From: Myxococcus xanthus
GTDB taxonomy: Bacteria > Myxococcota > Myxococcia > Myxococcales > Myxococcaceae
Direction of reading: 5' to 3'
Length of the DNA stretch: 64,000 nucleotides
NCBI RefSeq assembly: GCF_900106535.1
Contig: NZ_FNOH01000023.1
Coordinates: forward strand, 1-64,000
The translations under genes were made by a program, and so were the position numbers. Shown here piece after piece: positions 1 to 64,000 of this stretch. Numbering within the stretch: the stretch's first letter is position 1; each line of letters opens with the position of its first letter. Below the pieces are notes generated by a model, which was given only the letters and a program-made list of their open reading frames with translations, did no database searches and was not told the DNA's origin.

Positions 1-42
1 TCACGGAACTCCGGCGGGTATGGGGGACGTGACTTCGGCATC

Positions 43-1047
43 GTGGGACCCTTTTCGCACAGCGGGTGGAACTCCACGAAACCGGGGCAACTTCACAACA
101 AGCACTCAAGCGTCGACAGCAAACGACAGATTCTCAGAGATCATATCCTCCCATTCTTCGGGAAGGTGGCGCTCGCGAACATCGGCTTGGCCGAAATCGA
201 AGACTTCAAGGCGCACATGCGCAAGAAGAAGTCGGCAGCTCACAAGCGGAAGGACTCCGCGTCAAAGCGAGCCATCCGGAAGCGGCAGCGTAGCGAGCCC
301 AAGCCCCTGAGCCTGAAGACCATCAACAACGTGCTGACCGTGCTTCACAAGCTCCTGACGCTCGCAGAAGAGCATGGGGTCATCCGGCAGGCGCCGCGCG
401 TAAAGCCCTTTGGGAAGCTACCGAAGCCTCCCTTCGACTTCCTGAGCTTTGAGGAAGCGGATCAGCTTCTCGCCGTCGCTGAGCCCGAATGGCGCACGTT
501 GCTGCGCGTCGCCATCAAGACGGGGCTTCGGCAGGGGGAGCTGATCGGGCTCCGGTGGCACGACCTGACCCTGACGCGGGGCCTGCTTCACGTTCGCAGG
601 ACCATTTGGCGCGGGATAGAGGGTTTGCCGAAGGGTGGGCGTGAACGGACGGTCGACTTGCCCGCCTCCGTGGTTGATGCGCTCAACGCCCACCGGCACC
701 GTCGGGGGCGGTTCGTCTTCTGTCAGGAGGACGGGCAGCCACTCACCAAGGGCAAGATGGCGGCACCGCTGGGTCGCGCCCTCCGGGCGGCGGGCATCAC
801 CCGCGAAGTGGGGCAAATCGGCTGGCACGACCTGCGCCATACCTACGGCAGCCATCTCGCGATGAGGGGTATCCCGCTGAAGGTGATTCAGGAGCTGATA
901 GGGCACGCGACCATCGAGATGACGAATCGCTACGCCCACCTGAGCCCCGACACTCGGAGAGAGGCAGTCGCCGTTTTGGACCGGCCTCTCGCTCTGCCGT
1001 GCGACATACGTGCAACATGGAAGGAGGCCGCTCCTAACCGCACGTAA
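43..1047 (+). CDS. Tyrosine recombinase (phage/island integrase), 5' end uncertain
   Basis: This is a site-specific recombinase of the lambda-integrase family, which would cut and rejoin attachment sites to insert or excise a mobile element. The C-terminal catalytic domain is complete. The first catalytic Arg lies in TGLRQGELIGLRW, the HxxR box is HDLRHTYGSHLA, a later His is in LIGHATIEMT, and the nucleophile Tyr is in TNRYAHLSP. A SAM-like core-binding domain begins near SVDSKRQILRDHILPFFG. The GTG at 43 has no clear ribosome site and the frame stays open to the window edge, so the true start may lie to the left. No arm-binding domain is visible in what remains. The gene reads straight at the 3' end of the tRNA-Leu gene 16 bases away, the usual arrangement at a tRNA-integrated prophage or island. 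Confidence 0.85.
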   Translation: MGPFSHSGWNSTKPGQLHNKHSSVDSKRQILRDHILPFFGKVALANIGLAEIEDFKAHMRKKKSAAHKRKDSASKRAIRKRQRSEPKPLSLKTINNVLTVLHKLLTLAEEHGVIRQAPRVKPFGKLPKPPFDFLSFEEADQLLAVAEPEWRTLLRVAIKTGLRQGELIGLRWHDLTLTRGLLHVRRTIWRGIEGLPKGGRERTVDLPASVVDALNAHRHRRGRFVFCQEDGQPLTKGKMAAPLGRALRAAGITREVGQIGWHDLRHTYGSHLAMRGIPLKVIQELIGHATIEMTNRYAHLSPDTRREAVAVLDRPLALPCDIRATWKEAAPNRT

Positions 1048-1063
1048 TCACTGAACAGTTCAA

Positions 1064-1149
1064 TGCACGAGCCGGGGATCGAACCCGGACGGCCCTTACG
1101 GGCCAGCGGATTTTAAGTCCGCTGCGTCTGCCAGTTCCGCCACTCGTGC
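1064..1149 (-). tRNA. tRNA-Leu (anticodon UAA)
   Basis: The minus strand folds as a class II tRNA of 86 bases. The 7-bp acceptor stem GCACGAG/CTCGTGC is perfect and has discriminator A at 1064. The anticodon loop CTTAAAA gives anticodon UAA. The long variable arm contains GGCCCGTAAGGGCC, and the T arm CCGGGTTCGATCCCCGG is canonical. CCA is not encoded. The 3' end faces the integrase gene, so this tRNA is probably the attB target of the element to the left. Confidence 0.95.
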
Positions 1150-1460
1150 CTTGCTGCGGGCAGCACCCTACAGGGCCTGTCCTACCTCCGGCAAAGGCCT
1201 CGTGCAGCCTCAGGCGCTCTTCCTTCTCCGCTGGGGCTCCAGGCAGGCCTGAGCGCCTCATTTCGCGCCCGGCGATGCCTCGTGGCCCGCGCCGGGGTGC
1301 CCAGGGATGCGCCAACCCCTCAAGAGCGTTGAAGAATCCAGGGCCCCGGGTCGGATTCGCCGCCAGGGAGGCCGGTTTCGGGCCCCCTTCTCTTCACAGT
1401 TCGACGGCCGGGTGTGCTCCACCGTCGCATCTCGCCTGACCCTGTTATAAAGCGCCCCCC
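1150..1460 (+). promoter_or_regulatory. Intergenic region with an extended -10 promoter for ffh
   Basis: This 311-base gap between the tRNA and ffh holds no convincing gene. Near its right end TGTTATAAA (1443-1451) reads as an extended -10 element (TG-N-TATAAA). The predicted transcription start would fall only about 3 bases before the ffh ATG, and no Shine-Dalgarno sequence is present in the intervening C-rich stretch. This suggests a leaderless or near-leaderless ffh mRNA. No good -35 hexamer is seen at the expected distance. Confidence 0.45.
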
Positions 1461-3107
1461 ATGCTCGAGACCGTAACCAAGGGCTTCCGCGCCGCCAAGA
1501 ACCGCCTCGCCGGCAAGAGCGAGCTCACCCCGGAGCTGGTCGACGAGTCGCTGCGCGACATCCGCGTCTCCCTGCTCGAGGCTGACGTCGCCTTCGACGT
1601 CGTGAAGAAGTTTGTCGCCCGCGTCCGCGAGAAGTCCGTGGGCGAGTTGGTGCAGACGACCATCACCGACACGGCTGGCCAGAAGCGCAAGGTCAGCCCG
1701 ATGGACCACTTCATCAAGATCTGCCACGACGAGCTGGAGGCCCTCATGGGGCCCGTCGACACCAGCTTGAAGCTGAAGCCCAAGGGCCAGCTGTCCGGCA
1801 TCATGATGGTGGGCCTCCAGGGCTCCGGTAAGACGACCACGACCGGAAAGCTCGCCAGCCGGCTCCTCCAGGAAGGGCGCAAGCCCCTGCTCGTCGCAGC
1901 CGACATCTACCGCCCCGCCGCCGTGGATCAACTCAAGGTCCTGGGCGAGCGGCTCAAGGTCCCCGTCTACCACGAGCCCGGCATCCAGCCGCCCGAGCTC
2001 GCCAAGCGGGGCTACGCCGCCGCGCGCGAGCAGAAGTGCGACGTGGTGCTCATCGACACCGCCGGCCGGCTCGCCATCGACGAGTCCCTGATGGCCGAAC
2101 TGGAGTCCATCAAGGGCAACGTCCAGCCGGACAACATCCTGCTGGTGTGCGACGCGATGATTGGTCAGGACGCCGTGCGCACGGCGGCGGAGTTCGACCG
2201 GCGGCTGACGCTGGACGGATTCATCCTCACCAAGCTGGACGGTGACGCCCGCGGCGGCGCCGCGCTGTCCATCAAGGAAGTCACGGGCAAGCCCATCAAG
2301 TTCCTCGGCATGGGCGAGTCCATGGACAAGCTGGAGGAGTTCCGCCCAGCCGGCCTCGCGGGCCGCATCCTCGGGTTCGGCGACATCGTCGGCCTGATGA
2401 AGGACTTCGAGAAGGTCGTCGACGAGAAGAAGGCCGAGGAGGATGCCAAGAAGCTCCTGTCCGGCCAGTTCACGATGAAGGACTTCGTCGAGCAGATCCG
2501 CATGGTCCGGAAGATGGGACCGCTCAAGGACCTGCTGGAGAAGTTCCCCCTCTTCGGCGACCTCACCGAGCACCTCAATCCGGACGAGAAGGAACTCACG
2601 AAGATCGAGTCGATGTACGACTCGATGACGGCGAAGGAGCGCCTGCGGCCAGATACCGTCAACAACAGCCGCATCAACCGCATCGCCAAGGGCAGCGGCC
2701 GCAAGGTCGAAGAGGTCAAGGAGCTGCTCCAGAAGTTCGGAATGATGCAGCAGGTAATGGGCACCATCGGCCAGAATCCGGGCCTCTTGGGCCGCATCCC
2801 CGGCTTCAAGCAGCTGGGTCAGCTGTCGCAGATGAAGAACATGGACCTCTCCAGCATGTTCGGCGGCGACCCGAAGATGATGGAGAAGATGATGAGCGGC
2901 GGCATGCCCGGCATGGGCATGCCCATGCAGCTGCCGCAGATTGCACCCGGCTACACGCCGCCCATGGGCCAGGCCGCCATGGCCAAGGCCCGGTTGATGG
3001 GCTACGCGCCGCCCTCCGCCGCAGGCAAGAGCGAGGACCGCGACGCCATCAAGGAGCGCCGCAAGCGGGAGAAGGAGAACAAGAAGAAGAACCGGAAGAA
3101 GAAGTAG
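1461..3107 (+). CDS. ffh: Signal recognition particle protein Ffh
   Basis: Ffh is the GTPase of the signal recognition particle. It binds 4.5S RNA and signal sequences and delivers ribosomes to FtsY at the inner membrane. The helical N domain covers about residues 1-85. The G domain has P-loop GLQGSGKTTTTGKLA (about 115-130), the IDTAGR motif and the closing motif TKLDGDARGG. The Met-rich M domain (about 325-460) carries QIRMVRKMGPL and NSSRINRIAKGSG-like RNA-binding sequence. At 548 residues it is about 95 longer than the E. coli protein. The surplus is a Met/Gly/Pro-rich tail ending in a very Lys/Arg-rich stretch. It stands alone, with a terminator after it. Confidence 0.97.
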   Translation: MLETVTKGFRAAKNRLAGKSELTPELVDESLRDIRVSLLEADVAFDVVKKFVARVREKSVGELVQTTITDTAGQKRKVSPMDHFIKICHDELEALMGPVDTSLKLKPKGQLSGIMMVGLQGSGKTTTTGKLASRLLQEGRKPLLVAADIYRPAAVDQLKVLGERLKVPVYHEPGIQPPELAKRGYAAAREQKCDVVLIDTAGRLAIDESLMAELESIKGNVQPDNILLVCDAMIGQDAVRTAAEFDRRLTLDGFILTKLDGDARGGAALSIKEVTGKPIKFLGMGESMDKLEEFRPAGLAGRILGFGDIVGLMKDFEKVVDEKKAEEDAKKLLSGQFTMKDFVEQIRMVRKMGPLKDLLEKFPLFGDLTEHLNPDEKELTKIESMYDSMTAKERLRPDTVNNSRINRIAKGSGRKVEEVKELLQKFGMMQQVMGTIGQNPGLLGRIPGFKQLGQLSQMKNMDLSSMFGGDPKMMEKMMSGGMPGMGMPMQLPQIAPGYTPPMGQAAMAKARLMGYAPPSAAGKSEDRDAIKERRKREKENKKKNRKKK

Positions 3108-3130
3108 GCCGCTCGCGGCCCCGGTGCCCA

Positions 3131-3178
3131 CGCCCGCCTCCCCGCATCCGTGCTGGGAGGGCGGGCGTTCGTGTTTTT
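3131..3178 (+). terminator. Rho-independent terminator after ffh
   Basis: A GC-rich hairpin pairs 3131-3142 with 3155-3167 with a single bulge and a 12-base loop, and is followed by GTGTTTTT. It sits 24 bases after the ffh stop codon. Confidence 0.75.
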
Positions 3179-3342
3179 AGAGGGAGCTGTCCAGAAGGTG
3201 AGACGCCCGTCTCAACTGGTCCACGGTCAGCGTGGACGCCTGCGGTGGCTTGCCCTCGTCTCGTAGGAAGAGGCAGAAGAGACGTGGCCGCCGCACATCT
3301 CGGCCAGCATTCCGAGCGACCATGCCCGGAACAGTTCTTGCG

Positions 3343-4707
3343 ATGAGCAACAGCATGCACTACCGACGACGCTTCTTTTCCCTGTTGTTCGTCTTCTCCA
3401 CAGCGACGGCCTGCATCAACGTTCCGGAGGTTGAACCGCTCCCGAACGGGCCCGAAGCGGATGCCGGCACACAGCCCGACGCAGGCTCCGAGGAGCCGCG
3501 AACGCTGACCTTGCTCAATACCCTGCCAGCAGGTGGGTCGACGCAAGTCCCCATCGACACCCAATTCGTCCTGACGTTTTCGAGTCCCATCGAAGAGGAC
3601 TCGCTGAACGTGACGATTCAACCCCAAGTGACGCTGGCCCGCACCGAATGGGCCCATCAGGGAGCAACGGCCATCGTGCATCCAGCGGCAGCATTGGCTG
3701 AGAACACGACCTATACAGTCACCGTGAATGCAGAGAACGGCGCTGGCCAATCATTGACAGGAACGCGCTCGTTCACATTCACGACGACGGGCCCAGCCCC
3801 CGACACCACTGCGCCTACCCTCCTCAACACGACGCCGGGACAGGCCGCCATCGGCGTAGCTCGAGACACAGTCATCGAGGTTCTCTTTTCAGAACCCATG
3901 GACAAGAATTCCGTCCAGGCGGCGTTCGCCATCACCTCGCCTGCGGGACTCAACTCAGGGAGCTTCTCGTGGAACGAGGCAGAGACGGTGATGACCTACA
4001 CGTCACCTGCAAGCGCTGCATATGGCGCCACCATTGCTTGGCAGATCTCCACCTTTGCCAAGGACAAAAATGGGAATGCGTTACAGGATCTCGCCAAACA
4101 GGAATTCCGCATCGTCCGCCAGGCTACGATGACCATGCCACTCATCTACTCGGCAAGCGGAACCATCACAGCAGGGTCATCCGTACGCCACTACCGGTCC
4201 TACAACACGTACGAACTTGAGCGCATCGGCGATAATGGTGCCCAACAGGGCAGTCGGCTGTTCCTTGCATTCAAGCTCGACACATTGCCTTTGGACACCA
4301 TCCGAATCAATCGAGCGACCGTCAGGTGGTGGTTGTCACTTCGACTGGGCAATCCCTTCGAAAAGCTTGGGCCCCTCCTGTTGGAACCCGTAGACGTGGG
4401 TGAATCGCTCCCCCAATCGCATGCAGAAGAGACCGAGAACCCAGTACTCACCGCAGCCTACACCGCCCGCCCCCTTGCCCCGGGCTTCACCATCGCCGAG
4501 GCAGACACGGGAACCCCAGGGCAGTTCGACGTAACGTCGTACGTGACCACGAACTGGTCACGCCGGGACGAAGCAAACTACAGGTCCCAGTTCCGCATCC
4601 GGTTCACCTCGGAAACAGATAACGACAGAGACACTGACGAACTGCGTTCAAGCCCAACTACACATCCTACGCTGGCCGATCTTGAAGTCATTTACGAGTA
4701 TCCTTGA
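3343..4707 (+). CDS. Putative lipoprotein with two Ig-like (SbsA/Big_5) domains and a DNRLRE-like C-terminus
   Basis: This is a probable surface or periplasmic lipoprotein of 454 residues. The signal peptide has an Arg-rich start, a hydrophobic core FFSLLFVFS and a lipid-attachment Cys at residue 24 (TATAC). It is followed by a Pro/Asp/Glu linker. Two Ig-like domains of the SbsA_Ig/Big_5 type come next (about 50-150 and 155-265), recognisable from the repeated pattern P-x-x-G-x-x-V/I...V/I-x-F-S-x-P-I/M. The C-terminal half (DVTSYVTTNW, FRIRF) resembles DNRLRE beta-sandwich modules. I chose ATG 3343 because it gives a clean signal peptide. ATG 3322 and 3355 are alternatives, and no start has a strong ribosome site. 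GC content looks clearly lower than in neighbouring core genes, suggesting recent acquisition. The substrate is unknown. Confidence 0.75.
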   Translation: MSNSMHYRRRFFSLLFVFSTATACINVPEVEPLPNGPEADAGTQPDAGSEEPRTLTLLNTLPAGGSTQVPIDTQFVLTFSSPIEEDSLNVTIQPQVTLARTEWAHQGATAIVHPAAALAENTTYTVTVNAENGAGQSLTGTRSFTFTTTGPAPDTTAPTLLNTTPGQAAIGVARDTVIEVLFSEPMDKNSVQAAFAITSPAGLNSGSFSWNEAETVMTYTSPASAAYGATIAWQISTFAKDKNGNALQDLAKQEFRIVRQATMTMPLIYSASGTITAGSSVRHYRSYNTYELERIGDNGAQQGSRLFLAFKLDTLPLDTIRINRATVRWWLSLRLGNPFEKLGPLLLEPVDVGESLPQSHAEETENPVLTAAYTARPLAPGFTIAEADTGTPGQFDVTSYVTTNWSRRDEANYRSQFRIRFTSETDNDRDTDELRSSPTTHPTLADLEVIYEYP

Positions 4708-4766
4708 CATAGATCGCGAGGCGAACCATTGGCGCTCGGTTCGCCTCCCAGTTCCTGGAGGAACTC

Positions 4767-5807
4767 TTATTCTTGTCGCTTGGGCACAACGAGTCCCTGG
4801 CTCAGACGCTTCAACACTCGCTGTTTCTGGCGCCGTTTGTAGGCCTCGTGCGCATTGTCTCCACGCTCATTAAGTCGCGCGGTTTCTTCATCGACAATCT
4901 GGAATTCGACAAGCGAGATGATGATTCTCCCCTTTCGCTGCCGGGTGTCTTCTTCCGGAGTGGGCAGATAGGCATCCATTCGCATGGGGAGGTCTACCAC
5001 GAAGTTGAGCGCGCGGTAGGTATTGCCCGAAAAAGTGTTCCCCCCAGTGTTCTCTCGATCTTCGTAGTCACGATCCAGATGGAGTCGTGGGATGTACTGC
5101 TCGAAGTGAGGGTTCTCAGCGAGCACAGCCTTGAACGGCATCAGCGTGTTTTCAGTTTGCCCCGGGACAACCAAGTGAAAGGGGAAGAGGCGCTGGGAGA
5201 GGTAGTAGAGAACCGGCAGCAAGTCCTCCCGCCTCTTGGTCACCACCCGGAACCGGGTCCTGTCGTAGACTTGGGCGGCAACGGTCTCCTTCTTCGCCAG
5301 CAACTTGGTGACAAGCGAGTCCTGGGTCTTGATGGAGTGCGCGAACTCCGCAATGGGCAGCCCTTTGGACTGCATCTCGGCGGCAACTCCCATCACCCGC
5401 TCCATGATGAGTTCTGCCAACTCCGCCTCTGACACAGGTAGCCGGAAGAGCAGGTCTCGCCCTTCAATGTGCTGAATGACGTGCATCACCTTCAGAACGA
5501 CACACGCAATCCGTCGGTGACGGGGCGCCCCCTTGACACCAGACGCGTAGAGGAACAAGTCATGGATTTCCTCTGGCCTCGCCACCGCATCTGCGACGCG
5601 GTAGTTGAACGTCTTCCGAAGGTACTCAACAGCTTCAGCCAAGACGGCACGTGCCCACTCATCATCGTAGGGACGAGACACATCCAACTGGAGCAACCTG
5701 AGGAAGTTGTCCACCTCCCCACGGGACTGGAAGTGCATTCGCCGCCAGTCGATTACCGACCCTCCGCGGAGAATCAACCGGATACGCTCCAGTTCACGCA
5801 GCCCCAT
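4767..5807 (-). CDS. TIGR04552-like protein with a divergent RelA/SpoT-type nucleotidyltransferase domain
   Basis: This myxobacterial protein is, to my recollection, a member of the uncharacterised TIGR04552 family. Reading residues against RelA/SpoT synthetases gives a collinear match. SLVTKLLAKKE corresponds to SIYRKM. VYDRTRFRVVTKR corresponds to FDLIAIRCV, with the Mg-binding Asp at residue 182. GNTYRALNFVV corresponds to NGYQSIHTTV. VEFQIVDEE, followed by NERGDNAHEAYKRR, corresponds to IEIQIRT followed by AEYGVAAHWAYK, with the catalytic Glu at residue 301. The IRT triplet is replaced by IVD and there is an insertion of roughly 50 residues before the GNTYR segment. No HD hydrolase, TGS or ACT domain is seen; the N-terminal 160 residues are helical. 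I start at ATG 5807, which has GGTGG upstream; a longer form from 5936 is possible. The family call is from memory and the fold is inference. Confidence 0.7.
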   Translation of the reverse strand: MGLRELERIRLILRGGSVIDWRRMHFQSRGEVDNFLRLLQLDVSRPYDDEWARAVLAEAVEYLRKTFNYRVADAVARPEEIHDLFLYASGVKGAPRHRRIACVVLKVMHVIQHIEGRDLLFRLPVSEAELAELIMERVMGVAAEMQSKGLPIAEFAHSIKTQDSLVTKLLAKKETVAAQVYDRTRFRVVTKRREDLLPVLYYLSQRLFPFHLVVPGQTENTLMPFKAVLAENPHFEQYIPRLHLDRDYEDRENTGGNTFSGNTYRALNFVVDLPMRMDAYLPTPEEDTRQRKGRIIISLVEFQIVDEETARLNERGDNAHEAYKRRQKQRVLKRLSQGLVVPKRQE

Positions 5808-5974
5808 CCGACCCACCGTGCAGATGGGGATGTCCGGCAAAACAGGTATAAGCGAAGGCACCTTCACACTTGAGCTTCCTAGCCGAGCCCACTCGGATGG
5901 GGAAGTCTTCTCAAACGAACGAGGGCCCTCCCCCATCGGGAGAGGACCCTCATTACGACCAAACGGCCAACCAG

Positions 5975-6457
5975 CTACTGGGCAGCAACCTCGCGGTTGT
6001 TTTCGTACCGGACTTGGCTCAATACCCGGCCGTCTTCAGCGAGATCCTTGACCACGCCATTTTTACGGCCGTTCTTGTACTCCTCGATTCTCTGGGGCTT
6101 GCCGCTGGGGAAGTACATGACGCGCTGGCCATGCCAGCCGCCATCCTTGAACTCCGCAGTGCCGCGCTTGTTGCCTGACGCATCGTAGAAGGTCCAGGTG
6201 CCAACCTTGAGACCGTTCTCGAACTGCCCCTGTGCCGCCTTCACGCCATTCGGATGGTACTCAACGTACGCACCGTGTGAGGTGCGGGCGCCTGCCTTCG
6301 TGCCGGACTTCACACACGACAAGCCCTCCTCCTTGGAACCGAGCTGAACCGTGCCCTCCGCGCAGTTCAGCCGCTCCGAAGCGCCTTCAGCCATTGCCGC
6401 CGGAGCAACCAGGGTCAGACCGAGGGTCAGCGTTCGCATCAGCTTGGTAGACAGCAT
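5975..6457 (-). CDS. Exported YwqK/MORN-variant repeat protein
   Basis: This is a 160-residue exported protein with a signal peptide (cleavage after about APAAMA) and repeats of the MORN_2/YwqK type. Units with the pattern Y-x-x-G-x-x-x-x-x-x-x-x-NG-x-x-x-G-x-W-x-x-Y/F begin at about residues 65, 87, 109 and 132. Database entries often call such proteins 'YwqK family antitoxin', but an exported MORN-like protein has no demonstrated antitoxin role, so I do not transfer that function. The start at 6457 is fixed by AAAAGGAGAATCG immediately before ATG. The gene lies just upstream of the RelA/SpoT-like gene on the same strand and could be cotranscribed with it. Confidence 0.8.
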   Translation of the reverse strand: MLSTKLMRTLTLGLTLVAPAAMAEGASERLNCAEGTVQLGSKEEGLSCVKSGTKAGARTSHGAYVEYHPNGVKAAQGQFENGLKVGTWTFYDASGNKRGTAEFKDGGWHGQRVMYFPSGKPQRIEEYKNGRKNGVVKDLAEDGRVLSQVRYENNREVAAQ

Positions 6458-6548
6458 CGATTCTCCTTTTCAAGACGCCGGGATTTCCGCGGCATGAATG
6501 GGACGCATAGGCCCGGCCGAAATTCAGCGTACCTCTCGTCGGAATGAG

Positions 6549-6581
6549 CGAGCCCCGCCCCTACAACCGGAGCGGGGCTCG
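6549..6581 (-). terminator. Perfect 10-bp hairpin after the Cys-rich lipoprotein gene
   Basis: CGAGCCCCGC (6549-6558) pairs with GCGGGGCTCG (6572-6581) around a 13-base loop. It lies 22 bases past the stop of the 6603-7499 gene. There is no U-tract after it on the minus strand, so termination is likely but not certain. Confidence 0.55.
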
Positions 6582-6602
6582 ATGACTCACCTGCTCAATC
6601 GA

Positions 6603-7499
6603 TTACTGGTAGTTCGACTGATGGCAGACGAAGTTGCCGTCGCTGAAGTAGAAGCCAGCCGAGTTGGTGGTGCTAGTCGCGGCGACGCAGAGGTTGACGA
6701 TGATCTCCGCGTTGCTGCGGTTGGCGCCAGTGACAATGTAGTTGCCCTCCGAGCGGCTGATGGACGCGTTGAGACGACCACCGTCCGTCTGGACGTAGAA
6801 GAAGCGGCTCAGCTCCGTGGAGGTGTCCGGGAACGGCGTGTTGGAGTACGCGTTGATGCGGATGCGCAGACGCTTGGGCAGGTTAGCAGGACAGAACGCA
6901 GTGTCCGTCGTCGCATTGACGAAGCCCACCTTGTAGATGATCGGGCCCGTGGTGCCGAGGTCCGCCTTGTTCGGGAAGTCCTTGTAGTTCTGGCACGTCG
7001 GCGCGGGCGGCGCGGAGCAGGTGCCACTGGAGCAGATCTGGCCGTAAGCGCAGGTGGACAGGCCCTCGCCGGTGCAGCTCGCGGGCCCGGTGTCACCCTC
7101 TTCGCACTGGCCGGTGCTGACATTACAGGTCCGGTCGCCGGTGCACTCAGTGTCGGACGTGCAGGCCGTCACGCAGACGTTGTCCAGGTTGGAGCAGACC
7201 AGGCCCGTGGACTCAGAGTCCGTGCCACCGTTGCAGAGCACGTCCGTGGAGCACTGGCAGATGCTCGTGGTCGACGTGCCGCCCAGCGGGGCGCAGGTCT
7301 TCGCCGTGGAGGGGCAGTCCGAACCAGAGTTACAGGTCTGCACGCAGACTTGGGCGGTCGGGTGACAGATCTCCGACTCGCCGCACTCGTCGTTGCTGGT
7401 GCACGCGCCCGGGGACGTTGAGTCGTCACCGCAACCAGCCATGAGACCGCTCATCGCGCCAAGCGCAGTGAGCACCAACATCATCTTGCGAAGCTGCAT
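6603..7499 (-). CDS. Cysteine-rich lipoprotein
   Basis: This 298-residue lipoprotein begins with a signal sequence ending LMAGC and continues with a Cys-rich region (about residues 30-175). That region has at least twenty cysteines in repeats such as C-x4-E/D-C-x4-I/T-C-x6-V/Q-C, a pattern shared with many myxobacterial secreted proteins and with Dickkopf-like modules. The C-terminal 120 residues have few cysteines and form an unrecognised beta-rich domain. ATG 7499 is chosen because AGAGGAAATCTCAAC precedes it and it opens the signal peptide; longer in-frame extensions lack both. Function unknown. Confidence 0.8.
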   Translation of the reverse strand: MQLRKMMLVLTALGAMSGLMAGCGDDSTSPGACTSNDECGESEICHPTAQVCVQTCNSGSDCPSTAKTCAPLGGTSTTSICQCSTDVLCNGGTDSESTGLVCSNLDNVCVTACTSDTECTGDRTCNVSTGQCEEGDTGPASCTGEGLSTCAYGQICSSGTCSAPPAPTCQNYKDFPNKADLGTTGPIIYKVGFVNATTDTAFCPANLPKRLRIRINAYSNTPFPDTSTELSRFFYVQTDGGRLNASISRSEGNYIVTGANRSNAEIIVNLCVAATSTTNSAGFYFSDGNFVCHQSNYQ

Positions 7500-7685
7500 G
7501 TTGAGATTTCCTCTTGTTTGGAACGCCGCCCGGGGGGCCTCCGGCCACTGACTACAGGCCCCAACAACCATGCGAGCAAGTGAGGCTTAGTCCCGCCCGT
7601 CCAGACGTGTCAACGAGTGTCGACGCCACCTGGACGGCTGCTCGGCCACGAAATTCACCCTTCGCGCAAGCAGACAGCGGGAGCG

Positions 7686-7719
7686 GAGGCCATCGCGACG
7701 TTCATGTCGCGATAGCCTC
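7686..7719 (-). terminator. Hairpin downstream of gltJ, probable end of the glt operon
   Basis: GAGGC plus ATCGCGAC (7686-7699) pair with GTCGCGAT plus GCCTC (7706-7719), giving a 13-bp stem with one mismatch and a 6-base loop. It starts 20 bases past the gltJ stop. There is no T-run on the minus strand. Confidence 0.5.
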
Positions 7720-7738
7720 AGTGGACGCTCCCCACCGC

Positions 7739-9763
7739 TCAGAAGGTGAACGGGAAGTCGATGGGCTCGCCCTGCCGCTTGTGACGCGGGAAGGACCAGC
7801 TCTTGATGAGCCCGGAAATGCAGCTCGCCATGTAGGTGGTGCGGAACTCATCCGTGCGGCACGACACCGCGCTCGTCTTGCCACTCGTCTGGATGGTCCA
7901 GCGCATCACCAGCTTGCCGCTCAACGACGGATCCTTCTTCTTCTGCTCGTTGACGCACTTGATGATGGCCGGCTTGTTGGCCAGCACCACCGCCATGATG
8001 TCCGACTGCTGCAGCCGGTCCGGAACCCCGCCCCCAGGCTCAGGAGGGACGTAGGCCGTCGGACGCGCCGACGACGGCTTCGCCTCCGGCGCCGACTTCT
8101 TCGTGCCGAAGAGCTCGTCGAAGTCATCATCCGAATCGCTCGACGAGGGCCGCTCCGCACGCGCCGGCGCGGACGCGCGCGGCTCCGAGTCCTCCCGGCG
8201 CGACGACGACGAGGTGCGTCGATTGGTGGGCCGCTCGGCCTTCGCCACCGCCGTCTCCGCGGGCTTCGGCGTTTCAACCGGAGGCGGCGTCGGCGTGGCC
8301 ACGGGCGCCGCCGCGACGGCCGTGGGCGGCGTCTCCGGCGGAGGCGTGTTCACCGGCGCCGCAGCGACCTCCGTGGGCGGGGGCGGAGGCGCCGTCGCGG
8401 AATTCACGGGTGGCTGAGCGGCCGCCACGGGAGCCGTGTTCGCCTGAGGAGGCGGAGGGCTGCTGGGTGTCGGCGACGGCGTGGCCACGGGCGTCGCCGC
8501 GACGACCGGGGGATTCGCCTGTGCCGCGTCCGCGCCAGACCCGCCCTTCAGGAAGAGCGCCGCGGCGCCACCTCCGACCAGGAGCAGCCCCGCGGCAATG
8601 CCAACGAAGAGCCCCGTCTTGCCCTTGCCCCCACCCTGCGGCGGATAGGGAGCCGGGTAGCTCGGCTGCGGCGGGTACGGCGCGGGCATGGGCTGCGCAT
8701 ACTGCGGCCCCGGCTGATGCCCATACGGCATGGGCGCCGGCTGCGGATACTGCTGCATGGGCTGCTGCCCATACGGCATGGGCGAGGCCATGGGTTGCGC
8801 CATCGGCACTTCCGCGCCCCGCAGAGACGGCGAGGACACCGGCTCCGGCGGCGGCATGGGCACGTCCAGCAGTCGCGACTGCGACACTGGCTCCCGGCCC
8901 AGCGCGGGCGCGGGCGTCGGAGGCGGCTTCGACAGCGCGTCGTTCTCTTCCTTCACCAGCGAGGCCAGCACGCTGGCCGCGGACGGCTTCCAGCCCACGG
9001 CCTCCTCGGAAGCGCCCGCGGGCCCGGAATCACCACGCGCCCCCTTGCCCGCGCTGAAGGCGGACTGCACGGGGCCCGAGGACACCGCGGGCGTCGAGCC
9101 GGACACAGGCTCTGGCGCGACGATGACGGGCTTGGAGGGCCGCGGCGCCAACACCGACGCCAGCTCCGCCGTCTCCGACAACGGAATCCAATCACTGAAG
9201 CCCGAGCGCCAGCAGAGGCTGTCCGGGCCCACCTCGCCGCGGTCCCACAGGTCCTTGACCTTCTCGACGTTGAAGGGGCCGACCTGCTTCTCGTCGATGG
9301 CCACGTACCACTCGTGCGCCGCCGCGTTGGCCTTGGCTTCTTCCTTGTCCGGCTCGGCCTCCGCTTCGGCCAGCTTGCGCACGTTCTCCGCGGACGCTTC
9401 GCGCGCGGCGGCTTCGTTCGCGGCCTCGGTGGGAATCTTCTGCGTGCCGGAACTCAGCACCTGGTCGAAGACGGCGCCAATCTCGTCCTCTTCCACGTCG
9501 GTGAAGAGACCGCCTTCGGGCGGCGTGCCCAGCGTCGCCGGCATCGTGGCGGCGGACGCGTCACTCCCCTTGCCCACGTCAGTCGAGGCGGAAGCCTCGG
9601 AGGTCGAAGACTCAGACGCGGAGTCCTTCGCGGCCGTCGCGCCAGCGGGACGCACGGTGATGGTGTGGCCGCACTTCTTGCAACGAACCTTGACCCCTTT
9701 GGGGCCAATCTTGTCGTCGCTGATCATGTACTGCGCGCGGCAGCTGTCGCAGACGAAACGCAT
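7739..9763 (-). CDS. gltJ: Gliding motility protein GltJ (AgmX)
   Basis: GltJ is an inner-membrane TonB-like component of the Glt gliding complex. Of its 674 residues, the first 40 form a zinc ribbon with CDSC (5-8) and CKKC (28-31), of the MJ0042 type found at protein N-termini. A GYF-type domain spans about 150-200 (EWYVAIDEKQVGPF, then SDWIPLSE). A Pro/Tyr/Gln-rich linker covers about 325-375, one transmembrane helix about 381-404 (GLFVGIAAGLLLVGGGAAALF), a Pro/Ala/Thr periplasmic linker about 410-560, and an AgmX/PglI C-terminal domain resembling TonB about 585-674. In M. xanthus the zinc ribbon is reported to take part in MglA-dependent adhesion-complex control (recalled). ATG 9763 starts the zinc ribbon; the 24 extra codons upstream are not protein-like. 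It is the last gene of the operon, 133 bases after gltI. Confidence 0.92.
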   Translation of the reverse strand: MRFVCDSCRAQYMISDDKIGPKGVKVRCKKCGHTITVRPAGATAAKDSASESSTSEASASTDVGKGSDASAATMPATLGTPPEGGLFTDVEEDEIGAVFDQVLSSGTQKIPTEAANEAAAREASAENVRKLAEAEAEPDKEEAKANAAAHEWYVAIDEKQVGPFNVEKVKDLWDRGEVGPDSLCWRSGFSDWIPLSETAELASVLAPRPSKPVIVAPEPVSGSTPAVSSGPVQSAFSAGKGARGDSGPAGASEEAVGWKPSAASVLASLVKEENDALSKPPPTPAPALGREPVSQSRLLDVPMPPPEPVSSPSLRGAEVPMAQPMASPMPYGQQPMQQYPQPAPMPYGHQPGPQYAQPMPAPYPPQPSYPAPYPPQGGGKGKTGLFVGIAAGLLLVGGGAAALFLKGGSGADAAQANPPVVAATPVATPSPTPSSPPPPQANTAPVAAAQPPVNSATAPPPPPTEVAAAPVNTPPPETPPTAVAAAPVATPTPPPVETPKPAETAVAKAERPTNRRTSSSSRREDSEPRASAPARAERPSSSDSDDDFDELFGTKKSAPEAKPSSARPTAYVPPEPGGGVPDRLQQSDIMAVVLANKPAIIKCVNEQKKKDPSLSGKLVMRWTIQTSGKTSAVSCRTDEFRTTYMASCISGLIKSWSFPRHKRQGEPIDFPFTF

Positions 9764-9896
9764 CGTTCCCGTAAGCCTCGGAAATGACGGGAGAAATCCC
9801 GCCTGAATCGTAGAAGTGGCAGACGGAGGGGTCAAGGTTCGGAGCCAAGTCCGCCCGCCTGCCTTTTAACGTACGACCCCACGTCGGGGTCTGTCC

Positions 9897-12800
9897 CTAC
9901 CTGCGCACCTGTACCTCCACGTGCGTACCCACGGCGACGCGCAGCTCGTGCAGGTCCTCGGAGGTGGCGAACACCAACAGTTCTCGCAGCTTGTTACGCA
10001 CCGGGACGCGGAAGGCGGAGCCCGTCTCGCCCTGCACCATGCGGCGCACCGGCTCCATCTCTCCCGCAGCGAGCAGACCCGCCCGCGCCGCGGTGAGCTC
10101 CGCGCCCTCCAGGTACTGCCGCACTGCCTGCGGCGTCGCGGTGGGCAACCAGGCACGCGCCGCCTTCGCCAGCACCGCGCGGTCCGGCTCGTTGAGGCTC
10201 CGCTCCAGCAGCCGACGCTCCGGCTCCACCAGGTGCTGCGCTTCCGCGATGCGCACGTTGCCCACAACGAGGCTCAGCGCCGCCTGGAGGATGGCCTCCA
10301 GCCGCTCGGGGGCCACGCGCTGGCTGAAGGCCAGCTCGGAGCGCGCCAGCGCCAGGGTGCGGCCCAGGAGGTAATAGACCTCCTTCTGGCCCTGCTCCGC
10401 GAAGTACTTGCCGCCCACGCGCAGCGAGGCCGGGTGCGTCTGGAGCAACTCCACGTTGATGAGCGGCTCGGGCGCCGGCTCGTTGGAGCGCTTCGCCATC
10501 CGCTCGCGCGTCGCCACGAGGAAGGGCGAATACAGCTCCACCGCCTCCATGCCCAGCACGCGCGCCACGTACCGATAGTGGTGGACGTGGTACTCGGGCG
10601 CACTGGCCACGTCGATGCGGTGGCGCTTGGGCACCAGTTGGTACTGCTGGGACGGCACCGCGTACAGGTGCCCCACCTTCGCGAAGAGGAGGCCCAGCAG
10701 CTCCGCTAGCGGGCCGCGCGCCTTCGGATGGAACAGGTGGTTGTGCCACAGCTGGTCGTTCAGCGGACGCGGCTCCACCTTCTCCTTGTTCTTCGCGTAG
10801 GGCCCCAACTTGGTGAGGATCTCCTGCTCGTCCTCCCCTGCCTCGCCCAGCAGACCGGACACCGCCTGCGCGGCGAGCCAGGCGCCATCGTAGTTCTTGC
10901 GCAGCGCGGACAAACGCACCAGCGCGCCCACCACCTTGCGCGGGTCCGTCGTGTTCGGCAGCGCGCGGCGGAGCGCGGCGATGGCCTCGTCCTCCCGGCC
11001 CGGCATCTGTCCGGCGAGGTCCGCGAAGGCCTCCTGCACCGCCGCGTCTTCGGGCAGGCCCTTGGCGGCCACGCCGTACGCGGCCACCGCGCCTTCCGGG
11101 TGCTTCAGCACCTGGAGGTACAGGTCGCCGAGCGCGCGCCACAGCGCCATGCGCGCCACGTGCGTCTCCGGCGTCTTGGGCAGCCGGCCCAGCATCTTCG
11201 TGTAGTTCTCCTCCAGTTGCTTCCACTGGCGCGCCGCGCCGAGCATCGCCTCCAGCGCGCTGAAGGCCTCCACGAAGCGCGGGTCCAGGTCCAGGGCGGC
11301 GTTGAAGGCCTCGGTGGCGCCCTCCACGTCCTTCAGGTCATCGCGGCGCAGCTCGCCCAGCGCGAACCAGACGCGCTTGGCCTTGTGCGGCTCCAGGCCC
11401 AGCGCGGGGAGCGCCAACATGCGCGCCAGCACGTCCGCCGCCTTCTGGCCCTGACGCGTCTCGCGCAGCAGGACGTAGAGCTGGTCCATCACCTCCGGCG
11501 CGTCCGGCTGGGACTTGAGCGCGTTGGTGAAGGCGTCAATGGCCATGTACGGGTCGTGCAGCTCGTCACGCGCGATGCGGCCCAGCTCCAGGCACACCTT
11601 CGCGCGGGCCTCGCCCTCCAGCACACCCACCAACTGCTGCCGCAGCTCGGCGGACTTCTCGTACTGGCCCTGCTTCTCCAGGAGCGCCACCAACGCGCGC
11701 AGCGTCGGCTCGTGGCCCGGATCGATGGCCAGCGCCTTCTCGAAGTGGTTCTGCGCGCGGTCCGTCTGGTTCAGCGCGGCGTGGATGTCGCCGAGCTGCC
11801 AGTACACCTCCACCACCTCCAGGTCCGTCAGCTCCTCGCGGTGGTGGATGAGGATGGTCTGGAAGACCTTGAGCGCGCCTTCGTAGCGGCGCGTCTGCAC
11901 CAGCAGGTTGCCGTAGCCCTCCAGCGCGGGCAGGTACGTCGCGTCCAGCTCGTAGGCCTTCTCGTAGCAGCCCAGCGCCTTGTCACGCTTGCCCAGCTTC
12001 TCCGCCACGTAGCCCAGGCGGTAGAGCTGACGGCAGAGGTCCGCGGCGGAGACGGAGTCCTTGTCCGCCACCGCCATCTCCGCCATCTTCCGCGTGACGA
12101 TGTCCAGCATCCGCTCGCCGGAGGCCCAGTCCTCATGCGCGATGTACACGTCCGACAGCGGGCGCGCGGCCTCCAGGCTGTCCGGGATGTGCTTCAGCGC
12201 TTCCTGCCAGTAGCCGGTGGCGGTGTCCCGGTCCTCGCGCGTCTCCGCGTGGTAGCGCGCGACGTCCAGCAACGCGCGGCCCTTGGCGGCCGGGTCCTCG
12301 GTCTGCTCCGCCTCCTGACGCAGGGTCTGCTCGTAGCCGCTCCAGTCCTTCTCCTGCTCCTGGATGCCCTTGAGGGCGCGGATGCTGGGCAGGTGGCCGG
12401 GGTCCACCGCGAGCGCCTGCTGATAGGCGGTCCGGGCGCTGCCCGTGTCCATCAGCATGTCCTCGTTGATCTTGCCCAGGCGGTAGTACAGCTCCACCGC
12501 GTCCTTTGACTGCCCGGCGAGCTCCGCCTCCTTCGACAGCATCTCCAGCGCGAAGGGCCAGTTGCCGCTGCGCTCGTACATCGTGCCCAGCGCGTGCAAC
12601 GCCGGACGGCACTCAGCGTCCACCGCGAGCGCCGCGTGGTAGTTGTTCACCGCGCGGTCCAGCGCCTTGAGCTGCTGGTACTGGACGTTGCCGATGTCCA
12701 CGTAGAGCTCGGCCTGCTCCTGCGGGCTGACGGCCAGCGCGAGCTGCCGCTCGTACGCCGCGATGAGGTCCTCCCACCGCGCCTGCGCCCGGCGCAGCCG

Positions 12801-15800
12801 GATGAGCGTCTTGATGGCCTGGACGTTCTGCGGATCGATGGCGAGCACGCTCTCCACGCAGACGTCCGCGTTCGCCGGGTTCTGGTACTTGTCCTCCCAG
12901 ATGGTCGCGCTGCGGAAGAGGACGCGAATCTTCTCGCGCCAGTCCTCGCTCAGCTCCAACATCCGCTCGTAGATGGCGAGCAGGTCCGCCGGGTGGTCCA
13001 ACCGCGTGTGGAGCCGCTCCAGCGAGTCCAGCGCCTCGCGGTTGACGGGGTCCAGCTCCAGCGCCTGCCGGTACGCGGCCACCGCCGACTCGTCGTCGCC
13101 GATGTCACGCTCGTAGACGCCCGCCACCTCCACCTGGATGCGCGCGCGCTCCTCGATGCTGTCCGCCAGGTCCCTGGCCCGAAGCAGCGTGGACGCGACG
13201 TCCGGCCACGACCGCTGACGACGGTACAGCGCGGTGAGCACGCCGAGCGTCTCCGCGTCGGGCTCGAGCTCCAACGCACGCAGCAGCGCGCTGGCGGACT
13301 CGACGGGGTCCTCCAACTGCTCGTCCCAGACGCGGGCAATCTCGCGGAGGATGCCCTTGCGCTGCTCGATGGAGCCGGCGGCCTCCAGCTTCTGCTCCAG
13401 CGCCACCACGTACTCACGCTGACGGCCACGCCGCTGGAACACCGCGGCGAGCCCATCCAGCGCGGTGGCGTTGGTCGGGTCGAACTCGAGAATCTTCCGG
13501 AACGCCGCTTCCGCCGCCTGCGGGTCATCCAGGTGCGTGTCGTGGACACGCGCCAGCGTCGCGTAGAGCCGCTCGGCCAGTGCGCCACGCGGCAGCTCGT
13601 CGGCGACCTCCTCGTAGACGGCGGCCAGCTCCTCGTGGCTGCCCGTCTCGTCGGCCAGCCGCTCCACCTCCTCGCGCAGCGTGTCGTCCGACGCGTCCAA
13701 CTGGAGCGCACGGCACAGCGCCAGGAAGGCCACGTCCTTCTGTCCCAGCCGCGCTTCCTGCACCCGGGCCAGCTCGCGCAGCGCGGCCAGCTTCTCCTCG
13801 TCCGTGACGAGGTGGGGCATGTAGCGGTCCATCACCTGGGCGTACGCACGCCAGTCGTTGTGCGTCCGGTACAGGTCGCACGCGCGCTCGTAGGCGGTGC
13901 GGTTGGCGGGGTCCAGCTCGAGCACCTTCTCCAGCGCGCCCGAGGACAGCTCGGGCTTGCCGCCCTGCCCCACCCACAGGTCCGCCACCGCGAAGTAAGC
14001 AGCGACAGCCTGCTCACGCTCCTCCGTCAGGAGGTGCACCTGCACCTTCAACTCCAGCGCGCGCACCGCGTCGTTCCACGCACGCAATGAGACGAAGAGC
14101 TCGTGCACGCGGTCCAGCTCGGGAACCTGGTGCGGCTCCACTTCCAGCGCGCGCCGGGCGGCGTCCAGGGACTCCTCGCGGCGGCCCATGCCGGCCAGGA
14201 CTTCCGCCAGGCGCAGACGCAGCGCCTTCACGCCGTCACTGCTCTCCTGAAGAGGAATCAGCCGGCGCAGCACGCCCACCAACTCTTCACGCTGGCCCGT
14301 CTCGTCGTACAGCTCGCGCAGCGTGTCGAGCACGCCACGGTGACGTGCATCCCGGTCCAGCGCGGCCTTGAAGTACGGCACGGCCTGTTCCGGCTGCTTC
14401 AGCAGGCGGTACACGACGCGGCCCAGGCGCTCATTGAGCCGCACGACCTCGCGGGGGTCCAGCGTCACCGCCAGCCGGCCCTCCAGCAGCTCACGCAGGT
14501 CCTGCGGCCGGTCGGCGCGCTCGTAGAGAGACTCCAGCGCGGAGAAAGCCTGCTCGTTGCGCGCGTTCTTCGCCAGCAGCTCGCGGTACAGGTCGATGGA
14601 CCCGCCCAGGTCCGCCAGTCCTTCGGCGGAGACCTGCGCCATCTTCGCCAGCACGCGGTCGCGCTCGGCGCCAGACACCTTCTCCGCCTGGAGCTTCAGG
14701 ATGCCGTAGAGCTTCTCCGACGCGCCCGCCGACTCGTAGATGCCCTCCAACAGCCGCGCCGACGCGAGGTGCTCCGGGTCCAACGCCAGGATGCCTTCGT
14801 AGGCACCCGCCGCGCGGTCCGGGCTGTCCAGCCGCTCCTGGTAGAGCTGGCCCAGGCGGAACAAGTAGCCCACCCGGTCCGAGGGCTCCGTCACGCCAGC
14901 GACCAGTGCCTCCAAGATGCCCGCCAGCTCCGGCCAGGCCTCCAGTTGGAGGTACAGCCTGTCCAACGCCACCAGCGACGGCTCCTGCACCGTGGGGTGC
15001 AGCGTGCGCGCACGCTCGTAGTAGGAGATGGCGCGGTCCGAGTCGCGCAGCTTCGTCTCCAGCATCTGTCCCAACCGGAGGCAGACCTGCGCGGCATCCG
15101 CGGCCTCGGCCACGCGCGGCAGAGCCTCCTCGTACGCGGCCAGCAGCTCGTCATAGCTGGCGGACGCATCTGCCGCGTTCTCCAACCGAGCACGGACGGC
15201 GGCGTCGTTCGGGTCTTCCTTGAAGGCGCGGAAGAGGGCCAGGAAGGCCAGCTCCGACTCCTCCTGGGACTCCCGCAGCGTGGCCAGCTCGCCCAGGAGC
15301 GCCTTGCGCTCGAATGCGTCGCCCGACACGCCCACGCGCGTCTCGATGACCTGCGCCAGGCGCGTGATGTCGCCGCTGATGCGAAGGGCACGCAGCAACG
15401 TCTCCACCGCGAGCAGGTTCTGCGGCTCGCGGGCCACCAGCGCCTCCATGCGGCCCACCGCGCCCGCATGGTTGGCCTGCACGGACAGCACCTCGCCGTA
15501 CAGCGCCAGCGCGCCTGTGCGGTCCAGCAGCCGCGACTCGCGCACGATGGCCAGACGGAACTTCAGTTCCAGTCCCTCCTCCGCGGAAATCAGCGCGATG
15601 CGGCGAGCCAGTGCGTCCGCCAGCTCCGGCCAACGCTCCTGCTTCTGGCAGAGCGCCTCCATGCGCTCCAGCGTGGGCAGGTCGTCCGGCTTGAGTTCCA
15701 GCAGGCGCCGGAAGGTGGCCAGCGCGCCCAGCGCATCATTGAGCTGCTCCTCCTGCAGCGTGCCCATCTGGAAGAGCACCGTGGCGCGACGCGCCGGGTC

Positions 15801-18800
15801 CTCCGCCACCGCGAGCTGCCGGCGCAGCACCTCCAGCAGCTCCGTAGGCTTGCCCTGCGACGCCACCAGCCGCACCGTGCCATCCAGCGCTTCGGTGTCC
15901 GTGGGCCGCAGCTCCAGCACGCGCTTCCACGACACCAGCGCCTCGGAGGGCTCGCCCAGGTCCGTCTGGATGCGGGCCAGCGCGCGGTACAGCTCGGCGC
16001 GTGACGCATCCCCTGCCTTGCCCACCACCTCCGTCAGGATGGCGGCCAGTTCCTCGGGCGCCTCGGCCTTGTCCACCAGCGCGACGCACAGCTCCAACGA
16101 ACGCAGATCATCTGGCAGCTCGCGCAGCGCGCGCGTGGCGGCCAGGAAGCCCATCTCCGCGTTCTCCAGCGAGCCGGCGTAGATTTCCGCGATGCGGCGC
16201 AGCAGCGCTGCGCGCTCCTGCGGCACGGCCTCCGCCGAGGCACGGGACTCCAGCATCTCCACCTGCTTCAGGTGGTTGCCCACCGAGGCGAAGACGGGCT
16301 CCAGCGCGCTGGCCGCGGCGCCACGCAGCGGGCTCTCCGAGCGCGCCATCTCCTCCAGCGCGCCCACCGCACCGGCATGCCCCGCCCGGCGCTCCAGCAC
16401 GGCCTGGTACAGCTCCAGTGCGCCGCGCGGGTCGTCCAGACGCGACACCTTCAGCCGGCCCAAGCGCACTCGAAGGTCGGACGCCTCTTCCTGGGCGCCA
16501 CGCTCGTCCGCGAGCTGGATTTCCCGCTCGATGTGCTGCGCCAGCTCCGGCCAGCGCTCCATCTCCGCGAGCACCCGCCCCAGCAGCTTCAGCGCGTTGG
16601 CGTTCTCCGGCCGCAGTCCGAGGATTTCCCGGTACGACTGCGCCGCCAGCGACTTGTCCGCCAGCGTCTCCTCGGCCAGGTGCGCCAGCTCGAAGAGCAG
16701 GTTCACCTGCGAGGACGCGTTCGCCTCGGCCGCCACCTGACGGCGCATGACGAGCGCCAGCTCGCGGTGCGCGCCCGTGCGGCGGTGGACCCGGGCGATG
16801 GCGTCCAACACCGACTTGTTCTTCGGGTCCCTGCGCGACATCTCCTCCATCGCACGGACGGCCAGGTCATAACGCTTGAGGCGGTTGTCGTAGATGCCCG
16901 CCAGGCGCCGCCACAAGTCACCGGCGAGCGGATCCTGCGCGCCGAGCTCCAGCTGGTCTTCGTAGGCCGCCGCCACCTCCTCGAACGCACCGGAGTCGGC
17001 CGCGAGCCGCTCCAGTTCGTCGCGCACCGCGGCTTCCTGCGGCGCCTCGTTGAAGGCGCGCAGGCGTGCGACGAAGGCGAGCGACGTCTGCCCCAGCGCC
17101 TCGCGCAGGGTGGCGATCTCCTGGAGGTGCTCCAGCCGCCGCTCGGGCGCCACGCCCGGCAGCAGCACCTCGAGCACGTCCACCAGCTTCCGGGTGTCGT
17201 TGACGCCCCGGTAGACAGGCTCCAGCAGGCGCGCCGCTTCGGAGCGAGGCGCCTCGTGCGCCATCAGCCGCTCCAGGCCCGCCACCACCTGTCCGTCTCC
17301 AGGCGCCAGCTCCAGCAGACGCCGGTACACCGGCAGCGACTCCGCCGGCCCCACCTCCTTCTCCAGGAGCTGGGCGCGCTTCAGCAGCCAGTTGCGCCGT
17401 GCGCCTTCATCCGCGGCGCCATCCGCGAGCTGGTCCAGCACGTCCGCCTGCTCCACGAAGCGCCGGGACTTCGCGTAGAGCTTTTCCAGCGCGAGCAGGC
17501 CCTCGGGCACCTTCCGGAGCGCCAGCGCGGAGCGATACGTCTCGATGGCCTTCGCGTCTTCACCCGCGTTCGCGTACGCCTCGCCCGCCTTGAGGAGCAG
17601 CCCCACGCGCTCCTCCGGGTCGGTGGCGAGCTGCGCCTGACGCGTGTAGACCTCCGACAGGCTCTTGGCGTTCTCCCCCTTCTCGTACAGACGGGAGAGG
17701 GCCTCCAGCGCCTGCCGGTCCTGAGGCGCGTCCGCCAGCAGGCTCTTCCACAGCCGCGCAGCCTCTTCGGGCTGGTCCAACGACTCGCGCAGCTCCGCCG
17801 AGCGCCGCAGCAGCTCCAGCGCCGCGGGGTCCCCCGCGTTCAGCTCCGTCGCCGCCGTCTCGTAGATTTCGGCCAGCACCTCGTGAGAGCCCGTCTCGCG
17901 CGCCAGCCGCTCCAGGTCCGGCTGCACGCCTTCCCGGTCCAGCCCCTGCGCGAAGGACTTCACCGCGGACATGAACGCCAGCGAGGGCTGGAGCATGTCG
18001 CGCTCGTAGATGCGGCGAACCTCTCCCGAGAGGAGGATCTTCTCCACGGTGAGCGCGGAAGTCATCCGCGCTTCACGCAGCGCCACACGGCGGGCGTGGT
18101 CGCCCACCTGCACCAGCACCGGGTCGAGCACATCCAGCGCCGCGCCGCTCGCGGGCACTGCTGCCTTCACCCAGGCCTCGAGCGCCGCGCGCGCACCTGG
18201 ATGGCCCGAATCCTCGGCCAGGATCTTCCGGTAGAGGCCCAGCGCCGCGTTCGGGTCATCCAGGACCGTGCGCTGGAGTTCCGCCAGACGGAAGGAGACT
18301 TCACGCCCCTGCGGGCTCTGCCCTTCCTGGTTGCGGCGCAGCGCCAGCGCCCAGGCCAGGTCGGCGTGACGGCCACTCTCGGTGTAGAGCCGGTCCAGGG
18401 TCGCCGCGGCTTCACGGCTCGCCGGGTCGCGCTCCGCGATGACGCGCCAGGCGTCCGCGGCGCTCTCCTTGTCCATCAATTTCGTCTCGTGCAGCAGCGC
18501 CGCCTCGCGCAAGAATGCCAGCTGCTCGGCGGGCTCCGGCGATGCCGCGGCCAGCTTCTCCAGCACCTCGGCGAGCGCCGCCCATTCCTCCCCCGCGCGA
18601 TGCAAGCGCTGAAGGGCGCGCAGGCAGTCCAGGTTGCCCGGCTCGATGGCCAGCAGGTCGCGCAGCGCCTTCACCGCGCCGGCCTTGTCGTCCAGCTTCT
18701 TCTCCTGCACCTCGGCCAGCTCGCGCAGCAGCGCCAGTCGCGCGGAGCCGACGTCCCCTTCCTCCGCCAGCTCCGCGATGATTTCCGCGTAGCTGTCCAG

Positions 18801-21800
18801 CGAGTCCGCGTCCTCCGCCGCCTGCCGCGCCGACGAGCGCAGCCCCGCGTCACCGGGCGCCAGGCGCAGTGCGCGCGCCAGCGCCGCGAAGGCCAGCTCC
18901 GGCTGCCGCAGGTGCGTCAGGTGCACCTGCGCCGCGTGTCGCAGTGCCTGCACTCGCGCGGCGTCGTCCTTCGCCACTTCCGCCAGAACATCCAACGTGG
19001 CCACCAGCTTGCGGTGGTCCTTGGTGCGCTCGAAGGCAGGCACCAGCACACGCGCAGCGGCCTCGCGCGCCGAGCCCGAGGCGAGCATGGCCTCCAGTGC
19101 CGCCAGCGCATCCGGGTCCGTGGGGCGCTGGAGCAGGATGTCCGCGAAGCTCTGCACCGCCTCCGCGCTGCCATCCTGCGACTCCTGCAGCAGGTGCGCA
19201 CGGCGCAGCTTCAGTCGCGCCACTCTGTCCGCGTCACCCGCGGACTCGGCCAGCGCAATCATCCGCGCCAGCGTGTCTCCCAGCTCGCGCGTCCGGCCCG
19301 CCTTCTCGTACAGCTCCGCCAGACGCGGCAGATGCCGGCCTTCCTCGGCGCCGTGCGAAAGCGCGGACTGCAGCGCCTCGGCCGCCTGCGCATCGCGTCC
19401 CAGCTCCGAGTTGAGGTCCACCAACTGAAGCAGCAGCTCCAACCGCTCCTGCCCACGCGCGCCCTGGATGCGCTTGCGCAGCAGTCCTTCCGCGTCCGCG
19501 GACCGACCCGCGCGCCCGTACAGACGCACCAGCCGCTGCAGCACCGCGTTCGACTCGGGCGCACGGGTCACCGCCGCTTCCAGCGCCGCGATGGCCTCCG
19601 CGGCGAGCGCGCCCTCTTCCGCCAGGCTCGCGGCCTCGAGCAGCAACGGCACGGCCACCGCGGGGTCCTCGGACTCGGAGGCCAGCGTGCGCAGCACACG
19701 CCCCAGCTCCGCGTGCGCGGACAAGTCCCTGGCCAGCCTCAGCGCCTCCGCGCGGGTGCCCTCGTCCTTCGCGTCCTCGCGCAGCGCGCGCACCTGGACG
19801 TCGAAGGCCGCGCGGCTGTCCGCGAGCTGCTTCTCATGGATGCTGGCCAGCAACGAGAACAGGCGCTTGCGGGCCGTGGGCTCCGTCGTCACCTCCAACT
19901 GCTGCTGGAGCGCCGCCACCTGCCGCTGGTGGTCGCCGCTGCGGCCGTAGTGCGCCGCCAGCGCCTCTGTCACCTCCGCCGTGCGAATGCCCGCCGCCGC
20001 CAGCCGCTCCAGTCCGCCCACCACCACGCCGGTGGAGACGTTCTCGGAGAGCAGGCCGAGGAACAGGTCCGTCGCGTCCTCCTGACGCCCCAACCGCTCG
20101 GCGTACAGCTTCGCCTGGCGCGCCGTCCACTCGTTGCGCTCCAGCTGCGTCTCCGCCAGGCCCGCCAACCGTCCCGCGAGCGCCGCTGCCTCGTCGAACT
20201 TCGACAAGGCCACGCACAGCGCCTGCAGTCGCTGCACGCCCGCCGCATCCTCTGGCGCGAGCTGCACCAACTGACGCGCCAATGGCTCCAGGTCCTCGGG
20301 CGCCGCGCCGGCTGCCTCGCGCCGGGCCACGTCCGCCTCCAGCCGCGCCTTCGGGTCGTCCGCGAGCGCCGCGGCCGCCTGCAGCGACTTCACCGCCTCC
20401 ACGGCGGCCGCGTCACCCGGCGCGCGTGCCAGCACTTCCCGCCATGCGGCCTCCGCGCGCGACGGGTCCGCCAGGGGGCCCTGGAGCAACTGGGCCAACT
20501 GCCGCCAGATCGTTGCCGCCACCTCCGCCACCGGCGCCGCTTCCGCCGCGCGTTGCAGGGCTAGCGCCAGCGCGGGCTGCACCTGGGCCTTCTCCGCGTG
20601 CTCCACCACCGTGCCCAACAGCAGCGGACGGCCCGGATCCAGCTCCAGGGCGCGCGACAGCACCTCGAAGGCCCCGCGCGCGTCGTCCTTCTCCTCGAAC
20701 ATCAGCGCGAGCGCTTCGCAGAAGGCCACCCGCTCCGGGCGCGGACGTGGCGCCAGCAGGGCCAGGTCCAGCAGCGGCACCACGGCTTCCAGCTCGTCGT
20801 CCTCGGCCAACAGCCGCGCCAGTTGGAAGGCCGCCAACGCCTGCGTGGGGTCCAGCTTCAGCGCCGCTTCCAGGTGCTCACGCGCGGCGTCCGCGTCCTT
20901 GAGCTGCGTCAGGAACAGGTCCGCCAGCCGCAGCCGCATGCCCGCCTGGGTGGAGCGGTCCTTCACCGTGCCCAGATAGCGCTCCAGCACCGCGACGGCT
21001 TCCGGAGCCCGGCCCTTCTCCAGGAGCTGCTCGGCCGCCAGGCTGGCCGCGTCCGCGCGGGACGGGTCCGCCGCCACGGCCTTCTCGAAGGCCGCCAGCG
21101 CGCCGTCCGCGTCGTTCATCCGGCCAAGGCGCAGCGTGCCCACGCGCAGCCACAGGTCCACCTGCGCGGTGCGGTCCTTCACCTCGCCCGCCATCGCCTC
21201 GATCTGCTCGATCGCCGGCGCGAAATCACCGCCCGAGCGCAGCGTCAGCTTCTCGATGAGCGACAGGCCTTCGGGCATGCCCGGCCACAGCAGGAAGCAG
21301 CGGTCCAGCGCCTCCTTCACCTTCGCAGCCGCGCCCGGGTCGTACCAGGCGAAGAGCTTCGCCACGAGCAGCGACAGGCGCGCAGCGCTCTTCCTGTCGC
21401 GCTCCTCCAGCGACATGCTGCGCAGCATCCGCACGCGGTCACGCCACGTCTGCTCGAAGCGCTGCAACGCGCGCGCGGTCTTCTCCAGCCGCGCGTTCTG
21501 CGGCTCCAACGCCTGGGCGACATCCACCACCCGCTGCGCCAGTTCATGCTCGGTGGGGTCGTCCACCAGCCGCTCGGCGAGCGCGGCGTACTCCTCCGCC
21601 ATGCCCGCGTCCCCCAGCGCCGCGCGCTCGCGTTCCAAGGCCTCGAAGGCCGGCTGGAAGCGCTCTTCCGACAACAGCAACTGACGCACGCGCCGGAAGG
21701 TGGCGCGGTCCGGCTTCGCGCGCGCCGCACGCTGCAGGCACAGCACCGCGCGGTCGCGCCGGAACAACTTCTGCTCGTAGACGTCGGCCGCCTTCAGGTA

Positions 21801-22178
21801 GTGGCCCGCGCACTCCTCGCCCTGCGTGACGCCGCCCAACCGCTCCAGGACGTCCGCCAGCGCGGCGCCATCCTGCCGCGACTCGTGCAGCCGCTTCAGG
21901 CCTCGGAGCGCGGGGAGCGGATCCTTCGCCACCAGCAACGCGCGCTTGAGCAGTTCCTCCGCGCGCTGCGTGTTGCGCTGCCGATCATGCGCGAGCTCCG
22001 CGGCGCGGCACAGCAGGCGCACCGCTTCATCGGAGACGACATCGCGCGAGCGCCCCTCGTAGAGGCGAATCAATTCCTCGACACGGCCGGCCTTGTCGAG
22101 TGCCGCTTCGGTTTCGACGAAGGTGCGGTCATCGGACACGCGCAGCGTGGGACGCGACGAGGGCGTGGGCTGTTGCAT
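9897..22178 (-). CDS. gltI: Giant tetratricopeptide-repeat protein GltI (AgmK)
   Basis: GltI is the very large TPR scaffold of the gliding complex. Here it is 4,093 residues, somewhat longer than the roughly 3,800 I recall for M. xanthus AgmK. Almost the whole protein is degenerate 34-residue helix-turn-helix repeats, with recurring motifs such as DPENARALLALERLY, AYRxxLELDP and WxELAxxLERLA. The repeats group into blocks of about 100-110 residues containing EELAAVYEE-like and ERxALLRRLAxLYE-like segments. No signal peptide or membrane helix is visible, so it should be cytoplasmic. The C-terminal 350 residues are not repeated and resemble a conserved cap domain ([20 protein letters not shown], then [14 protein letters not shown]). 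The start ATG 22178 ([14 protein letters not shown]) is supported by protein-like sequence from there on, although the ribosome site is weak. The very long open frames on the opposite strand are antisense shadows of this biased sequence. Confidence 0.92.
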
Positions 22179-22306
22179 GGAGGGGCGGGCCTTGGAATGG
22201 AAAGAAAAAGCAGCGAGGGCGCCAGAGACCGGAACTCTACCGGTCGCCAGCGCCCCCGAGCAATCCTGCAAAACCCGCCAAACGGCGGGAATCATTGGCC
22301 TTCTTG

Positions 22307-24187
22307 CTACCCGGCCGAGGGGGCATCAGGCGGCGTCTCGCCACCTTCGCCACCCTCGCTTCCGTCCGCCGCATCCGCCGCGGGGGCCTGGGCAGGTGCG
22401 GTCGTCTCCGGAAGCGCCTTCGCACGCTCCACACCCGCGCTGTCGTTCAGCTGAGTGTAGAGGGCAATGGCCTTGTCACGCTGCTGCAGCTCCTCCGCGA
22501 GCTGAGCGGCGCGAGGCAGGTTGCCAAGCTTCTCGTGGAGCGGGAGCGCCTTGTCCTTGCGGCCAGCGCCCTCCCACGCCTCGGCGGCGGCGGCGAGGTC
22601 ACCCAGCAGCTCCAGCCACCGGGCGCGGCCGGCCGGCTTCTGCTCCTGCTCGGCCCGGGCCAGCTCCTTCTGCGCCAGCTCCTTCGCCTCGTCGTCCAGC
22701 TTCAGACGCTGCATGAAGTGGAAGGCCTTGGGCGGAGGCAGCGGGCTGAGGACCTCCACCGCCTCGCGGCGCTGGCCCACGGCCGCCAACAGGGTGGCGG
22801 CACCAAGCCGATCACCCCGCTCCACCAGGCTCTTCACCTCGAGCCCACGGATGCGGTTGGCGCTGGCGATGTCCCGGGCGCGCTCGTACGACTTGCGCGC
22901 CAGGGTGAGCTTCCCGGAACGCTCGTAGGCGAGCGCCGCCTGGTCGAACTGACGGGCGCGCTCATAGAGGCGGGCCACGTTCTCGAAGTCACCCTTGCCG
23001 ACGAAGTGCTCCATGAGGAGTTCGTAGGCGCCGGCCTTCTCCAGCGTGGGCGCGAGCTGATCCGGCGGCAGCGTCCCCACCAGACGGCGGGCCGTGTCGT
23101 TGTCGCTCCCGGCCAGGGCGTTGCGCAGGGCGCTCTTGAGGTCGCCACCCGCCTCGAAGAGGCGAGCCGCCTCCGCGAAGGAGTTGTTGCGCTCGTGCAG
23201 CCGGCCCGCGTCGCGGGTACGGCCCATGGTCTCGAGCTGCTTCGCCTGCTCGTCCCAGGTGCCCGTCAGCTCCGGCAGCGGACGCTCGCCACGCTCCGGG
23301 CGCTCGGCACGCTCCGGACGCTCACCCCGGGCAGGACGCTCGCGGCGCTCCGGACGCTCACGACGCTCACCCGAAGCGGCACGCTCACCGCGCTCGGGCC
23401 GAGGGCCACGCTCACGGCGCTCCCCGCGCTCGGGACGCTCACGGCGCTCCTCGGAGCGAGGCGCCGCGACGGGCTCCTCGGCCTCGGGACCGGGCTGACG
23501 GCCGCTGGCCGCGAAGGCCGCCTCCGCGCGCTCGGCATCACCCGCGGCACGCCAGGCCTGACCGACGAGGAAGATGACGTCCGTCCACGCATCGAACTTC
23601 TCTCGCGCCGCGTCCACGGCGGGAGCAGCGGCCTCGGCGGGCGCGGCGGCCTCACCCTCGGCGGCGGCAGGTGCCTCGGCGGGCGCCCCACCCTCGGCGA
23701 GAGCCTCACCCTCGGTGGGCGCGGCGGCCTCCACCGGGGCCGGCGCCTCGGAGGGAGCAGCGGCCTCCGCGGCGGCGGGCGCCTCGGGCGCGGCCGGCTT
23801 CGGCTGACGCTGCACGCGCAGCAGCGTGGTGATGAGGCGGCCACGCGTGTTCAGGTCCAGGTCGTCCAGCGACTTCAGCCGCATAGGCCGAAGCGAGCGG
23901 ACAATGGCCTGCAGCGGCGCCTTCTCCGCCCCGAAATCCGTCTTGGAGAGCGCCTTCTCCAGGATGCTCAGCTCGGAGATGACGCGCTGGCCAGGGCCCA
24001 CGGGGCCCTCTTCGCGATCACGCCCGCGGCCACGGCCATCTCCACGCCCACGGCCGTCACCGCGTCCGGGCCCGCCACGGCCACCAAAACCACCCGGTCC
24101 GTCACGGCGAGGACCTTGGCCCGGTGCACCCCCGTCACGACCACGCCCACCCGGGCGCGGCCCACCGCTTCCATTCTCCTGAGGCAC
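22307..24187 (-). CDS. Arg/Gly-rich, TPR-like protein of the glt operon
   Basis: This 626-residue protein lies between gltH and gltI, in the position of the M. xanthus genes MXAN_4864/4865. The first 60 residues are almost only G, R, D and P with many RG/RGG units. A globular piece follows ([18 protein letters not shown] to LLRVQRQ, about 65-120). Next comes an Ala/Glu/Pro stretch (125-200) and then a block of [11 protein letters not shown]-type tandem repeats (about 230-300). The C-terminal half (305-610) has helical repeats with [22 protein letters not shown]-like spacing, a TPR/SEL-like solenoid. The GTG start at 24187 is preceded by CGGGAGAAAGAC and lies 12 bases after the gltH stop, so translation is probably coupled. 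There is no signal peptide. The function has not been assigned to my knowledge; the location implies a cytoplasmic accessory role in gliding. Confidence 0.8.
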
Positions 24188-24199
24188 GTCTTTCTCCCG

Positions 24200-24829
24200 C
24201 TAGAACGCGTAGCGAATGTTCGGCGCCACCGCGAACCCGAACGAGCCCCCGGAGACGAGGTACTGCCCCGTCACCTCGAGCCCTACGGAAAAGTGGCGCA
24301 GCCGTGTGTAGTACTCCACTCCGGGCCCGGCAAACACAAGAATGTCGGAATCGGGGAGGAGCCGCTGCGGCGAGAACATCGCATAGCCAGCACCTGCACG
24401 GAGATAGAACCAGGTGCGCTTCACTTCCTGACTGTCAGCGAACCCCACCAGGCGAGCACGCAACACCGCGCCGGGGATCAGGGTGGAGAAGTCACCCGAC
24501 ACCGCGCCGCCGGAGTTGCCCACGTACTGAGCGCCCGTCCGCACGCTCGAGCCCATGAGGAACAGGCCGACGGACACGTGCTCGCCCAGGTCCACGCCCA
24601 CCTCCACCTGCGCCATGGGCCCGGAGGAGAACGGACGCGGCGTGCCTTCGGCCGCCGGCGGGTTGGTGATGAACAGGGGGCCACCGAGCACCGCGAAGTA
24701 GATGCCTCGCTCGATTTCATCGAACGTGACAGCCGGGCGGTCACCCTGGGCAGTGGTGGGCTGCTGGGCGCTCGCGACCGTGGGGAGAACGAACGAAGCG
24801 CACAGGGCAAGTGAGGCGAGGGCTTTCAT
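24200..24829 (-). CDS. gltH: Outer-membrane beta-barrel gliding protein GltH (CglE)
   Basis: This is a 209-residue exported protein with a signal peptide ending near PTVASAQ. The rest is alternating amphipathic beta strands (AQVEVGVDLGEHVSVGLFLMG, FYLRAGAGYAM, FSVGLEVTGQYL) and it ends in a C-terminal aromatic residue (IRYAF), as expected of a small outer-membrane barrel. In M. xanthus GltH is an outer-membrane part of the Glt complex and belongs to the contact-transferable Cgl proteins (recalled). ATG 24829 follows TCAGGACCGC; the longer frame upstream is not protein-like. It lies between gltG and the RG-rich gene. Confidence 0.85.
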   Translation of the reverse strand: MKALASLALCASFVLPTVASAQQPTTAQGDRPAVTFDEIERGIYFAVLGGPLFITNPPAAEGTPRPFSSGPMAQVEVGVDLGEHVSVGLFLMGSSVRTGAQYVGNSGGAVSGDFSTLIPGAVLRARLVGFADSQEVKRTWFYLRAGAGYAMFSPQRLLPDSDILVFAGPGVEYYTRLRHFSVGLEVTGQYLVSGGSFGFAVAPNIRYAF

Positions 24830-24935
24830 GCGGTCCTGACGTTGGCCCGGCCCCCTCGGGGGAGTGGGAGCCGGGGAAAGGCGCGGTGGGCAGACCTGCG
24901 TCAGGCCTGCCCACCCGGAGAAAGGCCACCCGGCG

Positions 24936-26858
24936 CTATTCGCCGGACTGCTTGAAGATGAACGGATACGTGACGACCACCACGCCGCCGCCCTTCGGCT
25001 CGGGGAACTTCCAGGTGCGAACACGTCCGGCCACGCACGTCTCCAGCTCCGCGTTGGCCGCCGTGGACTGCGCCACCGACGACGAGGCGACCGAGCCATT
25101 GCCCGCGATGACGAACTTCACCGCCACCTTGCCGCCCAGCTTCGGGAAGCGGTTGAGGAGGCTCTCGAAGCAATAGCGGATCTGTCCGCGGTTGCGATGG
25201 ATGACCTGGCGGATGAGCTCCTTGTCCAGCGAGCCCATGACCTCCGGGTCGGACGAGGTGATGCCCACGTCGACGCTCTGCTTGCCGCCCAGCACGCCCA
25301 CGCCGCTGCCGTAGGTGCCGGTGCCGCCGCCACGGCCCTTGGTGCCAATGCCGCCAATGCCGATGGTGTCACCCGTGCCGCCGCCGCCGCCGCTCGTGCC
25401 GCGCAGCCCCATGCCACCGAAGCCACCGGAGTTGCCCGCCTTGGCGCCGAACATGTTGCCCATGGCGCTCTTCAGGTCGCCGCCCAGGCCGCTCTTGCCG
25501 AACACCGTGGAGATGCCGCCCTTGCCGCCGCCGAAGATCTTCGCCGTCAGCGCGCGCGCCTCGTCCTTCTTGTTCGGGTCACCCTTGGGCGCGGTGCGAT
25601 TGTTGGTCTTGGGCGCCTCCTTCTTGCCCATCTGACCTTCGTCGCCGCGGTTCTTCGCCGCCATCTCCCCGCTCTTCTTCTGCTCCTTCTGCTGGTTGAG
25701 GCGCTCGAGGAACTTGTTCTTCTGCGCCTCCGGCGGCTTGATGATGAGCTTGGCGATACGGGCGTTGTCCGCCGACAGCTCGTCCGCGTATTCGTCCCCC
25801 GCGACGGTGCGGTTCATCGCGGTGATGACGAACGCCGTCGCGATGAAGAACAGCACCAGGAAGATGTTGAGCGCGGTGTAGTCCATGGACTCGCCCAGCG
25901 GCACCACGATGCGCTTGGGCACGGGCTGGAAGGCCACCTCAAGCGTCACGCCGCCCAGGTCCACCCAGATGAAGTCCTCCGCGTCCAGCGTGAGCGAGTA
26001 CGCCTCGCCCTCATGCGAGGCCTTGCCGGACTCGATGACGGCCTTCAGGTCCAGCGTCTCGCCCTTGCGGGTGAGCTCGCCCTTCATCTTCGCGGTGAAG
26101 CGAACGGTGAAGGACTGGCCGTCCGAACGAACCGCGTCGAACTTCGGGGCGCCCAGGCGGGCGTCACCCATGACAAAGTCCACGCCCGCGGCGCTGCCGA
26201 CGACGAAGGCCCCCTTCCTACCGGGAGCCATGAAGAACTCGCCCACGCGCTGGTCACCCCACGCGAAGCGCAGGCCCACGCCCAACGGGCCGCTGGACTT
26301 CGTGCGGCGAACCGTTCGCACGCGCGGCGCGGCTTCCTCCGGCGCTGCCACGACGGGGGCCGGCGCGGGCTCGGCGGGAGCGGCCACCGGGTTCTGCTGG
26401 GTGGCGGCGAAGGACGGGTCGATGGCACCCACGGCCGGAGCGGCCACCGCGGCCTGCGCCAGGCTCTCGGCCGGCGCCGGCGCCGCGATGACCGGATTCT
26501 TCTCCGTCACCACCTCCGAGCTGGCCGCCGCGGCCGCCAGGTTCACCGCGGCCACCGCGGCCGGGTTTTCCAGACGGATGGTGGTGCCACCCACGCGGAT
26601 TTCATCGCCGAAGGAGAGGAGCCCCTTGGTGACGCGCTTGCCGTTGACGTACGTGCCCTCGACGCTGCCCATGTCGATGATGGACATGGCGCCGTCGCTG
26701 GCGACCTCGATGACGGAGTGGATGCGGCTGACCTTCTCATCCTCCAGGCACAGGTGCGCCGAGGAGAGACGGCCAATCTTGATGATGTCGCGCTCGTAGT
26801 CCTTGGAGGCGACCAGCGAGTCGCCCTTGAAGACCTTGAGTGTCAGAGGAACGGCCAT
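24936..26858 (-). CDS. gltG: Gliding motility protein GltG (PglI), FHA and TonB-like
   Basis: GltG is an inner-membrane TonB-like protein of the gliding machine, 640 residues long. The FHA domain occupies residues 1-90 (IKIGRLSSAHLCLEDEKVSRIHSVIE and GTYVNGKR), so it probably binds phosphothreonine in the cytoplasm. An Ala/Pro linker follows, then a second beta-rich domain (about 190-310). One transmembrane helix lies at about 326-347 (ALNIFLVLFFIATAFVITAM). The periplasmic linker is charged, then strongly Gly-rich (about 475-535). The C-terminal AgmX/PglI domain (about 550-640) contains IRQVIHRNRGQIRYCFESLL and a TWKFP motif. It has the same overall plan as GltJ with a different cytoplasmic module. 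GGAGCCCCC directly before the ATG sets the start. Confidence 0.92.
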   Translation of the reverse strand: MAVPLTLKVFKGDSLVASKDYERDIIKIGRLSSAHLCLEDEKVSRIHSVIEVASDGAMSIIDMGSVEGTYVNGKRVTKGLLSFGDEIRVGGTTIRLENPAAVAAVNLAAAAASSEVVTEKNPVIAAPAPAESLAQAAVAAPAVGAIDPSFAATQQNPVAAPAEPAPAPVVAAPEEAAPRVRTVRRTKSSGPLGVGLRFAWGDQRVGEFFMAPGRKGAFVVGSAAGVDFVMGDARLGAPKFDAVRSDGQSFTVRFTAKMKGELTRKGETLDLKAVIESGKASHEGEAYSLTLDAEDFIWVDLGGVTLEVAFQPVPKRIVVPLGESMDYTALNIFLVLFFIATAFVITAMNRTVAGDEYADELSADNARIAKLIIKPPEAQKNKFLERLNQQKEQKKSGEMAAKNRGDEGQMGKKEAPKTNNRTAPKGDPNKKDEARALTAKIFGGGKGGISTVFGKSGLGGDLKSAMGNMFGAKAGNSGGFGGMGLRGTSGGGGGTGDTIGIGGIGTKGRGGGTGTYGSGVGVLGGKQSVDVGITSSDPEVMGSLDKELIRQVIHRNRGQIRYCFESLLNRFPKLGGKVAVKFVIAGNGSVASSSVAQSTAANAELETCVAGRVRTWKFPEPKGGGVVVVTYPFIFKQSGE

Positions 26859-26934
26859 GGGGGCTCCAACGTAAAGTGGGTACGGCGTCAGACAACGCGC
26901 GCGGCGGTGGGTTCCCGCCGCGTTGTGGCGCTGG

Positions 26935-27204
26935 CTACAGCTCGCCCACGGACTGCATCACCTTGTCCTCGAAGTCCTCGCGGATGCGGATGAGGTTCGA
27001 GTGCTTCACCCGCTCACGCGCATCGATGTACTCGCCATCCGGCTTCGTGAGGTCGCCCTCGATGGTGTCGTCCTCGAAGTCGATGTTGGTCGTCTTGGAG
27101 TAGCGCACATTGCCCTCCCCTGGACCACCCGGGTTCGAGCCCTCGTCCTGGGCCAGGGCGGGCGTCACCGCGAGCACCGCACACAGCATCAACGCCTTCC
27201 GCAT
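26935..27204 (-). CDS. gltF: Small exported gliding protein GltF (CglF)
   Basis: This 89-residue exported protein has a 19-residue signal peptide (MRKALMLCAVLAVTPALAQ), a short Gly-rich segment and a charged remainder (IDFEDDTIEGDLTKPDGEYI, then RKHSNLI-like sequence). Its position between gltE and gltG identifies it as GltF/CglF. The start at 27204 is decided by CCGGGAGGCAGTG before ATG. No known domain is visible. Confidence 0.85.
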   Translation of the reverse strand: MRKALMLCAVLAVTPALAQDEGSNPGGPGEGNVRYSKTTNIDFEDDTIEGDLTKPDGEYIDARERVKHSNLIRIREDFEDKVMQSVGEL

Positions 27205-27331
27205 CACTGCCTCCCGGAAGGGACCCGAAGGCCCCTTCGCACACCGAATCCCCGGATGAGGGGGAAACACAAGGTTCGCATCATCCCCCGCGCCCCCGCC
27301 ACAGCGAAGGCACTCGGGGGCGTCCCAACTT

Positions 27332-28768
27332 TCACAGCAGGTCGTCTTCCGGCTCCCCGGGTTCCGCCGAGCCTGCATTCTTCTGGTCGGAGTTTCCGTT
27401 TACGGGGGCGGGCGCTGGCGGCGTGTTGCCGCTGGCGGGAGTGACCTGGGGCGCGGGGCCCGTGCCGGAAGCCGGCGTCGCGGTGGTGGCGGGCGGGTTC
27501 GCCGTCCCGGCCGCCTTCTCCGCGGCCTGCATCTGGGCCTGCTGCTGCTTCTGCAGCTCCTCCATCTGCTTCGCCTGCTCCTCGGCGAACTTGGCCTCGC
27601 GCTTCGCGTTGACGACGACCTCCACTTCGCGCAGCAGGGCGAACACGGGGGCCTCGGCGGGCAGCGCCACCTCACCGCCGGCCATGGCGATGTACTTGCG
27701 GTACAGCTCCGAGGCGCGCTCGGGCGCGTCCTTCACCTTGTGGAGGATGATGGCGCGGTTGAGGTTCACGGCCGCCAGCTCGGGGTCGAGCTTCTCCGCC
27801 TCGTCGTACTCCTGCATGGCCTTGTCGAACTGGCCCATGCCCTTGTAGGCGACGCCCAGGTCCAGGTGCGCGGCGGCGTTCTTCCCGTCCGCCTGGAGGA
27901 TGCGGCGCAGGTGCTGCTCGGCGGTGGGGTAGTTCTCCGCGGCCAGGGCCAGCTGCGCCAGCTCCACGTGCGACGGCACGTAGTCCTCGCGAACCTCCAG
28001 CGCCTTCTTGAAGGACAGGCGCGCGTCATCCACGTCCCCTTCCTGCAGGAGGATGAGGCCCACGGCGTGGTGGAGCTCCGGGTCCGCCGCGTCCAGCTTC
28101 ACGCCGCGCAGGGCCACCAGCTTCGCCATGGCGAGCTGCTTGCGATCCAGGTAGCTGCGGATCATCACCTTCAACGCGGTGGTGGACTGCGGGTCGCGCA
28201 TCAGCGCGGCGCGCGTCAGGTCCATGGCCTTGGTGTGGTCCCCCTGCTGCCGGAAGATCTCCGCCAGCCGCGCGCGTGACTGCGCGTCATCCGGGTAGCG
28301 CTGGAGCACCTCCTGGTACAGCGCCACCGCGCCGGCGACGTTGCCCGCGTTCTGCTCCATCACCGCCAGGTTCTCAGAGGCCTGACGCAGCGAGGGCTTC
28401 TTCGTGAGCGCCGTCTTGTAATGGTTGCGCGCCTCGGTCAGCTTGCCCTGACGCTCGGCGAGCACGCCCAGGTTGTAGTCGGCCTCGGCGAGGTTCCCGT
28501 CCGCCTCCAGAGCGGACTGGAACTTCCGCTCCAGCGACGGGTAGTCGATGGCCTTGGCCTTCTTCTGCGTGTCGAACGCCTTCAGCGCGTCCTCGAAGCG
28601 GGCCTTGGCCGTGTTGGAGATGGGCTGCAGGGCCTCCGTCTTGCCGGCGTTCGGATCCGCCGTCTTGGTGCTCGGGCCGGTGGCCTTGGAGGACGTACAA
28701 CCGGCGGCGGCCAGCGAGACGGCCGCCAACAGGGGGAACAGGCGCATGGTGCGGGTGGTCCGGTTCAT
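27332..28768 (-). CDS. gltE: TPR lipoprotein GltE (AglT)
   Basis: GltE is a TPR protein of the gliding complex acting beyond the inner membrane. Of its 478 residues, the N-terminus is a lipoprotein-type signal (LLAAVSLAAAGC) with Cys at about residue 23. About eight TPR units follow (residues 55-340; for example NLAEADYNLGVLAERQGKLTEA and NAAAHLDLGVAYKGMGQFDKA). The tail is Gln-rich coiled coil, then Pro/Ala/Thr-rich and disordered, ending in PEDDLL. That tail echoes the PEDFL end of GltD. Its ATG shares one base with the gltD stop (TAATG), so translation is coupled. A second ATG seven codons on is an alternative start. Confidence 0.9.
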   Translation of the reverse strand: MNRTTRTMRLFPLLAAVSLAAAGCTSSKATGPSTKTADPNAGKTEALQPISNTAKARFEDALKAFDTQKKAKAIDYPSLERKFQSALEADGNLAEADYNLGVLAERQGKLTEARNHYKTALTKKPSLRQASENLAVMEQNAGNVAGAVALYQEVLQRYPDDAQSRARLAEIFRQQGDHTKAMDLTRAALMRDPQSTTALKVMIRSYLDRKQLAMAKLVALRGVKLDAADPELHHAVGLILLQEGDVDDARLSFKKALEVREDYVPSHVELAQLALAAENYPTAEQHLRRILQADGKNAAAHLDLGVAYKGMGQFDKAMQEYDEAEKLDPELAAVNLNRAIILHKVKDAPERASELYRKYIAMAGGEVALPAEAPVFALLREVEVVVNAKREAKFAEEQAKQMEELQKQQQAQMQAAEKAAGTANPPATTATPASGTGPAPQVTPASGNTPPAPAPVNGNSDQKNAGSAEPGEPEDDLL

Positions 28769-31700
28769 TAGAGGAAGTCCTCCGGCTCCTCGTCATTCCC
28801 GCCCTGCTTCGCGGGAGTGGCGCCGTTGGTGGTGGCCGCCGGGCGGGCGTCCACCTGAGTCTCGGTCTGCGAGCGCAGCTGCGCGGTGAGGTCCGTCAGG
28901 TCCTCCTGCAGCGTCTCCGCCCGGGCCTGCTGCGCGTCCGCCGCCTTGGGCGCCGGCGGCGGCACGTCCTGGATGTTGGCCAGCAGGTCGCCGCCGATGA
29001 GCTGCACGCGGCCCTTCAGCGCCACCTTCTCATCGGGCATGTCGGGGTAGCGGTCCGGCTGGTACGTGGTGCGCAGCAGCTTCAGGCTCTCCGCGGCGCA
29101 ATCGTTGTAGACGTCCAGCTCGCGGCTCTTGGCCACCGTGGCGGAGAACGCCTCGGTCGCCTTGTCCTTGAGCGGTTGCGCCTGGTTGGCGAACTCGTCG
29201 CGCAGCGCCTGCTCCGACTCCTCATCCAGGCCGCGCGGCATGGGCGCGTTGATGAGGCGGTCGGCGAAGTGGTCATACGCCAGGCCAATGCGGTGCAGCG
29301 CGCAGATGGCGGGCTCGGGCGCGCCCAGCGTCACCGTCTGCACGTACTTCTTCTCCACCACCTGGAGCGCGCGGCTCTTGTCCTGGATGCTCGCCTTGAA
29401 GCGGTCCGGCGACGGCGGAGCACCCCAGTACAGCTTCAGGCGCCGGTACTCGTTCCAGTCCAGGTCCACCGACAGGAACTGCGCCTGCGCGGCCGTGGCG
29501 AGCGCCGGCTTCTCCAGCGAGCCCTGCACGCGGCGGGGCAGCTGGTCGAAGTGCTCGAAGATGCGCTTCTGCATGCGGGCCACGTCGCGCGTCTTGCCCA
29601 TCTTCTTGTACAGGTCGACGATGCGGCCCTCGGCGGCCAGGAACCGGCTGGGGGAGCGCATGTTGTCGCGCTCGTACTCCTCCAGCATCTTGATGGCCTT
29701 GAACGCGGCGCCGCTCTTGGCCGTCAGGTCGATGATGGAGAGGCGGATTTCGTCGGCGTCCTTCGCGCGCGGCCACAGCGTCAGGTAGTGCTCGCGGTTG
29801 CGCAGCGCCGCCTTCACCTGGCCCAGGCCCTCTCGGTAGGTGGCGGCGTTGAAGAGCGCCACCTGCGCCTTGGACTCGTCCCACTTCTGCACCACCGCGG
29901 GCTTGTTGTCGTCCACCGCGCCCCGCTTCTTCTTGCCGCCACCACGCGCCTTGGCGTTGCCCTTGTCACCCAGGCTGCGCTCGTAGCCGCGCACGTAGGC
30001 CTCGTACGTTGCCGCCGCGTCCTCGAAGTCGCCAATGGCCTCCAGCGCCTCCGCGTTCGCGTAGATGGAGTCCGGCACGTGCTTGGAGCGCGGGTACTCG
30101 GCGAACAGGCGCTTGCGCACCTCGATGGCCTTATCCAGGCGCTTCGCCTTGTAGTAGTCGACGGACGCGTTGTAGAGCGCCAGGTCGGCGATCTCCGTCT
30201 GCGGGAAGTCCTTCACGAAGGCGAGGTACGCCTCGGCGGCCTTCTCGAACTCCTTCTTCTCCTCCAGCTGGCTGACGAGCTTGAAGGACGACTGCTCGAT
30301 GAGCTTCGCCAGGTCGTCGCGGAACTTGCCCACCGCCAGCTTGTCATTGGCGTAGAAGCGCCGCGCCCACTCGTTCACCTTCGCGTAGTCCTGCAGCAGG
30401 TGGTACGAGTCGAGGATGAGGTTGGCGGAGATCTCCGCCGCGCGCTCGCCGTTCTCGAACTTGTACTCGGGGTAGCCGAGCGCGATCTCGCTGAAGCGCA
30501 GCACCGCCTCGTCGAAGTGGTTGTGGCGGTAGTAGATGTTGGCCGCCTTGAAGGCGATCTCCACCCGCTTCTCACCCTTGGGCACGTACTTGAGGTAGCG
30601 CTCACACGCGTCGAGCAGCGCCTTCTTCAGCGTGGGGATGGTGGCCTTCTTGGTGATGTCCGAGCCCACCGCCTCGCTCTTGCCCTCGCCCCGCGCCTCG
30701 CCCGCCTTGACGACCTCGTCGTAGGCCAGCACCGCGTTGTAGGCGGCGTTCTGCAGCCACTTGCCCGGCTTGCCCGGCTTCGGCTTGCCCTTGTCGTCCT
30801 TGGCCTCCAGCACCTTGGCGTCCTGGAGCACGACGAGCGTGTAGTTGGCGGCGGCCTTGTCGAAGTTCTGCAGGCTGTCGTTCAGCAGTTCGGCCCAGAA
30901 GAAGCGCAGGTCGTACGCCTTGGGGTTCTCCGGGAAGAGCGTGAGGTAGTCGCTGTACACCGCGTCCGCGTAGCGGAACGTCTCCTCGTTGCGCGTCTTC
31001 TTGCCCTCGTTGTGCCAGGTGACGGCGAGGTTGGACAGCGTGCGCTCGGACAGCTCCTTCGCCTCCGCCAGCAGCTTCTTGTCCTTGTCCTCCTTGATGA
31101 CTCCGGAGCCCTCGACCTCCTTCATGATCTTCACGAGCCGGCGCACCTGGACCACGGTGCGCTCCTTGTTGCCCATGCGGAGGATGCAGTCGACGATGCG
31201 GCCCTGGAAACCAGGCGCCTCGGGGGACAGCGGCTTCTCCTTGATGAGGCCGTTGTAGGTGATGGCCGCCTCGCGGTCCTTGCCATCGCCGTAGTACAGG
31301 TTGGCCAACTGCTTCAGCATCGTGAAGCGGTCTTCCGGGTTGGTGGCCACCTTGCCGAACTCCGCCCGGGCCTGCGCCACGTCACCGTGGTGCGCGAACG
31401 CCCGCACGTAGTCGGTGCGCGCCTCGCGCAGCAGCGAGCTTCGGCCGCCGCCCTTGCCGCCGTCCTTCTCCAGAGCGTTGGCGCCGGCGAGTTCACCGTA
31501 GAGCACCACCGTCTTGAACTTGTCCTTGGCCGACTCGAAGTCGCCCATGTTGTAGTGGCACCAGCCCTGCTTGTAGAGGGCGAAGGCGTACACCTGGCTC
31601 TCGGGGAACTCGGCGGCCTTCTTGTACGCCACCAGCGCCTTCTCCAGCTCCGGGCGCTTCCCCTTGGAGTTGTTGAAGTAGTACTCGCCGAAGGCGAAGT

Positions 31701-32343
31701 AGGCGTCCGGGATGAACTTCGACTGCGGGTGCTTCTCCACCAGGCGCTTGAAGGCCACCAGCGCCTTGCGGTCCTGGCCATCCTCCATGAGGTACTGGCC
31801 GAGGAAGAAGAGCACCTCGTCGGTGCGCTCGAAGTTCGGGTACTCCTGGACGATCTTCGTGTACTGCTCCACCGCGAGCTTGCCGTACTCCTTCTGCTTC
31901 GCGCTGAACTCCGCCTTCTCCGCCTTGGCCCGCTGCTGGCCCGCGGCGTCGTTGCGGTTCATGGCCTGGATGAGGTCGTCATCCTTCCGGTTGGCCTCGA
32001 AGAAGAAGAACTTGGACTCCTCCCAGTAGAACTCGCCCAGGCGGAACAGGAGGCTGGGGGCCTCCTTCGGATCCGGCGACAGGGAGATGATCTTCTTCAG
32101 CGACTGGATCTGCTCGCGCCGCTTGGAGGCCACCTGCAGCTCGACGCCCAGCCGGAACTGGTCGTACTGGAGCGCGGGGGCGACCTCTTCTTTCTTCTTT
32201 TCACGGGTGATGTCGCCAGCCAGGGACTTGTCCACCGCGGTGGCGGACTTCCGGCCGAGATCGGCATCGCGCGGGGCTTTCTTCTCCTGGGCGGCGGAGG
32301 CCGTGGCCAGGAGGACGAGGCAGACGAGAAGCGAACGGCGCAT
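28768..32343 (-). CDS. gltD: Periplasmic TPR gliding protein GltD (AgmU)
   Basis: GltD is the first gene of the glt operon. It encodes a 1,191-residue exported TPR protein with signal peptide MRRSLLVCLVLLATASAAQ. The mature part is TPR and TPR-like helical repeats nearly throughout (for example YPNFERTDEVLFFLGQYLME, HPQSKFIPDAYFAFGEYYF and YPRSKHVPDSIYANAEALEA), similar to YbgF/BamD-type modules. The acidic tail ends EEPEDFL. AgmU in M. xanthus is periplasmic and moves with the gliding machinery (recalled). ATG 32343 is chosen because AGGAAGACC precedes it and the signal peptide starts there; in-frame codons upstream lie in the promoter region. Confidence 0.92.
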   Translation of the reverse strand: MRRSLLVCLVLLATASAAQEKKAPRDADLGRKSATAVDKSLAGDITREKKKEEVAPALQYDQFRLGVELQVASKRREQIQSLKKIISLSPDPKEAPSLLFRLGEFYWEESKFFFFEANRKDDDLIQAMNRNDAAGQQRAKAEKAEFSAKQKEYGKLAVEQYTKIVQEYPNFERTDEVLFFLGQYLMEDGQDRKALVAFKRLVEKHPQSKFIPDAYFAFGEYYFNNSKGKRPELEKALVAYKKAAEFPESQVYAFALYKQGWCHYNMGDFESAKDKFKTVVLYGELAGANALEKDGGKGGGRSSLLREARTDYVRAFAHHGDVAQARAEFGKVATNPEDRFTMLKQLANLYYGDGKDREAAITYNGLIKEKPLSPEAPGFQGRIVDCILRMGNKERTVVQVRRLVKIMKEVEGSGVIKEDKDKKLLAEAKELSERTLSNLAVTWHNEGKKTRNEETFRYADAVYSDYLTLFPENPKAYDLRFFWAELLNDSLQNFDKAAANYTLVVLQDAKVLEAKDDKGKPKPGKPGKWLQNAAYNAVLAYDEVVKAGEARGEGKSEAVGSDITKKATIPTLKKALLDACERYLKYVPKGEKRVEIAFKAANIYYRHNHFDEAVLRFSEIALGYPEYKFENGERAAEISANLILDSYHLLQDYAKVNEWARRFYANDKLAVGKFRDDLAKLIEQSSFKLVSQLEEKKEFEKAAEAYLAFVKDFPQTEIADLALYNASVDYYKAKRLDKAIEVRKRLFAEYPRSKHVPDSIYANAEALEAIGDFEDAAATYEAYVRGYERSLGDKGNAKARGGGKKKRGAVDDNKPAVVQKWDESKAQVALFNAATYREGLGQVKAALRNREHYLTLWPRAKDADEIRLSIIDLTAKSGAAFKAIKMLEEYERDNMRSPSRFLAAEGRIVDLYKKMGKTRDVARMQKRIFEHFDQLPRRVQGSLEKPALATAAQAQFLSVDLDWNEYRRLKLYWGAPPSPDRFKASIQDKSRALQVVEKKYVQTVTLGAPEPAICALHRIGLAYDHFADRLINAPMPRGLDEESEQALRDEFANQAQPLKDKATEAFSATVAKSRELDVYNDCAAESLKLLRTTYQPDRYPDMPDEKVALKGRVQLIGGDLLANIQDVPPPAPKAADAQQARAETLQEDLTDLTAQLRSQTETQVDARPAATTNGATPAKQGGNDEEPEDFL

Positions 32344-32436
32344 GGTCTTCCTAGGAGAGGGGCACCGGCGTCCCCAGTTGCTTGCTTGGTAGGCAAGTGT
32401 CCGGGAATCTTCGGGAATTTCCATTCGGGGACCCTC

Positions 32437-32466
32437 ACTATGCGCGGTTTCCGCGCGGCGGGTCAA
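32437..32466 (-). promoter_or_regulatory. Probable sigma-70 promoter of the glt operon
   Basis: On the minus strand, TTGACC (32466-32461) and CATAGT (32442-32437) are separated by 18 bases, placing transcription start near 32430 and giving an 87-base leader to gltD. The spacer contains the perfect inverted repeat GCGCGG-TTT-CCGCGC (32442-32456), a good operator candidate. Confidence 0.5.
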
Positions 32467-32626
32467 CACTGACTGGCCGCCTGCTTTCCTCGGGGAGCGT
32501 CGGTTCAAAATCTTCCAGATTCGCTGTGAAAATCGGCGCGCTGGAGTTGCCATGTCGGACCTGCCAGGTATGGGGGAACGGACGGTCGGTTGTCCGGCCT
32601 CCCTGCACTGGAGTACGCGTCGGATC

Positions 32627-33283
32627 ATGAGTCTCCTCCCCGAAAGCGCCAGCTTCGAAGAGCTGGTGCAGGACTACTTCCTCGCTGTGCGTGGTGCGGG
32701 GCTGATGCTCTCCGCGCTGGACACCGAGCTTTTGACGACCTGGGCCCGGGAAGGCGTTCCCTTCGAGGTGGTGGCGCGCGGCATCTCCCGCTCGGCGGAG
32801 AAGGCCCTCTGGGACGCGCGGCCCGGAGAGCCGGTGCTGCGCTCGCTGCGCGCGTGCCGACGGCAGGTGGAGTCGGAGATCAAGAAGTACCGGGAGCTGG
32901 CGGCGGGCGCGGGTGAGGAACCCTCCTCCAGCCCCAAGCGCAAGCGGGCCCGTTCCTGGGAAGAGACGCGGCACGCGCGGCTGTGCGCGGCGCTCGAGGA
33001 CCTGGCGGGGCGGAACGAAGCGCTGTCGCACCGTGTGCGCAACCTGCGCATCACCGTCCTGGCGCATGTCCCGGAAGAGCCGGCGGCCATGGATGCCCAG
33101 GAAGCGCTGGCGTTCCTGCTGGTGCTGCGCGCCCTGCCCTTCCTGGACCGGTGCGCCGTGTGGCGTGAGGCCCTGGCGGCGTCCGCGGAACAACAGGTGA
33201 TGTCGCCGCGCGCCCGCAAGGTGTCCCGGCGCTTCCGGGTGCTGGCGACGGTGCGCCGGCGGCTGGGCGTGAAGGAGATGTAG
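32627..33283 (+). CDS. Conserved hypothetical protein beside the DnaC-like gene
   Basis: This is a 218-residue soluble protein without a recognised domain. The N-terminus (FEELVQDYFLAVRGAGLMLSALD, then ELLTTWAREGVPFEVVARGI) resembles the winged-helix or primosome-like start seen in replication adaptor proteins. A basic linker (KRKRARS) and a long helical region follow. It precedes the DnaC-like ATPase by 58 bases in the same direction, so the pair may work together in helicase loading; that is inference from position. An alternative ATG at 32552 has a better ribosome site (GGAGTTGCC) but adds 25 residues that look unlike coding sequence. Confidence 0.7.
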   Translation: MSLLPESASFEELVQDYFLAVRGAGLMLSALDTELLTTWAREGVPFEVVARGISRSAEKALWDARPGEPVLRSLRACRRQVESEIKKYRELAAGAGEEPSSSPKRKRARSWEETRHARLCAALEDLAGRNEALSHRVRNLRITVLAHVPEEPAAMDAQEALAFLLVLRALPFLDRCAVWREALAASAEQQVMSPRARKVSRRFRVLATVRRRLGVKEM

Positions 33284-33341
33284 GTGGGCGGGACGCCTGA
33301 CTGCCCGTTCAGTGGACTGACGGCCGAGGAGAGGCTCTGGT

Positions 33342-34304
33342 ATGGCGGTGCGTGAGATGGCTCCAAAGGCGAATGGCGAGGCGTGTGGTGTGTGCGGCGG
33401 GCGGACCTATGTCATCGAGCGCCGCGGGGACCAGGCCCAGGCGCGCATCTGCGCGTGCTCCGAGCACTGCTCGGTGTGCGGGGGGCGCGGGCACGTGCTG
33501 GTCGAGCGCGAGGGCGAGTTCAGCCAGAAGATGGGCCCCCGGCGCTATGAGGTGATGGAGACGTGCACATGCACCAAGCTGCGAACGCGCATTGCTCGCT
33601 TCGATGCGCTGGGGCTGCCTGCCTCAGCAGCGCATGCGAACTTTGAGAACTACCGCTCCTATGAGGAGGCACAAGACAGGGGCCGGAGTGTGGCGATGCA
33701 GTTCGCCTATCAATACGTCCAAGGCGGGTCGTCTAAGGGCTACATCATCAGCGGGCCTGTAGGTACCGGGAAGACCCACCTCCTGGCGGCGACGCTGGCG
33801 CACCTGGCGCTGGAGCTGGGCGTGCGTGGGCGCTACGTCGAAATCTCCCTCCTCTACGCGACCATCCGGCGTGGCTTTCAGGAGGGCAAGAGCGGCGGCG
33901 AAATCATCGGACCCCTGTCGGAGGTGGAGGTGCTGGCCATCGACGAGCTGGGCAAGGGCCGCGGAAGCCCCTTTGAGATGGAGACCCTCGATGAGCTGAT
34001 TGCCCGCCGCTACAACGCGGGCCGCACCACGCTGTTCGCGACGAACTACTCCCTGGAGCCGGAGAGGCGCGCCATGCGAAGCGCGGCGCCGTCGGGCTAC
34101 CGCACCACCGACGACTCGCGCAGCGCGGCCCGAGAGGCGGAGCTCCTGCGAGAGCGCGTGGGCGAGCGCATCTACAGCCGGCTGTGCGAGCTGTGCACCT
34201 TCGTCGAGTTTCCGAAGGAGACGCCGGACCGGCGCCGCCCCCGACAGGAAATGAACGCGCCCATGCACCATGCAGCGGGCAACGGGCGGCCCCAGGGACG
34301 ATAG
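33342..34304 (+). CDS. DnaC/IstB-like AAA+ ATPase with N-terminal zinc sites
   Basis: This 320-residue protein is a replicative-helicase-loader-type ATPase. Walker A is GPVGTGKTHLL (about 141-151), Walker B is VLAIDELGKG (about 196-205), sensor I is LFATNYS, and an Arg-rich segment RVGERIYSRLCEL forms the sensor II/arginine-finger region. The N-terminus carries eight cysteines as two four-Cys sites: C15, C18, C37, C39 and C43, C46, C75, C77. The second pair sits in a DnaJ-like CSVCGGRG motif. E. coli DnaC lacks such zinc ribbons. The ATG at 33342 has GAGGAGAGG upstream; ATG 33357 is an alternative. Whether it loads DnaB at oriC or acts elsewhere cannot be told from sequence. Confidence 0.8.
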   Translation: MAVREMAPKANGEACGVCGGRTYVIERRGDQAQARICACSEHCSVCGGRGHVLVEREGEFSQKMGPRRYEVMETCTCTKLRTRIARFDALGLPASAAHANFENYRSYEEAQDRGRSVAMQFAYQYVQGGSSKGYIISGPVGTGKTHLLAATLAHLALELGVRGRYVEISLLYATIRRGFQEGKSGGEIIGPLSEVEVLAIDELGKGRGSPFEMETLDELIARRYNAGRTTLFATNYSLEPERRAMRSAAPSGYRTTDDSRSAAREAELLRERVGERIYSRLCELCTFVEFPKETPDRRRPRQEMNAPMHHAAGNGRPQGR

Positions 34305-34376
34305 TCACGTCACGCGGGACGGCTGTCTGCGCCATCCCGCTCGACGGCCGGCGGAGGCTTCGCGCATCCTGCTTCC

Positions 34377-34703
34377 ATGACTGACGCCATCATCGTCCTC
34401 GTCACCGCGCCCACCGAGGACAAGGCCGCCGAGCTGGCCCGCGCGCTGGTGGAGGCGCAGCTCGCAGCCTGCGGCAACATCGTTCCCGGCTTGCGCTCCA
34501 TCTATCGGTGGGAGGGGAAGGTCCAGGACGAGCCTGAGGTCCTGCTCCTCCTCAAGACGCGCGCGGCCCTCTTCGAGCCGCTGCGCGCGCGCATCGTCGA
34601 ACTGCATCCCTACAACGTCCCGGAGGTGCTGCGCGTGGACATCGCGGAGGGGCACGCGCCGTACCTTTCCTGGATTCTGGGCAGCACCCGCGCGCCGGAC
34701 TGA
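34377..34703 (+). CDS. cutA: CutA-family divalent-ion tolerance protein
   Basis: This is a 108-residue CutA1 homologue, a small trimeric ferredoxin-like protein linked to copper and other divalent ion tolerance, although its true role is unsettled. Family hallmarks are VLVTAPTEDKAAELARALVE, AACGNIVPGLRSIYRWEGK, the LLLKTR strand, and the end motif HPYNVPEVLRVDIAEGHAPYLSWI. The length is normal. No ribosome site is evident. Confidence 0.95.
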   Translation: MTDAIIVLVTAPTEDKAAELARALVEAQLAACGNIVPGLRSIYRWEGKVQDEPEVLLLLKTRAALFEPLRARIVELHPYNVPEVLRVDIAEGHAPYLSWILGSTRAPD

Positions 34704-34857
34704 AGTCCCACTCCCCTGCTCGACTGACTGGCGCAGCCAGCACTCCGCCTGCGGCTGGAACAGTGAGGGAGCGGATTCAGAGAAGGGCTCGTGCGCGGCC
34801 TCCGGCAGAATACGGCGCGGCGAAAGGAACGTTGTCGGCTCGCCCTCGGCCTCCAAC

Positions 34858-35710
34858 ATGCTGACGCCCACGCCGCGGAACGACAACGACGACGTTTCTG
34901 GCCACGATGACGAAGACGACACGCCCGTGGTGGAGCAGCCGCCTCCCGTCCCTGAGCCGCAAACACCGGAGCCGCGCGCCTACGCTCGGGAGTGGTACGT
35001 CAGCCCGTCTGGCAATGACTCGGCGAATGGCTCGCGTGAAAAGCCGCTGCGCACCATCTCCAAGGCCCTGACGCGGGTGGGCCCGGGGGAAATCATCCGC
35101 GTCCAGAGAGGCACTACACAGAGAAGCTCAACATCGACGCCAGCGCCAAGGCCGGCACCGCCGAGGCCCCCATCACCCTGCGTGGCGAGGACCTGCCCAT
35201 ACTCGTTCCCACCCACAGCGGCTGGTTCATGGCCCACGTGCAGCGCCCCCACTGGCGCATCGAGGGCTTCGAGTTCGACGTCCGGGGACCACGGGCACCG
35301 TGCTCGCGGGCAACGAGCTGCACCACGGCGCGTTCGGGAGCGGCATCAGCACCGACGCGGGCAACAACCTGTTCGCCACGCGCAACGCCGTCAGCATGGG
35401 CCTGTCCGCCCCCGGACTCAGCATGACGTCCAACCTCTCCCTGGTCGACGCCGCGTTCCACACGGGCATCTTCGTCGCCCCACAGAGCGGGTGGGTGGGC
35501 AGCACGCTCGCCCACTGGCTGTCGAACGGCGTGGAGTTCGACTCGGATGAGAGCGGCGGGCCGCTGGTGGACCTGGACACGCTGATGCCCGGCGAGTGTG
35601 CGGTGGACCGGGGCACGGACCTGAGGCTGCCCTACTGCGGCACCGCGCCGGACATCGGCGCGGTGGCGTCGGACTGCCCCGAGGCCACCACCGCCGCGCT
35701 CATGGAGTAA
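34858..35710 (+). pseudogene. Right-handed beta-helix (DUF1565-type) protein gene with two frameshifts
   Basis: Three reading frames together spell one protein. Frame 1 gives an Asp/Pro-rich start and EWYVSPSGNDSANGSREKP to IIRVQRG. The sequence continues in frame 3 from about 35115 (YTEKLNIDASAKAGTAEAP, then THSGWFMAHVQRPHWRIEGF). It then moves to frame 2 from about 35290 (TTGTVLAGNELHHGAFGSG) to the stop at 35710. The pieces form a typical pectate-lyase-like beta-helix protein with the opening WYVSPSGxDxAxGS. Each junction is explained by one missing base, near 35113 and near 35288. The signal peptide is also not visible. This is either a real pseudogene or two sequencing errors. The stop overlaps the end of the convergent 35700-38258 gene by 11 bases. 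Confidence 0.75.
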
Positions 35711-38258
35711 TCGCGCGCACCAGCGAATTGCCGGCGTCCGCCACGTAGAGGCGGCCGTCCGGCCCCACCGTCAGACCGGCCGGGAGGACGAGGTCCGCAG
35801 CATCTCCCGGCCCGTCCGAGTGGCCGTAGCGCCCGCTGCCGGCCAGCGTCGTCACCTTCCGCGCGTTGCCGTCCGCGTTCAGGACGACGCGGCGCACGCG
35901 GTAGTTGCCCGGGTCCGACACCGCGAGCGAGCCATCCTTCAGCACCGCGATGCCCAGGTACGGCAGGAACTGGGACGACTCCGGCGCGCCGTCACGGAAG
36001 CCCGGCGTCGTGCCCGCCACCACCGACGTGAGACCGTCGCGGATGCGCACCACCCGGGACATGCCGGACTCGACGACGAACAGCGTGTTCCCATCCGCGC
36101 TCACCGCCACGCCCGAGGGCCGGTAGAGCCAGTCACCCTGTAGCGTCGTCACCGGGTGGCCCTCCGCCACCAGGTCGATGCGGCGAATCACGCCGTTGTT
36201 CATGTCCGCCACCAGCAGCGCGGTGCCATCCGGCGTCACCGCCAGGCCCGTGGGCTGGTTGAAGGCCGCCTGCTTCGCGGGGCCGTCCATCAGGCCCGGC
36301 GTCCCACCCGCGAACACCTCCACCTTCCCTTCCGGATCGATGCGGCGGATGACGTAGTGGTCCGTGTCGGCCACATACACGTTGCCCGCGGCGTCCGCGG
36401 CGATGCCCATGGGGCCATTGAGGCCGGAGGCCACCGTCGTCACCTCGCCCCCCGGCGTCACGCGCTTCACCGCGTTGCCCATGCCGTCCGCGACCACGAG
36501 GCCCCCATCCGGCAGCAGGGCCACCGCGGTGGGCGCCCCCAGCGAGTTGCCCGCCACGGGGACACCGGCGCGGACACGCTTTCCCGGCACGCCCGCCACC
36601 GTGCGCACATCGGCCGCGGAGGGCCCCTGCGCGCTCGACGCGTTCTGCCGCTCGAAGCGCACCAGCGTGTCGGGTACCGGCCGGCCCAGCGCCTTGTAGA
36701 GCACGTTCGCGACGATGCGGGCCGCGCGCGGGTCCGCCATGTCCTCGGAGGCCAGCGTGCGCACGAAGTCGATTCCGCCCGAGGAGAAGACGTAGGCGCT
36801 GCCCTGCTTGCGCAGCACCATGTGGCCGAAGCCGAAGGCGCCCTGGAGCGACAGCAATGGGGACTCGGCCAGCACCTCCAGGCCCTCCGGCGAGCTGCCG
36901 TTGCTCACCAACTGGTCCACTTCGTAGCCGTTGGCCATCCACAGCGTGTCACCGGCCTTCAGCCCCGAGCCCGCCAGTGCCCAGTGCCCCGGGTTGGTGA
37001 TGACGGCAGGGAAGCCGAACTGGTGCCAGCGAGAGGAGAACTGCACGCCCAGGAGCGCGTTCTCCGGACGGCCCACGACGCGCTCGCGGAACTTCACCGT
37101 GCGCTGGGCGCCCGTGTACGGGTCGTTCGCGTGGCCCTTGTAGCAGGCGATGATGCGCCGAGGCCGGCCGTCCTGGGATGGCTCCATCTGAATCTGCCAG
37201 TACGCATTGTTCGCGCCCAGGTTGAGCAGCGACCGGCCTTCCGCCACCGCCCGGTCCGCGTGCTCGCGGATGCGCGGGCTCCAGTACTCGTCGTGGCCCG
37301 ACATGAAGAAGGCCTTGGCGCCGGCCAGGAAGTCGTAGCTGGCGTCCAGGTCCTCGTCGGTGAAGTAGCCCACGTCCAGGTCCTGCGACTCCAGCCACTG
37401 AACCAGGCTCAGGTCGTCCGTCAGCAGGTGGCCACTGCCATGCCCCCGGTAGTTGGGCCGGTCATAGGACACCCGGAAGGCGCGGCTGACGCCGTGCTCG
37501 CGCATCACCCGGTCGCGGTCGTCATAGAGGCTGGTGCCCCCCCAGGTGTTGTAGGCGGCCCAGGTGGCGGTGGGGATGAGGACGGCAACCTCGGCACGCG
37601 GATTCGCGTCGCGCACGAAGAAGGGCACGTAGCGCTGGTGGTTGTCCTCACGCACCAGCTTCACCACGTACACGCCGCGCACCCAGTGTTCACCGACGGG
37701 TATCTCCAGCGTGGGCGCCCAGCGACAGGCGACGAGGCCCGTGGACCGGTCCGCGGGACAGTCGCCCTGGCGCACACCCGCCACCGGGCCTCCGCGCGCC
37801 AGTTCACGAGCGCCCGTGCCGCCGTAGTGCCCCATCCGGTACACGTACCAGCGGAAGGTCCGGGCCTCGGAGACCGACACGGCGACGCGCAGCACCTCGC
37901 CCTGCGTCAGCGTCGCCTTCAGGGCATAGCCTTCGATTTCGCGGCTGTGGGCGTTGCGGGTGATGCGCCACGCCCGGGTCCCCGGGCGGCGGTTCTCCTC
38001 GCGCACGGCGTCCGCGTCTCGCGCGGGCAGCTCCACCTGGCCCGCATCGGGCTGCCCGGTGCCGGCGTCCGGCACACCCGCGTCAAGGATGCCTGGATGC
38101 GGCTCACCGTCGCCGCCGTCATAGCCGTCGTTCAGGGGAGGCGTGTCGTGTTTGTCACCCGGTATCACCGGGCGCAAGGCCGTCCCCTCACAGCCAATGC
38201 CCCCGAACACGAGCGCGAGCCCGCACACCCAGCCCGCCCAACGCCCTGCCTGAGCCAT
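35700..38258 (-). CDS. Lipoprotein: DMFase-large-subunit-like domain fused to NHL repeats
   Basis: This 852-residue lipoprotein has a signal ending FGGIGC (Cys 23) and an Asp/Gly/Pro linker. The central region (about 85-540) resembles the C-terminal domain of the N,N-dimethylformamidase large subunit. Motifs include VLIPTATWAAYNTWGGTSLY, YFTDEDLD, AKAFFMSGHDEYWS, RSLLNLGANNAYWQ and VITNPGHWAL. The C-terminal third (about 555-850) is a six-bladed NHL-repeat propeller, with repeats such as PTAVALLPDGGLVVADGMGN and PMGIAADAAGNVYVADTDHY. The substrate is unknown. The propeller may bind proteins, sugars or the surface. ATG 38258 is fixed by GGAGGAACGG before it. Confidence 0.85.
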   Translation of the reverse strand: MAQAGRWAGWVCGLALVFGGIGCEGTALRPVIPGDKHDTPPLNDGYDGGDGEPHPGILDAGVPDAGTGQPDAGQVELPARDADAVREENRRPGTRAWRITRNAHSREIEGYALKATLTQGEVLRVAVSVSEARTFRWYVYRMGHYGGTGARELARGGPVAGVRQGDCPADRSTGLVACRWAPTLEIPVGEHWVRGVYVVKLVREDNHQRYVPFFVRDANPRAEVAVLIPTATWAAYNTWGGTSLYDDRDRVMREHGVSRAFRVSYDRPNYRGHGSGHLLTDDLSLVQWLESQDLDVGYFTDEDLDASYDFLAGAKAFFMSGHDEYWSPRIREHADRAVAEGRSLLNLGANNAYWQIQMEPSQDGRPRRIIACYKGHANDPYTGAQRTVKFRERVVGRPENALLGVQFSSRWHQFGFPAVITNPGHWALAGSGLKAGDTLWMANGYEVDQLVSNGSSPEGLEVLAESPLLSLQGAFGFGHMVLRKQGSAYVFSSGGIDFVRTLASEDMADPRAARIVANVLYKALGRPVPDTLVRFERQNASSAQGPSAADVRTVAGVPGKRVRAGVPVAGNSLGAPTAVALLPDGGLVVADGMGNAVKRVTPGGEVTTVASGLNGPMGIAADAAGNVYVADTDHYVIRRIDPEGKVEVFAGGTPGLMDGPAKQAAFNQPTGLAVTPDGTALLVADMNNGVIRRIDLVAEGHPVTTLQGDWLYRPSGVAVSADGNTLFVVESGMSRVVRIRDGLTSVVAGTTPGFRDGAPESSQFLPYLGIAVLKDGSLAVSDPGNYRVRRVVLNADGNARKVTTLAGSGRYGHSDGPGDAADLVLPAGLTVGPDGRLYVADAGNSLVRAITP

Positions 38259-38384
38259 TCCGTTCCTCCAAGCCACGGCGATTGACCGGAGGGTAGCCAC
38301 GAACACTCAGGAGGGAAGCGGGTGCCCTCCTGGAGCAATGATTGGGATGGAGCACCCGAACAAAAGCCCAGGGATGGGAAAGGC

Positions 38385-39578
38385 CTACCCTCCCAAGAGC
38401 TCTCGGTGCAGCCGGGCCGTCAGCGCCTTCAGGTGTGCTTTGTCCACCAGCAGCGTCAGTTGCAAAGGCGACGTATGGGCCGCGTGGACGTGCGCCCCCA
38501 ACTCCTCGGCGGCGGCCAGCGCGCGGCGCAGCGGCGCCCAGTCGGCGTTCAACCCCACGCCCACGCAGGTGACGGTGCCCAGGTCCTCGCGCCAGGACAC
38601 GGCGTCACCGAAGCGCGTGGCCAGCTCCCGGCGCAGCGCGTCCGCACCGTGGATGTCCGCCAGGGGCACGGTGATGACCGTCCTGCGTACCCCACCCACC
38701 GAGCCCTCGCAGTCCAGCGTCCGCCCGCGCACGGCGCGCGCATCCAGGAATTCCAGCAGCTCCGCCAGGCGGATGGGCTCCGAGGCGGAAAGCACGGCCA
38801 TCTCCGCGTCGGCGGTGACGCCCTTGAGGCGGTGGTCCGTGGGGACGGCCAGCTCCTGGACCGCGGTGCCCGTTCCCTGGCCGTGCGCGGTGCGCGCGAG
38901 AATGGTGATGCCGCGCGCCTTGGCCCACTCCACCGCCTGCGCGTTGAGCACCGTGGCGCCCGCGCTCGCCAACTCCTGCATCTCGTCGTAGCTCAGCGAC
39001 TCCAGCTTGCGCGCGTCCGGCACCACCCGGGGGTCCGCGCTGAACACGCCGTCCACGTCCGAGTAGATTTCACACGCCTCCGCGTCCAGCGCCGCCGCCA
39101 GCGCCACCGCCGTCGTGTCCGAGCCGCCGCGCCCCAGCGTCGTCACTTCCTTCTTGAAGGAGACACCCTGGTAGCCCGCGACGATGACGACCTTGCCGCG
39201 CGCCAGCTCGTCGTGGATGCGGTACGGCCGCACCTCCACGATGCGGGCCTGCGCGTGCGCGTCCGTGGTGATGATGCCGCTCTGGCTTCCGGTGAAGCTG
39301 ATGGCCGGCACATCCATCTCCTGGAGCGCCATGGAGAGCAGCGCCATGGAGATGCGCTCGCCACACGTGAGCAGCATGTCCAGTTCGCGGCGCGGCGGGT
39401 CCACCGAAACGCCCTTCGCCAGCGCCAGCAGTTCATCCGTGGTGTCGCCCATGGCGCTCACCACCACCACCACCTGATAGCCCGCCTCGCGCTTGTCCTT
39501 CACCCGCTGGGCGACCTTGCGGAGCTTCTCCACGCCGGCGACCGACGAGCCGCCGTACTTCTGGACCACGATTGGCAT
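38385..39578 (-). CDS. lysC: Aspartate kinase
   Basis: This enzyme phosphorylates L-aspartate to aspartyl-4-phosphate, the first step toward lysine, diaminopimelate, threonine and methionine. The 397-residue monofunctional form begins with [11 protein letters not shown], has the aspartate-binding FTGSQSGI, and the ATP-site sequences [18 protein letters not shown] and [13 protein letters not shown]. Two ACT domains follow (about 255-397), the usual site of lysine/threonine feedback. The start ATG 39578 opens the kinase motif directly; the ribosome site is weak. It is divergent from the ABC gene cluster at 39724. Confidence 0.95.
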
Positions 39579-39689
39579 GATTCGACTCACTACCCTTGTT
39601 CGGCGTGTCCGGAAAACCACACTGGTAGGCCTCCCTGCAGAAGTCTGGCCAGCCGCAGAACGCCGCCCACACCCGGAGTCGGTGTCGCC

Positions 39690-39716
39690 TTGACACGCCA
39701 ATGTCGGGTTTAATAC
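39690..39716 (+). promoter_or_regulatory. Promoter of the Gld-like ABC operon, leaderless type
   Basis: TTGACA (39690-39695) and TAATAC (39711-39716) are 15 bases apart. Seven bases separate the -10 from the ATG at 39724, so transcription should begin at or next to the start codon. There is no Shine-Dalgarno sequence. Confidence 0.5.
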
Positions 39717-39723
39717 CGCGCCC

Positions 39724-40452
39724 ATGCCGATGATCGAGGTCCAGCACCTCACGAAGCGATACCGAGACCGGGTGGCCGTGGACGACCTCACCTTCCAGGT
39801 CGAGGCGGGTGAGATTCTCGGGTTCCTGGGCCCCAACGGGGCGGGCAAGTCCACCACCATGAAAATCCTCACCGGCTTCCTCCCGCCGTCGGAGGGGGTG
39901 GTCCGCGTCGGGGGCTATGACGTGGAGGCCCAGCCGCTCGAGGTGAAGCGCCGCATCGGCTACCTGCCGGAGATGCCGCCGCTCTATGTGGAGATGACGG
40001 TGCGAGGCTATCTGCGCTTCGTCGCCTCGTTGAAGGGGCTGTCGGGGAGCGCCCTCAAGGCCGAGTTGGAGCGGGTGGCCGCACTCATGGGCGTGACGCA
40101 CGTCATGGACCGCGTCATCCAGAACCTGTCCAAGGGCTACAAGCAGCGTGTGGGAATTGCCCAGGCGCTGCTCGGCTCCCCGCCGGTGCTCATCCTGGAC
40201 GAACCCACCGAAGGCCTGGACCCCGCACAGCGCGCCGAGCTGCGCGCCCTCATCAAGGGCCTGGCCGGCAAGCACACCGTCATCCTCTCCACGCACATCC
40301 TCCCGGAGGTCACGATGACGTGCCAGAAGGTGCTCATCATCCACCAGGGAAAGATGGCCGCGTACGACGACATCTCCCAACTGGCCCGCATCCACGGGCA
40401 GGCGGAGAACGCGTCGCTGGAAGAAGTCTTCATCAAGCTGACCGCCGCCTGA
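39724..40452 (+). CDS. ABC transporter ATP-binding protein (GldA-like)
   Basis: This 242-residue ABC ATPase powers the permease encoded next. Walker A is [10 protein letters not shown] (about 38-47), the Q-loop region is YLPEMPPLY, the signature is LSKGYKQR, Walker B is [12 protein letters not shown], and the H-loop is STHI. It is most like the ABC-2 exporter ATPases (GldA/NatA/CcmA group). It is followed by a permease, a Gldg-family protein and a DUF4340 lipoprotein, a conserved set in several phyla. There is no sequence evidence that this set acts in gliding here. Confidence 0.9.
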
Positions 40453-40483
40453 GCGCGGCCCCCTTTTCGAGGACCCCGCCTCC

Positions 40484-41287
40484 ATGCGCACCGCCCTGGC
40501 GATTGCCCGCAAGGAACTGTCCATCTACTTCACCACGCCGTGGGCCTACGCCGTCTTCACGGCGATGGCGGCGCTGACGGCCTTCTACTTCATGGACCTG
40601 CTGCAGGCGTTCAACGACGTCCAGGGCGTGGCGCGCCGGGTGGGCTGGGCGCAGATGTCCCCGGACTTCAACATGTACCGCAACCTCACGGACGGGGTGG
40701 TGGTGGAGCTGTGGGGCAGCGTCCTGGTCATCACCCTGGTCGTCACGCCGTTCCTGTCCATGCGGCTGTTCGCGGAGGAGAAGCGCAACCGCACCTTCGA
40801 GCTGCTGATGACGGCCCCGGTGCGGCCCATTGAAATCGTGCTGGGCAAGTACCTGGGCGGCCTGGGCGTCATCTCCGCCACGCTGGCGCTCACGCTCGTC
40901 TTCCCGCTACTGCTGTCCGTGCTGGGCCACAGCGAGTCCGGGCTGGCGCTGGAGTGGTCCACCGTCCTGCTGGGCTACGGCGCGCTGCTGCTGTGGGGCG
41001 CCACCTGCATGGCCGTGGGCCTGTTCATCTCCGCGCTGACGGAGAGCCAGATGCTGGCGGCCTTCCTCACCTTCTGTGTCCTGCTGGCGTGGATGCTGCT
41101 GGGCCAGGTGGCCCGCCGCGCGGAGGAGCCGCTGCGCTCCGCGCTGTCCTACGTCGCCTGCGACCTCCAGTTGCAGGGGATGATCAAGGGCGTGCTGGAC
41201 GCGCAGTCGCTGGTGTTCTTCGCCTCCGTCATCGGCTTCTCGCTCTTCCTCACCCACCGCACGGTGGATGCGCAGCGGTGGGCCTGA
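40484..41287 (+). CDS. ABC-2 type permease (GldF-like)
   Basis: This is a 267-residue membrane protein with six predicted helices (for example AYAVFTAMAALTAFYFM, VLVITLVVTPFL, VISATLALTLVFPLLLSVL and FLTFCVLLAWMLLG). A conserved loop follows helix two (RLFAEEKRNRTFELLMTAPV), typical of ABC-2 exporters. It follows the ATPase gene by 31 bases and is followed after one base by the Gldg gene, so it is in one operon. Confidence 0.9.
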   Translation: MRTALAIARKELSIYFTTPWAYAVFTAMAALTAFYFMDLLQAFNDVQGVARRVGWAQMSPDFNMYRNLTDGVVVELWGSVLVITLVVTPFLSMRLFAEEKRNRTFELLMTAPVRPIEIVLGKYLGGLGVISATLALTLVFPLLLSVLGHSESGLALEWSTVLLGYGALLLWGATCMAVGLFISALTESQMLAAFLTFCVLLAWMLLGQVARRAEEPLRSALSYVACDLQLQGMIKGVLDAQSLVFFASVIGFSLFLTHRTVDAQRWA

Positions 41288-41288
41288 C

Positions 41289-42860
41289 ATGAAGGCGGCT
41301 CATGTCGGCAAGGTCCTGGGCGCGTTCGGACTGCTGCTGTTGCTGTCGAGTCCGTTCACCCTGTTCATCACCTCGGACAGCGCCGTCACCGCCGCCGTGA
41401 AGGCGGGCGCGGGGCTGGTGCTGGTGGGCATCTACGGCGCGACGAACTACCGGCAGTTCGGCCAGTTCGCCACCCGCCGCTCCAGCAGCTTCTTCGCCAC
41501 CACGGTGCTCACCACGCTGGGCGTGTTCGCCGCGCTGGTGGCGGTGAACTACCTGGCCTTCAAGCAGAACCGGCGCTGGGATTTGACGCAGGCACGCATC
41601 CACACGCTGGCGCCGCAGACGGTGTCCACGTTGGCCGCCATTCCCGACCAGGTGCGCGCCATCGCGTTCATCACCCCGGCGCATGCCCAGTACGGCCAGT
41701 TGGAAGCGCTCTTCGCGCTCTACCATGCCGAAGCGCCGGGGAAGTTCGAGTACACCTTCAAGGACCCGCGCCGAAGCCCGGACCTGGCCGCGAAGTACCA
41801 GGTGCGTGAGGGCCAGACGGCGGTGGTGCTGGTACGCGGCGAGGGCGAGTACGCCACGCACACGCTGCTCGCCACCGTGTCCGAGCAGGAGCTGACACAC
41901 GCGGTCCTCAAGCTGAACGCGGTGGGCACCCAGAAGGTCTATTTCGTCACCGGCCACGGGGAGTGGCCACTGGACAAGGAGCAGGCGCCGCCCCAGGACC
42001 CGGGCGCCAGCCTGTCCGAATTCCGGAGGCAGTTGCTCCAGGAGGGCTACACCGCGGAACCGCTGAACCTCGCGGGTGTCCAAGACGTGCCACGGGACGC
42101 CGCGCTGGTCATCATCGCGGGGGCCCGGGGGCCCTACACCGCGCCGGAGAAGGAGCTGCTCCAGCGCTATCTCGCCTCCGGAGGACGCATGCTCTACTTC
42201 GCTGACGCCGGCCTCCGTGATGGCCTGGACGGACTGCTGGCGGAGCACGGCGTGCAGGTGGATGAGGGCATCGTCGCGGACGCGCAGTACAACAGCGGCA
42301 ATCCCTTCGTGGTGCTGTCGCTCTTCTACAGCGACCACGAGATTGGCAAGCCGCTGCACCAGCGGGGACTCAACGTGGAGTTCCCCACCCCACGCAGCCT
42401 GACCCTGCTGCGCATGGGGATGGCGCCGGGCGTCCAGGTGCAGCCGGTGGTCCTCACGTCCCAGTACGGATGGGTGGAGAGCACGCCAGAGGAGAACGCG
42501 GTGCCTTCGGATGGCGAGAAGACGGGCCAGTTGGTGCTGGTGGCCGCCGTGACGCGTGATACCCAGGCCTCGCCGGGCAAGCGCTTTGATGAAGCGCGCC
42601 TGGTGGTGATGGGAGACTCGGAGCTCCTCCTGGACCCGAACTGGGGCCATGAGCCCAACCGCAACCTGGTGATGAACGCGCTGGGCTGGGCGTCCAACCA
42701 GCTCACGAAAATCACCATCCGCCCGCCGGACCGCGAGGTGTCCACGCTGGAGCTGGACGCGGCGACGCTCAGCCGCATCCGATTCTTCGCCACGGACCTC
42801 ATGCCGCTGACGCTGCTGGGCGTGGGCCTGGCCATCTGGCTGTCGAGGCGCAACAAGTGA
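41289..42860 (+). CDS. Gldg-family ABC auxiliary membrane protein
   Basis: This 523-residue protein has two N-terminal membrane helices (LGAFGLLLLLSSPFTLFI and TTVLTTLGVFAALVAVNYL), a large extracytoplasmic ABC_transp_aux/GldG domain (about 100-470; DLTQARIHTLAPQTVSTLA, VYFVTGHGEWPLD, ALVIIAGARGPYTAPEK), and a C-terminal helix ending in LSRRNK. The fold resembles glutamine-amidotransferase-like GIFT domains and is thought to assist the exporter. The ATG at 41289 is one base after the permease stop. Its stop shares a base with the next ATG. Confidence 0.85.
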   Translation: MKAAHVGKVLGAFGLLLLLSSPFTLFITSDSAVTAAVKAGAGLVLVGIYGATNYRQFGQFATRRSSSFFATTVLTTLGVFAALVAVNYLAFKQNRRWDLTQARIHTLAPQTVSTLAAIPDQVRAIAFITPAHAQYGQLEALFALYHAEAPGKFEYTFKDPRRSPDLAAKYQVREGQTAVVLVRGEGEYATHTLLATVSEQELTHAVLKLNAVGTQKVYFVTGHGEWPLDKEQAPPQDPGASLSEFRRQLLQEGYTAEPLNLAGVQDVPRDAALVIIAGARGPYTAPEKELLQRYLASGGRMLYFADAGLRDGLDGLLAEHGVQVDEGIVADAQYNSGNPFVVLSLFYSDHEIGKPLHQRGLNVEFPTPRSLTLLRMGMAPGVQVQPVVLTSQYGWVESTPEENAVPSDGEKTGQLVLVAAVTRDTQASPGKRFDEARLVVMGDSELLLDPNWGHEPNRNLVMNALGWASNQLTKITIRPPDREVSTLELDAATLSRIRFFATDLMPLTLLGVGLAIWLSRRNK

Positions 42861-44398
42861 TGCCGGCCCGCGGACGGTGGCGGTGGAACATCCTCACCGT
42901 CGTCACGGTGGGCCTGGGGCTCACCGCATGCACCGGTGAGAAGGCGTCCGAAGCGAGCGAGGCCCGGCGGAAAGCCGACGCCCAGCAGCGCCTCTTCATC
43001 ACGGGGATGGAGGAGACGCGCGGACAGGACAACGGGGCGCCTGCCGCGAAGCCTGTCTTCACACACTTGACGGTGCGGGCCCGGGGCGACACCACAGAGC
43101 TGGTTCGCGAGCAGGACGGCACATGGAAGCTGACAGCGCCCGTGTCCGCTCGCGCGGAGGCGGCCGTGGTGGAGACCATCCTCGGCACACTGGCGTCTTC
43201 GAGCTTCAGCGCCACCGTGAAGGAGGCGCCCACCGACGCCGACCTGGACGCGTACGGCCTGAAACCGCCCCTCTTCACCGTCACGGCCCAGGCCTTCGTG
43301 CCAGATGCCCAAGGCCAGGGGGCGCAGGACCCCGCTCGCCAGCGCACGGTGACGCTGCACTGTGGCAAGGAGAACACCTACGACGGCTCCGTCTACGTAC
43401 ACCGAGACACGGAGCCGGCGGTCCACGCCGCCGCGGGGACGGTGCGCTGGGCCCTGGACCGGGACACCTTCGCCCTGCGCGCCAAGGACCTCCTGACACC
43501 TTTGGACGAGCGTACGCTGAAGGGCATCGAGGTGAAGGCGCCGCAGGGTGCGTATCAACTGGCGCGAGACGCGGACGGCGCGGGCTGGCAGCTGGTCGCG
43601 CCGGTGGCCGCCAACGCGAACGCGATGCGTGTCGCGGAGCTGCTGAAGGCCCTGGTGGAGCAGCGGGCACTGTCCTTCCCCGAAGACACGCCGGAGTCCC
43701 GGAAACGCTTGGGTCTGGAGGCCCCGGTGGTGGACGCCCGCTTCACCGGTGGCCCGGGCGAGCCAGTGCGCGTGCGGATGTCCCGCGTGACGGACGACGG
43801 CGCCGTGCGCGCCTATGCGTTGCGCGAGCAGGGGACGCAAGCCGTGTTGGGTGAGGTGCCCGAGGACGCCCTCGGCGTGCTGGACGTGAGCGTCCGGGAG
43901 CTGAAGGACCGGCGCGTGCTGGAGTTCCGGCGCCAGGACGTCCGCCGCATCGTGTTCCACCCGGGCGGTGGCGCGCCCGCCATCACCGTGGTGAGCGCGT
44001 CGGAAGCCAACGAAGGCGCCGGGCACTGGGACATGGAGGCCCCGCAGCGGGGCAAGGCCCAGCACTTCAAGCTCGCCTCGCTGCTGCGCGCGCTGGAAGG
44101 ACTGAAGGCCACGGGCTACGGCGAGACGAACCCCAAGAATTGGGCCCGGTATGGCGTGACGGAGGACTCCCCCGGCGCCGTGCTGCTAGGCGCGGACGGA
44201 CGCGAACTGGCGCGGCTCTGGCTCGGCACTGAAGTCCCCGACGAACCCGGCACGATCTACGCCCGCGGCTCCGGCCCCGACGTCCTCAAGGTGCCCGAGT
44301 CACGACTGACGTTGCCCACCAGGCCCGAGGACTTGCAGGAAGCAGCGAAGGCCCCCGACGCACCGAAGCCGCCCGCGAAGACGGAGCAGGCTCCCTGA
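42860..44398 (+). CDS. DUF4340-family lipoprotein
   Basis: This 512-residue lipoprotein has signal NILTVVTVGLGLTAC and two or more DUF4340 repeat regions (VRARGDTTELVREQDGTWKL near 80 and a similar segment, GIEVKAPQGAYQLARDADG, near 220), which recur with the spacing usual for this family. Such proteins accompany Gldg-type ABC systems, which is the arrangement here. ATG 42860 overlaps the preceding TGA by one base; a GTG at 42857 is also possible. Function unknown. Confidence 0.8.
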   Translation: MPARGRWRWNILTVVTVGLGLTACTGEKASEASEARRKADAQQRLFITGMEETRGQDNGAPAAKPVFTHLTVRARGDTTELVREQDGTWKLTAPVSARAEAAVVETILGTLASSSFSATVKEAPTDADLDAYGLKPPLFTVTAQAFVPDAQGQGAQDPARQRTVTLHCGKENTYDGSVYVHRDTEPAVHAAAGTVRWALDRDTFALRAKDLLTPLDERTLKGIEVKAPQGAYQLARDADGAGWQLVAPVAANANAMRVAELLKALVEQRALSFPEDTPESRKRLGLEAPVVDARFTGGPGEPVRVRMSRVTDDGAVRAYALREQGTQAVLGEVPEDALGVLDVSVRELKDRRVLEFRRQDVRRIVFHPGGGAPAITVVSASEANEGAGHWDMEAPQRGKAQHFKLASLLRALEGLKATGYGETNPKNWARYGVTEDSPGAVLLGADGRELARLWLGTEVPDEPGTIYARGSGPDVLKVPESRLTLPTRPEDLQEAAKAPDAPKPPAKTEQAP

Positions 44399-44568
44399 GC
44401 CCCCGTCCCCGACTTACCGTCAGACAGGGCCCATACACGCCAGGTCAGCGTCCGTCACCGGCATCCCTTCACGAGCGCCGGTGCGGAACAAGGACCTGGC
44501 GAGGCTCACAGCTTGATGACCTCCGTCCCCCGCCGGGGCAGGACGACGCGGAACACGCGATGGAGTAG

Positions 44569-45303
44569 CTACACCTCCAGCAACACATACCGCTGGTCCG
44601 GGGTGTGCTTCGCCAACAGGGGCATGGCCACGTTGTAGACGGGGATGCCGCTCTTCGTCTTTCCGTTGCGAGCGCCGTGGTGCGCGTGCCCGTGGAACAC
44701 CGCCTCCGCGCCGTAGTGGTCAATGGGCATGGACAGGCGGCTGGTGCCCAGAAAGGGGCGAATCTCGATGTTCTCCCCCTCCAGCGTGTCCGGCACCGGG
44801 GCGTAGTGCATGATGACCACCTTCTTCTCCACGTCGAGGTGGCTCAGCGCGGCCTCCAGCTTGAGCGACTCCGTGACGGCCTCCTGCACGAAGGCCTTCG
44901 TCTGGCCCTCGCCAAAGGCCTGGAGCGTCGCGTTGCCGAAGCCGCCGCCAAAGCCCTTCACTCCTGCCACGCCCAGGACCTTCTCGAAGATGAAGTGGTC
45001 CCCGTCCAACACGTGGACGCCGACCTTGGCCAGCTCGCTGCAAATCTCCTTCACCTGGTTGTGCTCATAGTCGTGGTTGCCGAGCACCGCGGCGCAGGGA
45101 ACGCGGAGCGCGGACAGCTCCTCCGCCAGCACCTTGCCCTCTTCAATCATTCCGCGGTCGGTGAGGTCGCCGCACAACACGAGCAGGTCCGCCGTGGCGT
45201 TCACCTGCTTGACCAGTTGCCGGAAGCGACCGTGGTGGTCCTCCCGGCAGTGCAGGTCACCGACCGCCGCCAACCGAATTTTCGAGCCCGGATCGCGCGC
45301 CAC
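44569..45303 (-). CDS. Calcineurin-like metallophosphoesterase
   Basis: This 244-residue protein has the five metal-binding motifs of the family: GDLHC, CGDLTDRG, GNHDYE, IMHYAP and FHGHAHHG. It would hydrolyse a phosphoester; the substrate is unknown. I chose GTG 45303, with GAGGGGACGAGA before it, which overlaps the preceding gene by 47 bases. An ATG at 45351 adds 16 residues. After the stop TAG the frame stays open for 20 more codons (to 44506) with ordinary composition, so a shortened C-terminus is possible. Confidence 0.85.
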   Translation of the reverse strand: MARDPGSKIRLAAVGDLHCREDHHGRFRQLVKQVNATADLLVLCGDLTDRGMIEEGKVLAEELSALRVPCAAVLGNHDYEHNQVKEICSELAKVGVHVLDGDHFIFEKVLGVAGVKGFGGGFGNATLQAFGEGQTKAFVQEAVTESLKLEAALSHLDVEKKVVIMHYAPVPDTLEGENIEIRPFLGTSRLSMPIDHYGAEAVFHGHAHHGARNGKTKSGIPVYNVAMPLLAKHTPDQRYVLLEV

Positions 45304-46114
45304 TCTCGTCCCCTCGCTGTCGTTCGTTCTCGTCCCAGGACCTCCCGTCACTGAAGCCCCAGTGGTGGATGTCCACGTGATAGTTCACGCGGGAAATCAG
45401 GTTGCCGCGGCACAGCTTCTCTTCCCAGCACCCCTCGCGCAGGGTGTGCAGCGTGCGGCTCATCAGCTCCGCCATCACCCATTCGGGAATGGCGTCCCGC
45501 TCGGACGGATAGGCGAAGCGGAACATCATCAGGTGACTGAGCAGGACCTCCCAGTACCGGTCGAACCGGCGCATCATCCGGTCCCAGTCCATGTTCCGGC
45601 CCGCCTTCAGCAGCAGGTGGTTCACGTCCGCGCCGTCATAACGCTCGCGCTCGTTCACGAACGCCTTGGACCAGATCATCTCCTCGGCGGGAGCGACCAG
45701 ACACTCGTGCCCGAAGATGGTGGCGCGCGGGGCGTGTTCGAACCACTCGTCGTCCACCACCGCCACGCCGTTGCCGGAGGAGAAGATGAAGTCGACGAAG
45801 TAGTCGCCCTTGAAGGCCTTGTAGAGCCAGACCTCGTCCGCGCGCTCGGTGCGCCAACCGTCCTTCTCCAGGACTTGCAGCGCCCGGAGCGCGTCCGCCT
45901 TGCGGGGGAAGAGGTCCAGGTCCTTCGTGTCGCGGTAGATGCCGGTGTACGTCGCATAGGCGTAGGCACCGCCCACGACGAAGGGCACCCCGGCGTCGAT
46001 AAGCAACCCGACGGCCCTGGCCCGGGCGTTGATTTCGTCCGGGGCCCGCTCACGCTCTGCCAGCTGCGCGTCCGTACCCATCTCGCCGGGATGGTTGGGG
46101 TGTCTCTTTTCCAT
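45257..46114 (-). CDS. Nucleotidyltransferase-fold protein
   Basis: This 285-residue protein belongs to the MNT/NTP_transf_5-like group. FVVGGAYAYATYTGIYRDTKDLDLF carries the GG start of the fold and the D-x-D metal-binding pair (DLDLF). A helix and a second strand follow (YFVDFIF), then an EEMIWSKAF segment, a usual landmark of the group. The natural substrate is unknown. ATG 46114 lacks a ribosome site but has TACCTT six bases upstream, consistent with a leaderless mRNA. It overlaps the phosphoesterase gene that follows. Confidence 0.75.
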   Translation of the reverse strand: MEKRHPNHPGEMGTDAQLAERERAPDEINARARAVGLLIDAGVPFVVGGAYAYATYTGIYRDTKDLDLFPRKADALRALQVLEKDGWRTERADEVWLYKAFKGDYFVDFIFSSGNGVAVVDDEWFEHAPRATIFGHECLVAPAEEMIWSKAFVNERERYDGADVNHLLLKAGRNMDWDRMMRRFDRYWEVLLSHLMMFRFAYPSERDAIPEWVMAELMSRTLHTLREGCWEEKLCRGNLISRVNYHVDIHHWGFSDGRSWDENERQRGDESGARSGLENSVGGGR

Positions 46115-46321
46115 GGCCGAAAGGTAGGGACTGAGAATTTCGGCCGTCCGCTGGTGCGGAATAGATGCCTGGGGAGCGGGCAGCCAACCTACAAGCATTG
46201 TGATTCCGGACGTTTCGCGCACCCTGCAGGCGCCTTTTCCGTTTTCCGGCCGAGCTGTGTCCATGCAGGCAGACACGCTGCTGCACGGCCCGCCGGGGGC
46301 CGTTCGAAGGGAACGAGGACC

Positions 46322-46729
46322 ATGCTGCGCAAGAGCTTGCTGTGTGCCGCCCTGCTGGTGACGGGCTGCGACAACGCGACGAGCGACGAAGGCACCTTCC
46401 GGGAAGGACTGCCCTCCCAGGCGATGGTGGAGATGCGCTCGCCCTCCAGGAACAACGGGCAGGGACTGACGGCCTTCTACGGTGAAGGCCCACAGGCCGA
46501 GTACTATCCTGAAGGCCATGGCGGGCAGGAGGCCATGGAGACGCCGGACCTGGTGCGCCGGTTGCTGGTGCGCGTGGACGTGGAGACACAGGCGGCCGCC
46601 ATCCACTCCCACGTCGATGGAATGACGTTGGAAGAAGTGGCCGCGCTGGTGAGCCGCTCGGTGCCCACCCTCCGCAAGCGGCGGGAGCACTTCGCGGCGC
46701 TGGGTGGAGAGGAGCTGAAGGTCCCATGA
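46322..46729 (+). pseudogene. Chimeric remnant: lipoprotein N-terminus joined to a sigma-factor C-terminus
   Basis: The open frame (135 codons) starts with a full lipoprotein signal (MLRKSLLCAALLVTGC) and a short mature part up to about residue 65 (AEYYPE). It then switches to sequence typical of region 4 of an ECF-like sigma-70 factor (DLVRRLLVRVDVETQAAAIH, then MTLEEVAALVSRSVPTLRKR). A sigma factor cannot work behind a lipoprotein signal, and region 2 is absent. I read this as an in-frame deletion joining two formerly separate genes near 46500-46520. The reading frame and ribosome site (GAACGAGGACC) are intact, so the product may still be made. The stop overlaps the anti-sigma ATG (ATGA). 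Confidence 0.65.
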
Positions 46730-47505
46730 GTGCGCACGAATCGGAATGGACACTGCGCCGCCTGAGCGCCGGAGAGCTGGCCGCCACCGAAGCCGCCCGC
46801 GTCCAGGCCCATGCGGCCTCGTGCGAGACCTGCGCCCAGGCCCTGCGCGGCATCCAGAAAGCCCAGACACGGTTCGAAGCGGAAGTCCCCTTCGAGCGCT
46901 TCGAGGCCAGCGAGGAGCAGGCCCTGCGGCGGCAGCAGGACTCCGCCCGGCCACCGCCGCGCCGCTGGGTGGCGACGACCGTGGCCATCGCCGCGTCGCT
47001 GCTGGTGGTGGTGCTGGTACGCCCGCTGCTGGACTCCACTGCGGAGTCGGGCGCCATCGTGGGACTCAACCGACTCAAGGGCGGCGCGACGGCGGAGCTG
47101 CTCATCGGAGGGGGGCTGGGGCCGCAGCGGGAGGCCATTCCGGACAGGCCCGAGGCGCTCGACCTGGGTGAGCGGGTCATCGTGGGCTACAAGGCGGGGA
47201 CGCACCGCTACGTGGCGGCGTTGTCGGTGGACGCCATTGGCGAGGTGACGCCGCTGTATCCGGAGGCGGGCGCCAGCGCCCCCGTGGCACCCGGCAGCGG
47301 ACAGCACTGGCTGCCCGGAGGCTGGGAGTTCACCGGCTCCGGAGATGAGCGCGTCATCGTCGTGCTGAGTGACGAGCCCCTGCCCCAGGAGACGCTGGTG
47401 GAAGCCGCCCGGCGCGCCTTTGCCCAGGCGGATGGCGACGTCGGCCGGATGGCCGAACTGGAAGTCCCCGGAGCGCAGACGCACTGGGTGCTGCAGAAGC
47501 CATGA
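46726..47505 (+). CDS. Anti-sigma-type zinc-finger membrane protein with a DUF4384-like domain
   Basis: This 259-residue protein has an N-terminal zf-HC2 motif (HAASCETC, about residues 25-32), the ZAS anti-sigma signature. One membrane helix follows (WVATTVAIAASLLVVVLV, about 84-101) and then a periplasmic domain with a DUF4384-like pattern (DLGERVIVGYKAGTHRYVAA, DAIGEVTPLYPE). It would normally hold the cognate sigma factor, but only the C-terminal piece of that factor remains just upstream. ATGA overlaps link it to both neighbours. Confidence 0.75.
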   Translation: MSAHESEWTLRRLSAGELAATEAARVQAHAASCETCAQALRGIQKAQTRFEAEVPFERFEASEEQALRRQQDSARPPPRRWVATTVAIAASLLVVVLVRPLLDSTAESGAIVGLNRLKGGATAELLIGGGLGPQREAIPDRPEALDLGERVIVGYKAGTHRYVAALSVDAIGEVTPLYPEAGASAPVAPGSGQHWLPGGWEFTGSGDERVIVVLSDEPLPQETLVEAARRAFAQADGDVGRMAELEVPGAQTHWVLQKP

Positions 47506-47864
47506 GCCGTCTGCCCGGCCTCACGCGCGCCCTGGCGCGGGTGCTCGCCCTGACAGCGTCCGCCGCGGACGCGGACACGCTGCGCCGCTTCGCGCTGGTG
47601 GCCGGCGATGACCAGGGCGGCGCCGACACGCGTCCGCTGCGCTTCGCTCGGGACGACGCCGGGAAGATGCATGCGCTCCTGCTGCGGCTGGGCGACACGA
47701 GGCTGGGGTTCGACGACCTCAAGCGCTGGCTCGCGGAGCCCTCCTCGAGCATCCGCATCGCCATCCTGGATTCATGCCGCGCTGGCGCGATGACACGCAC
47801 CAAGGGCGCGCGACGGGCCCCGGACGGCCGGGGCATGGCGGTGCTGGACGTGCTGGCCGGCTAG
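47502..47864 (+). pseudogene. Truncated caspase-family (peptidase C14) gene
   Basis: The 120-codon frame keeps the start of a caspase-like p20 domain (FALVAGDDQGG, RPLRFARDDAGKMHALLLRL) and the catalytic-Cys strand (IRIAILDSCRAGA, Cys 92) followed by RTKGARRAP. The part that should lie between, including the catalytic His-Gly segment, is missing: residues 64 and 65 join LLRLG directly to DTRLGFDDLKRWL. The frame ends soon after the Cys motif, so the p10-like half is gone too. It is co-directional with the anti-sigma gene through an ATGA overlap. It cannot be an active protease. Confidence 0.7.
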
Positions 47865-47951
47865 GAGGACAGCCGAGCGGACATTCCCGCGCATGAATGG
47901 TGACGTGCGGGGTGGATTCTCTATGCTGGCCGCTGTTCTCCCGCGCCCTCC

Positions 47952-49226
47952 ATGTCCAAGCCCTCCATCCTCGAAGTTCTCAAGAGCCCGCGCATCTGGC
48001 TGCTCGTGGCCGTTGGTTTCGCCTCGGGCCTGCCCCTGTGGTTGACGGGCGTCACGCTGTCCGCGTGGATGAAGGACGAAGGCGTCAACCTGAAGACGAT
48101 TGGCGTCTTCGGCCTCGTGAGCATGCCGTACACCTTCAAGGTGCTCTGGGCGCCGTTGATGGACCGCTACACCCTGCCCTTCCTGGGCCGGCGGCGCGGG
48201 TGGATGCTGGTGACGCAAGTGCTGCTCATGGGCGCCATTGCCGCCATGGGCCTGGTGAATCCCAAGGACGCGCCGGTGACCATGGCCGCCATGGCCGTGC
48301 TGGTGACGTTCCTGTCCGCCAGTCAGGACATCGTCGCGGACGCGTGGCGCACGGACATCCTCACCGTGGAGGAGCGCGGCCTCGGCAACTCCACGTACAT
48401 CACCGGCTACCGACTGGGCATGCTCACCGCTGGCGCCCTGGCCCTGACGCTGTCGGACATCGCCGGCTGGTCCCAGACGTACTTCATCATGGGCCTGCTG
48501 ATGGCCGTGGGTGTGGTGGCCACGCTCCTGGCCCCTGAGCCCCAGGGCTCGAAGCCGCCGCGCAACCTGACGGACGCGGTGGTGAAGCCCTTCGTGGAGT
48601 ACTTCACGCGCAAGGGCGCCGTCGCCGTCATCCTCTTCCTGGTGCTCTACAAGCTGGGAGACGCCATCGCCGCCGGAATGGTGACGCCCTTCTACAAAGA
48701 GCTGGGCTTCTCCAACACGGAGATTGGCGCGCTCAGCAAGGGCCTGGGCATGGTGTCCACCATCGCGGGTGGACTGCTGGCCGGCGTGCTGATGGTGAAG
48801 CTGGGCACGCGGCGCAGCCTCTTCGTCTTCGGCGCGGCGCAAGCCCTCACCAACCTGATGTTCATGGGGCTGGCGCTGGTGGGAAAGAACGACCTGATGC
48901 TGGCGGCCACCATCACCGTGGACAACCTCTGCGGCGGTCTGGCGGTGACGGCCTTCGCCGCCTACCTGATGTCGCTGTGCCACAAGAGCTTCAGCGCCAC
49001 GCAGTACGCGCTCCTGTCCGCGCTGGGCACGGTGGCCAACCGCCTCATCTCCGCCTCCTCCGGCTACCTGGCTGAGTGGCTGGGCTGGCCCACCTTCTTC
49101 GCCGGCACCGTGCTGCTCGCCGTGCCCGCGCTGGTGCTGCTCGCGTTCCTTCCGGAGAACGCGGCCACGCCCTCCGACGAGCCTCCAGAGACGGCCCCTG
49201 CCTCGCCGAGCGTCTCCACCGCCTGA
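47952..49226 (+). CDS. ampG: AmpG-like muropeptide/MFS permease
   Basis: This 424-residue integral membrane protein has 12 predicted helices. It has AmpG features: FASGLPLWLTGVTLSAWMKD near the start, SMPYTFKVLWAPLMDRY, LGRRRGWMLVTQ and SQDIVADAWRTDIL. AmpG imports anhydromuropeptides for cell-wall recycling. The match is to the family; the substrate is inferred. There is no ribosome site before the ATG. Confidence 0.85.
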   Translation: MSKPSILEVLKSPRIWLLVAVGFASGLPLWLTGVTLSAWMKDEGVNLKTIGVFGLVSMPYTFKVLWAPLMDRYTLPFLGRRRGWMLVTQVLLMGAIAAMGLVNPKDAPVTMAAMAVLVTFLSASQDIVADAWRTDILTVEERGLGNSTYITGYRLGMLTAGALALTLSDIAGWSQTYFIMGLLMAVGVVATLLAPEPQGSKPPRNLTDAVVKPFVEYFTRKGAVAVILFLVLYKLGDAIAAGMVTPFYKELGFSNTEIGALSKGLGMVSTIAGGLLAGVLMVKLGTRRSLFVFGAAQALTNLMFMGLALVGKNDLMLAATITVDNLCGGLAVTAFAAYLMSLCHKSFSATQYALLSALGTVANRLISASSGYLAEWLGWPTFFAGTVLLAVPALVLLAFLPENAATPSDEPPETAPASPSVSTA

Positions 49227-49390
49227 GCGGAATCCGTGGCGCGCGGTCCGCCACGCCAACGCCAGACAAAGACAGACAGGGCCCAGAAGCCTTATCTGTT
49301 CACCAGCGCACAGGCTGGCGCCACGCGCCTAAGTCGGAAAGACCCGCCATCCTAGGATGCAGCGGCTCTTCCATTCCCAAGGGGGGATTC

Positions 49391-50023
49391 GTGGCGAGAC
49401 CATCCGAGCAGCTCCTGATGAACCGGCGGTGGATCCTTCGAGCAGGCACACTGATGGGCCTGGGTGCCGGTGGCCTGTCCACCGCGCGCGCCCGTGGCCT
49501 GGAGCCCCATCCCACCGGGGCGTGGGGCGATGCCCCGTCGCGTGAAGTCGTCCTGGCCTCCCGCCAATGGGACGGGCTCGCCGGACACCCTGGCGTGAAC
49601 GCCTCCCCAGGGCTCATTCGGACGCCCTACGACACCGAGCCCGCTGCCGCGGCAGACCCGGGCGCCGGGCTCGCGAGCTCGTTCCAGCTCCATTTCCGGA
49701 ACTCCTACGGCCATCGAATCTGGATCTGCATCTCGTTCTACGACCCGGCCCGGTGCGGCGCCTGGGGCGTCTGGGGAACGCGGGGTTGGTGGTCCATCGA
49801 CAATGGGCAGTCGGCCTACGTCCTCAACACGACACACCGGCAAGCCTACTTCTACGCCGAGGCCGCCAACGGCGCGTTCTGGGCCGGAGACGCCCACGCC
49901 ATTCATGCGCCACAGACGACTTTCGACTCCTGTCTGTGGAACCAACGGATTGGTGACCGCTACCTGGGGATGCGCCCCGTGTACATCAGCGCGGACGTCT
50001 ACACGCAGAACCTCACGCCCTGA
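49391..50023 (+). CDS. Exported DUF1036-type protein
   Basis: This 210-residue protein has a Tat-like N-terminus (MNRRWILRAGTLMGLGAGG), a linker of about 60 residues and a C-terminal DUF1036 domain (about 88-200). That domain has the Trp/Cys pattern NSYGHRIWICISFYDPARCG, GTRGWWSIDNGQS and FDSCLWN. DUF1036 proteins are thought to sit in or near the envelope; the function is unknown. The GTG start at 49391 is chosen because AAGGGGGGATTC precedes it. ATG 49418 would shorten the signal. Confidence 0.75.
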   Translation: MARPSEQLLMNRRWILRAGTLMGLGAGGLSTARARGLEPHPTGAWGDAPSREVVLASRQWDGLAGHPGVNASPGLIRTPYDTEPAAAADPGAGLASSFQLHFRNSYGHRIWICISFYDPARCGAWGVWGTRGWWSIDNGQSAYVLNTTHRQAYFYAEAANGAFWAGDAHAIHAPQTTFDSCLWNQRIGDRYLGMRPVYISADVYTQNLTP

Positions 50024-50117
50024 GCGTCGGCGCCGCGTCACCGGAGGATGTAACGCGGTGCACGCTCGCCAGAATCGTTGAGCCTTCCGCCGTGGGGCAT
50101 GGCTATGTTCCGCGGCC

Positions 50118-51755
50118 ATGGCCCACCCGCTCGCTGGCAAGCCCCCTCCGGAAGACTTCCTCATCGACCCCGAGAAACTGCGCGCCGCGTACTTCTCCGG
50201 CCGGCCCGACGTGGACGTGCCGGAGCAACGCGTGGCCTTCGGCACCTCCGGGCACCGCGGTTCCTCCGCGCGCAACAGCTTCAACGAAGGCCACATCCTC
50301 GCGGTGACGCAGGCCATCTGCGAGTACCGCCAGCAGCAGGGCATCGACGGGCCGCTCTTCCTGGGCATGGACACCCACGCCCTCTCCTCCCCCGCGCAGC
50401 AGACGGCGCTGGAGGTGCTGGCGGCGAACGGCGTGCAGGTGCGCTTCACCGACGGCGCCACGCCCACGCCCGTCATCTCCCACGCCATCCTCACGTACAA
50501 CCGCGGCCGCACGGCGGGGTTCGCGGACGGCATCGTCATCACCCCGTCCCACAACCCGCCGGAAGACGGTGGCATCAAGTACAACCCGCCCAACGGCGGC
50601 CCCGCGGACACGAACGTCACCTCCGTCATCGAGAAGCGCGCCAACGCGCTGCTGGGTGCGGGCAACGAGGGCGTCCAGCGCATCCCCCACGAGCGCGCGC
50701 GCACCGCGCCCACGGTGAAGCCGTACGACTTCATCACCCCGTACGTGGAGGACCTGGGCACCGTCATCGACATGGAGGCCCTGCGCGGTGCGAAGCTGCG
50801 CATCGGCGCGGACCCGCTCGGCGGCTCCAACGTCGCGTACTGGGAGCCCATCGCCACGCGCTACGGGCTGAACCTGCACGTGGTGAACCCCACGGTGGAC
50901 CCGACGTTCCGGTTCATGCCGCTGGACCACGACGGGAAGATTCGCATGGACTGCTCGTCCCCGCATGCCATGGCGAACCTGGTGCGCCTGAAGGACGCGT
51001 ATGACATCGCGTTTGGCAACGACGCGGACTCGGACCGGCACGGCATCGTCACCCGCAGCCTGGGGCTGATGAACCCGAACCACTACCTGGCGGTCGCCAT
51101 CGACTACCTCTATCGCAACCGGCCCGGCTGGAAGCCCGGCACCGCGGTGGGCAAGACACTGGTGAGCAGCAGCCTCATCGACCGCGTGGCGAAGGACCTG
51201 GGCCGCCGAGTCGTCGAGGTGCCGGTGGGCTTCAAGTGGTTCGTGGACGGGCTGCTGGACGGCTCGCTCGGCTTCGGCGGCGAGGAAAGCGCCGGCGCGT
51301 CGTTCCTCCGCCGAGACGGCACGGTGTGGACCACCGACAAGGACGGCATCATCCTGGACCTGCTGTCGGTGGAGATCCTCGCGCGCACCGGAAAGGACCC
51401 CGGTGAGCACTACCAGTCCCTGGCGGCGAAGTTCGGCGCGCCGCACTACACGCGCATCGACCAGCCGGCCACCGCCGCGCAGAAGGCCGCGCTGAAGAAG
51501 CTGTCCCCGGAGGCGGTGAAGGCCACCACGCTGGCCGGTGAGCCCATCCTCCAGCGCCTCACCCGCGCGCCCGGCAACAACGCGGACATCGGCGGGCTCA
51601 AGGTGGTGGCGGAGAACGGCTGGTTCGCCGCGCGTCCCTCCGGCACCGAGGACGTCTACAAAATCTACGCGGAGAGCTTCCGCGACGAAGCCCACCTCCA
51701 AGACATCCTCCAGGAGGCGCGCGCCATCGTCGGCGAGGCGTTCGCGTCGACTTGA
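50118..51755 (+). CDS. pgm: Phosphoglucomutase (alpha-D-glucose-phosphate specific)
   Basis: This enzyme interconverts glucose-1-phosphate and glucose-6-phosphate, feeding glycogen, trehalose and surface-polysaccharide precursors. The 545-residue protein has the phosphoserine loop [20 protein letters not shown], the Mg site DADSDRHG, the sugar-binding GGEESAGAS, and the phosphate-binding [11 protein letters not shown] near the C-terminus. [10 protein letters not shown] near the start is typical of the bacterial Pgm subgroup. There is no ribosome site; TATGTT lies 8 bases before the ATG. Confidence 0.96.
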
Positions 51756-51968
51756 GCGGCGTGGCGGAGGTGCTGCTGGGCGTGGACCTGGCCATCCTCC
51801 ACGCGAGCGGGCTGGCAGCCGGGGCCTCGTCGCCCTGTTCATCGCCGTCTTTCCAGCCACGGGCCGCCCGCCCGGCTGCCCTCCGGTGCGTCCTTCCTTG
51901 ACTCGCCGGGGGGTGCTCTTTAGGTTCAGAGGCTTCCAGTAGCCCCACCGAAATCCGAAGGACGTTCC

Positions 51969-52205
51969 ATGGCTCGCGTTACCGTCGAAGACTGCCTCCC
52001 CCTCGTCGACAACCGGTTCGCGCTGGTGCTGCTCGGCGCCAAGCGCGCGCGGCAGCTGATGGCGGGTGCCCGCCCCATCCTCGAGCAGTCCAAGAACAAG
52101 CCCCCCGTGCTGTCCCTGCGCGAGGTGGCCACCGGCCGCGTGAAGTTCGACCGTGACGTGCGCGAGGCGCTGTCCGGCAAGTACACGGGCGACGAGCCCA
52201 AGTAG
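51969..52205 (+). CDS. rpoZ: RNA polymerase omega subunit
   Basis: This 78-residue protein promotes assembly of RNA polymerase by binding the beta-prime subunit. The motif [18 protein letters not shown] near residues 13-30 and EVATGRVKF are characteristic. AAGGACGTTCC precedes the ATG. A candidate promoter TTGACT (51898-51903) and TAGGTT (51921-51926) with 17-base spacing lies upstream. Confidence 0.95.
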
Positions 52206-52220
52206 TCCCCGCGGTTCCCT

Positions 52221-52700
52221 TCAGCCCCCTTCCTTCCCGGCAATGCTCACCGGGGAGGGGGCTTCGGGGAGCAGGCCCTGGGAGCGCAACCAGCGCACCG
52301 CCCGCGAGGCAACGGCCTTCTCTCCTTTGTAGCCCAGCAGTGGCACCAGTTGGACCACCGGCACCCAGCGCACCTCGTCCACCTCGATGCGCGGTCCCGG
52401 CAGCGGCCCCAGCTCCCCCTCCTGATAGCGGAACAGGAAGAAGTGGACGCGCTTGAAGATGCGCTGTCCGCGGAACTGGTACACGTAGCGAATCTCGCCC
52501 AGCGGGGCCATGAGCGACACGGACAGCCCCGTCTCCTCACGCACCTCGCGGCTGGCCGTCTGCTCCGGCGACTCACCTGGGTCCACGTGCCCCTTGGGGA
52601 GCGCCCACAAGGTGCGGCCATGGGGACGGATGACGACCACCTCCCAGTGGCCGGCGCTCTCCCGGATGACGACACCTCCTGCGGACGCCTCGCGTGGCAT
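52221..52700 (-). CDS. NUDIX hydrolase
   Basis: This 159-residue pyrophosphohydrolase has the Nudix box GHVDPGESPEQTASREVREETG (G-x5-E-x7-R-E-V-x-E-E-x-G), covering about residues 38-59. Its start MPREASAGGVVIRE and the WALPKGH segment resemble diadenosine-polyphosphate or diphosphoinositol-type Nudix proteins. The substrate is not predictable from sequence. No ribosome site is seen; TAGGGT lies eight bases before the ATG. Confidence 0.9.
   Translation of the reverse strand: MPREASAGGVVIRESAGHWEVVVIRPHGRTLWALPKGHVDPGESPEQTASREVREETGLSVSLMAPLGEIRYVYQFRGQRIFKRVHFFLFRYQEGELGPLPGPRIEVDEVRWVPVVQLVPLLGYKGEKAVASRAVRWLRSQGLLPEAPSPVSIAGKEGG
52223..52263 (+). terminator. Hairpin between convergent rpoZ and nudix genes
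   Basis: AGCCCCC (52223-52229) pairs with GGGGGCT (52257-52263), and inside it CCCGG (52236-52240) pairs with CCGGG (52250-52254). The hairpin begins 17 bases after the rpoZ stop and lies inside the 3' end of the opposing gene. There is no T-run. Confidence 0.35.
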
Positions 52701-52738
52701 ACCCGCCCACCCTACCCGATACGGAAGGAGAAAGGTGC

Positions 52739-53380
52739 TCACCCGCCATGCGCGAAATGGCGAAGCTTGGCCTCCGCCCCCAGCCGGTAGGCGTAACGCA
52801 GGTCCGCCAGCAGCCGGTCCAACCGCCGGGCGGCGACGTGCCCCATCAGCCGCGAGCAGAAGCGGCGTGACAGCCGGTTCGCCTCCTCGTAGCGCCACCG
52901 CTCCTGGACGGAGAGCTGCTTGCGGTAGGACACCCGGTCGAAGAGACGCTGGAGCAGCTCCCGCGCCCAGGCCCCCACGCCTTCGCCCCACCGGTGCAGC
53001 AGGCACACCGCGAACTTGTCCACCTCCGCCTGCGCCTCCAGCTCCAGCAGCGACACCGTCCGGCCGTGGGCCGCCGTGTGGGCCACGTAGAGGAAGTGGC
53101 TCACGCCTTCGGCCAGCTGGCAGTAACCGGCCAGGTCGCTGTCCAGCACGTAACCCAGCGGACCGGATTCGTAGGGCTTGAGCCTGTCGAGCAGCGCCGG
53201 TGACAGGTAGAGGGCCAGCTCCAGCGCGTCGTCTGCCTCGTGCACCAGCAGCTCCTCGTCGGCGCGGCCGGTGCCTCCCAGTTGGGCGGCGGCCTCCGTG
53301 TCCACCACGAAGACCTCCGCCCTTGCCTCGCACGTGAAGCCGTAGATGGCCTCCAGGTGGTCCTGAACGCGGCCAATCAT
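52739..53380 (-). CDS. Conserved hypothetical protein (unknown A)
   Basis: This 213-residue soluble protein has no domain I recognise. Features are an N-terminal mixed alpha/beta region (VQDHLEAIYGFTCEARAEVF), an acidic HEADDALELALYLSP segment, SHFLYVAHTAAHGRTVSLLE in the middle and an Arg-rich helical C-terminus (RRFCSRLMGHVAARRLDRLL). The start is decided by the ribosome site: GGAGG followed by TGGGG places initiation at ATG 53380. The GTG six bases earlier directly touches the site and is unlikely. It follows the next gene by 12 bases and is probably cotranscribed. Confidence 0.7.
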   Translation of the reverse strand: MIGRVQDHLEAIYGFTCEARAEVFVVDTEAAAQLGGTGRADEELLVHEADDALELALYLSPALLDRLKPYESGPLGYVLDSDLAGYCQLAEGVSHFLYVAHTAAHGRTVSLLELEAQAEVDKFAVCLLHRWGEGVGAWARELLQRLFDRVSYRKQLSVQERWRYEEANRLSRRFCSRLMGHVAARRLDRLLADLRYAYRLGAEAKLRHFAHGG

Positions 53381-53392
53381 CCCCACCTCCGG

Positions 53393-53992
53393 CTAGTTGG
53401 CGAGCTGTCCCTTGGGCCGCGGCATCATCCCCGCGTCGAGCAGCACGCGCTCCAGCCGGTCACTCCCGGTGCGGACCCACGCCTCATAGACCTTCAGCAC
53501 GCCGCTGGGGCCGGCCCGCACCATGCCCCGCGCGGAGATCTCCTCCAGCACCTCCACCACCTTGCGGAACTTCTCGCACAGCTCCCGGTACACCTGCGCG
53601 AAGCCCGCCGCCGGTGTCAGCTCCGCCACGTGGCCATACGCCGTGCCACCCATCTGGATGTAGTAGTCCGGCCCCACCACGCCGCTCTGCAGCGCGCCGG
53701 AGAAGAAGCCCACGGTGTACAGCGACACGTCGCCCAGCCGGCGCAGCGTGCGGATGCGCTCGGCGCGCTCCTGCTGCAAGGCCTGGTGGTAGAGGATGGC
53801 CAGGGGCTCGTGGTCCTTGCGCCCGCCCTCCTCGCAGGTGAACAGCTTGTCGGTGACGGCGAACTCGGACAGCAGGTTCACCAGGTAGAACTCCGTCACT
53901 TCCGCCAGTTCTACCCGCTGCCGCCCCGTGACCTCGCCCAGAAGAGACTTGAAGAACTCCTTCAGAGACAGGGACGCCACCAGTCCACTCAT
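53393..53992 (-). CDS. Conserved hypothetical protein (unknown B)
   Basis: This 199-residue soluble, mostly helical protein has no domain I recognise. It contains two Cys (FTCEEGG, ELCEKF), a Tyr/Gly-rich segment (DYYIQMGGTAYGHVAEL) and long helices at both ends. GGGAGGTGTCC before ATG 53992 fixes the start. It is the first gene of a two-gene unit with unknown A, divergent from groES-groEL. A CIRCE-like operator lies about 110 bases upstream of it, so heat-shock control is possible. Confidence 0.7.
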   Translation of the reverse strand: MSGLVASLSLKEFFKSLLGEVTGRQRVELAEVTEFYLVNLLSEFAVTDKLFTCEEGGRKDHEPLAILYHQALQQERAERIRTLRRLGDVSLYTVGFFSGALQSGVVGPDYYIQMGGTAYGHVAELTPAAGFAQVYRELCEKFRKVVEVLEEISARGMVRAGPSGVLKVYEAWVRTGSDRLERVLLDAGMMPRPKGQLAN

Positions 53993-54103
53993 GGACACCT
54001 CCCGTCATTCCCCGGGCGGACGTCGCCCGGAGGAGACCTGGGAAGCGTAGCAATCAGGTGCGGGCGCGGCAAAAGCCACTCCCAGTGATTCCAAGCACTT
54101 GCG

Positions 54104-54130
54104 TTAGCACTCGGGTATCGCGAGTGCCAA
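54104..54130. promoter_or_regulatory. CIRCE element 1 (HrcA operator, one mismatch)
   Basis: TTAGCACTC (54104-54112), a 9-base spacer, and GAGTGCCAA (54122-54130) match the CIRCE consensus except for one base (GAGTGCTAA expected). It sits between the divergent unknown gene B and the groES promoter, about 110 bases from B and 115 bases before the groE -35 hexamer. Confidence 0.8.
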
Positions 54131-54243
54131 TCCAGCGTCCCACGGCAGCCCGCCGGGCACGAGGCCACAGGTTGAGGACGTCACGGAAAAACCCCAACAA
54201 TGCCGCGCAGTTGGCACGTTCGGGAGCGGTCAGCCAGCGTCGC

Positions 54244-54271
54244 TTGACGGGTCGACTTCGCTGGTTATTAT
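54244..54271 (+). promoter_or_regulatory. Sigma-70-type promoter of groES-groEL
   Basis: TTGACG (54244-54249) and TATTAT (54266-54271) are 16 bases apart, predicting transcription start near 54278. CIRCE element 2 starts about 10 bases downstream. Confidence 0.7.
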
Positions 54272-54287
54272 CCGCCGCGCCTGGGCG

Positions 54288-54314
54288 TTAGCACTCATGA
54301 GGTGCGAGTGCTAA
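54288..54314. promoter_or_regulatory. CIRCE element 2 (HrcA operator, perfect)
   Basis: TTAGCACTC (54288-54296), spacer ATGAGGTGC, and GAGTGCTAA (54306-54314) form a perfect CIRCE inverted repeat. It lies in the untranslated leader just after the promoter, where the HrcA repressor would block transcription. Confidence 0.95.
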
Positions 54315-54405
54315 CCCCATGGGTCGCGAGGCCCTTTTTCAACCCCCAAGCAGCTTTCGGTTGCCAACGGAAACGGCGCCGGAAGCGACATGTAAGGAGC
54401 AGGCC

Positions 54406-56384
<1,979 letters not shown>

Positions 56385-56392
56385 TCCGCCCC

Positions 56393-56417
56393 TCACCCCG
56401 GCATCCGTCCGGGGTGA
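56393..56417 (+). terminator. Hairpin after groEL
   Basis: TCACCCCGG (56393-56401) pairs perfectly with CCGGGGTGA (56409-56417) around a 7-base loop, 8 bases past the groEL stop. No T-run follows, so it may act as a weak terminator or an mRNA-end stabiliser. Confidence 0.5.
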
Positions 56418-56534
56418 CGTCCTGAACGCGGCCTCCGGCCCCTCATGGGGACCCGGGGGCCGTCGTCTTTGTGGGCTGGGTGGCGGCACGCCCTCCTGGC
56501 CCTTACTTTGGTGAATACGAAGGAGGAGACACCC

Positions 56535-56792
56535 GTGAAGCCCGTGAAGATTTTTACGACCACCTACTGTGGCTTCTGCGTCCGCGCCAAGGACCTGCTC
56601 AAGCGCAAGGGCGTGGACTTCGAAGAGGTGGATGTCACCGGAGACGACGACCTGCGCGCGAAGCTCGTGGAGATGAGCGGTGGCCAGCGCACCGTGCCGC
56701 AAATCTTCATTGGCGACACGCACGTCGGCGGCTACTCCGACCTGTCCCGGCTGGACACCGAGGGCCGCCTGGAGCCGATGCTCCAGGCCTGA
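56535..56792 (+). CDS. grxC: Glutaredoxin (GrxC-type)
   Basis: This 85-residue glutathione-dependent disulfide oxidoreductase has the dithiol active site TYCGFC (residues 9-14), the cis-Pro TVPQIFIG and the GGYSDL glutathione-binding turn. The GTG start at 56535 follows AAGGAGGAGACACCC. Confidence 0.93.
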   Translation: MKPVKIFTTTYCGFCVRAKDLLKRKGVDFEEVDVTGDDDLRAKLVEMSGGQRTVPQIFIGDTHVGGYSDLSRLDTEGRLEPMLQA

Positions 56793-56889
56793 GCACGCCA
56801 GGCAGCCGGCCAGCCGCCCCCGCCAAGGCTCCCGGCTCGCCGTGCATAGCTTTCTCTCCGTGGCACTTCACTCATCCACGGGAGGCGGC

Positions 56890-57294
56890 ATGGCAGGCGA
56901 AGAGCGGCAGACGGGGACCCGGGACGAGCAGTACAACCTCATCAGCGTCCTGTACCACCTGCTCAAGGGGGCCTCGACCAGTGAGGCGTACATCCGGGAT
57001 GCCGAGGAAATCGGCGACCCCGAGCTCGCCCAGTTCTTCCGCGATTGGCAGGAGGAGCAGCGAAACCTCGCCGAGCGGGCCAAGAATCTGCTCGGCGCCC
57101 GCATGGCGGGCGTGTCCAGGGCGGGCACCGGCCGCAAACGCTCGGCCCAAGAGGGCAGGCGCGGCGCGGGCTCGGTGGAGAAGCAACCCACCAACGCGAG
57201 CGTCGCATCGGGCGGCAATGACACGACACGAGACGCCGTGGACGAGGAGCTGCTGGAGACCTTTCCCGCAAGCGACCCGCCGGGCCGCTACTGA
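56890..57294 (+). CDS. Hypothetical protein with a helical hairpin and FPASDPP tail
   Basis: This 134-residue soluble protein has an N-terminal helical hairpin (residues 15-65: YNLISVLYHLLKGASTSEAY, then ELAQFFRDWQEEQRNLAERA) that resembles one half of a ferritin-like or DUF2383-like bundle. A basic Gly/Ser linker leads to the C-terminal motif VDEELLETFPASDPPGRY. Similar ESFPASDPP tails occur at the end of many small bacterial proteins, but no function is known to me. ACGGGAGGCGGC precedes the ATG. Confidence 0.75.
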   Translation: MAGEERQTGTRDEQYNLISVLYHLLKGASTSEAYIRDAEEIGDPELAQFFRDWQEEQRNLAERAKNLLGARMAGVSRAGTGRKRSAQEGRRGAGSVEKQPTNASVASGGNDTTRDAVDEELLETFPASDPPGRY

Positions 57295-57381
57295 GGCCCC
57301 ATCCGGCTTCCTGCGTCCTTCCGCGAGGGAGTGACGCAGGATTCTGGATTCTGGCCGAACGTTCGTCTTGTATGGGGGGTC

Positions 57382-58428
57382 GTGAAGCACACCGCCCCGT
57401 TCCACTGCCCGCGCCTGATGCTGCTCATGGTGGCCATCCTGGCCGCGGCCTGCCGGAGCACGCCCTTCCAGGTGCGGGGCGCCGTGCCCGAATCGCTGGG
57501 CGCGTCCGCGGTGGTCGTCCAGCCCTTCGGCTTCCAGTGGGCGGAGCCCGACTGGCGCTCCGTGGAGCTGTCTCAGCGGCTGGTGAACGTGGCCCTGGCG
57601 CAGACGGGTGACGCGGCCCTCTTCTTCGGCCCCACCGAGCTGCAGGTGGCGCGGCCCGGCGAGGACGGCGGTAACGGGCTGACGCGCGCCGTGGTCGCGA
57701 CATTGGCCTCCTACGGCGTCCGGCCTGACGGATTGATGGTCCTCCGCCCCTCGGCGGAGAAACGCATCCAGTCCGGTGAACGTGAACTGATTGACACCGA
57801 GGGCTACACGGTGGGCCAGAGCGCCACCGAGGTGGTGATGTACGTGGGCCGTGTCGAGGTCCTCCACCCCGCCACGCACGAGGTGGTGCTGGAGGTCTTC
57901 GGGGAGGCCACCGTGAATCCCTACGCAGACATCCTCGATGAGGGCGCGGATCCGGCTCCGGAGCTGACGAGCCTCATGGAGGCGCTCACGCGCGAAGCCC
58001 TCCGCGGCCTGTCGAGCCACCTGAAGCCACCCCGCGCGCCATCCCCCGCGCTGGCCACCTCCCTGGCGTGGGCGCCGTGGGACGTGCTCGACATGGCGGC
58101 GTGGATGCCCAAGGACATGACCGACCTGGAAGCGCCGCTGCGCACAGAAGCCGGGCAGGACCCGCGAAGCCTGCGCATGCAGCGCCTGCGCTTCGCCAAC
58201 CCGCACGCGGACGCCGCGCTGCTGGAAACACTGGCGCGGCGCCCCGGCGGCCTCTATGTGCGCGCCGCACCCGAGGGCGCGAAGCTCTCCGCGGGGGACC
58301 TGGTGCTCACGCTCGACGGCCGCCCCGCACTTCCCCAGACACTTGCCCGCGCACGGCTGGCGCTCGTGCCAGTCGAAGCGCGCGTTCAACAACCCTCAGG
58401 CAGGATTGTTCCACTCGTACTGCCTTGA
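57382..58428 (+). CDS. Putative lipoprotein
   Basis: This 348-residue lipoprotein has the signal LMLLMVAILAAAC. The mature region includes a beta-rich domain (about 45-190; VVVQPFGFQWAEPDW, TEVVMYVGRVEVLHPATHEV, VLEVFGEATVNPYADIL), a Pro-rich linker and a C-terminal PDZ-like segment (GGLYVRAAPEGAKLSAGDLV, then TLDGRPAL). The GTG start at 57382 has a G-rich site (ATGGGGGGTC) just before it; the longer frame to 57331 adds 17 residues without a ribosome site. It lies just before the FHA enhancer-binding protein gene. Function unknown. Confidence 0.75.
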   Translation: MKHTAPFHCPRLMLLMVAILAAACRSTPFQVRGAVPESLGASAVVVQPFGFQWAEPDWRSVELSQRLVNVALAQTGDAALFFGPTELQVARPGEDGGNGLTRAVVATLASYGVRPDGLMVLRPSAEKRIQSGERELIDTEGYTVGQSATEVVMYVGRVEVLHPATHEVVLEVFGEATVNPYADILDEGADPAPELTSLMEALTREALRGLSSHLKPPRAPSPALATSLAWAPWDVLDMAAWMPKDMTDLEAPLRTEAGQDPRSLRMQRLRFANPHADAALLETLARRPGGLYVRAAPEGAKLSAGDLVLTLDGRPALPQTLARARLALVPVEARVQQPSGRIVPLVLP

Positions 58429-58499
58429 GTTTTCCCGATGTGAAGAGGCTCGCGTCGGGCTTGCCCGCCCATGCGACTCGCACCTAAAGAGGACCCGAT

Positions 58500-59879
<1,380 letters not shown>

Positions 59880-59920
59880 AGAAGTCCGCAAGCAGGTCCA
59901 CCTCTAGGGAGAACAACCGC

Positions 59921-61114
59921 ATGTTGCGTCGTGTTGCCGTAGCCTCCGTCGTCTTCACTGCCGCTTGCGCCGGCCAGCAGAAGCCCGCAGCCCAGGCCGG
60001 ACAGCCCACGTCGACCGAGGAGCGTGTCCGCATCACCAACCAGCCCCCGTTCGACCTGGTGAATTGCTTCCCGCGCGAGCTCCAGCTCCCGGAGCAGGCG
60101 AGCCAGGGCGTCGTGCTGGGCGCGCTGCTCACCACGCGTCCCCAGGTGATGGAGTGCCTGGTGGACCCGAAGCACCGGGGCGCGGAGAAGAGCACCACGG
60201 TGGAGGTCAAGACGACCGTTACGGACCAGGGCGCTTCGCACGCCGTCACCGGGACGAACCTCACCCCGGAAGGCCAGGCCTGCATCCAGAAGGTGGTGGA
60301 CACCCAGGTGAAGCTGTCCGCGCTGCCCAAGGGCGCGCAGCCGGTGGAGGCGGCCATCCCCTTCGAGCACACCACCAGCGGCCTCAACTCCGTCACCTTC
60401 AACATCAACGAGGGCTCGGACTTCACCGGCGCGGTGCGCCTGGCGCAGCCGACCTGGTGTGAGTGCTACGCCAACTTCAAGGAGCAGGTCCCGCCGCCGC
60501 TGACGGCGAAGATCAAGCTGCTGAAGACGCAGCCCACCCCGGCCGAGGTCACCTTCGCGCCCTCCGGCAACACCGAGGCGGACCAGCTGGCCGCCTGCCT
60601 CCAGCCGAAGATTGCCGCGCTGCCGGCAAAGCTGACCTCCGACGAGCTGGGCTTCTCCTACCGCTTCGTCCACTTCGACTCGTCCGCGCCGGACGCCGCG
60701 TCGGCCGCCCTGCCGCCCGAGCTGCGCTTCCTCCAACTGGACCTCAACCGCACCCAGCGCGCGGCGGACTCGGCCATCGCCGATGGCGCCCGCACCCCGG
60801 CGGCCCTGGCCTACGCCGAGGTCGTGGACCGCTACCAGAAGACCAAGAACTGGCGCCTGTTCGACGAGATGGCCAGCAAGTGCGACGCGCTGGTGAAGGC
60901 GGACGCGGACGTCATCGAGTCCATCAAGGCCCGCCAGGCCACGGACCAGGCCGCGCTGGCGCTGGCCACGGAGATGGCGGCGAAGGACGCGGAGAACTGG
61001 GGTGACGTCGTCACCGCCACCCAGAAGAACGTCGACGAGTCCGTGAAGGAACTGGCCGACGCGGAGAAGATGGCCGCGCAGGACAAGGCCGCCTGCCCGA
61101 AGAAGAAGTTCTAG
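59921..61114 (+). CDS. Putative lipoprotein
   Basis: This 397-residue lipoprotein has a short signal MLRRVAVASVVFTAAC. Two regions resemble each other and the AgmX/PglI-like C-terminal fold: VVLGALLTTRPQVMECLVDP with HAVTGTNLTPEGQACIQKVV (about 60-130), and a second stretch ending EADQLAACLQPKIAALPAKL (about 170-245). The C-terminal part is helical and lysine-rich and ends KKKF. A GGGAGAACAACCGC site precedes the ATG. It lies between the FHA-EBP and the convergent smc gene. Function unknown. Confidence 0.75.
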   Translation: MLRRVAVASVVFTAACAGQQKPAAQAGQPTSTEERVRITNQPPFDLVNCFPRELQLPEQASQGVVLGALLTTRPQVMECLVDPKHRGAEKSTTVEVKTTVTDQGASHAVTGTNLTPEGQACIQKVVDTQVKLSALPKGAQPVEAAIPFEHTTSGLNSVTFNINEGSDFTGAVRLAQPTWCECYANFKEQVPPPLTAKIKLLKTQPTPAEVTFAPSGNTEADQLAACLQPKIAALPAKLTSDELGFSYRFVHFDSSAPDAASAALPPELRFLQLDLNRTQRAADSAIADGARTPAALAYAEVVDRYQKTKNWRLFDEMASKCDALVKADADVIESIKARQATDQAALALATEMAAKDAENWGDVVTATQKNVDESVKELADAEKMAAQDKAACPKKKF

Positions 61115-61141
61115 GAGTCCCCGCCCCACGGCGGAAAACAC

Positions 61142-61179
61142 GAAGGCGCGGGAGCCCGGAAGCCGGGGCCCGCGCCTTC
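61142..61179. terminator. Bidirectional terminator between the lipoprotein gene and smc
   Basis: GAAGGCGCGGG (61142-61152) pairs with CCCGCGCCTTC (61169-61179), extended inside by CCCGG/CCGGG pairing. On the plus strand TGTGTTT follows; on the minus strand GTGTTTTCC follows. It separates two converging genes. Confidence 0.8.
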
Positions 61180-61252
61180 TGTGTTTCTGAGGGAGAAACC
61201 GTCGCCGCGGGGCGGACACCGGAGGCCCGGTGCCCTGCCCGCCCGGACGGGC

Positions 61253-64000
61253 CTACGCCGCCGTCACCTTGTCGTCGTTGGCCGCGCCCGCCTCGCGCAT
61301 GCGCACGCTGACGAGCTTGGAGATGCCCGGCTCCTCCATGGTGACGCCATAGAGGGTGTTGGAAACCTCCATGGTCCGCTTGTTGTGGGTGATGAGGATG
61401 AACTGCGACTGCTTGCTCATCTCCTTCACCATGTCGTTGTAGCGGCCCACGTTGCCCTCATCCAACGGCGCGTCGACCTCGTCGAGGAGGCAGAAGGGCG
61501 TCGGCTTGATGAGGAAGATGCCGAAGATGAGGCCCACGGCGGTGAGGGCCTTCTCGCCACCCGACAGGAGGTTGACGCTCTGCAGCTTCTTGCCGGGCGG
61601 CTGGGCGACGATTTCCACGCCCGGCTCCCCGCCCGGCCCCTCGTTGGTGAGGATGAGGCTGGCCCGGCCACCGCCGAACAGGCGGGGGAAGATGGCCTGG
61701 AACTTCTCGTTCACCACGTCGAAGGTCTGCTTGAAGCGCTCGCGGCTGGTGGCGTCGATGCGCTGGATGGCCTCCTTCAACTGCTCGATGGAGGACTGCA
61801 GGTCCTTCTTCTGCGCGGTGAGGAAATCGTAGCGCTTGGACAGCTCCGCGTGCTCGTCGATGGCGGTGAGGTTGATCTCCCCCATCTTCTCCACCTGCGC
61901 GCGCAGGTCCTTCAGCTCCGCCTCCGTCTCCGGGGCCAGCGCGGCCAGCATGTGGTACTTGTGCAGTTCGTTCGCCAGCTCCACCTGGTGCCGCTCGCGG
62001 ATGCCCGCCGCCAGGTGCTCCAGCTCCAGGGCGATTTCGCGCTCCCGCAGCGAGATTTGCGACAGGCCCTGCATCAGCTCGTCCACGCGGCCGCGCAGCT
62101 CGCGGAACGTCGCGTCCTGCTCACGCACCTCCGCGGAGGCCGTGGTGTGCGCCGCGCGGCGCGCCTCCAGCCCTTCCGCGGCGAGCCGGTGCTCCTCGGC
62201 GCGCTGGGACAGGCCGCCCTCGGTGTCCGTCGTGCGCCGCGCCAGCTCCTCGACGCGCGCCCCACCCTCCACCACCGTGGCCTGGAGCCGGGTGATGCGC
62301 GTCTCCATGTCCTGACGCTGGGAGACGAGGCTGTCCAGCTCCTTGCGGGCCGACTCGCCACGCTCGCTGCCAGCGGCCACCTTGATGCGCAGGCCCGTCA
62401 GCTCGCCGTTGGCCGTCTCTGCGCGCAGGCGCAGCGACTCCTGTTCGGACACGAGCTGCTTCACCCGCTCCTCGCGGCCCTCGCGGTCCGCCTGGCCGTG
62501 CGCCACCTCGCCGCGGCTCGCCTCCTCCTCGTGCTCCAGGGCCTGGTGGCTCTGGGTGAGCTGCCCCTCCTCCACTTCCAGGGCCCGCACCCGCTCGCGC
62601 ACGCGGGCCAGGTCCTCGCCCGCCTTGTGCAGGTCCTTCTCCTGGCTGGCGAGGTTCAGCTCCTCGGCGTGCTGATTCTTCGCCAGCCCCTTGAGGACGC
62701 CCTCCGCGTGCCCCATCTGCTTCTGGAGCGTGTAGTGCCGGGTGAGAATCTCGTTGTAGCGCTCCTCCACGCGGGCCACCTCGGTGGCCAGCTCGGCGAT
62801 TTCGCGCTTCTTCTGGAGCGCGCCCACCGCCGCGCCCTCGCTCTCACCGCCGACGATGGTGCCGTCCGGGCGGAACACCTCGCCCTCCACCGTCACCAGC
62901 GTGCACGCCGGGCCGCCCGACTCGGTCCACGCGCGCGCCGTGGCTACGTCCTGGACGATGACGACATCCCCCAGCAGCAGTTGGACGAGCGGCGTCAGCG
63001 CCTCCTCACACGTCACCTCACGCAGGGCATGCGCGAGCACGCCGGGCTGGCTGAAGTCCGGCTCCAGCGGGGCCGGCAGCGTGTCCAGCGCGGGCACCGG
63101 GAGGAAGCTGCCCCGGCCCTCGGCGTGGCCCTTGAGGTAGTCCACCAGCTCCACGCCCTTGTCGCGGCTCTCGACGATGACGTGCTGGAGCCGCTCTCCC
63201 AGGGCGGCCTCCACCGCGCGCTCGTAGCGCGGGGTGACGTTGATGACGTCCGCCACCAGGCCGAAGATGCCCTGCTCACGGGCCTGCACACCGGCGCGCG
63301 TCATCACGGCGCGCACGCCGCGGTCGAAGCCGTCGTAGTTCTTCTGGATGTCTTCCAGCGTGGAGAGGCGGCTGCGCTTGTCGCTCAGCTCCTCCCGCAG
63401 CGCGATGACCTCGATTTCGTTCTCCGTGAAGGCCGCGCGGGTGCGGGTGAGCGCGTCCTCCTCCTGGCCCTTGCGCTCGGCCAGCTCCGCGGCGAGGTGC
63501 CGGGTGTCCTCCACCCGCTTCGCCACGTCGCCCCGGACGTTCTCCAGCGTCTGCTCCTGGGCGCGCAGGGTTTCCAGCTCGCCCTGGAGCTTCGCGCGGC
63601 GGGCACCCAAATCCCCCCGCTGGCGAGCGAGGTTGACCAGGTTGCTCTCGTGGTTGGCCAGGCGCGTGGCCACGGCCACCAGGCCGGCGCGCTCCTGCTC
63701 CAGGCGCAGCGCCACCTCCGTCTGGAGCTGGGACACGCGGCGCAGTTCCTCCTGCGCCACCTGCATCGCGACCTCGTCCTCCTTCCACGAGCCGGCGATG
63801 CCCGACAGCTCCGCCTCGCGGGCGGCCATGGCCTCGGACATCTCCGCCTTGCGCGCCAGGAGCCCGTCCAGCTCCACCTGGGCGGCGGCCACGCGGGCCC
63901 GCGTCTCCTCCAGGTCGCGCTTGCCGTAGGTCATCTCCTGCGTGTCGCGCTGCAGGGAGCTCTCCAGCGTGTGCACCTCCGCGGCCAGCGCCTGGAGCGC
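61253..64000 (-). CDS. smc: Chromosome segregation protein SMC, 5' end outside the window
   Basis: SMC is the condensin ATPase that organises and segregates the chromosome with ScpA and ScpB. The window holds the last 915 residues or so; roughly 270-300 N-terminal residues, including Walker A, lie beyond the right edge. Visible are the first coiled-coil arm, the hinge (about 250-400 of the visible part; YDGFDRGVRAVMTRAG, GLVADVINVTPRYERAVEAA, DGTIVGGESEGAAVG), the second coiled-coil arm and the C-terminal head. The head has signature LLSGGEKALTAVGLIF, Walker B CLLDEVDAPLDEGN and the HNKRTME segment. It is complete at its 3' end and corresponds to M. xanthus MXAN_4901 by gene order (recalled). 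Confidence 0.97.
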   Translation of the reverse strand, partial: ALQALAAEVHTLESSLQRDTQEMTYGKRDLEETRARVAAAQVELDGLLARKAEMSEAMAAREAELSGIAGSWKEDEVAMQVAQEELRRVSQLQTEVALRLEQERAGLVAVATRLANHESNLVNLARQRGDLGARRAKLQGELETLRAQEQTLENVRGDVAKRVEDTRHLAAELAERKGQEEDALTRTRAAFTENEIEVIALREELSDKRSRLSTLEDIQKNYDGFDRGVRAVMTRAGVQAREQGIFGLVADVINVTPRYERAVEAALGERLQHVIVESRDKGVELVDYLKGHAEGRGSFLPVPALDTLPAPLEPDFSQPGVLAHALREVTCEEALTPLVQLLLGDVVIVQDVATARAWTESGGPACTLVTVEGEVFRPDGTIVGGESEGAAVGALQKKREIAELATEVARVEERYNEILTRHYTLQKQMGHAEGVLKGLAKNQHAEELNLASQEKDLHKAGEDLARVRERVRALEVEEGQLTQSHQALEHEEEASRGEVAHGQADREGREERVKQLVSEQESLRLRAETANGELTGLRIKVAAGSERGESARKELDSLVSQRQDMETRITRLQATVVEGGARVEELARRTTDTEGGLSQRAEEHRLAAEGLEARRAAHTTASAEVREQDATFRELRGRVDELMQGLSQISLREREIALELEHLAAGIRERHQVELANELHKYHMLAALAPETEAELKDLRAQVEKMGEINLTAIDEHAELSKRYDFLTAQKKDLQSSIEQLKEAIQRIDATSRERFKQTFDVVNEKFQAIFPRLFGGGRASLILTNEGPGGEPGVEIVAQPPGKKLQSVNLLSGGEKALTAVGLIFGIFLIKPTPFCLLDEVDAPLDEGNVGRYNDMVKEMSKQSQFILITHNKRTMEVSNTLYGVTMEEPGISKLVSVRMREAGAANDDKVTAA

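Follow-up and report, generated by a model that had tools for sequence, protein, structure and literature searches.

Gene and family assignment

What does the protein encoded at 4767-5807 of the window do, and is it a RelA/SpoT-type enzyme? The window is the whole stretch of DNA that was analysed, 64,000 nucleotides from Myxococcus xanthus. Known RSH enzymes are makers of (p)ppGpp, (p)ppApp toxins, and tRNA-modifying toxins, and the phylum is noted for starvation-driven development. A non-mobile family of the RSH fold, carried by most genomes of the phylum and combining a retained catalytic core with an altered acceptor side, would point to a branch of nucleotide signalling, or of RNA modification, that has been overlooked. 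An earlier note on this DNA had described the gene as coding for a divergent RelA/SpoT-fold protein, a candidate alarmone enzyme specific to myxobacteria.

4767-5807, minus strand: TIGR04552 family gene, 346 amino acids, with the ATG at 5807 and the stop codon at 4767-4769

The gene occupies a single open reading frame (346 codons and a stop codon) on the minus strand of the window, the strand being absent from the earlier note, and its start position is common to the window gene and the close relatives L002-L030. NCBIfam TIGR04552 matches the protein over its full length (residues 4-337) with an E-value of 2.2e-124 and 415.4 bits against a cut-off of 125. NCBIfam TIGR04562 also matches it (E 2.9e-104, 349 bits, cut-off 140), and both entries are labelled just 'TIGR04552 family protein'. 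The window's own genome (9.26 Mb, 91 contigs) has one TIGR04552-family match. The five motifs quoted previously occur in the stated order, namely SLVTKLLAKKE at 164, VYDRTRFRVV at 180, GNTYRALNFVV at 261, VEFQIVDEE at 300, and NERGDNAHEAYKRR at 313, and the two acids singled out, D182 in VYDRTRFRVV and E301 in VEFQIVDEE, sit at the positions claimed.

The view that TIGR04552 has no assigned activity holds, as NCBIfam supplies the name alone and literature use amounts to one table row. A literature search, with most subscription journals outside its range, met the name only in that row, in the available part of PMC9888234, and found no link between TIGR04552 and RSH enzymes. Such a link is absent from the accessible portions of PMC9888234, PMC3153485, PMC5794853, PMC11559606, PMC12288465, PMC8963815, PMC12691689, and PMC11782079. 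The RSH survey PMC3153485 distinguishes 30 subgroups, and its main text, as far as accessible, is without the words Myxococc, deltaproteobacteria, and Bdellovibrio.

Predicted fold and descent

4800-5435, minus strand: RelA/SpoT synthetase-fold domain, residues 125-336, from Foldseek, VIA-align (model residues 122-330), and hhalign (residues 117-325)

The RelA/SpoT synthetase fold proposed from the motifs is supported by structure prediction. The AlphaFold2 model of the window protein has a pLDDT of 84.5 and a pTM of 0.82, and all 44 PDB chains that Foldseek matches to it at E<=1e-3 are RSH-type, the best at 3.4e-6. The chains are labelled RelP, RelQ or small alarmone synthetase, Rel, RelA, and GTP pyrophosphokinase, with the exception of two chains of smu.1046c (3l9d), which is presumably a RelQ. 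The top VIA-align match is RelSeq (Z 13.7, rmsd 3.1, 126 aligned residues, model residues 126-318). Rows 1-25 are RSH-type, 22 RSH rows have Z-scores of 10.3-13.7 with RelA at 13.4, and the first non-RSH fold is DNA polymerase lambda at Z 8.7. The RSH match stands out because the usual best background Z is only 7-8. Whole-chain TM-scores in Foldseek are modest (0.23-0.34 by query and 0.15-0.58 by target), which is expected because of the additional domain and the insert. The toxSAS enzymes FaRel2 and Tas1 are not among the 50 VIA-align rows listed, and this has no bearing on kinship.

Evidence for RSH descent from single sequences is borderline. Pfam RelA_SpoT (PF04607) matches the window protein at E 0.0013, with 19.4 bits against a cut-off of 27. 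At E<=1 it matches 18 of the 23 diverse members examined, with 8.3e-6 as the best value, leaves five without a match at this threshold, and is followed by a family that matches three of the 23. The gathering cut-off of 27 bits is passed by none of 24 proteins, which are the 23 diverse members and the distant member P0002. The highest score, that of member L026, is 26.5 bits and covers positions 3-112 of the 113 in the profile, and the profile is spanned almost end to end (3-110 or more of 113) in L010, L026, L044, and P0002. The last of these is 26% identical to the window protein, scores 24.0 bits (E 5e-5, positions 3-111), and has DLVGVR and YRSLH where the window protein has DRTRFR and YRALN. 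Searches of PDB sequences with phmmer found no RSH for the window protein or P0002. With a profile of the 23 members, YwaC/RelP came first (E 0.13), and two viral polymerase domains, which are unrelated, came next.

The profile-against-profile signal for RSH descent is clear. The alignment of the TIGR04552 family, with 130 rows as input and 81 left after the program's own filter, was compared by hhalign with 31 Rel synthetase regions, giving a P of 2.7e-6 and a score of 50.1. The family region comprises residues 117-325, and D182 and E301 are paired with the Rel Asp and Glu. The controls score far lower, at 15.0 for the reversed Rel alignment and 21.8 for the best of 40 column shuffles, and seeding with P0002 gives a P of 1e-7. 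The series of collinear RelA/SpoT synthetase motifs reported before is borne out by this alignment, which extends over 148 collinear columns. Taken together, RSH descent and fold are strongly supported and are regarded as close to certain.

Donor side and predicted catalytic acids

5292-5330, minus strand: donor-site motif K160-x3-S164-x3-K168-x3-K172, from conservation and spacing compared with SaRelP K80, S84, and K88
5262-5264, minus strand: D182, predicted metal-binding catalytic Asp, in 130/130 rows and paired with the Rel Asp by hhalign
4890-4907, minus strand: E301-F-Q303-I-V-D306, equivalent of EIQIRT, with E301 as predicted second metal acid, from conservation
4830-4871, minus strand: N313-x-x-G316-x3-H320-x2-Y323-K-x-R326, equivalent of AExGxxAHWxYK, from the E301-to-H320 spacing

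As described in the accessible part of PMC5794853, the adenine in the SaRelP ATP site is stacked by R78 and R112, and the phosphates are held by K80, S84, K88, and R91. The same part places H190 at the ribose, D107 and E174 at Mg, and Y151 in the G-loop. Motif spacing and the hhalign register with Rel give S158 and R187 as the counterparts of R78 and R112, K160, S164, K168, and A171 as those of K80, S84, K88, and R91, and H320, D182, E301, and Y264 as those of H190, D107, E174, and Y151. The ATP site is thus incomplete, with seven of the nine donor positions named in SaRelP kept. These seven lie within the 41 most conserved of the 346 positions (conserved in >=95% of 67 representatives), with a hypergeometric P of 6e-6, which is not blind, as the mapping was drawn with the motifs in view.

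The 130-row alignment reaches down to 37% identity with the window protein. Within it, K160 and K168 are present in 130 rows, S164 in 129, and K172 in 128, while E301 and H320 are kept in 129/130 each, R187 in 128/130, and D306 in all. The sole row without E301 and H320 is member L050, whose frame departs from the family near residue 220, by a contig end. Conservation of D182 in every row and of E301 in all except this defective one, together with their alignment to the Rel pair, supports the predicted catalytic Asp/Glu pair that the earlier note had put forward. P0002 retains K160, K168, D182, R187, E301, Q303, and H320. The spacing from the metal Glu to the His is 19 in 129/130 members and in 31/31 Rel.

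The equivalents of R78 and R91 are never K/R in the 130 rows, position 158 being S, G, or N and position 171 being A, S, V, or I, and because of this ATP binding may differ or fail. In FaRel2, the arginines R64 and R77 hold ATP, according to the available part of PMC11782079.

Acceptor side and insertion

5040-5147, minus strand: insertion, residues 221-256, from PGQTxN to the G-loop, from the alignment of representatives
5004-5030, minus strand: G-loop-like segment S260-G-x-x-Y264-R-x-L-N268, from conservation in 130 rows

The motif PGRxKD is found in 26/31 Rel, and the acceptor stretch has two most frequent strings, in 9 and 6 Rel sequences, that differ by L -> M. The equivalent of this stretch in TIGR04552 comprises PGQTxN, the insert, and then NxFSGxxYRxLN. 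An insertion preceding the G-loop had been noticed before and is present, with a median length of 36 residues. Its length is 32-40 in 55/67 representatives, the minimum of 5 belongs to the defective row L050, its net charge is -3, and the alignment over it is uncertain. Position 264 has Y in 118 rows, F in 11, and a gap in one, which gives an aromatic G-loop residue in 129/130. Position 268 has N in 111 rows, H in 17, D in one, and a gap in one, and the distant P0002 shares the Rel-like His there.

The neutral residues Q217, N220, S260, N268, and V305 replace basic Rel acceptor residues, including the Arg of EIQIRT. The change from IRT to IVD recorded by the earlier note is a feature of the whole alignment, as position 305 is never K/R and D306 is invariant. 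In columns 205-272, R265 alone has K/R in 90% of rows. Conserved basic residues elsewhere are R183, R185, R276, R326, and R334, which could supply charge in a phosphate-binding patch.

The accessible part of PMC11782079 ascribes a large positive acceptor patch to the alarmone synthetases compared and a much smaller one to the tRNA-modifying FaRel2, and the small patch accounts for the missing alarmone synthesis of FaRel2. In TIGR04552 the acceptor is probably not GDP/GTP, because neutral residues replace the basic acceptor residues of Rel. By likeness to FaRel2, it is inferred that TIGR04552 accepts neither GDP nor GTP and that its target may be the end of an RNA. The altered acceptor-side residues relative to Rel argue for a different acceptor.

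N-terminal domain

5436-5807, minus strand: N-terminal helical domain, residues 1-124, from the AlphaFold2 model and conservation

The window protein has no Pfam match to HD, TGS, or ACT up to E 10. In its N-terminal domain, G15, S17, C102, K106, and H113 are present in 130/130 rows, and the distant P0002 is without H113. The domain is about as conserved as the remainder of the protein, with 14/124 versus 27/222 positions in the 95% set. When it is modelled alone, its pLDDT is 82.9. Foldseek found no PDB match for the domain alone at E<=1e-3 (best E 1.3), which is not proof of a new fold, and the best VIA-align Z is 3.6. The N-terminal helices of FaRel2 recognise tRNA, according to the available part of PMC11782079, and the N-domain may by analogy recognise the acceptor. 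Its net charge is slightly positive (median +2), which disfavours RNA binding.

Proposed reaction and alternatives

The preferred reading, drawn from residue comparisons, is an active RSH-fold pyrophosphokinase with a changed acceptor that is not GDP/GTP and is possibly an RNA 3' end, and it is given a probability of about 0.5. Mg-ATP would be bound among K160/S164/K168, R187, and H320, with D182 and E301 as metal ligands, and pyrophosphate would pass from ATP to an acceptor hydroxyl. The base of the acceptor would stack on Y/F264. Likelier than GDP/GTP as acceptor would be the 3' end of an RNA or some other molecule that carries a nucleoside, and the helical N-domain and the insert would probably serve in acceptor recognition or in gating of the site. 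From the earlier note, the RSH fold, the motifs, the acids, the IVD change, the insertion, and the lack of an assigned activity stand, and the restriction to myxobacteria does not. A nameless conserved gene gains a concrete biochemical hypothesis, and a probable different product can be sought.

A genuine alarmone synthetase, whose substrate-binding residues would be unusual and whose product would be (p)ppGpp, pGpp, or (p)ppApp, is possible but unlikely. The family shares the fold, the metal acids, and the aromatic G-loop residue with such enzymes, the Rel-like His occurs at 268 in 17/130 members and P0002, and other conserved arginines could stand in for the lost ones. However, the basic acceptor residues of Rel are gone. 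Besides the TIGR04552 gene, the window's own genome encodes one other RSH, a Rel whose open frame spans 763 aa, and PF04607 is matched in 177/189 genomes of the phylum; the stringent response proper is therefore already provided for. Myxococcus relA mutants reportedly lack starvation (p)ppGpp, which also counts against an alarmone synthetase here.

The absence of two donor-site arginines in all members would suit an RSH relative that has lost catalysis and serves to sense nucleotides or to regulate a partner. This is doubtful, since the metal acids, K160, S164, K168, and H320 are retained in 129 or 130 of 130 rows at identities down to 37%, and P0002 has kept its seven residues from K160 to H320 as well. 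Such retention is judged to be unusual in a pseudoenzyme.

A nucleotidyltransferase scaffold with other chemistry, such as NMP transfer to protein or RNA, is more doubtful still. It draws on DNA polymerases lambda, mu, and beta, which rank among the fold matches that come next (at Z of about 7.8-8.7), and on the invariant D306 at the place of the EIQIRT Thr in Rel. The 22 RSH rows nevertheless lie above these at Z 10.3-13.7, and the E-to-H spacing is as in Rel.

Distribution and selection

A family match at E<=1e-3 is present in 157/195 genomes of the phylum, the window's own included, and 153/195 are over the cut-off. None of 14 control genomes has a family match. There is a single match in 148/157 positive genomes and more than one in the nine others, in some of which two partial matches may be one gene read in pieces. 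Genome G069 has four family matches, of which L047-L049 were examined. The copy L049 has diverged: it contains an 18-residue insert, Ala replaces Ser 164, and Asp replaces Asn 268, with the catalytic acids retained.

A scan of named genomes gave 355 relatives, and the best 80 of the 355 were examined. These include records titled Myxococcus xanthus, Corallococcus, Sorangium, Anaeromyxobacter, Plesiocystis, Enhygromyxa, and Polyangium. The titles of the best 80 are myxobacterial or those of loose Deltaproteobacteria/Proteobacteria MAGs, plus one Klebsiella and one Comamonas title. The records so titled, L106 (Comamonas sp. KCTC 72670) and L088 (Klebsiella pneumoniae MAG), have a family gene 40% identical to the query L031, and both titles look mislabelled. 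TIGR04562 is found in 38/57 genomes from the phylum of genome G203. All 12 genomes reached through loci are positive, in a set chosen for carrying the family.

The earlier note had called the family specific to myxobacteria, and a Bdellovibrio gene bearing the TIGR04552 name contradicts this. In a table of PMC9888234, one row gives a TIGR04552 family gene of Bdellovibrio sp. NC01 that carries a small indel in a single evolved population, and the family membership is taken from the name in that row. The indel would fit a gene that is dispensable in Bdellovibrio.

Nine pairwise comparisons among 29 other loci of the phylum give dN values of 0.04-0.19 and dS values of 1.0-3.7, the higher dS values being near saturation. 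The wide presence in the phylum and the low dN versus dS indicate that the gene is conserved, functional, and under purifying selection.

Genomic context and mobility

In the window, the gene has an Ig-like-domain gene and Ffh on one side; on the opposite side are genes for a MORN-repeat protein, a protein that matches no Pfam family, and a zinc-ribbon/GYF protein. Parts of this arrangement are repeated at other loci. Ffh homologues were seen in the flanks of at least 39/130 loci, which is a lower bound because part of the loci have short flanks. No constant partner gene was found in the 65 usable of 67 dereplicated loci. The commonest neighbour family is a large zinc-ribbon/GYF protein in 19/65 loci, as counted from crude gene calls that include antisense frames; a stop-to-stop version (60 loci) was noisier. 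Deeper lineages have other neighbours (11 loci). An operon partner that would reveal the function was rejected, as no neighbour family goes beyond 19/65 loci.

Two further features of the window are a 4132-aa open frame at 9897-22295 on the minus strand, with tetratricopeptide-like repeats by eye and similar frames near the gene elsewhere, and a phage-integrase-family gene (PF00589) at 43-1047 on the plus strand, adjoining Ffh.

No relative was found on plasmids. Among viral contigs, neither an alignment search nor a search with P0002 found any, the latter being a single-protein comparison limited in reach to close relatives. No viral model matched in a fold search at an E-value under 0.001, the top entry, with E 1.0e-3, being a phage protein that carries the name RelA/SpoT. 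The record MW495066.1 (115573-132571, L169), titled 'Microcystis phage MaAM05', has a TIGR04562-type gene among glyS, secD, secF, a PBP1A-type gene, and acpS. It is treated as bacterial DNA filed as phage because glyS, secD, secF, and acpS flank the gene. A viral or plasmid origin was rejected, with no relatives in viral contigs or plasmids and a lone phage-record match that looks bacterial.

CapRel is among the fold matches (Z 8.8), which could speak for a toxSAS toxin belonging to a defence or toxin-antitoxin system. Such a toxin is very improbable given a top neighbour family that is a zinc-ribbon/GYF protein in only 19/65 loci (by crude gene calls), no plasmid or viral-contig relatives, a phage-record match amid glyS, secD, secF, and acpS, and a single match in 148/157 positive genomes. 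The TIGR04552 gene behaves as an orphan core gene rather than a toxin-antitoxin module.

The pyrophosphokinase reading with a changed acceptor can be extended, tentatively, to a non-toxic housekeeping RSH pyrophosphokinase across the myxobacterial lineage, which would have its own recognition domain and would mark the 3' end of an RNA or some other acceptor that is not GTP. If true, it would be either a new signal akin to alarmones or the physiological equivalent of the toxSAS reaction.

Comparison with known RSH enzymes

The long RSH enzymes (Rel, RelA, and SpoT) and TIGR04552 have in common the fold (RelSeq Z 13.7, RelA 13.4), the motif order, and the E-to-H spacing of 19. In contrast, the window protein has only 346 aa, no HD/TGS/ACT match, another N-domain, and an insert before the G-loop, and two donor arginines and the basic acceptor residues are replaced in TIGR04552.

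RelP and RelQ are the best Foldseek matches, and conserved equivalents exist for K80, S84, K88, D107, R112, E174, H190, and the G-loop Tyr. They differ in R78 and R91, which are without a TIGR04552 counterpart, and in the extra N-domain of TIGR04552. By the numbering in the accessible part of PMC5794853 (E174 and H190), the E-to-H spacing of SaRelP is 16, versus 19 in TIGR04552, and the spacing of 19 points to the long RSH enzymes as nearer cousins than RelP. The ranking of the nearest RSH differs between the fold searches, as VIA-align rows 1-5 are long RSH whereas Foldseek lists RelP and RelQ first.

The toxSAS tRNA pyrophosphokinases FaRel2 and CapRel differ from TIGR04552 in that R64 and R77 of FaRel2 are without a counterpart, and the TIGR04552 gene is a chromosomal core gene without an antitoxin-like partner (65 loci). 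They share the RSH fold with it (CapRel Z 8.8), and the small positive acceptor patch of FaRel2, as given in the available part of PMC11782079, resembles the loss proposed in TIGR04552.
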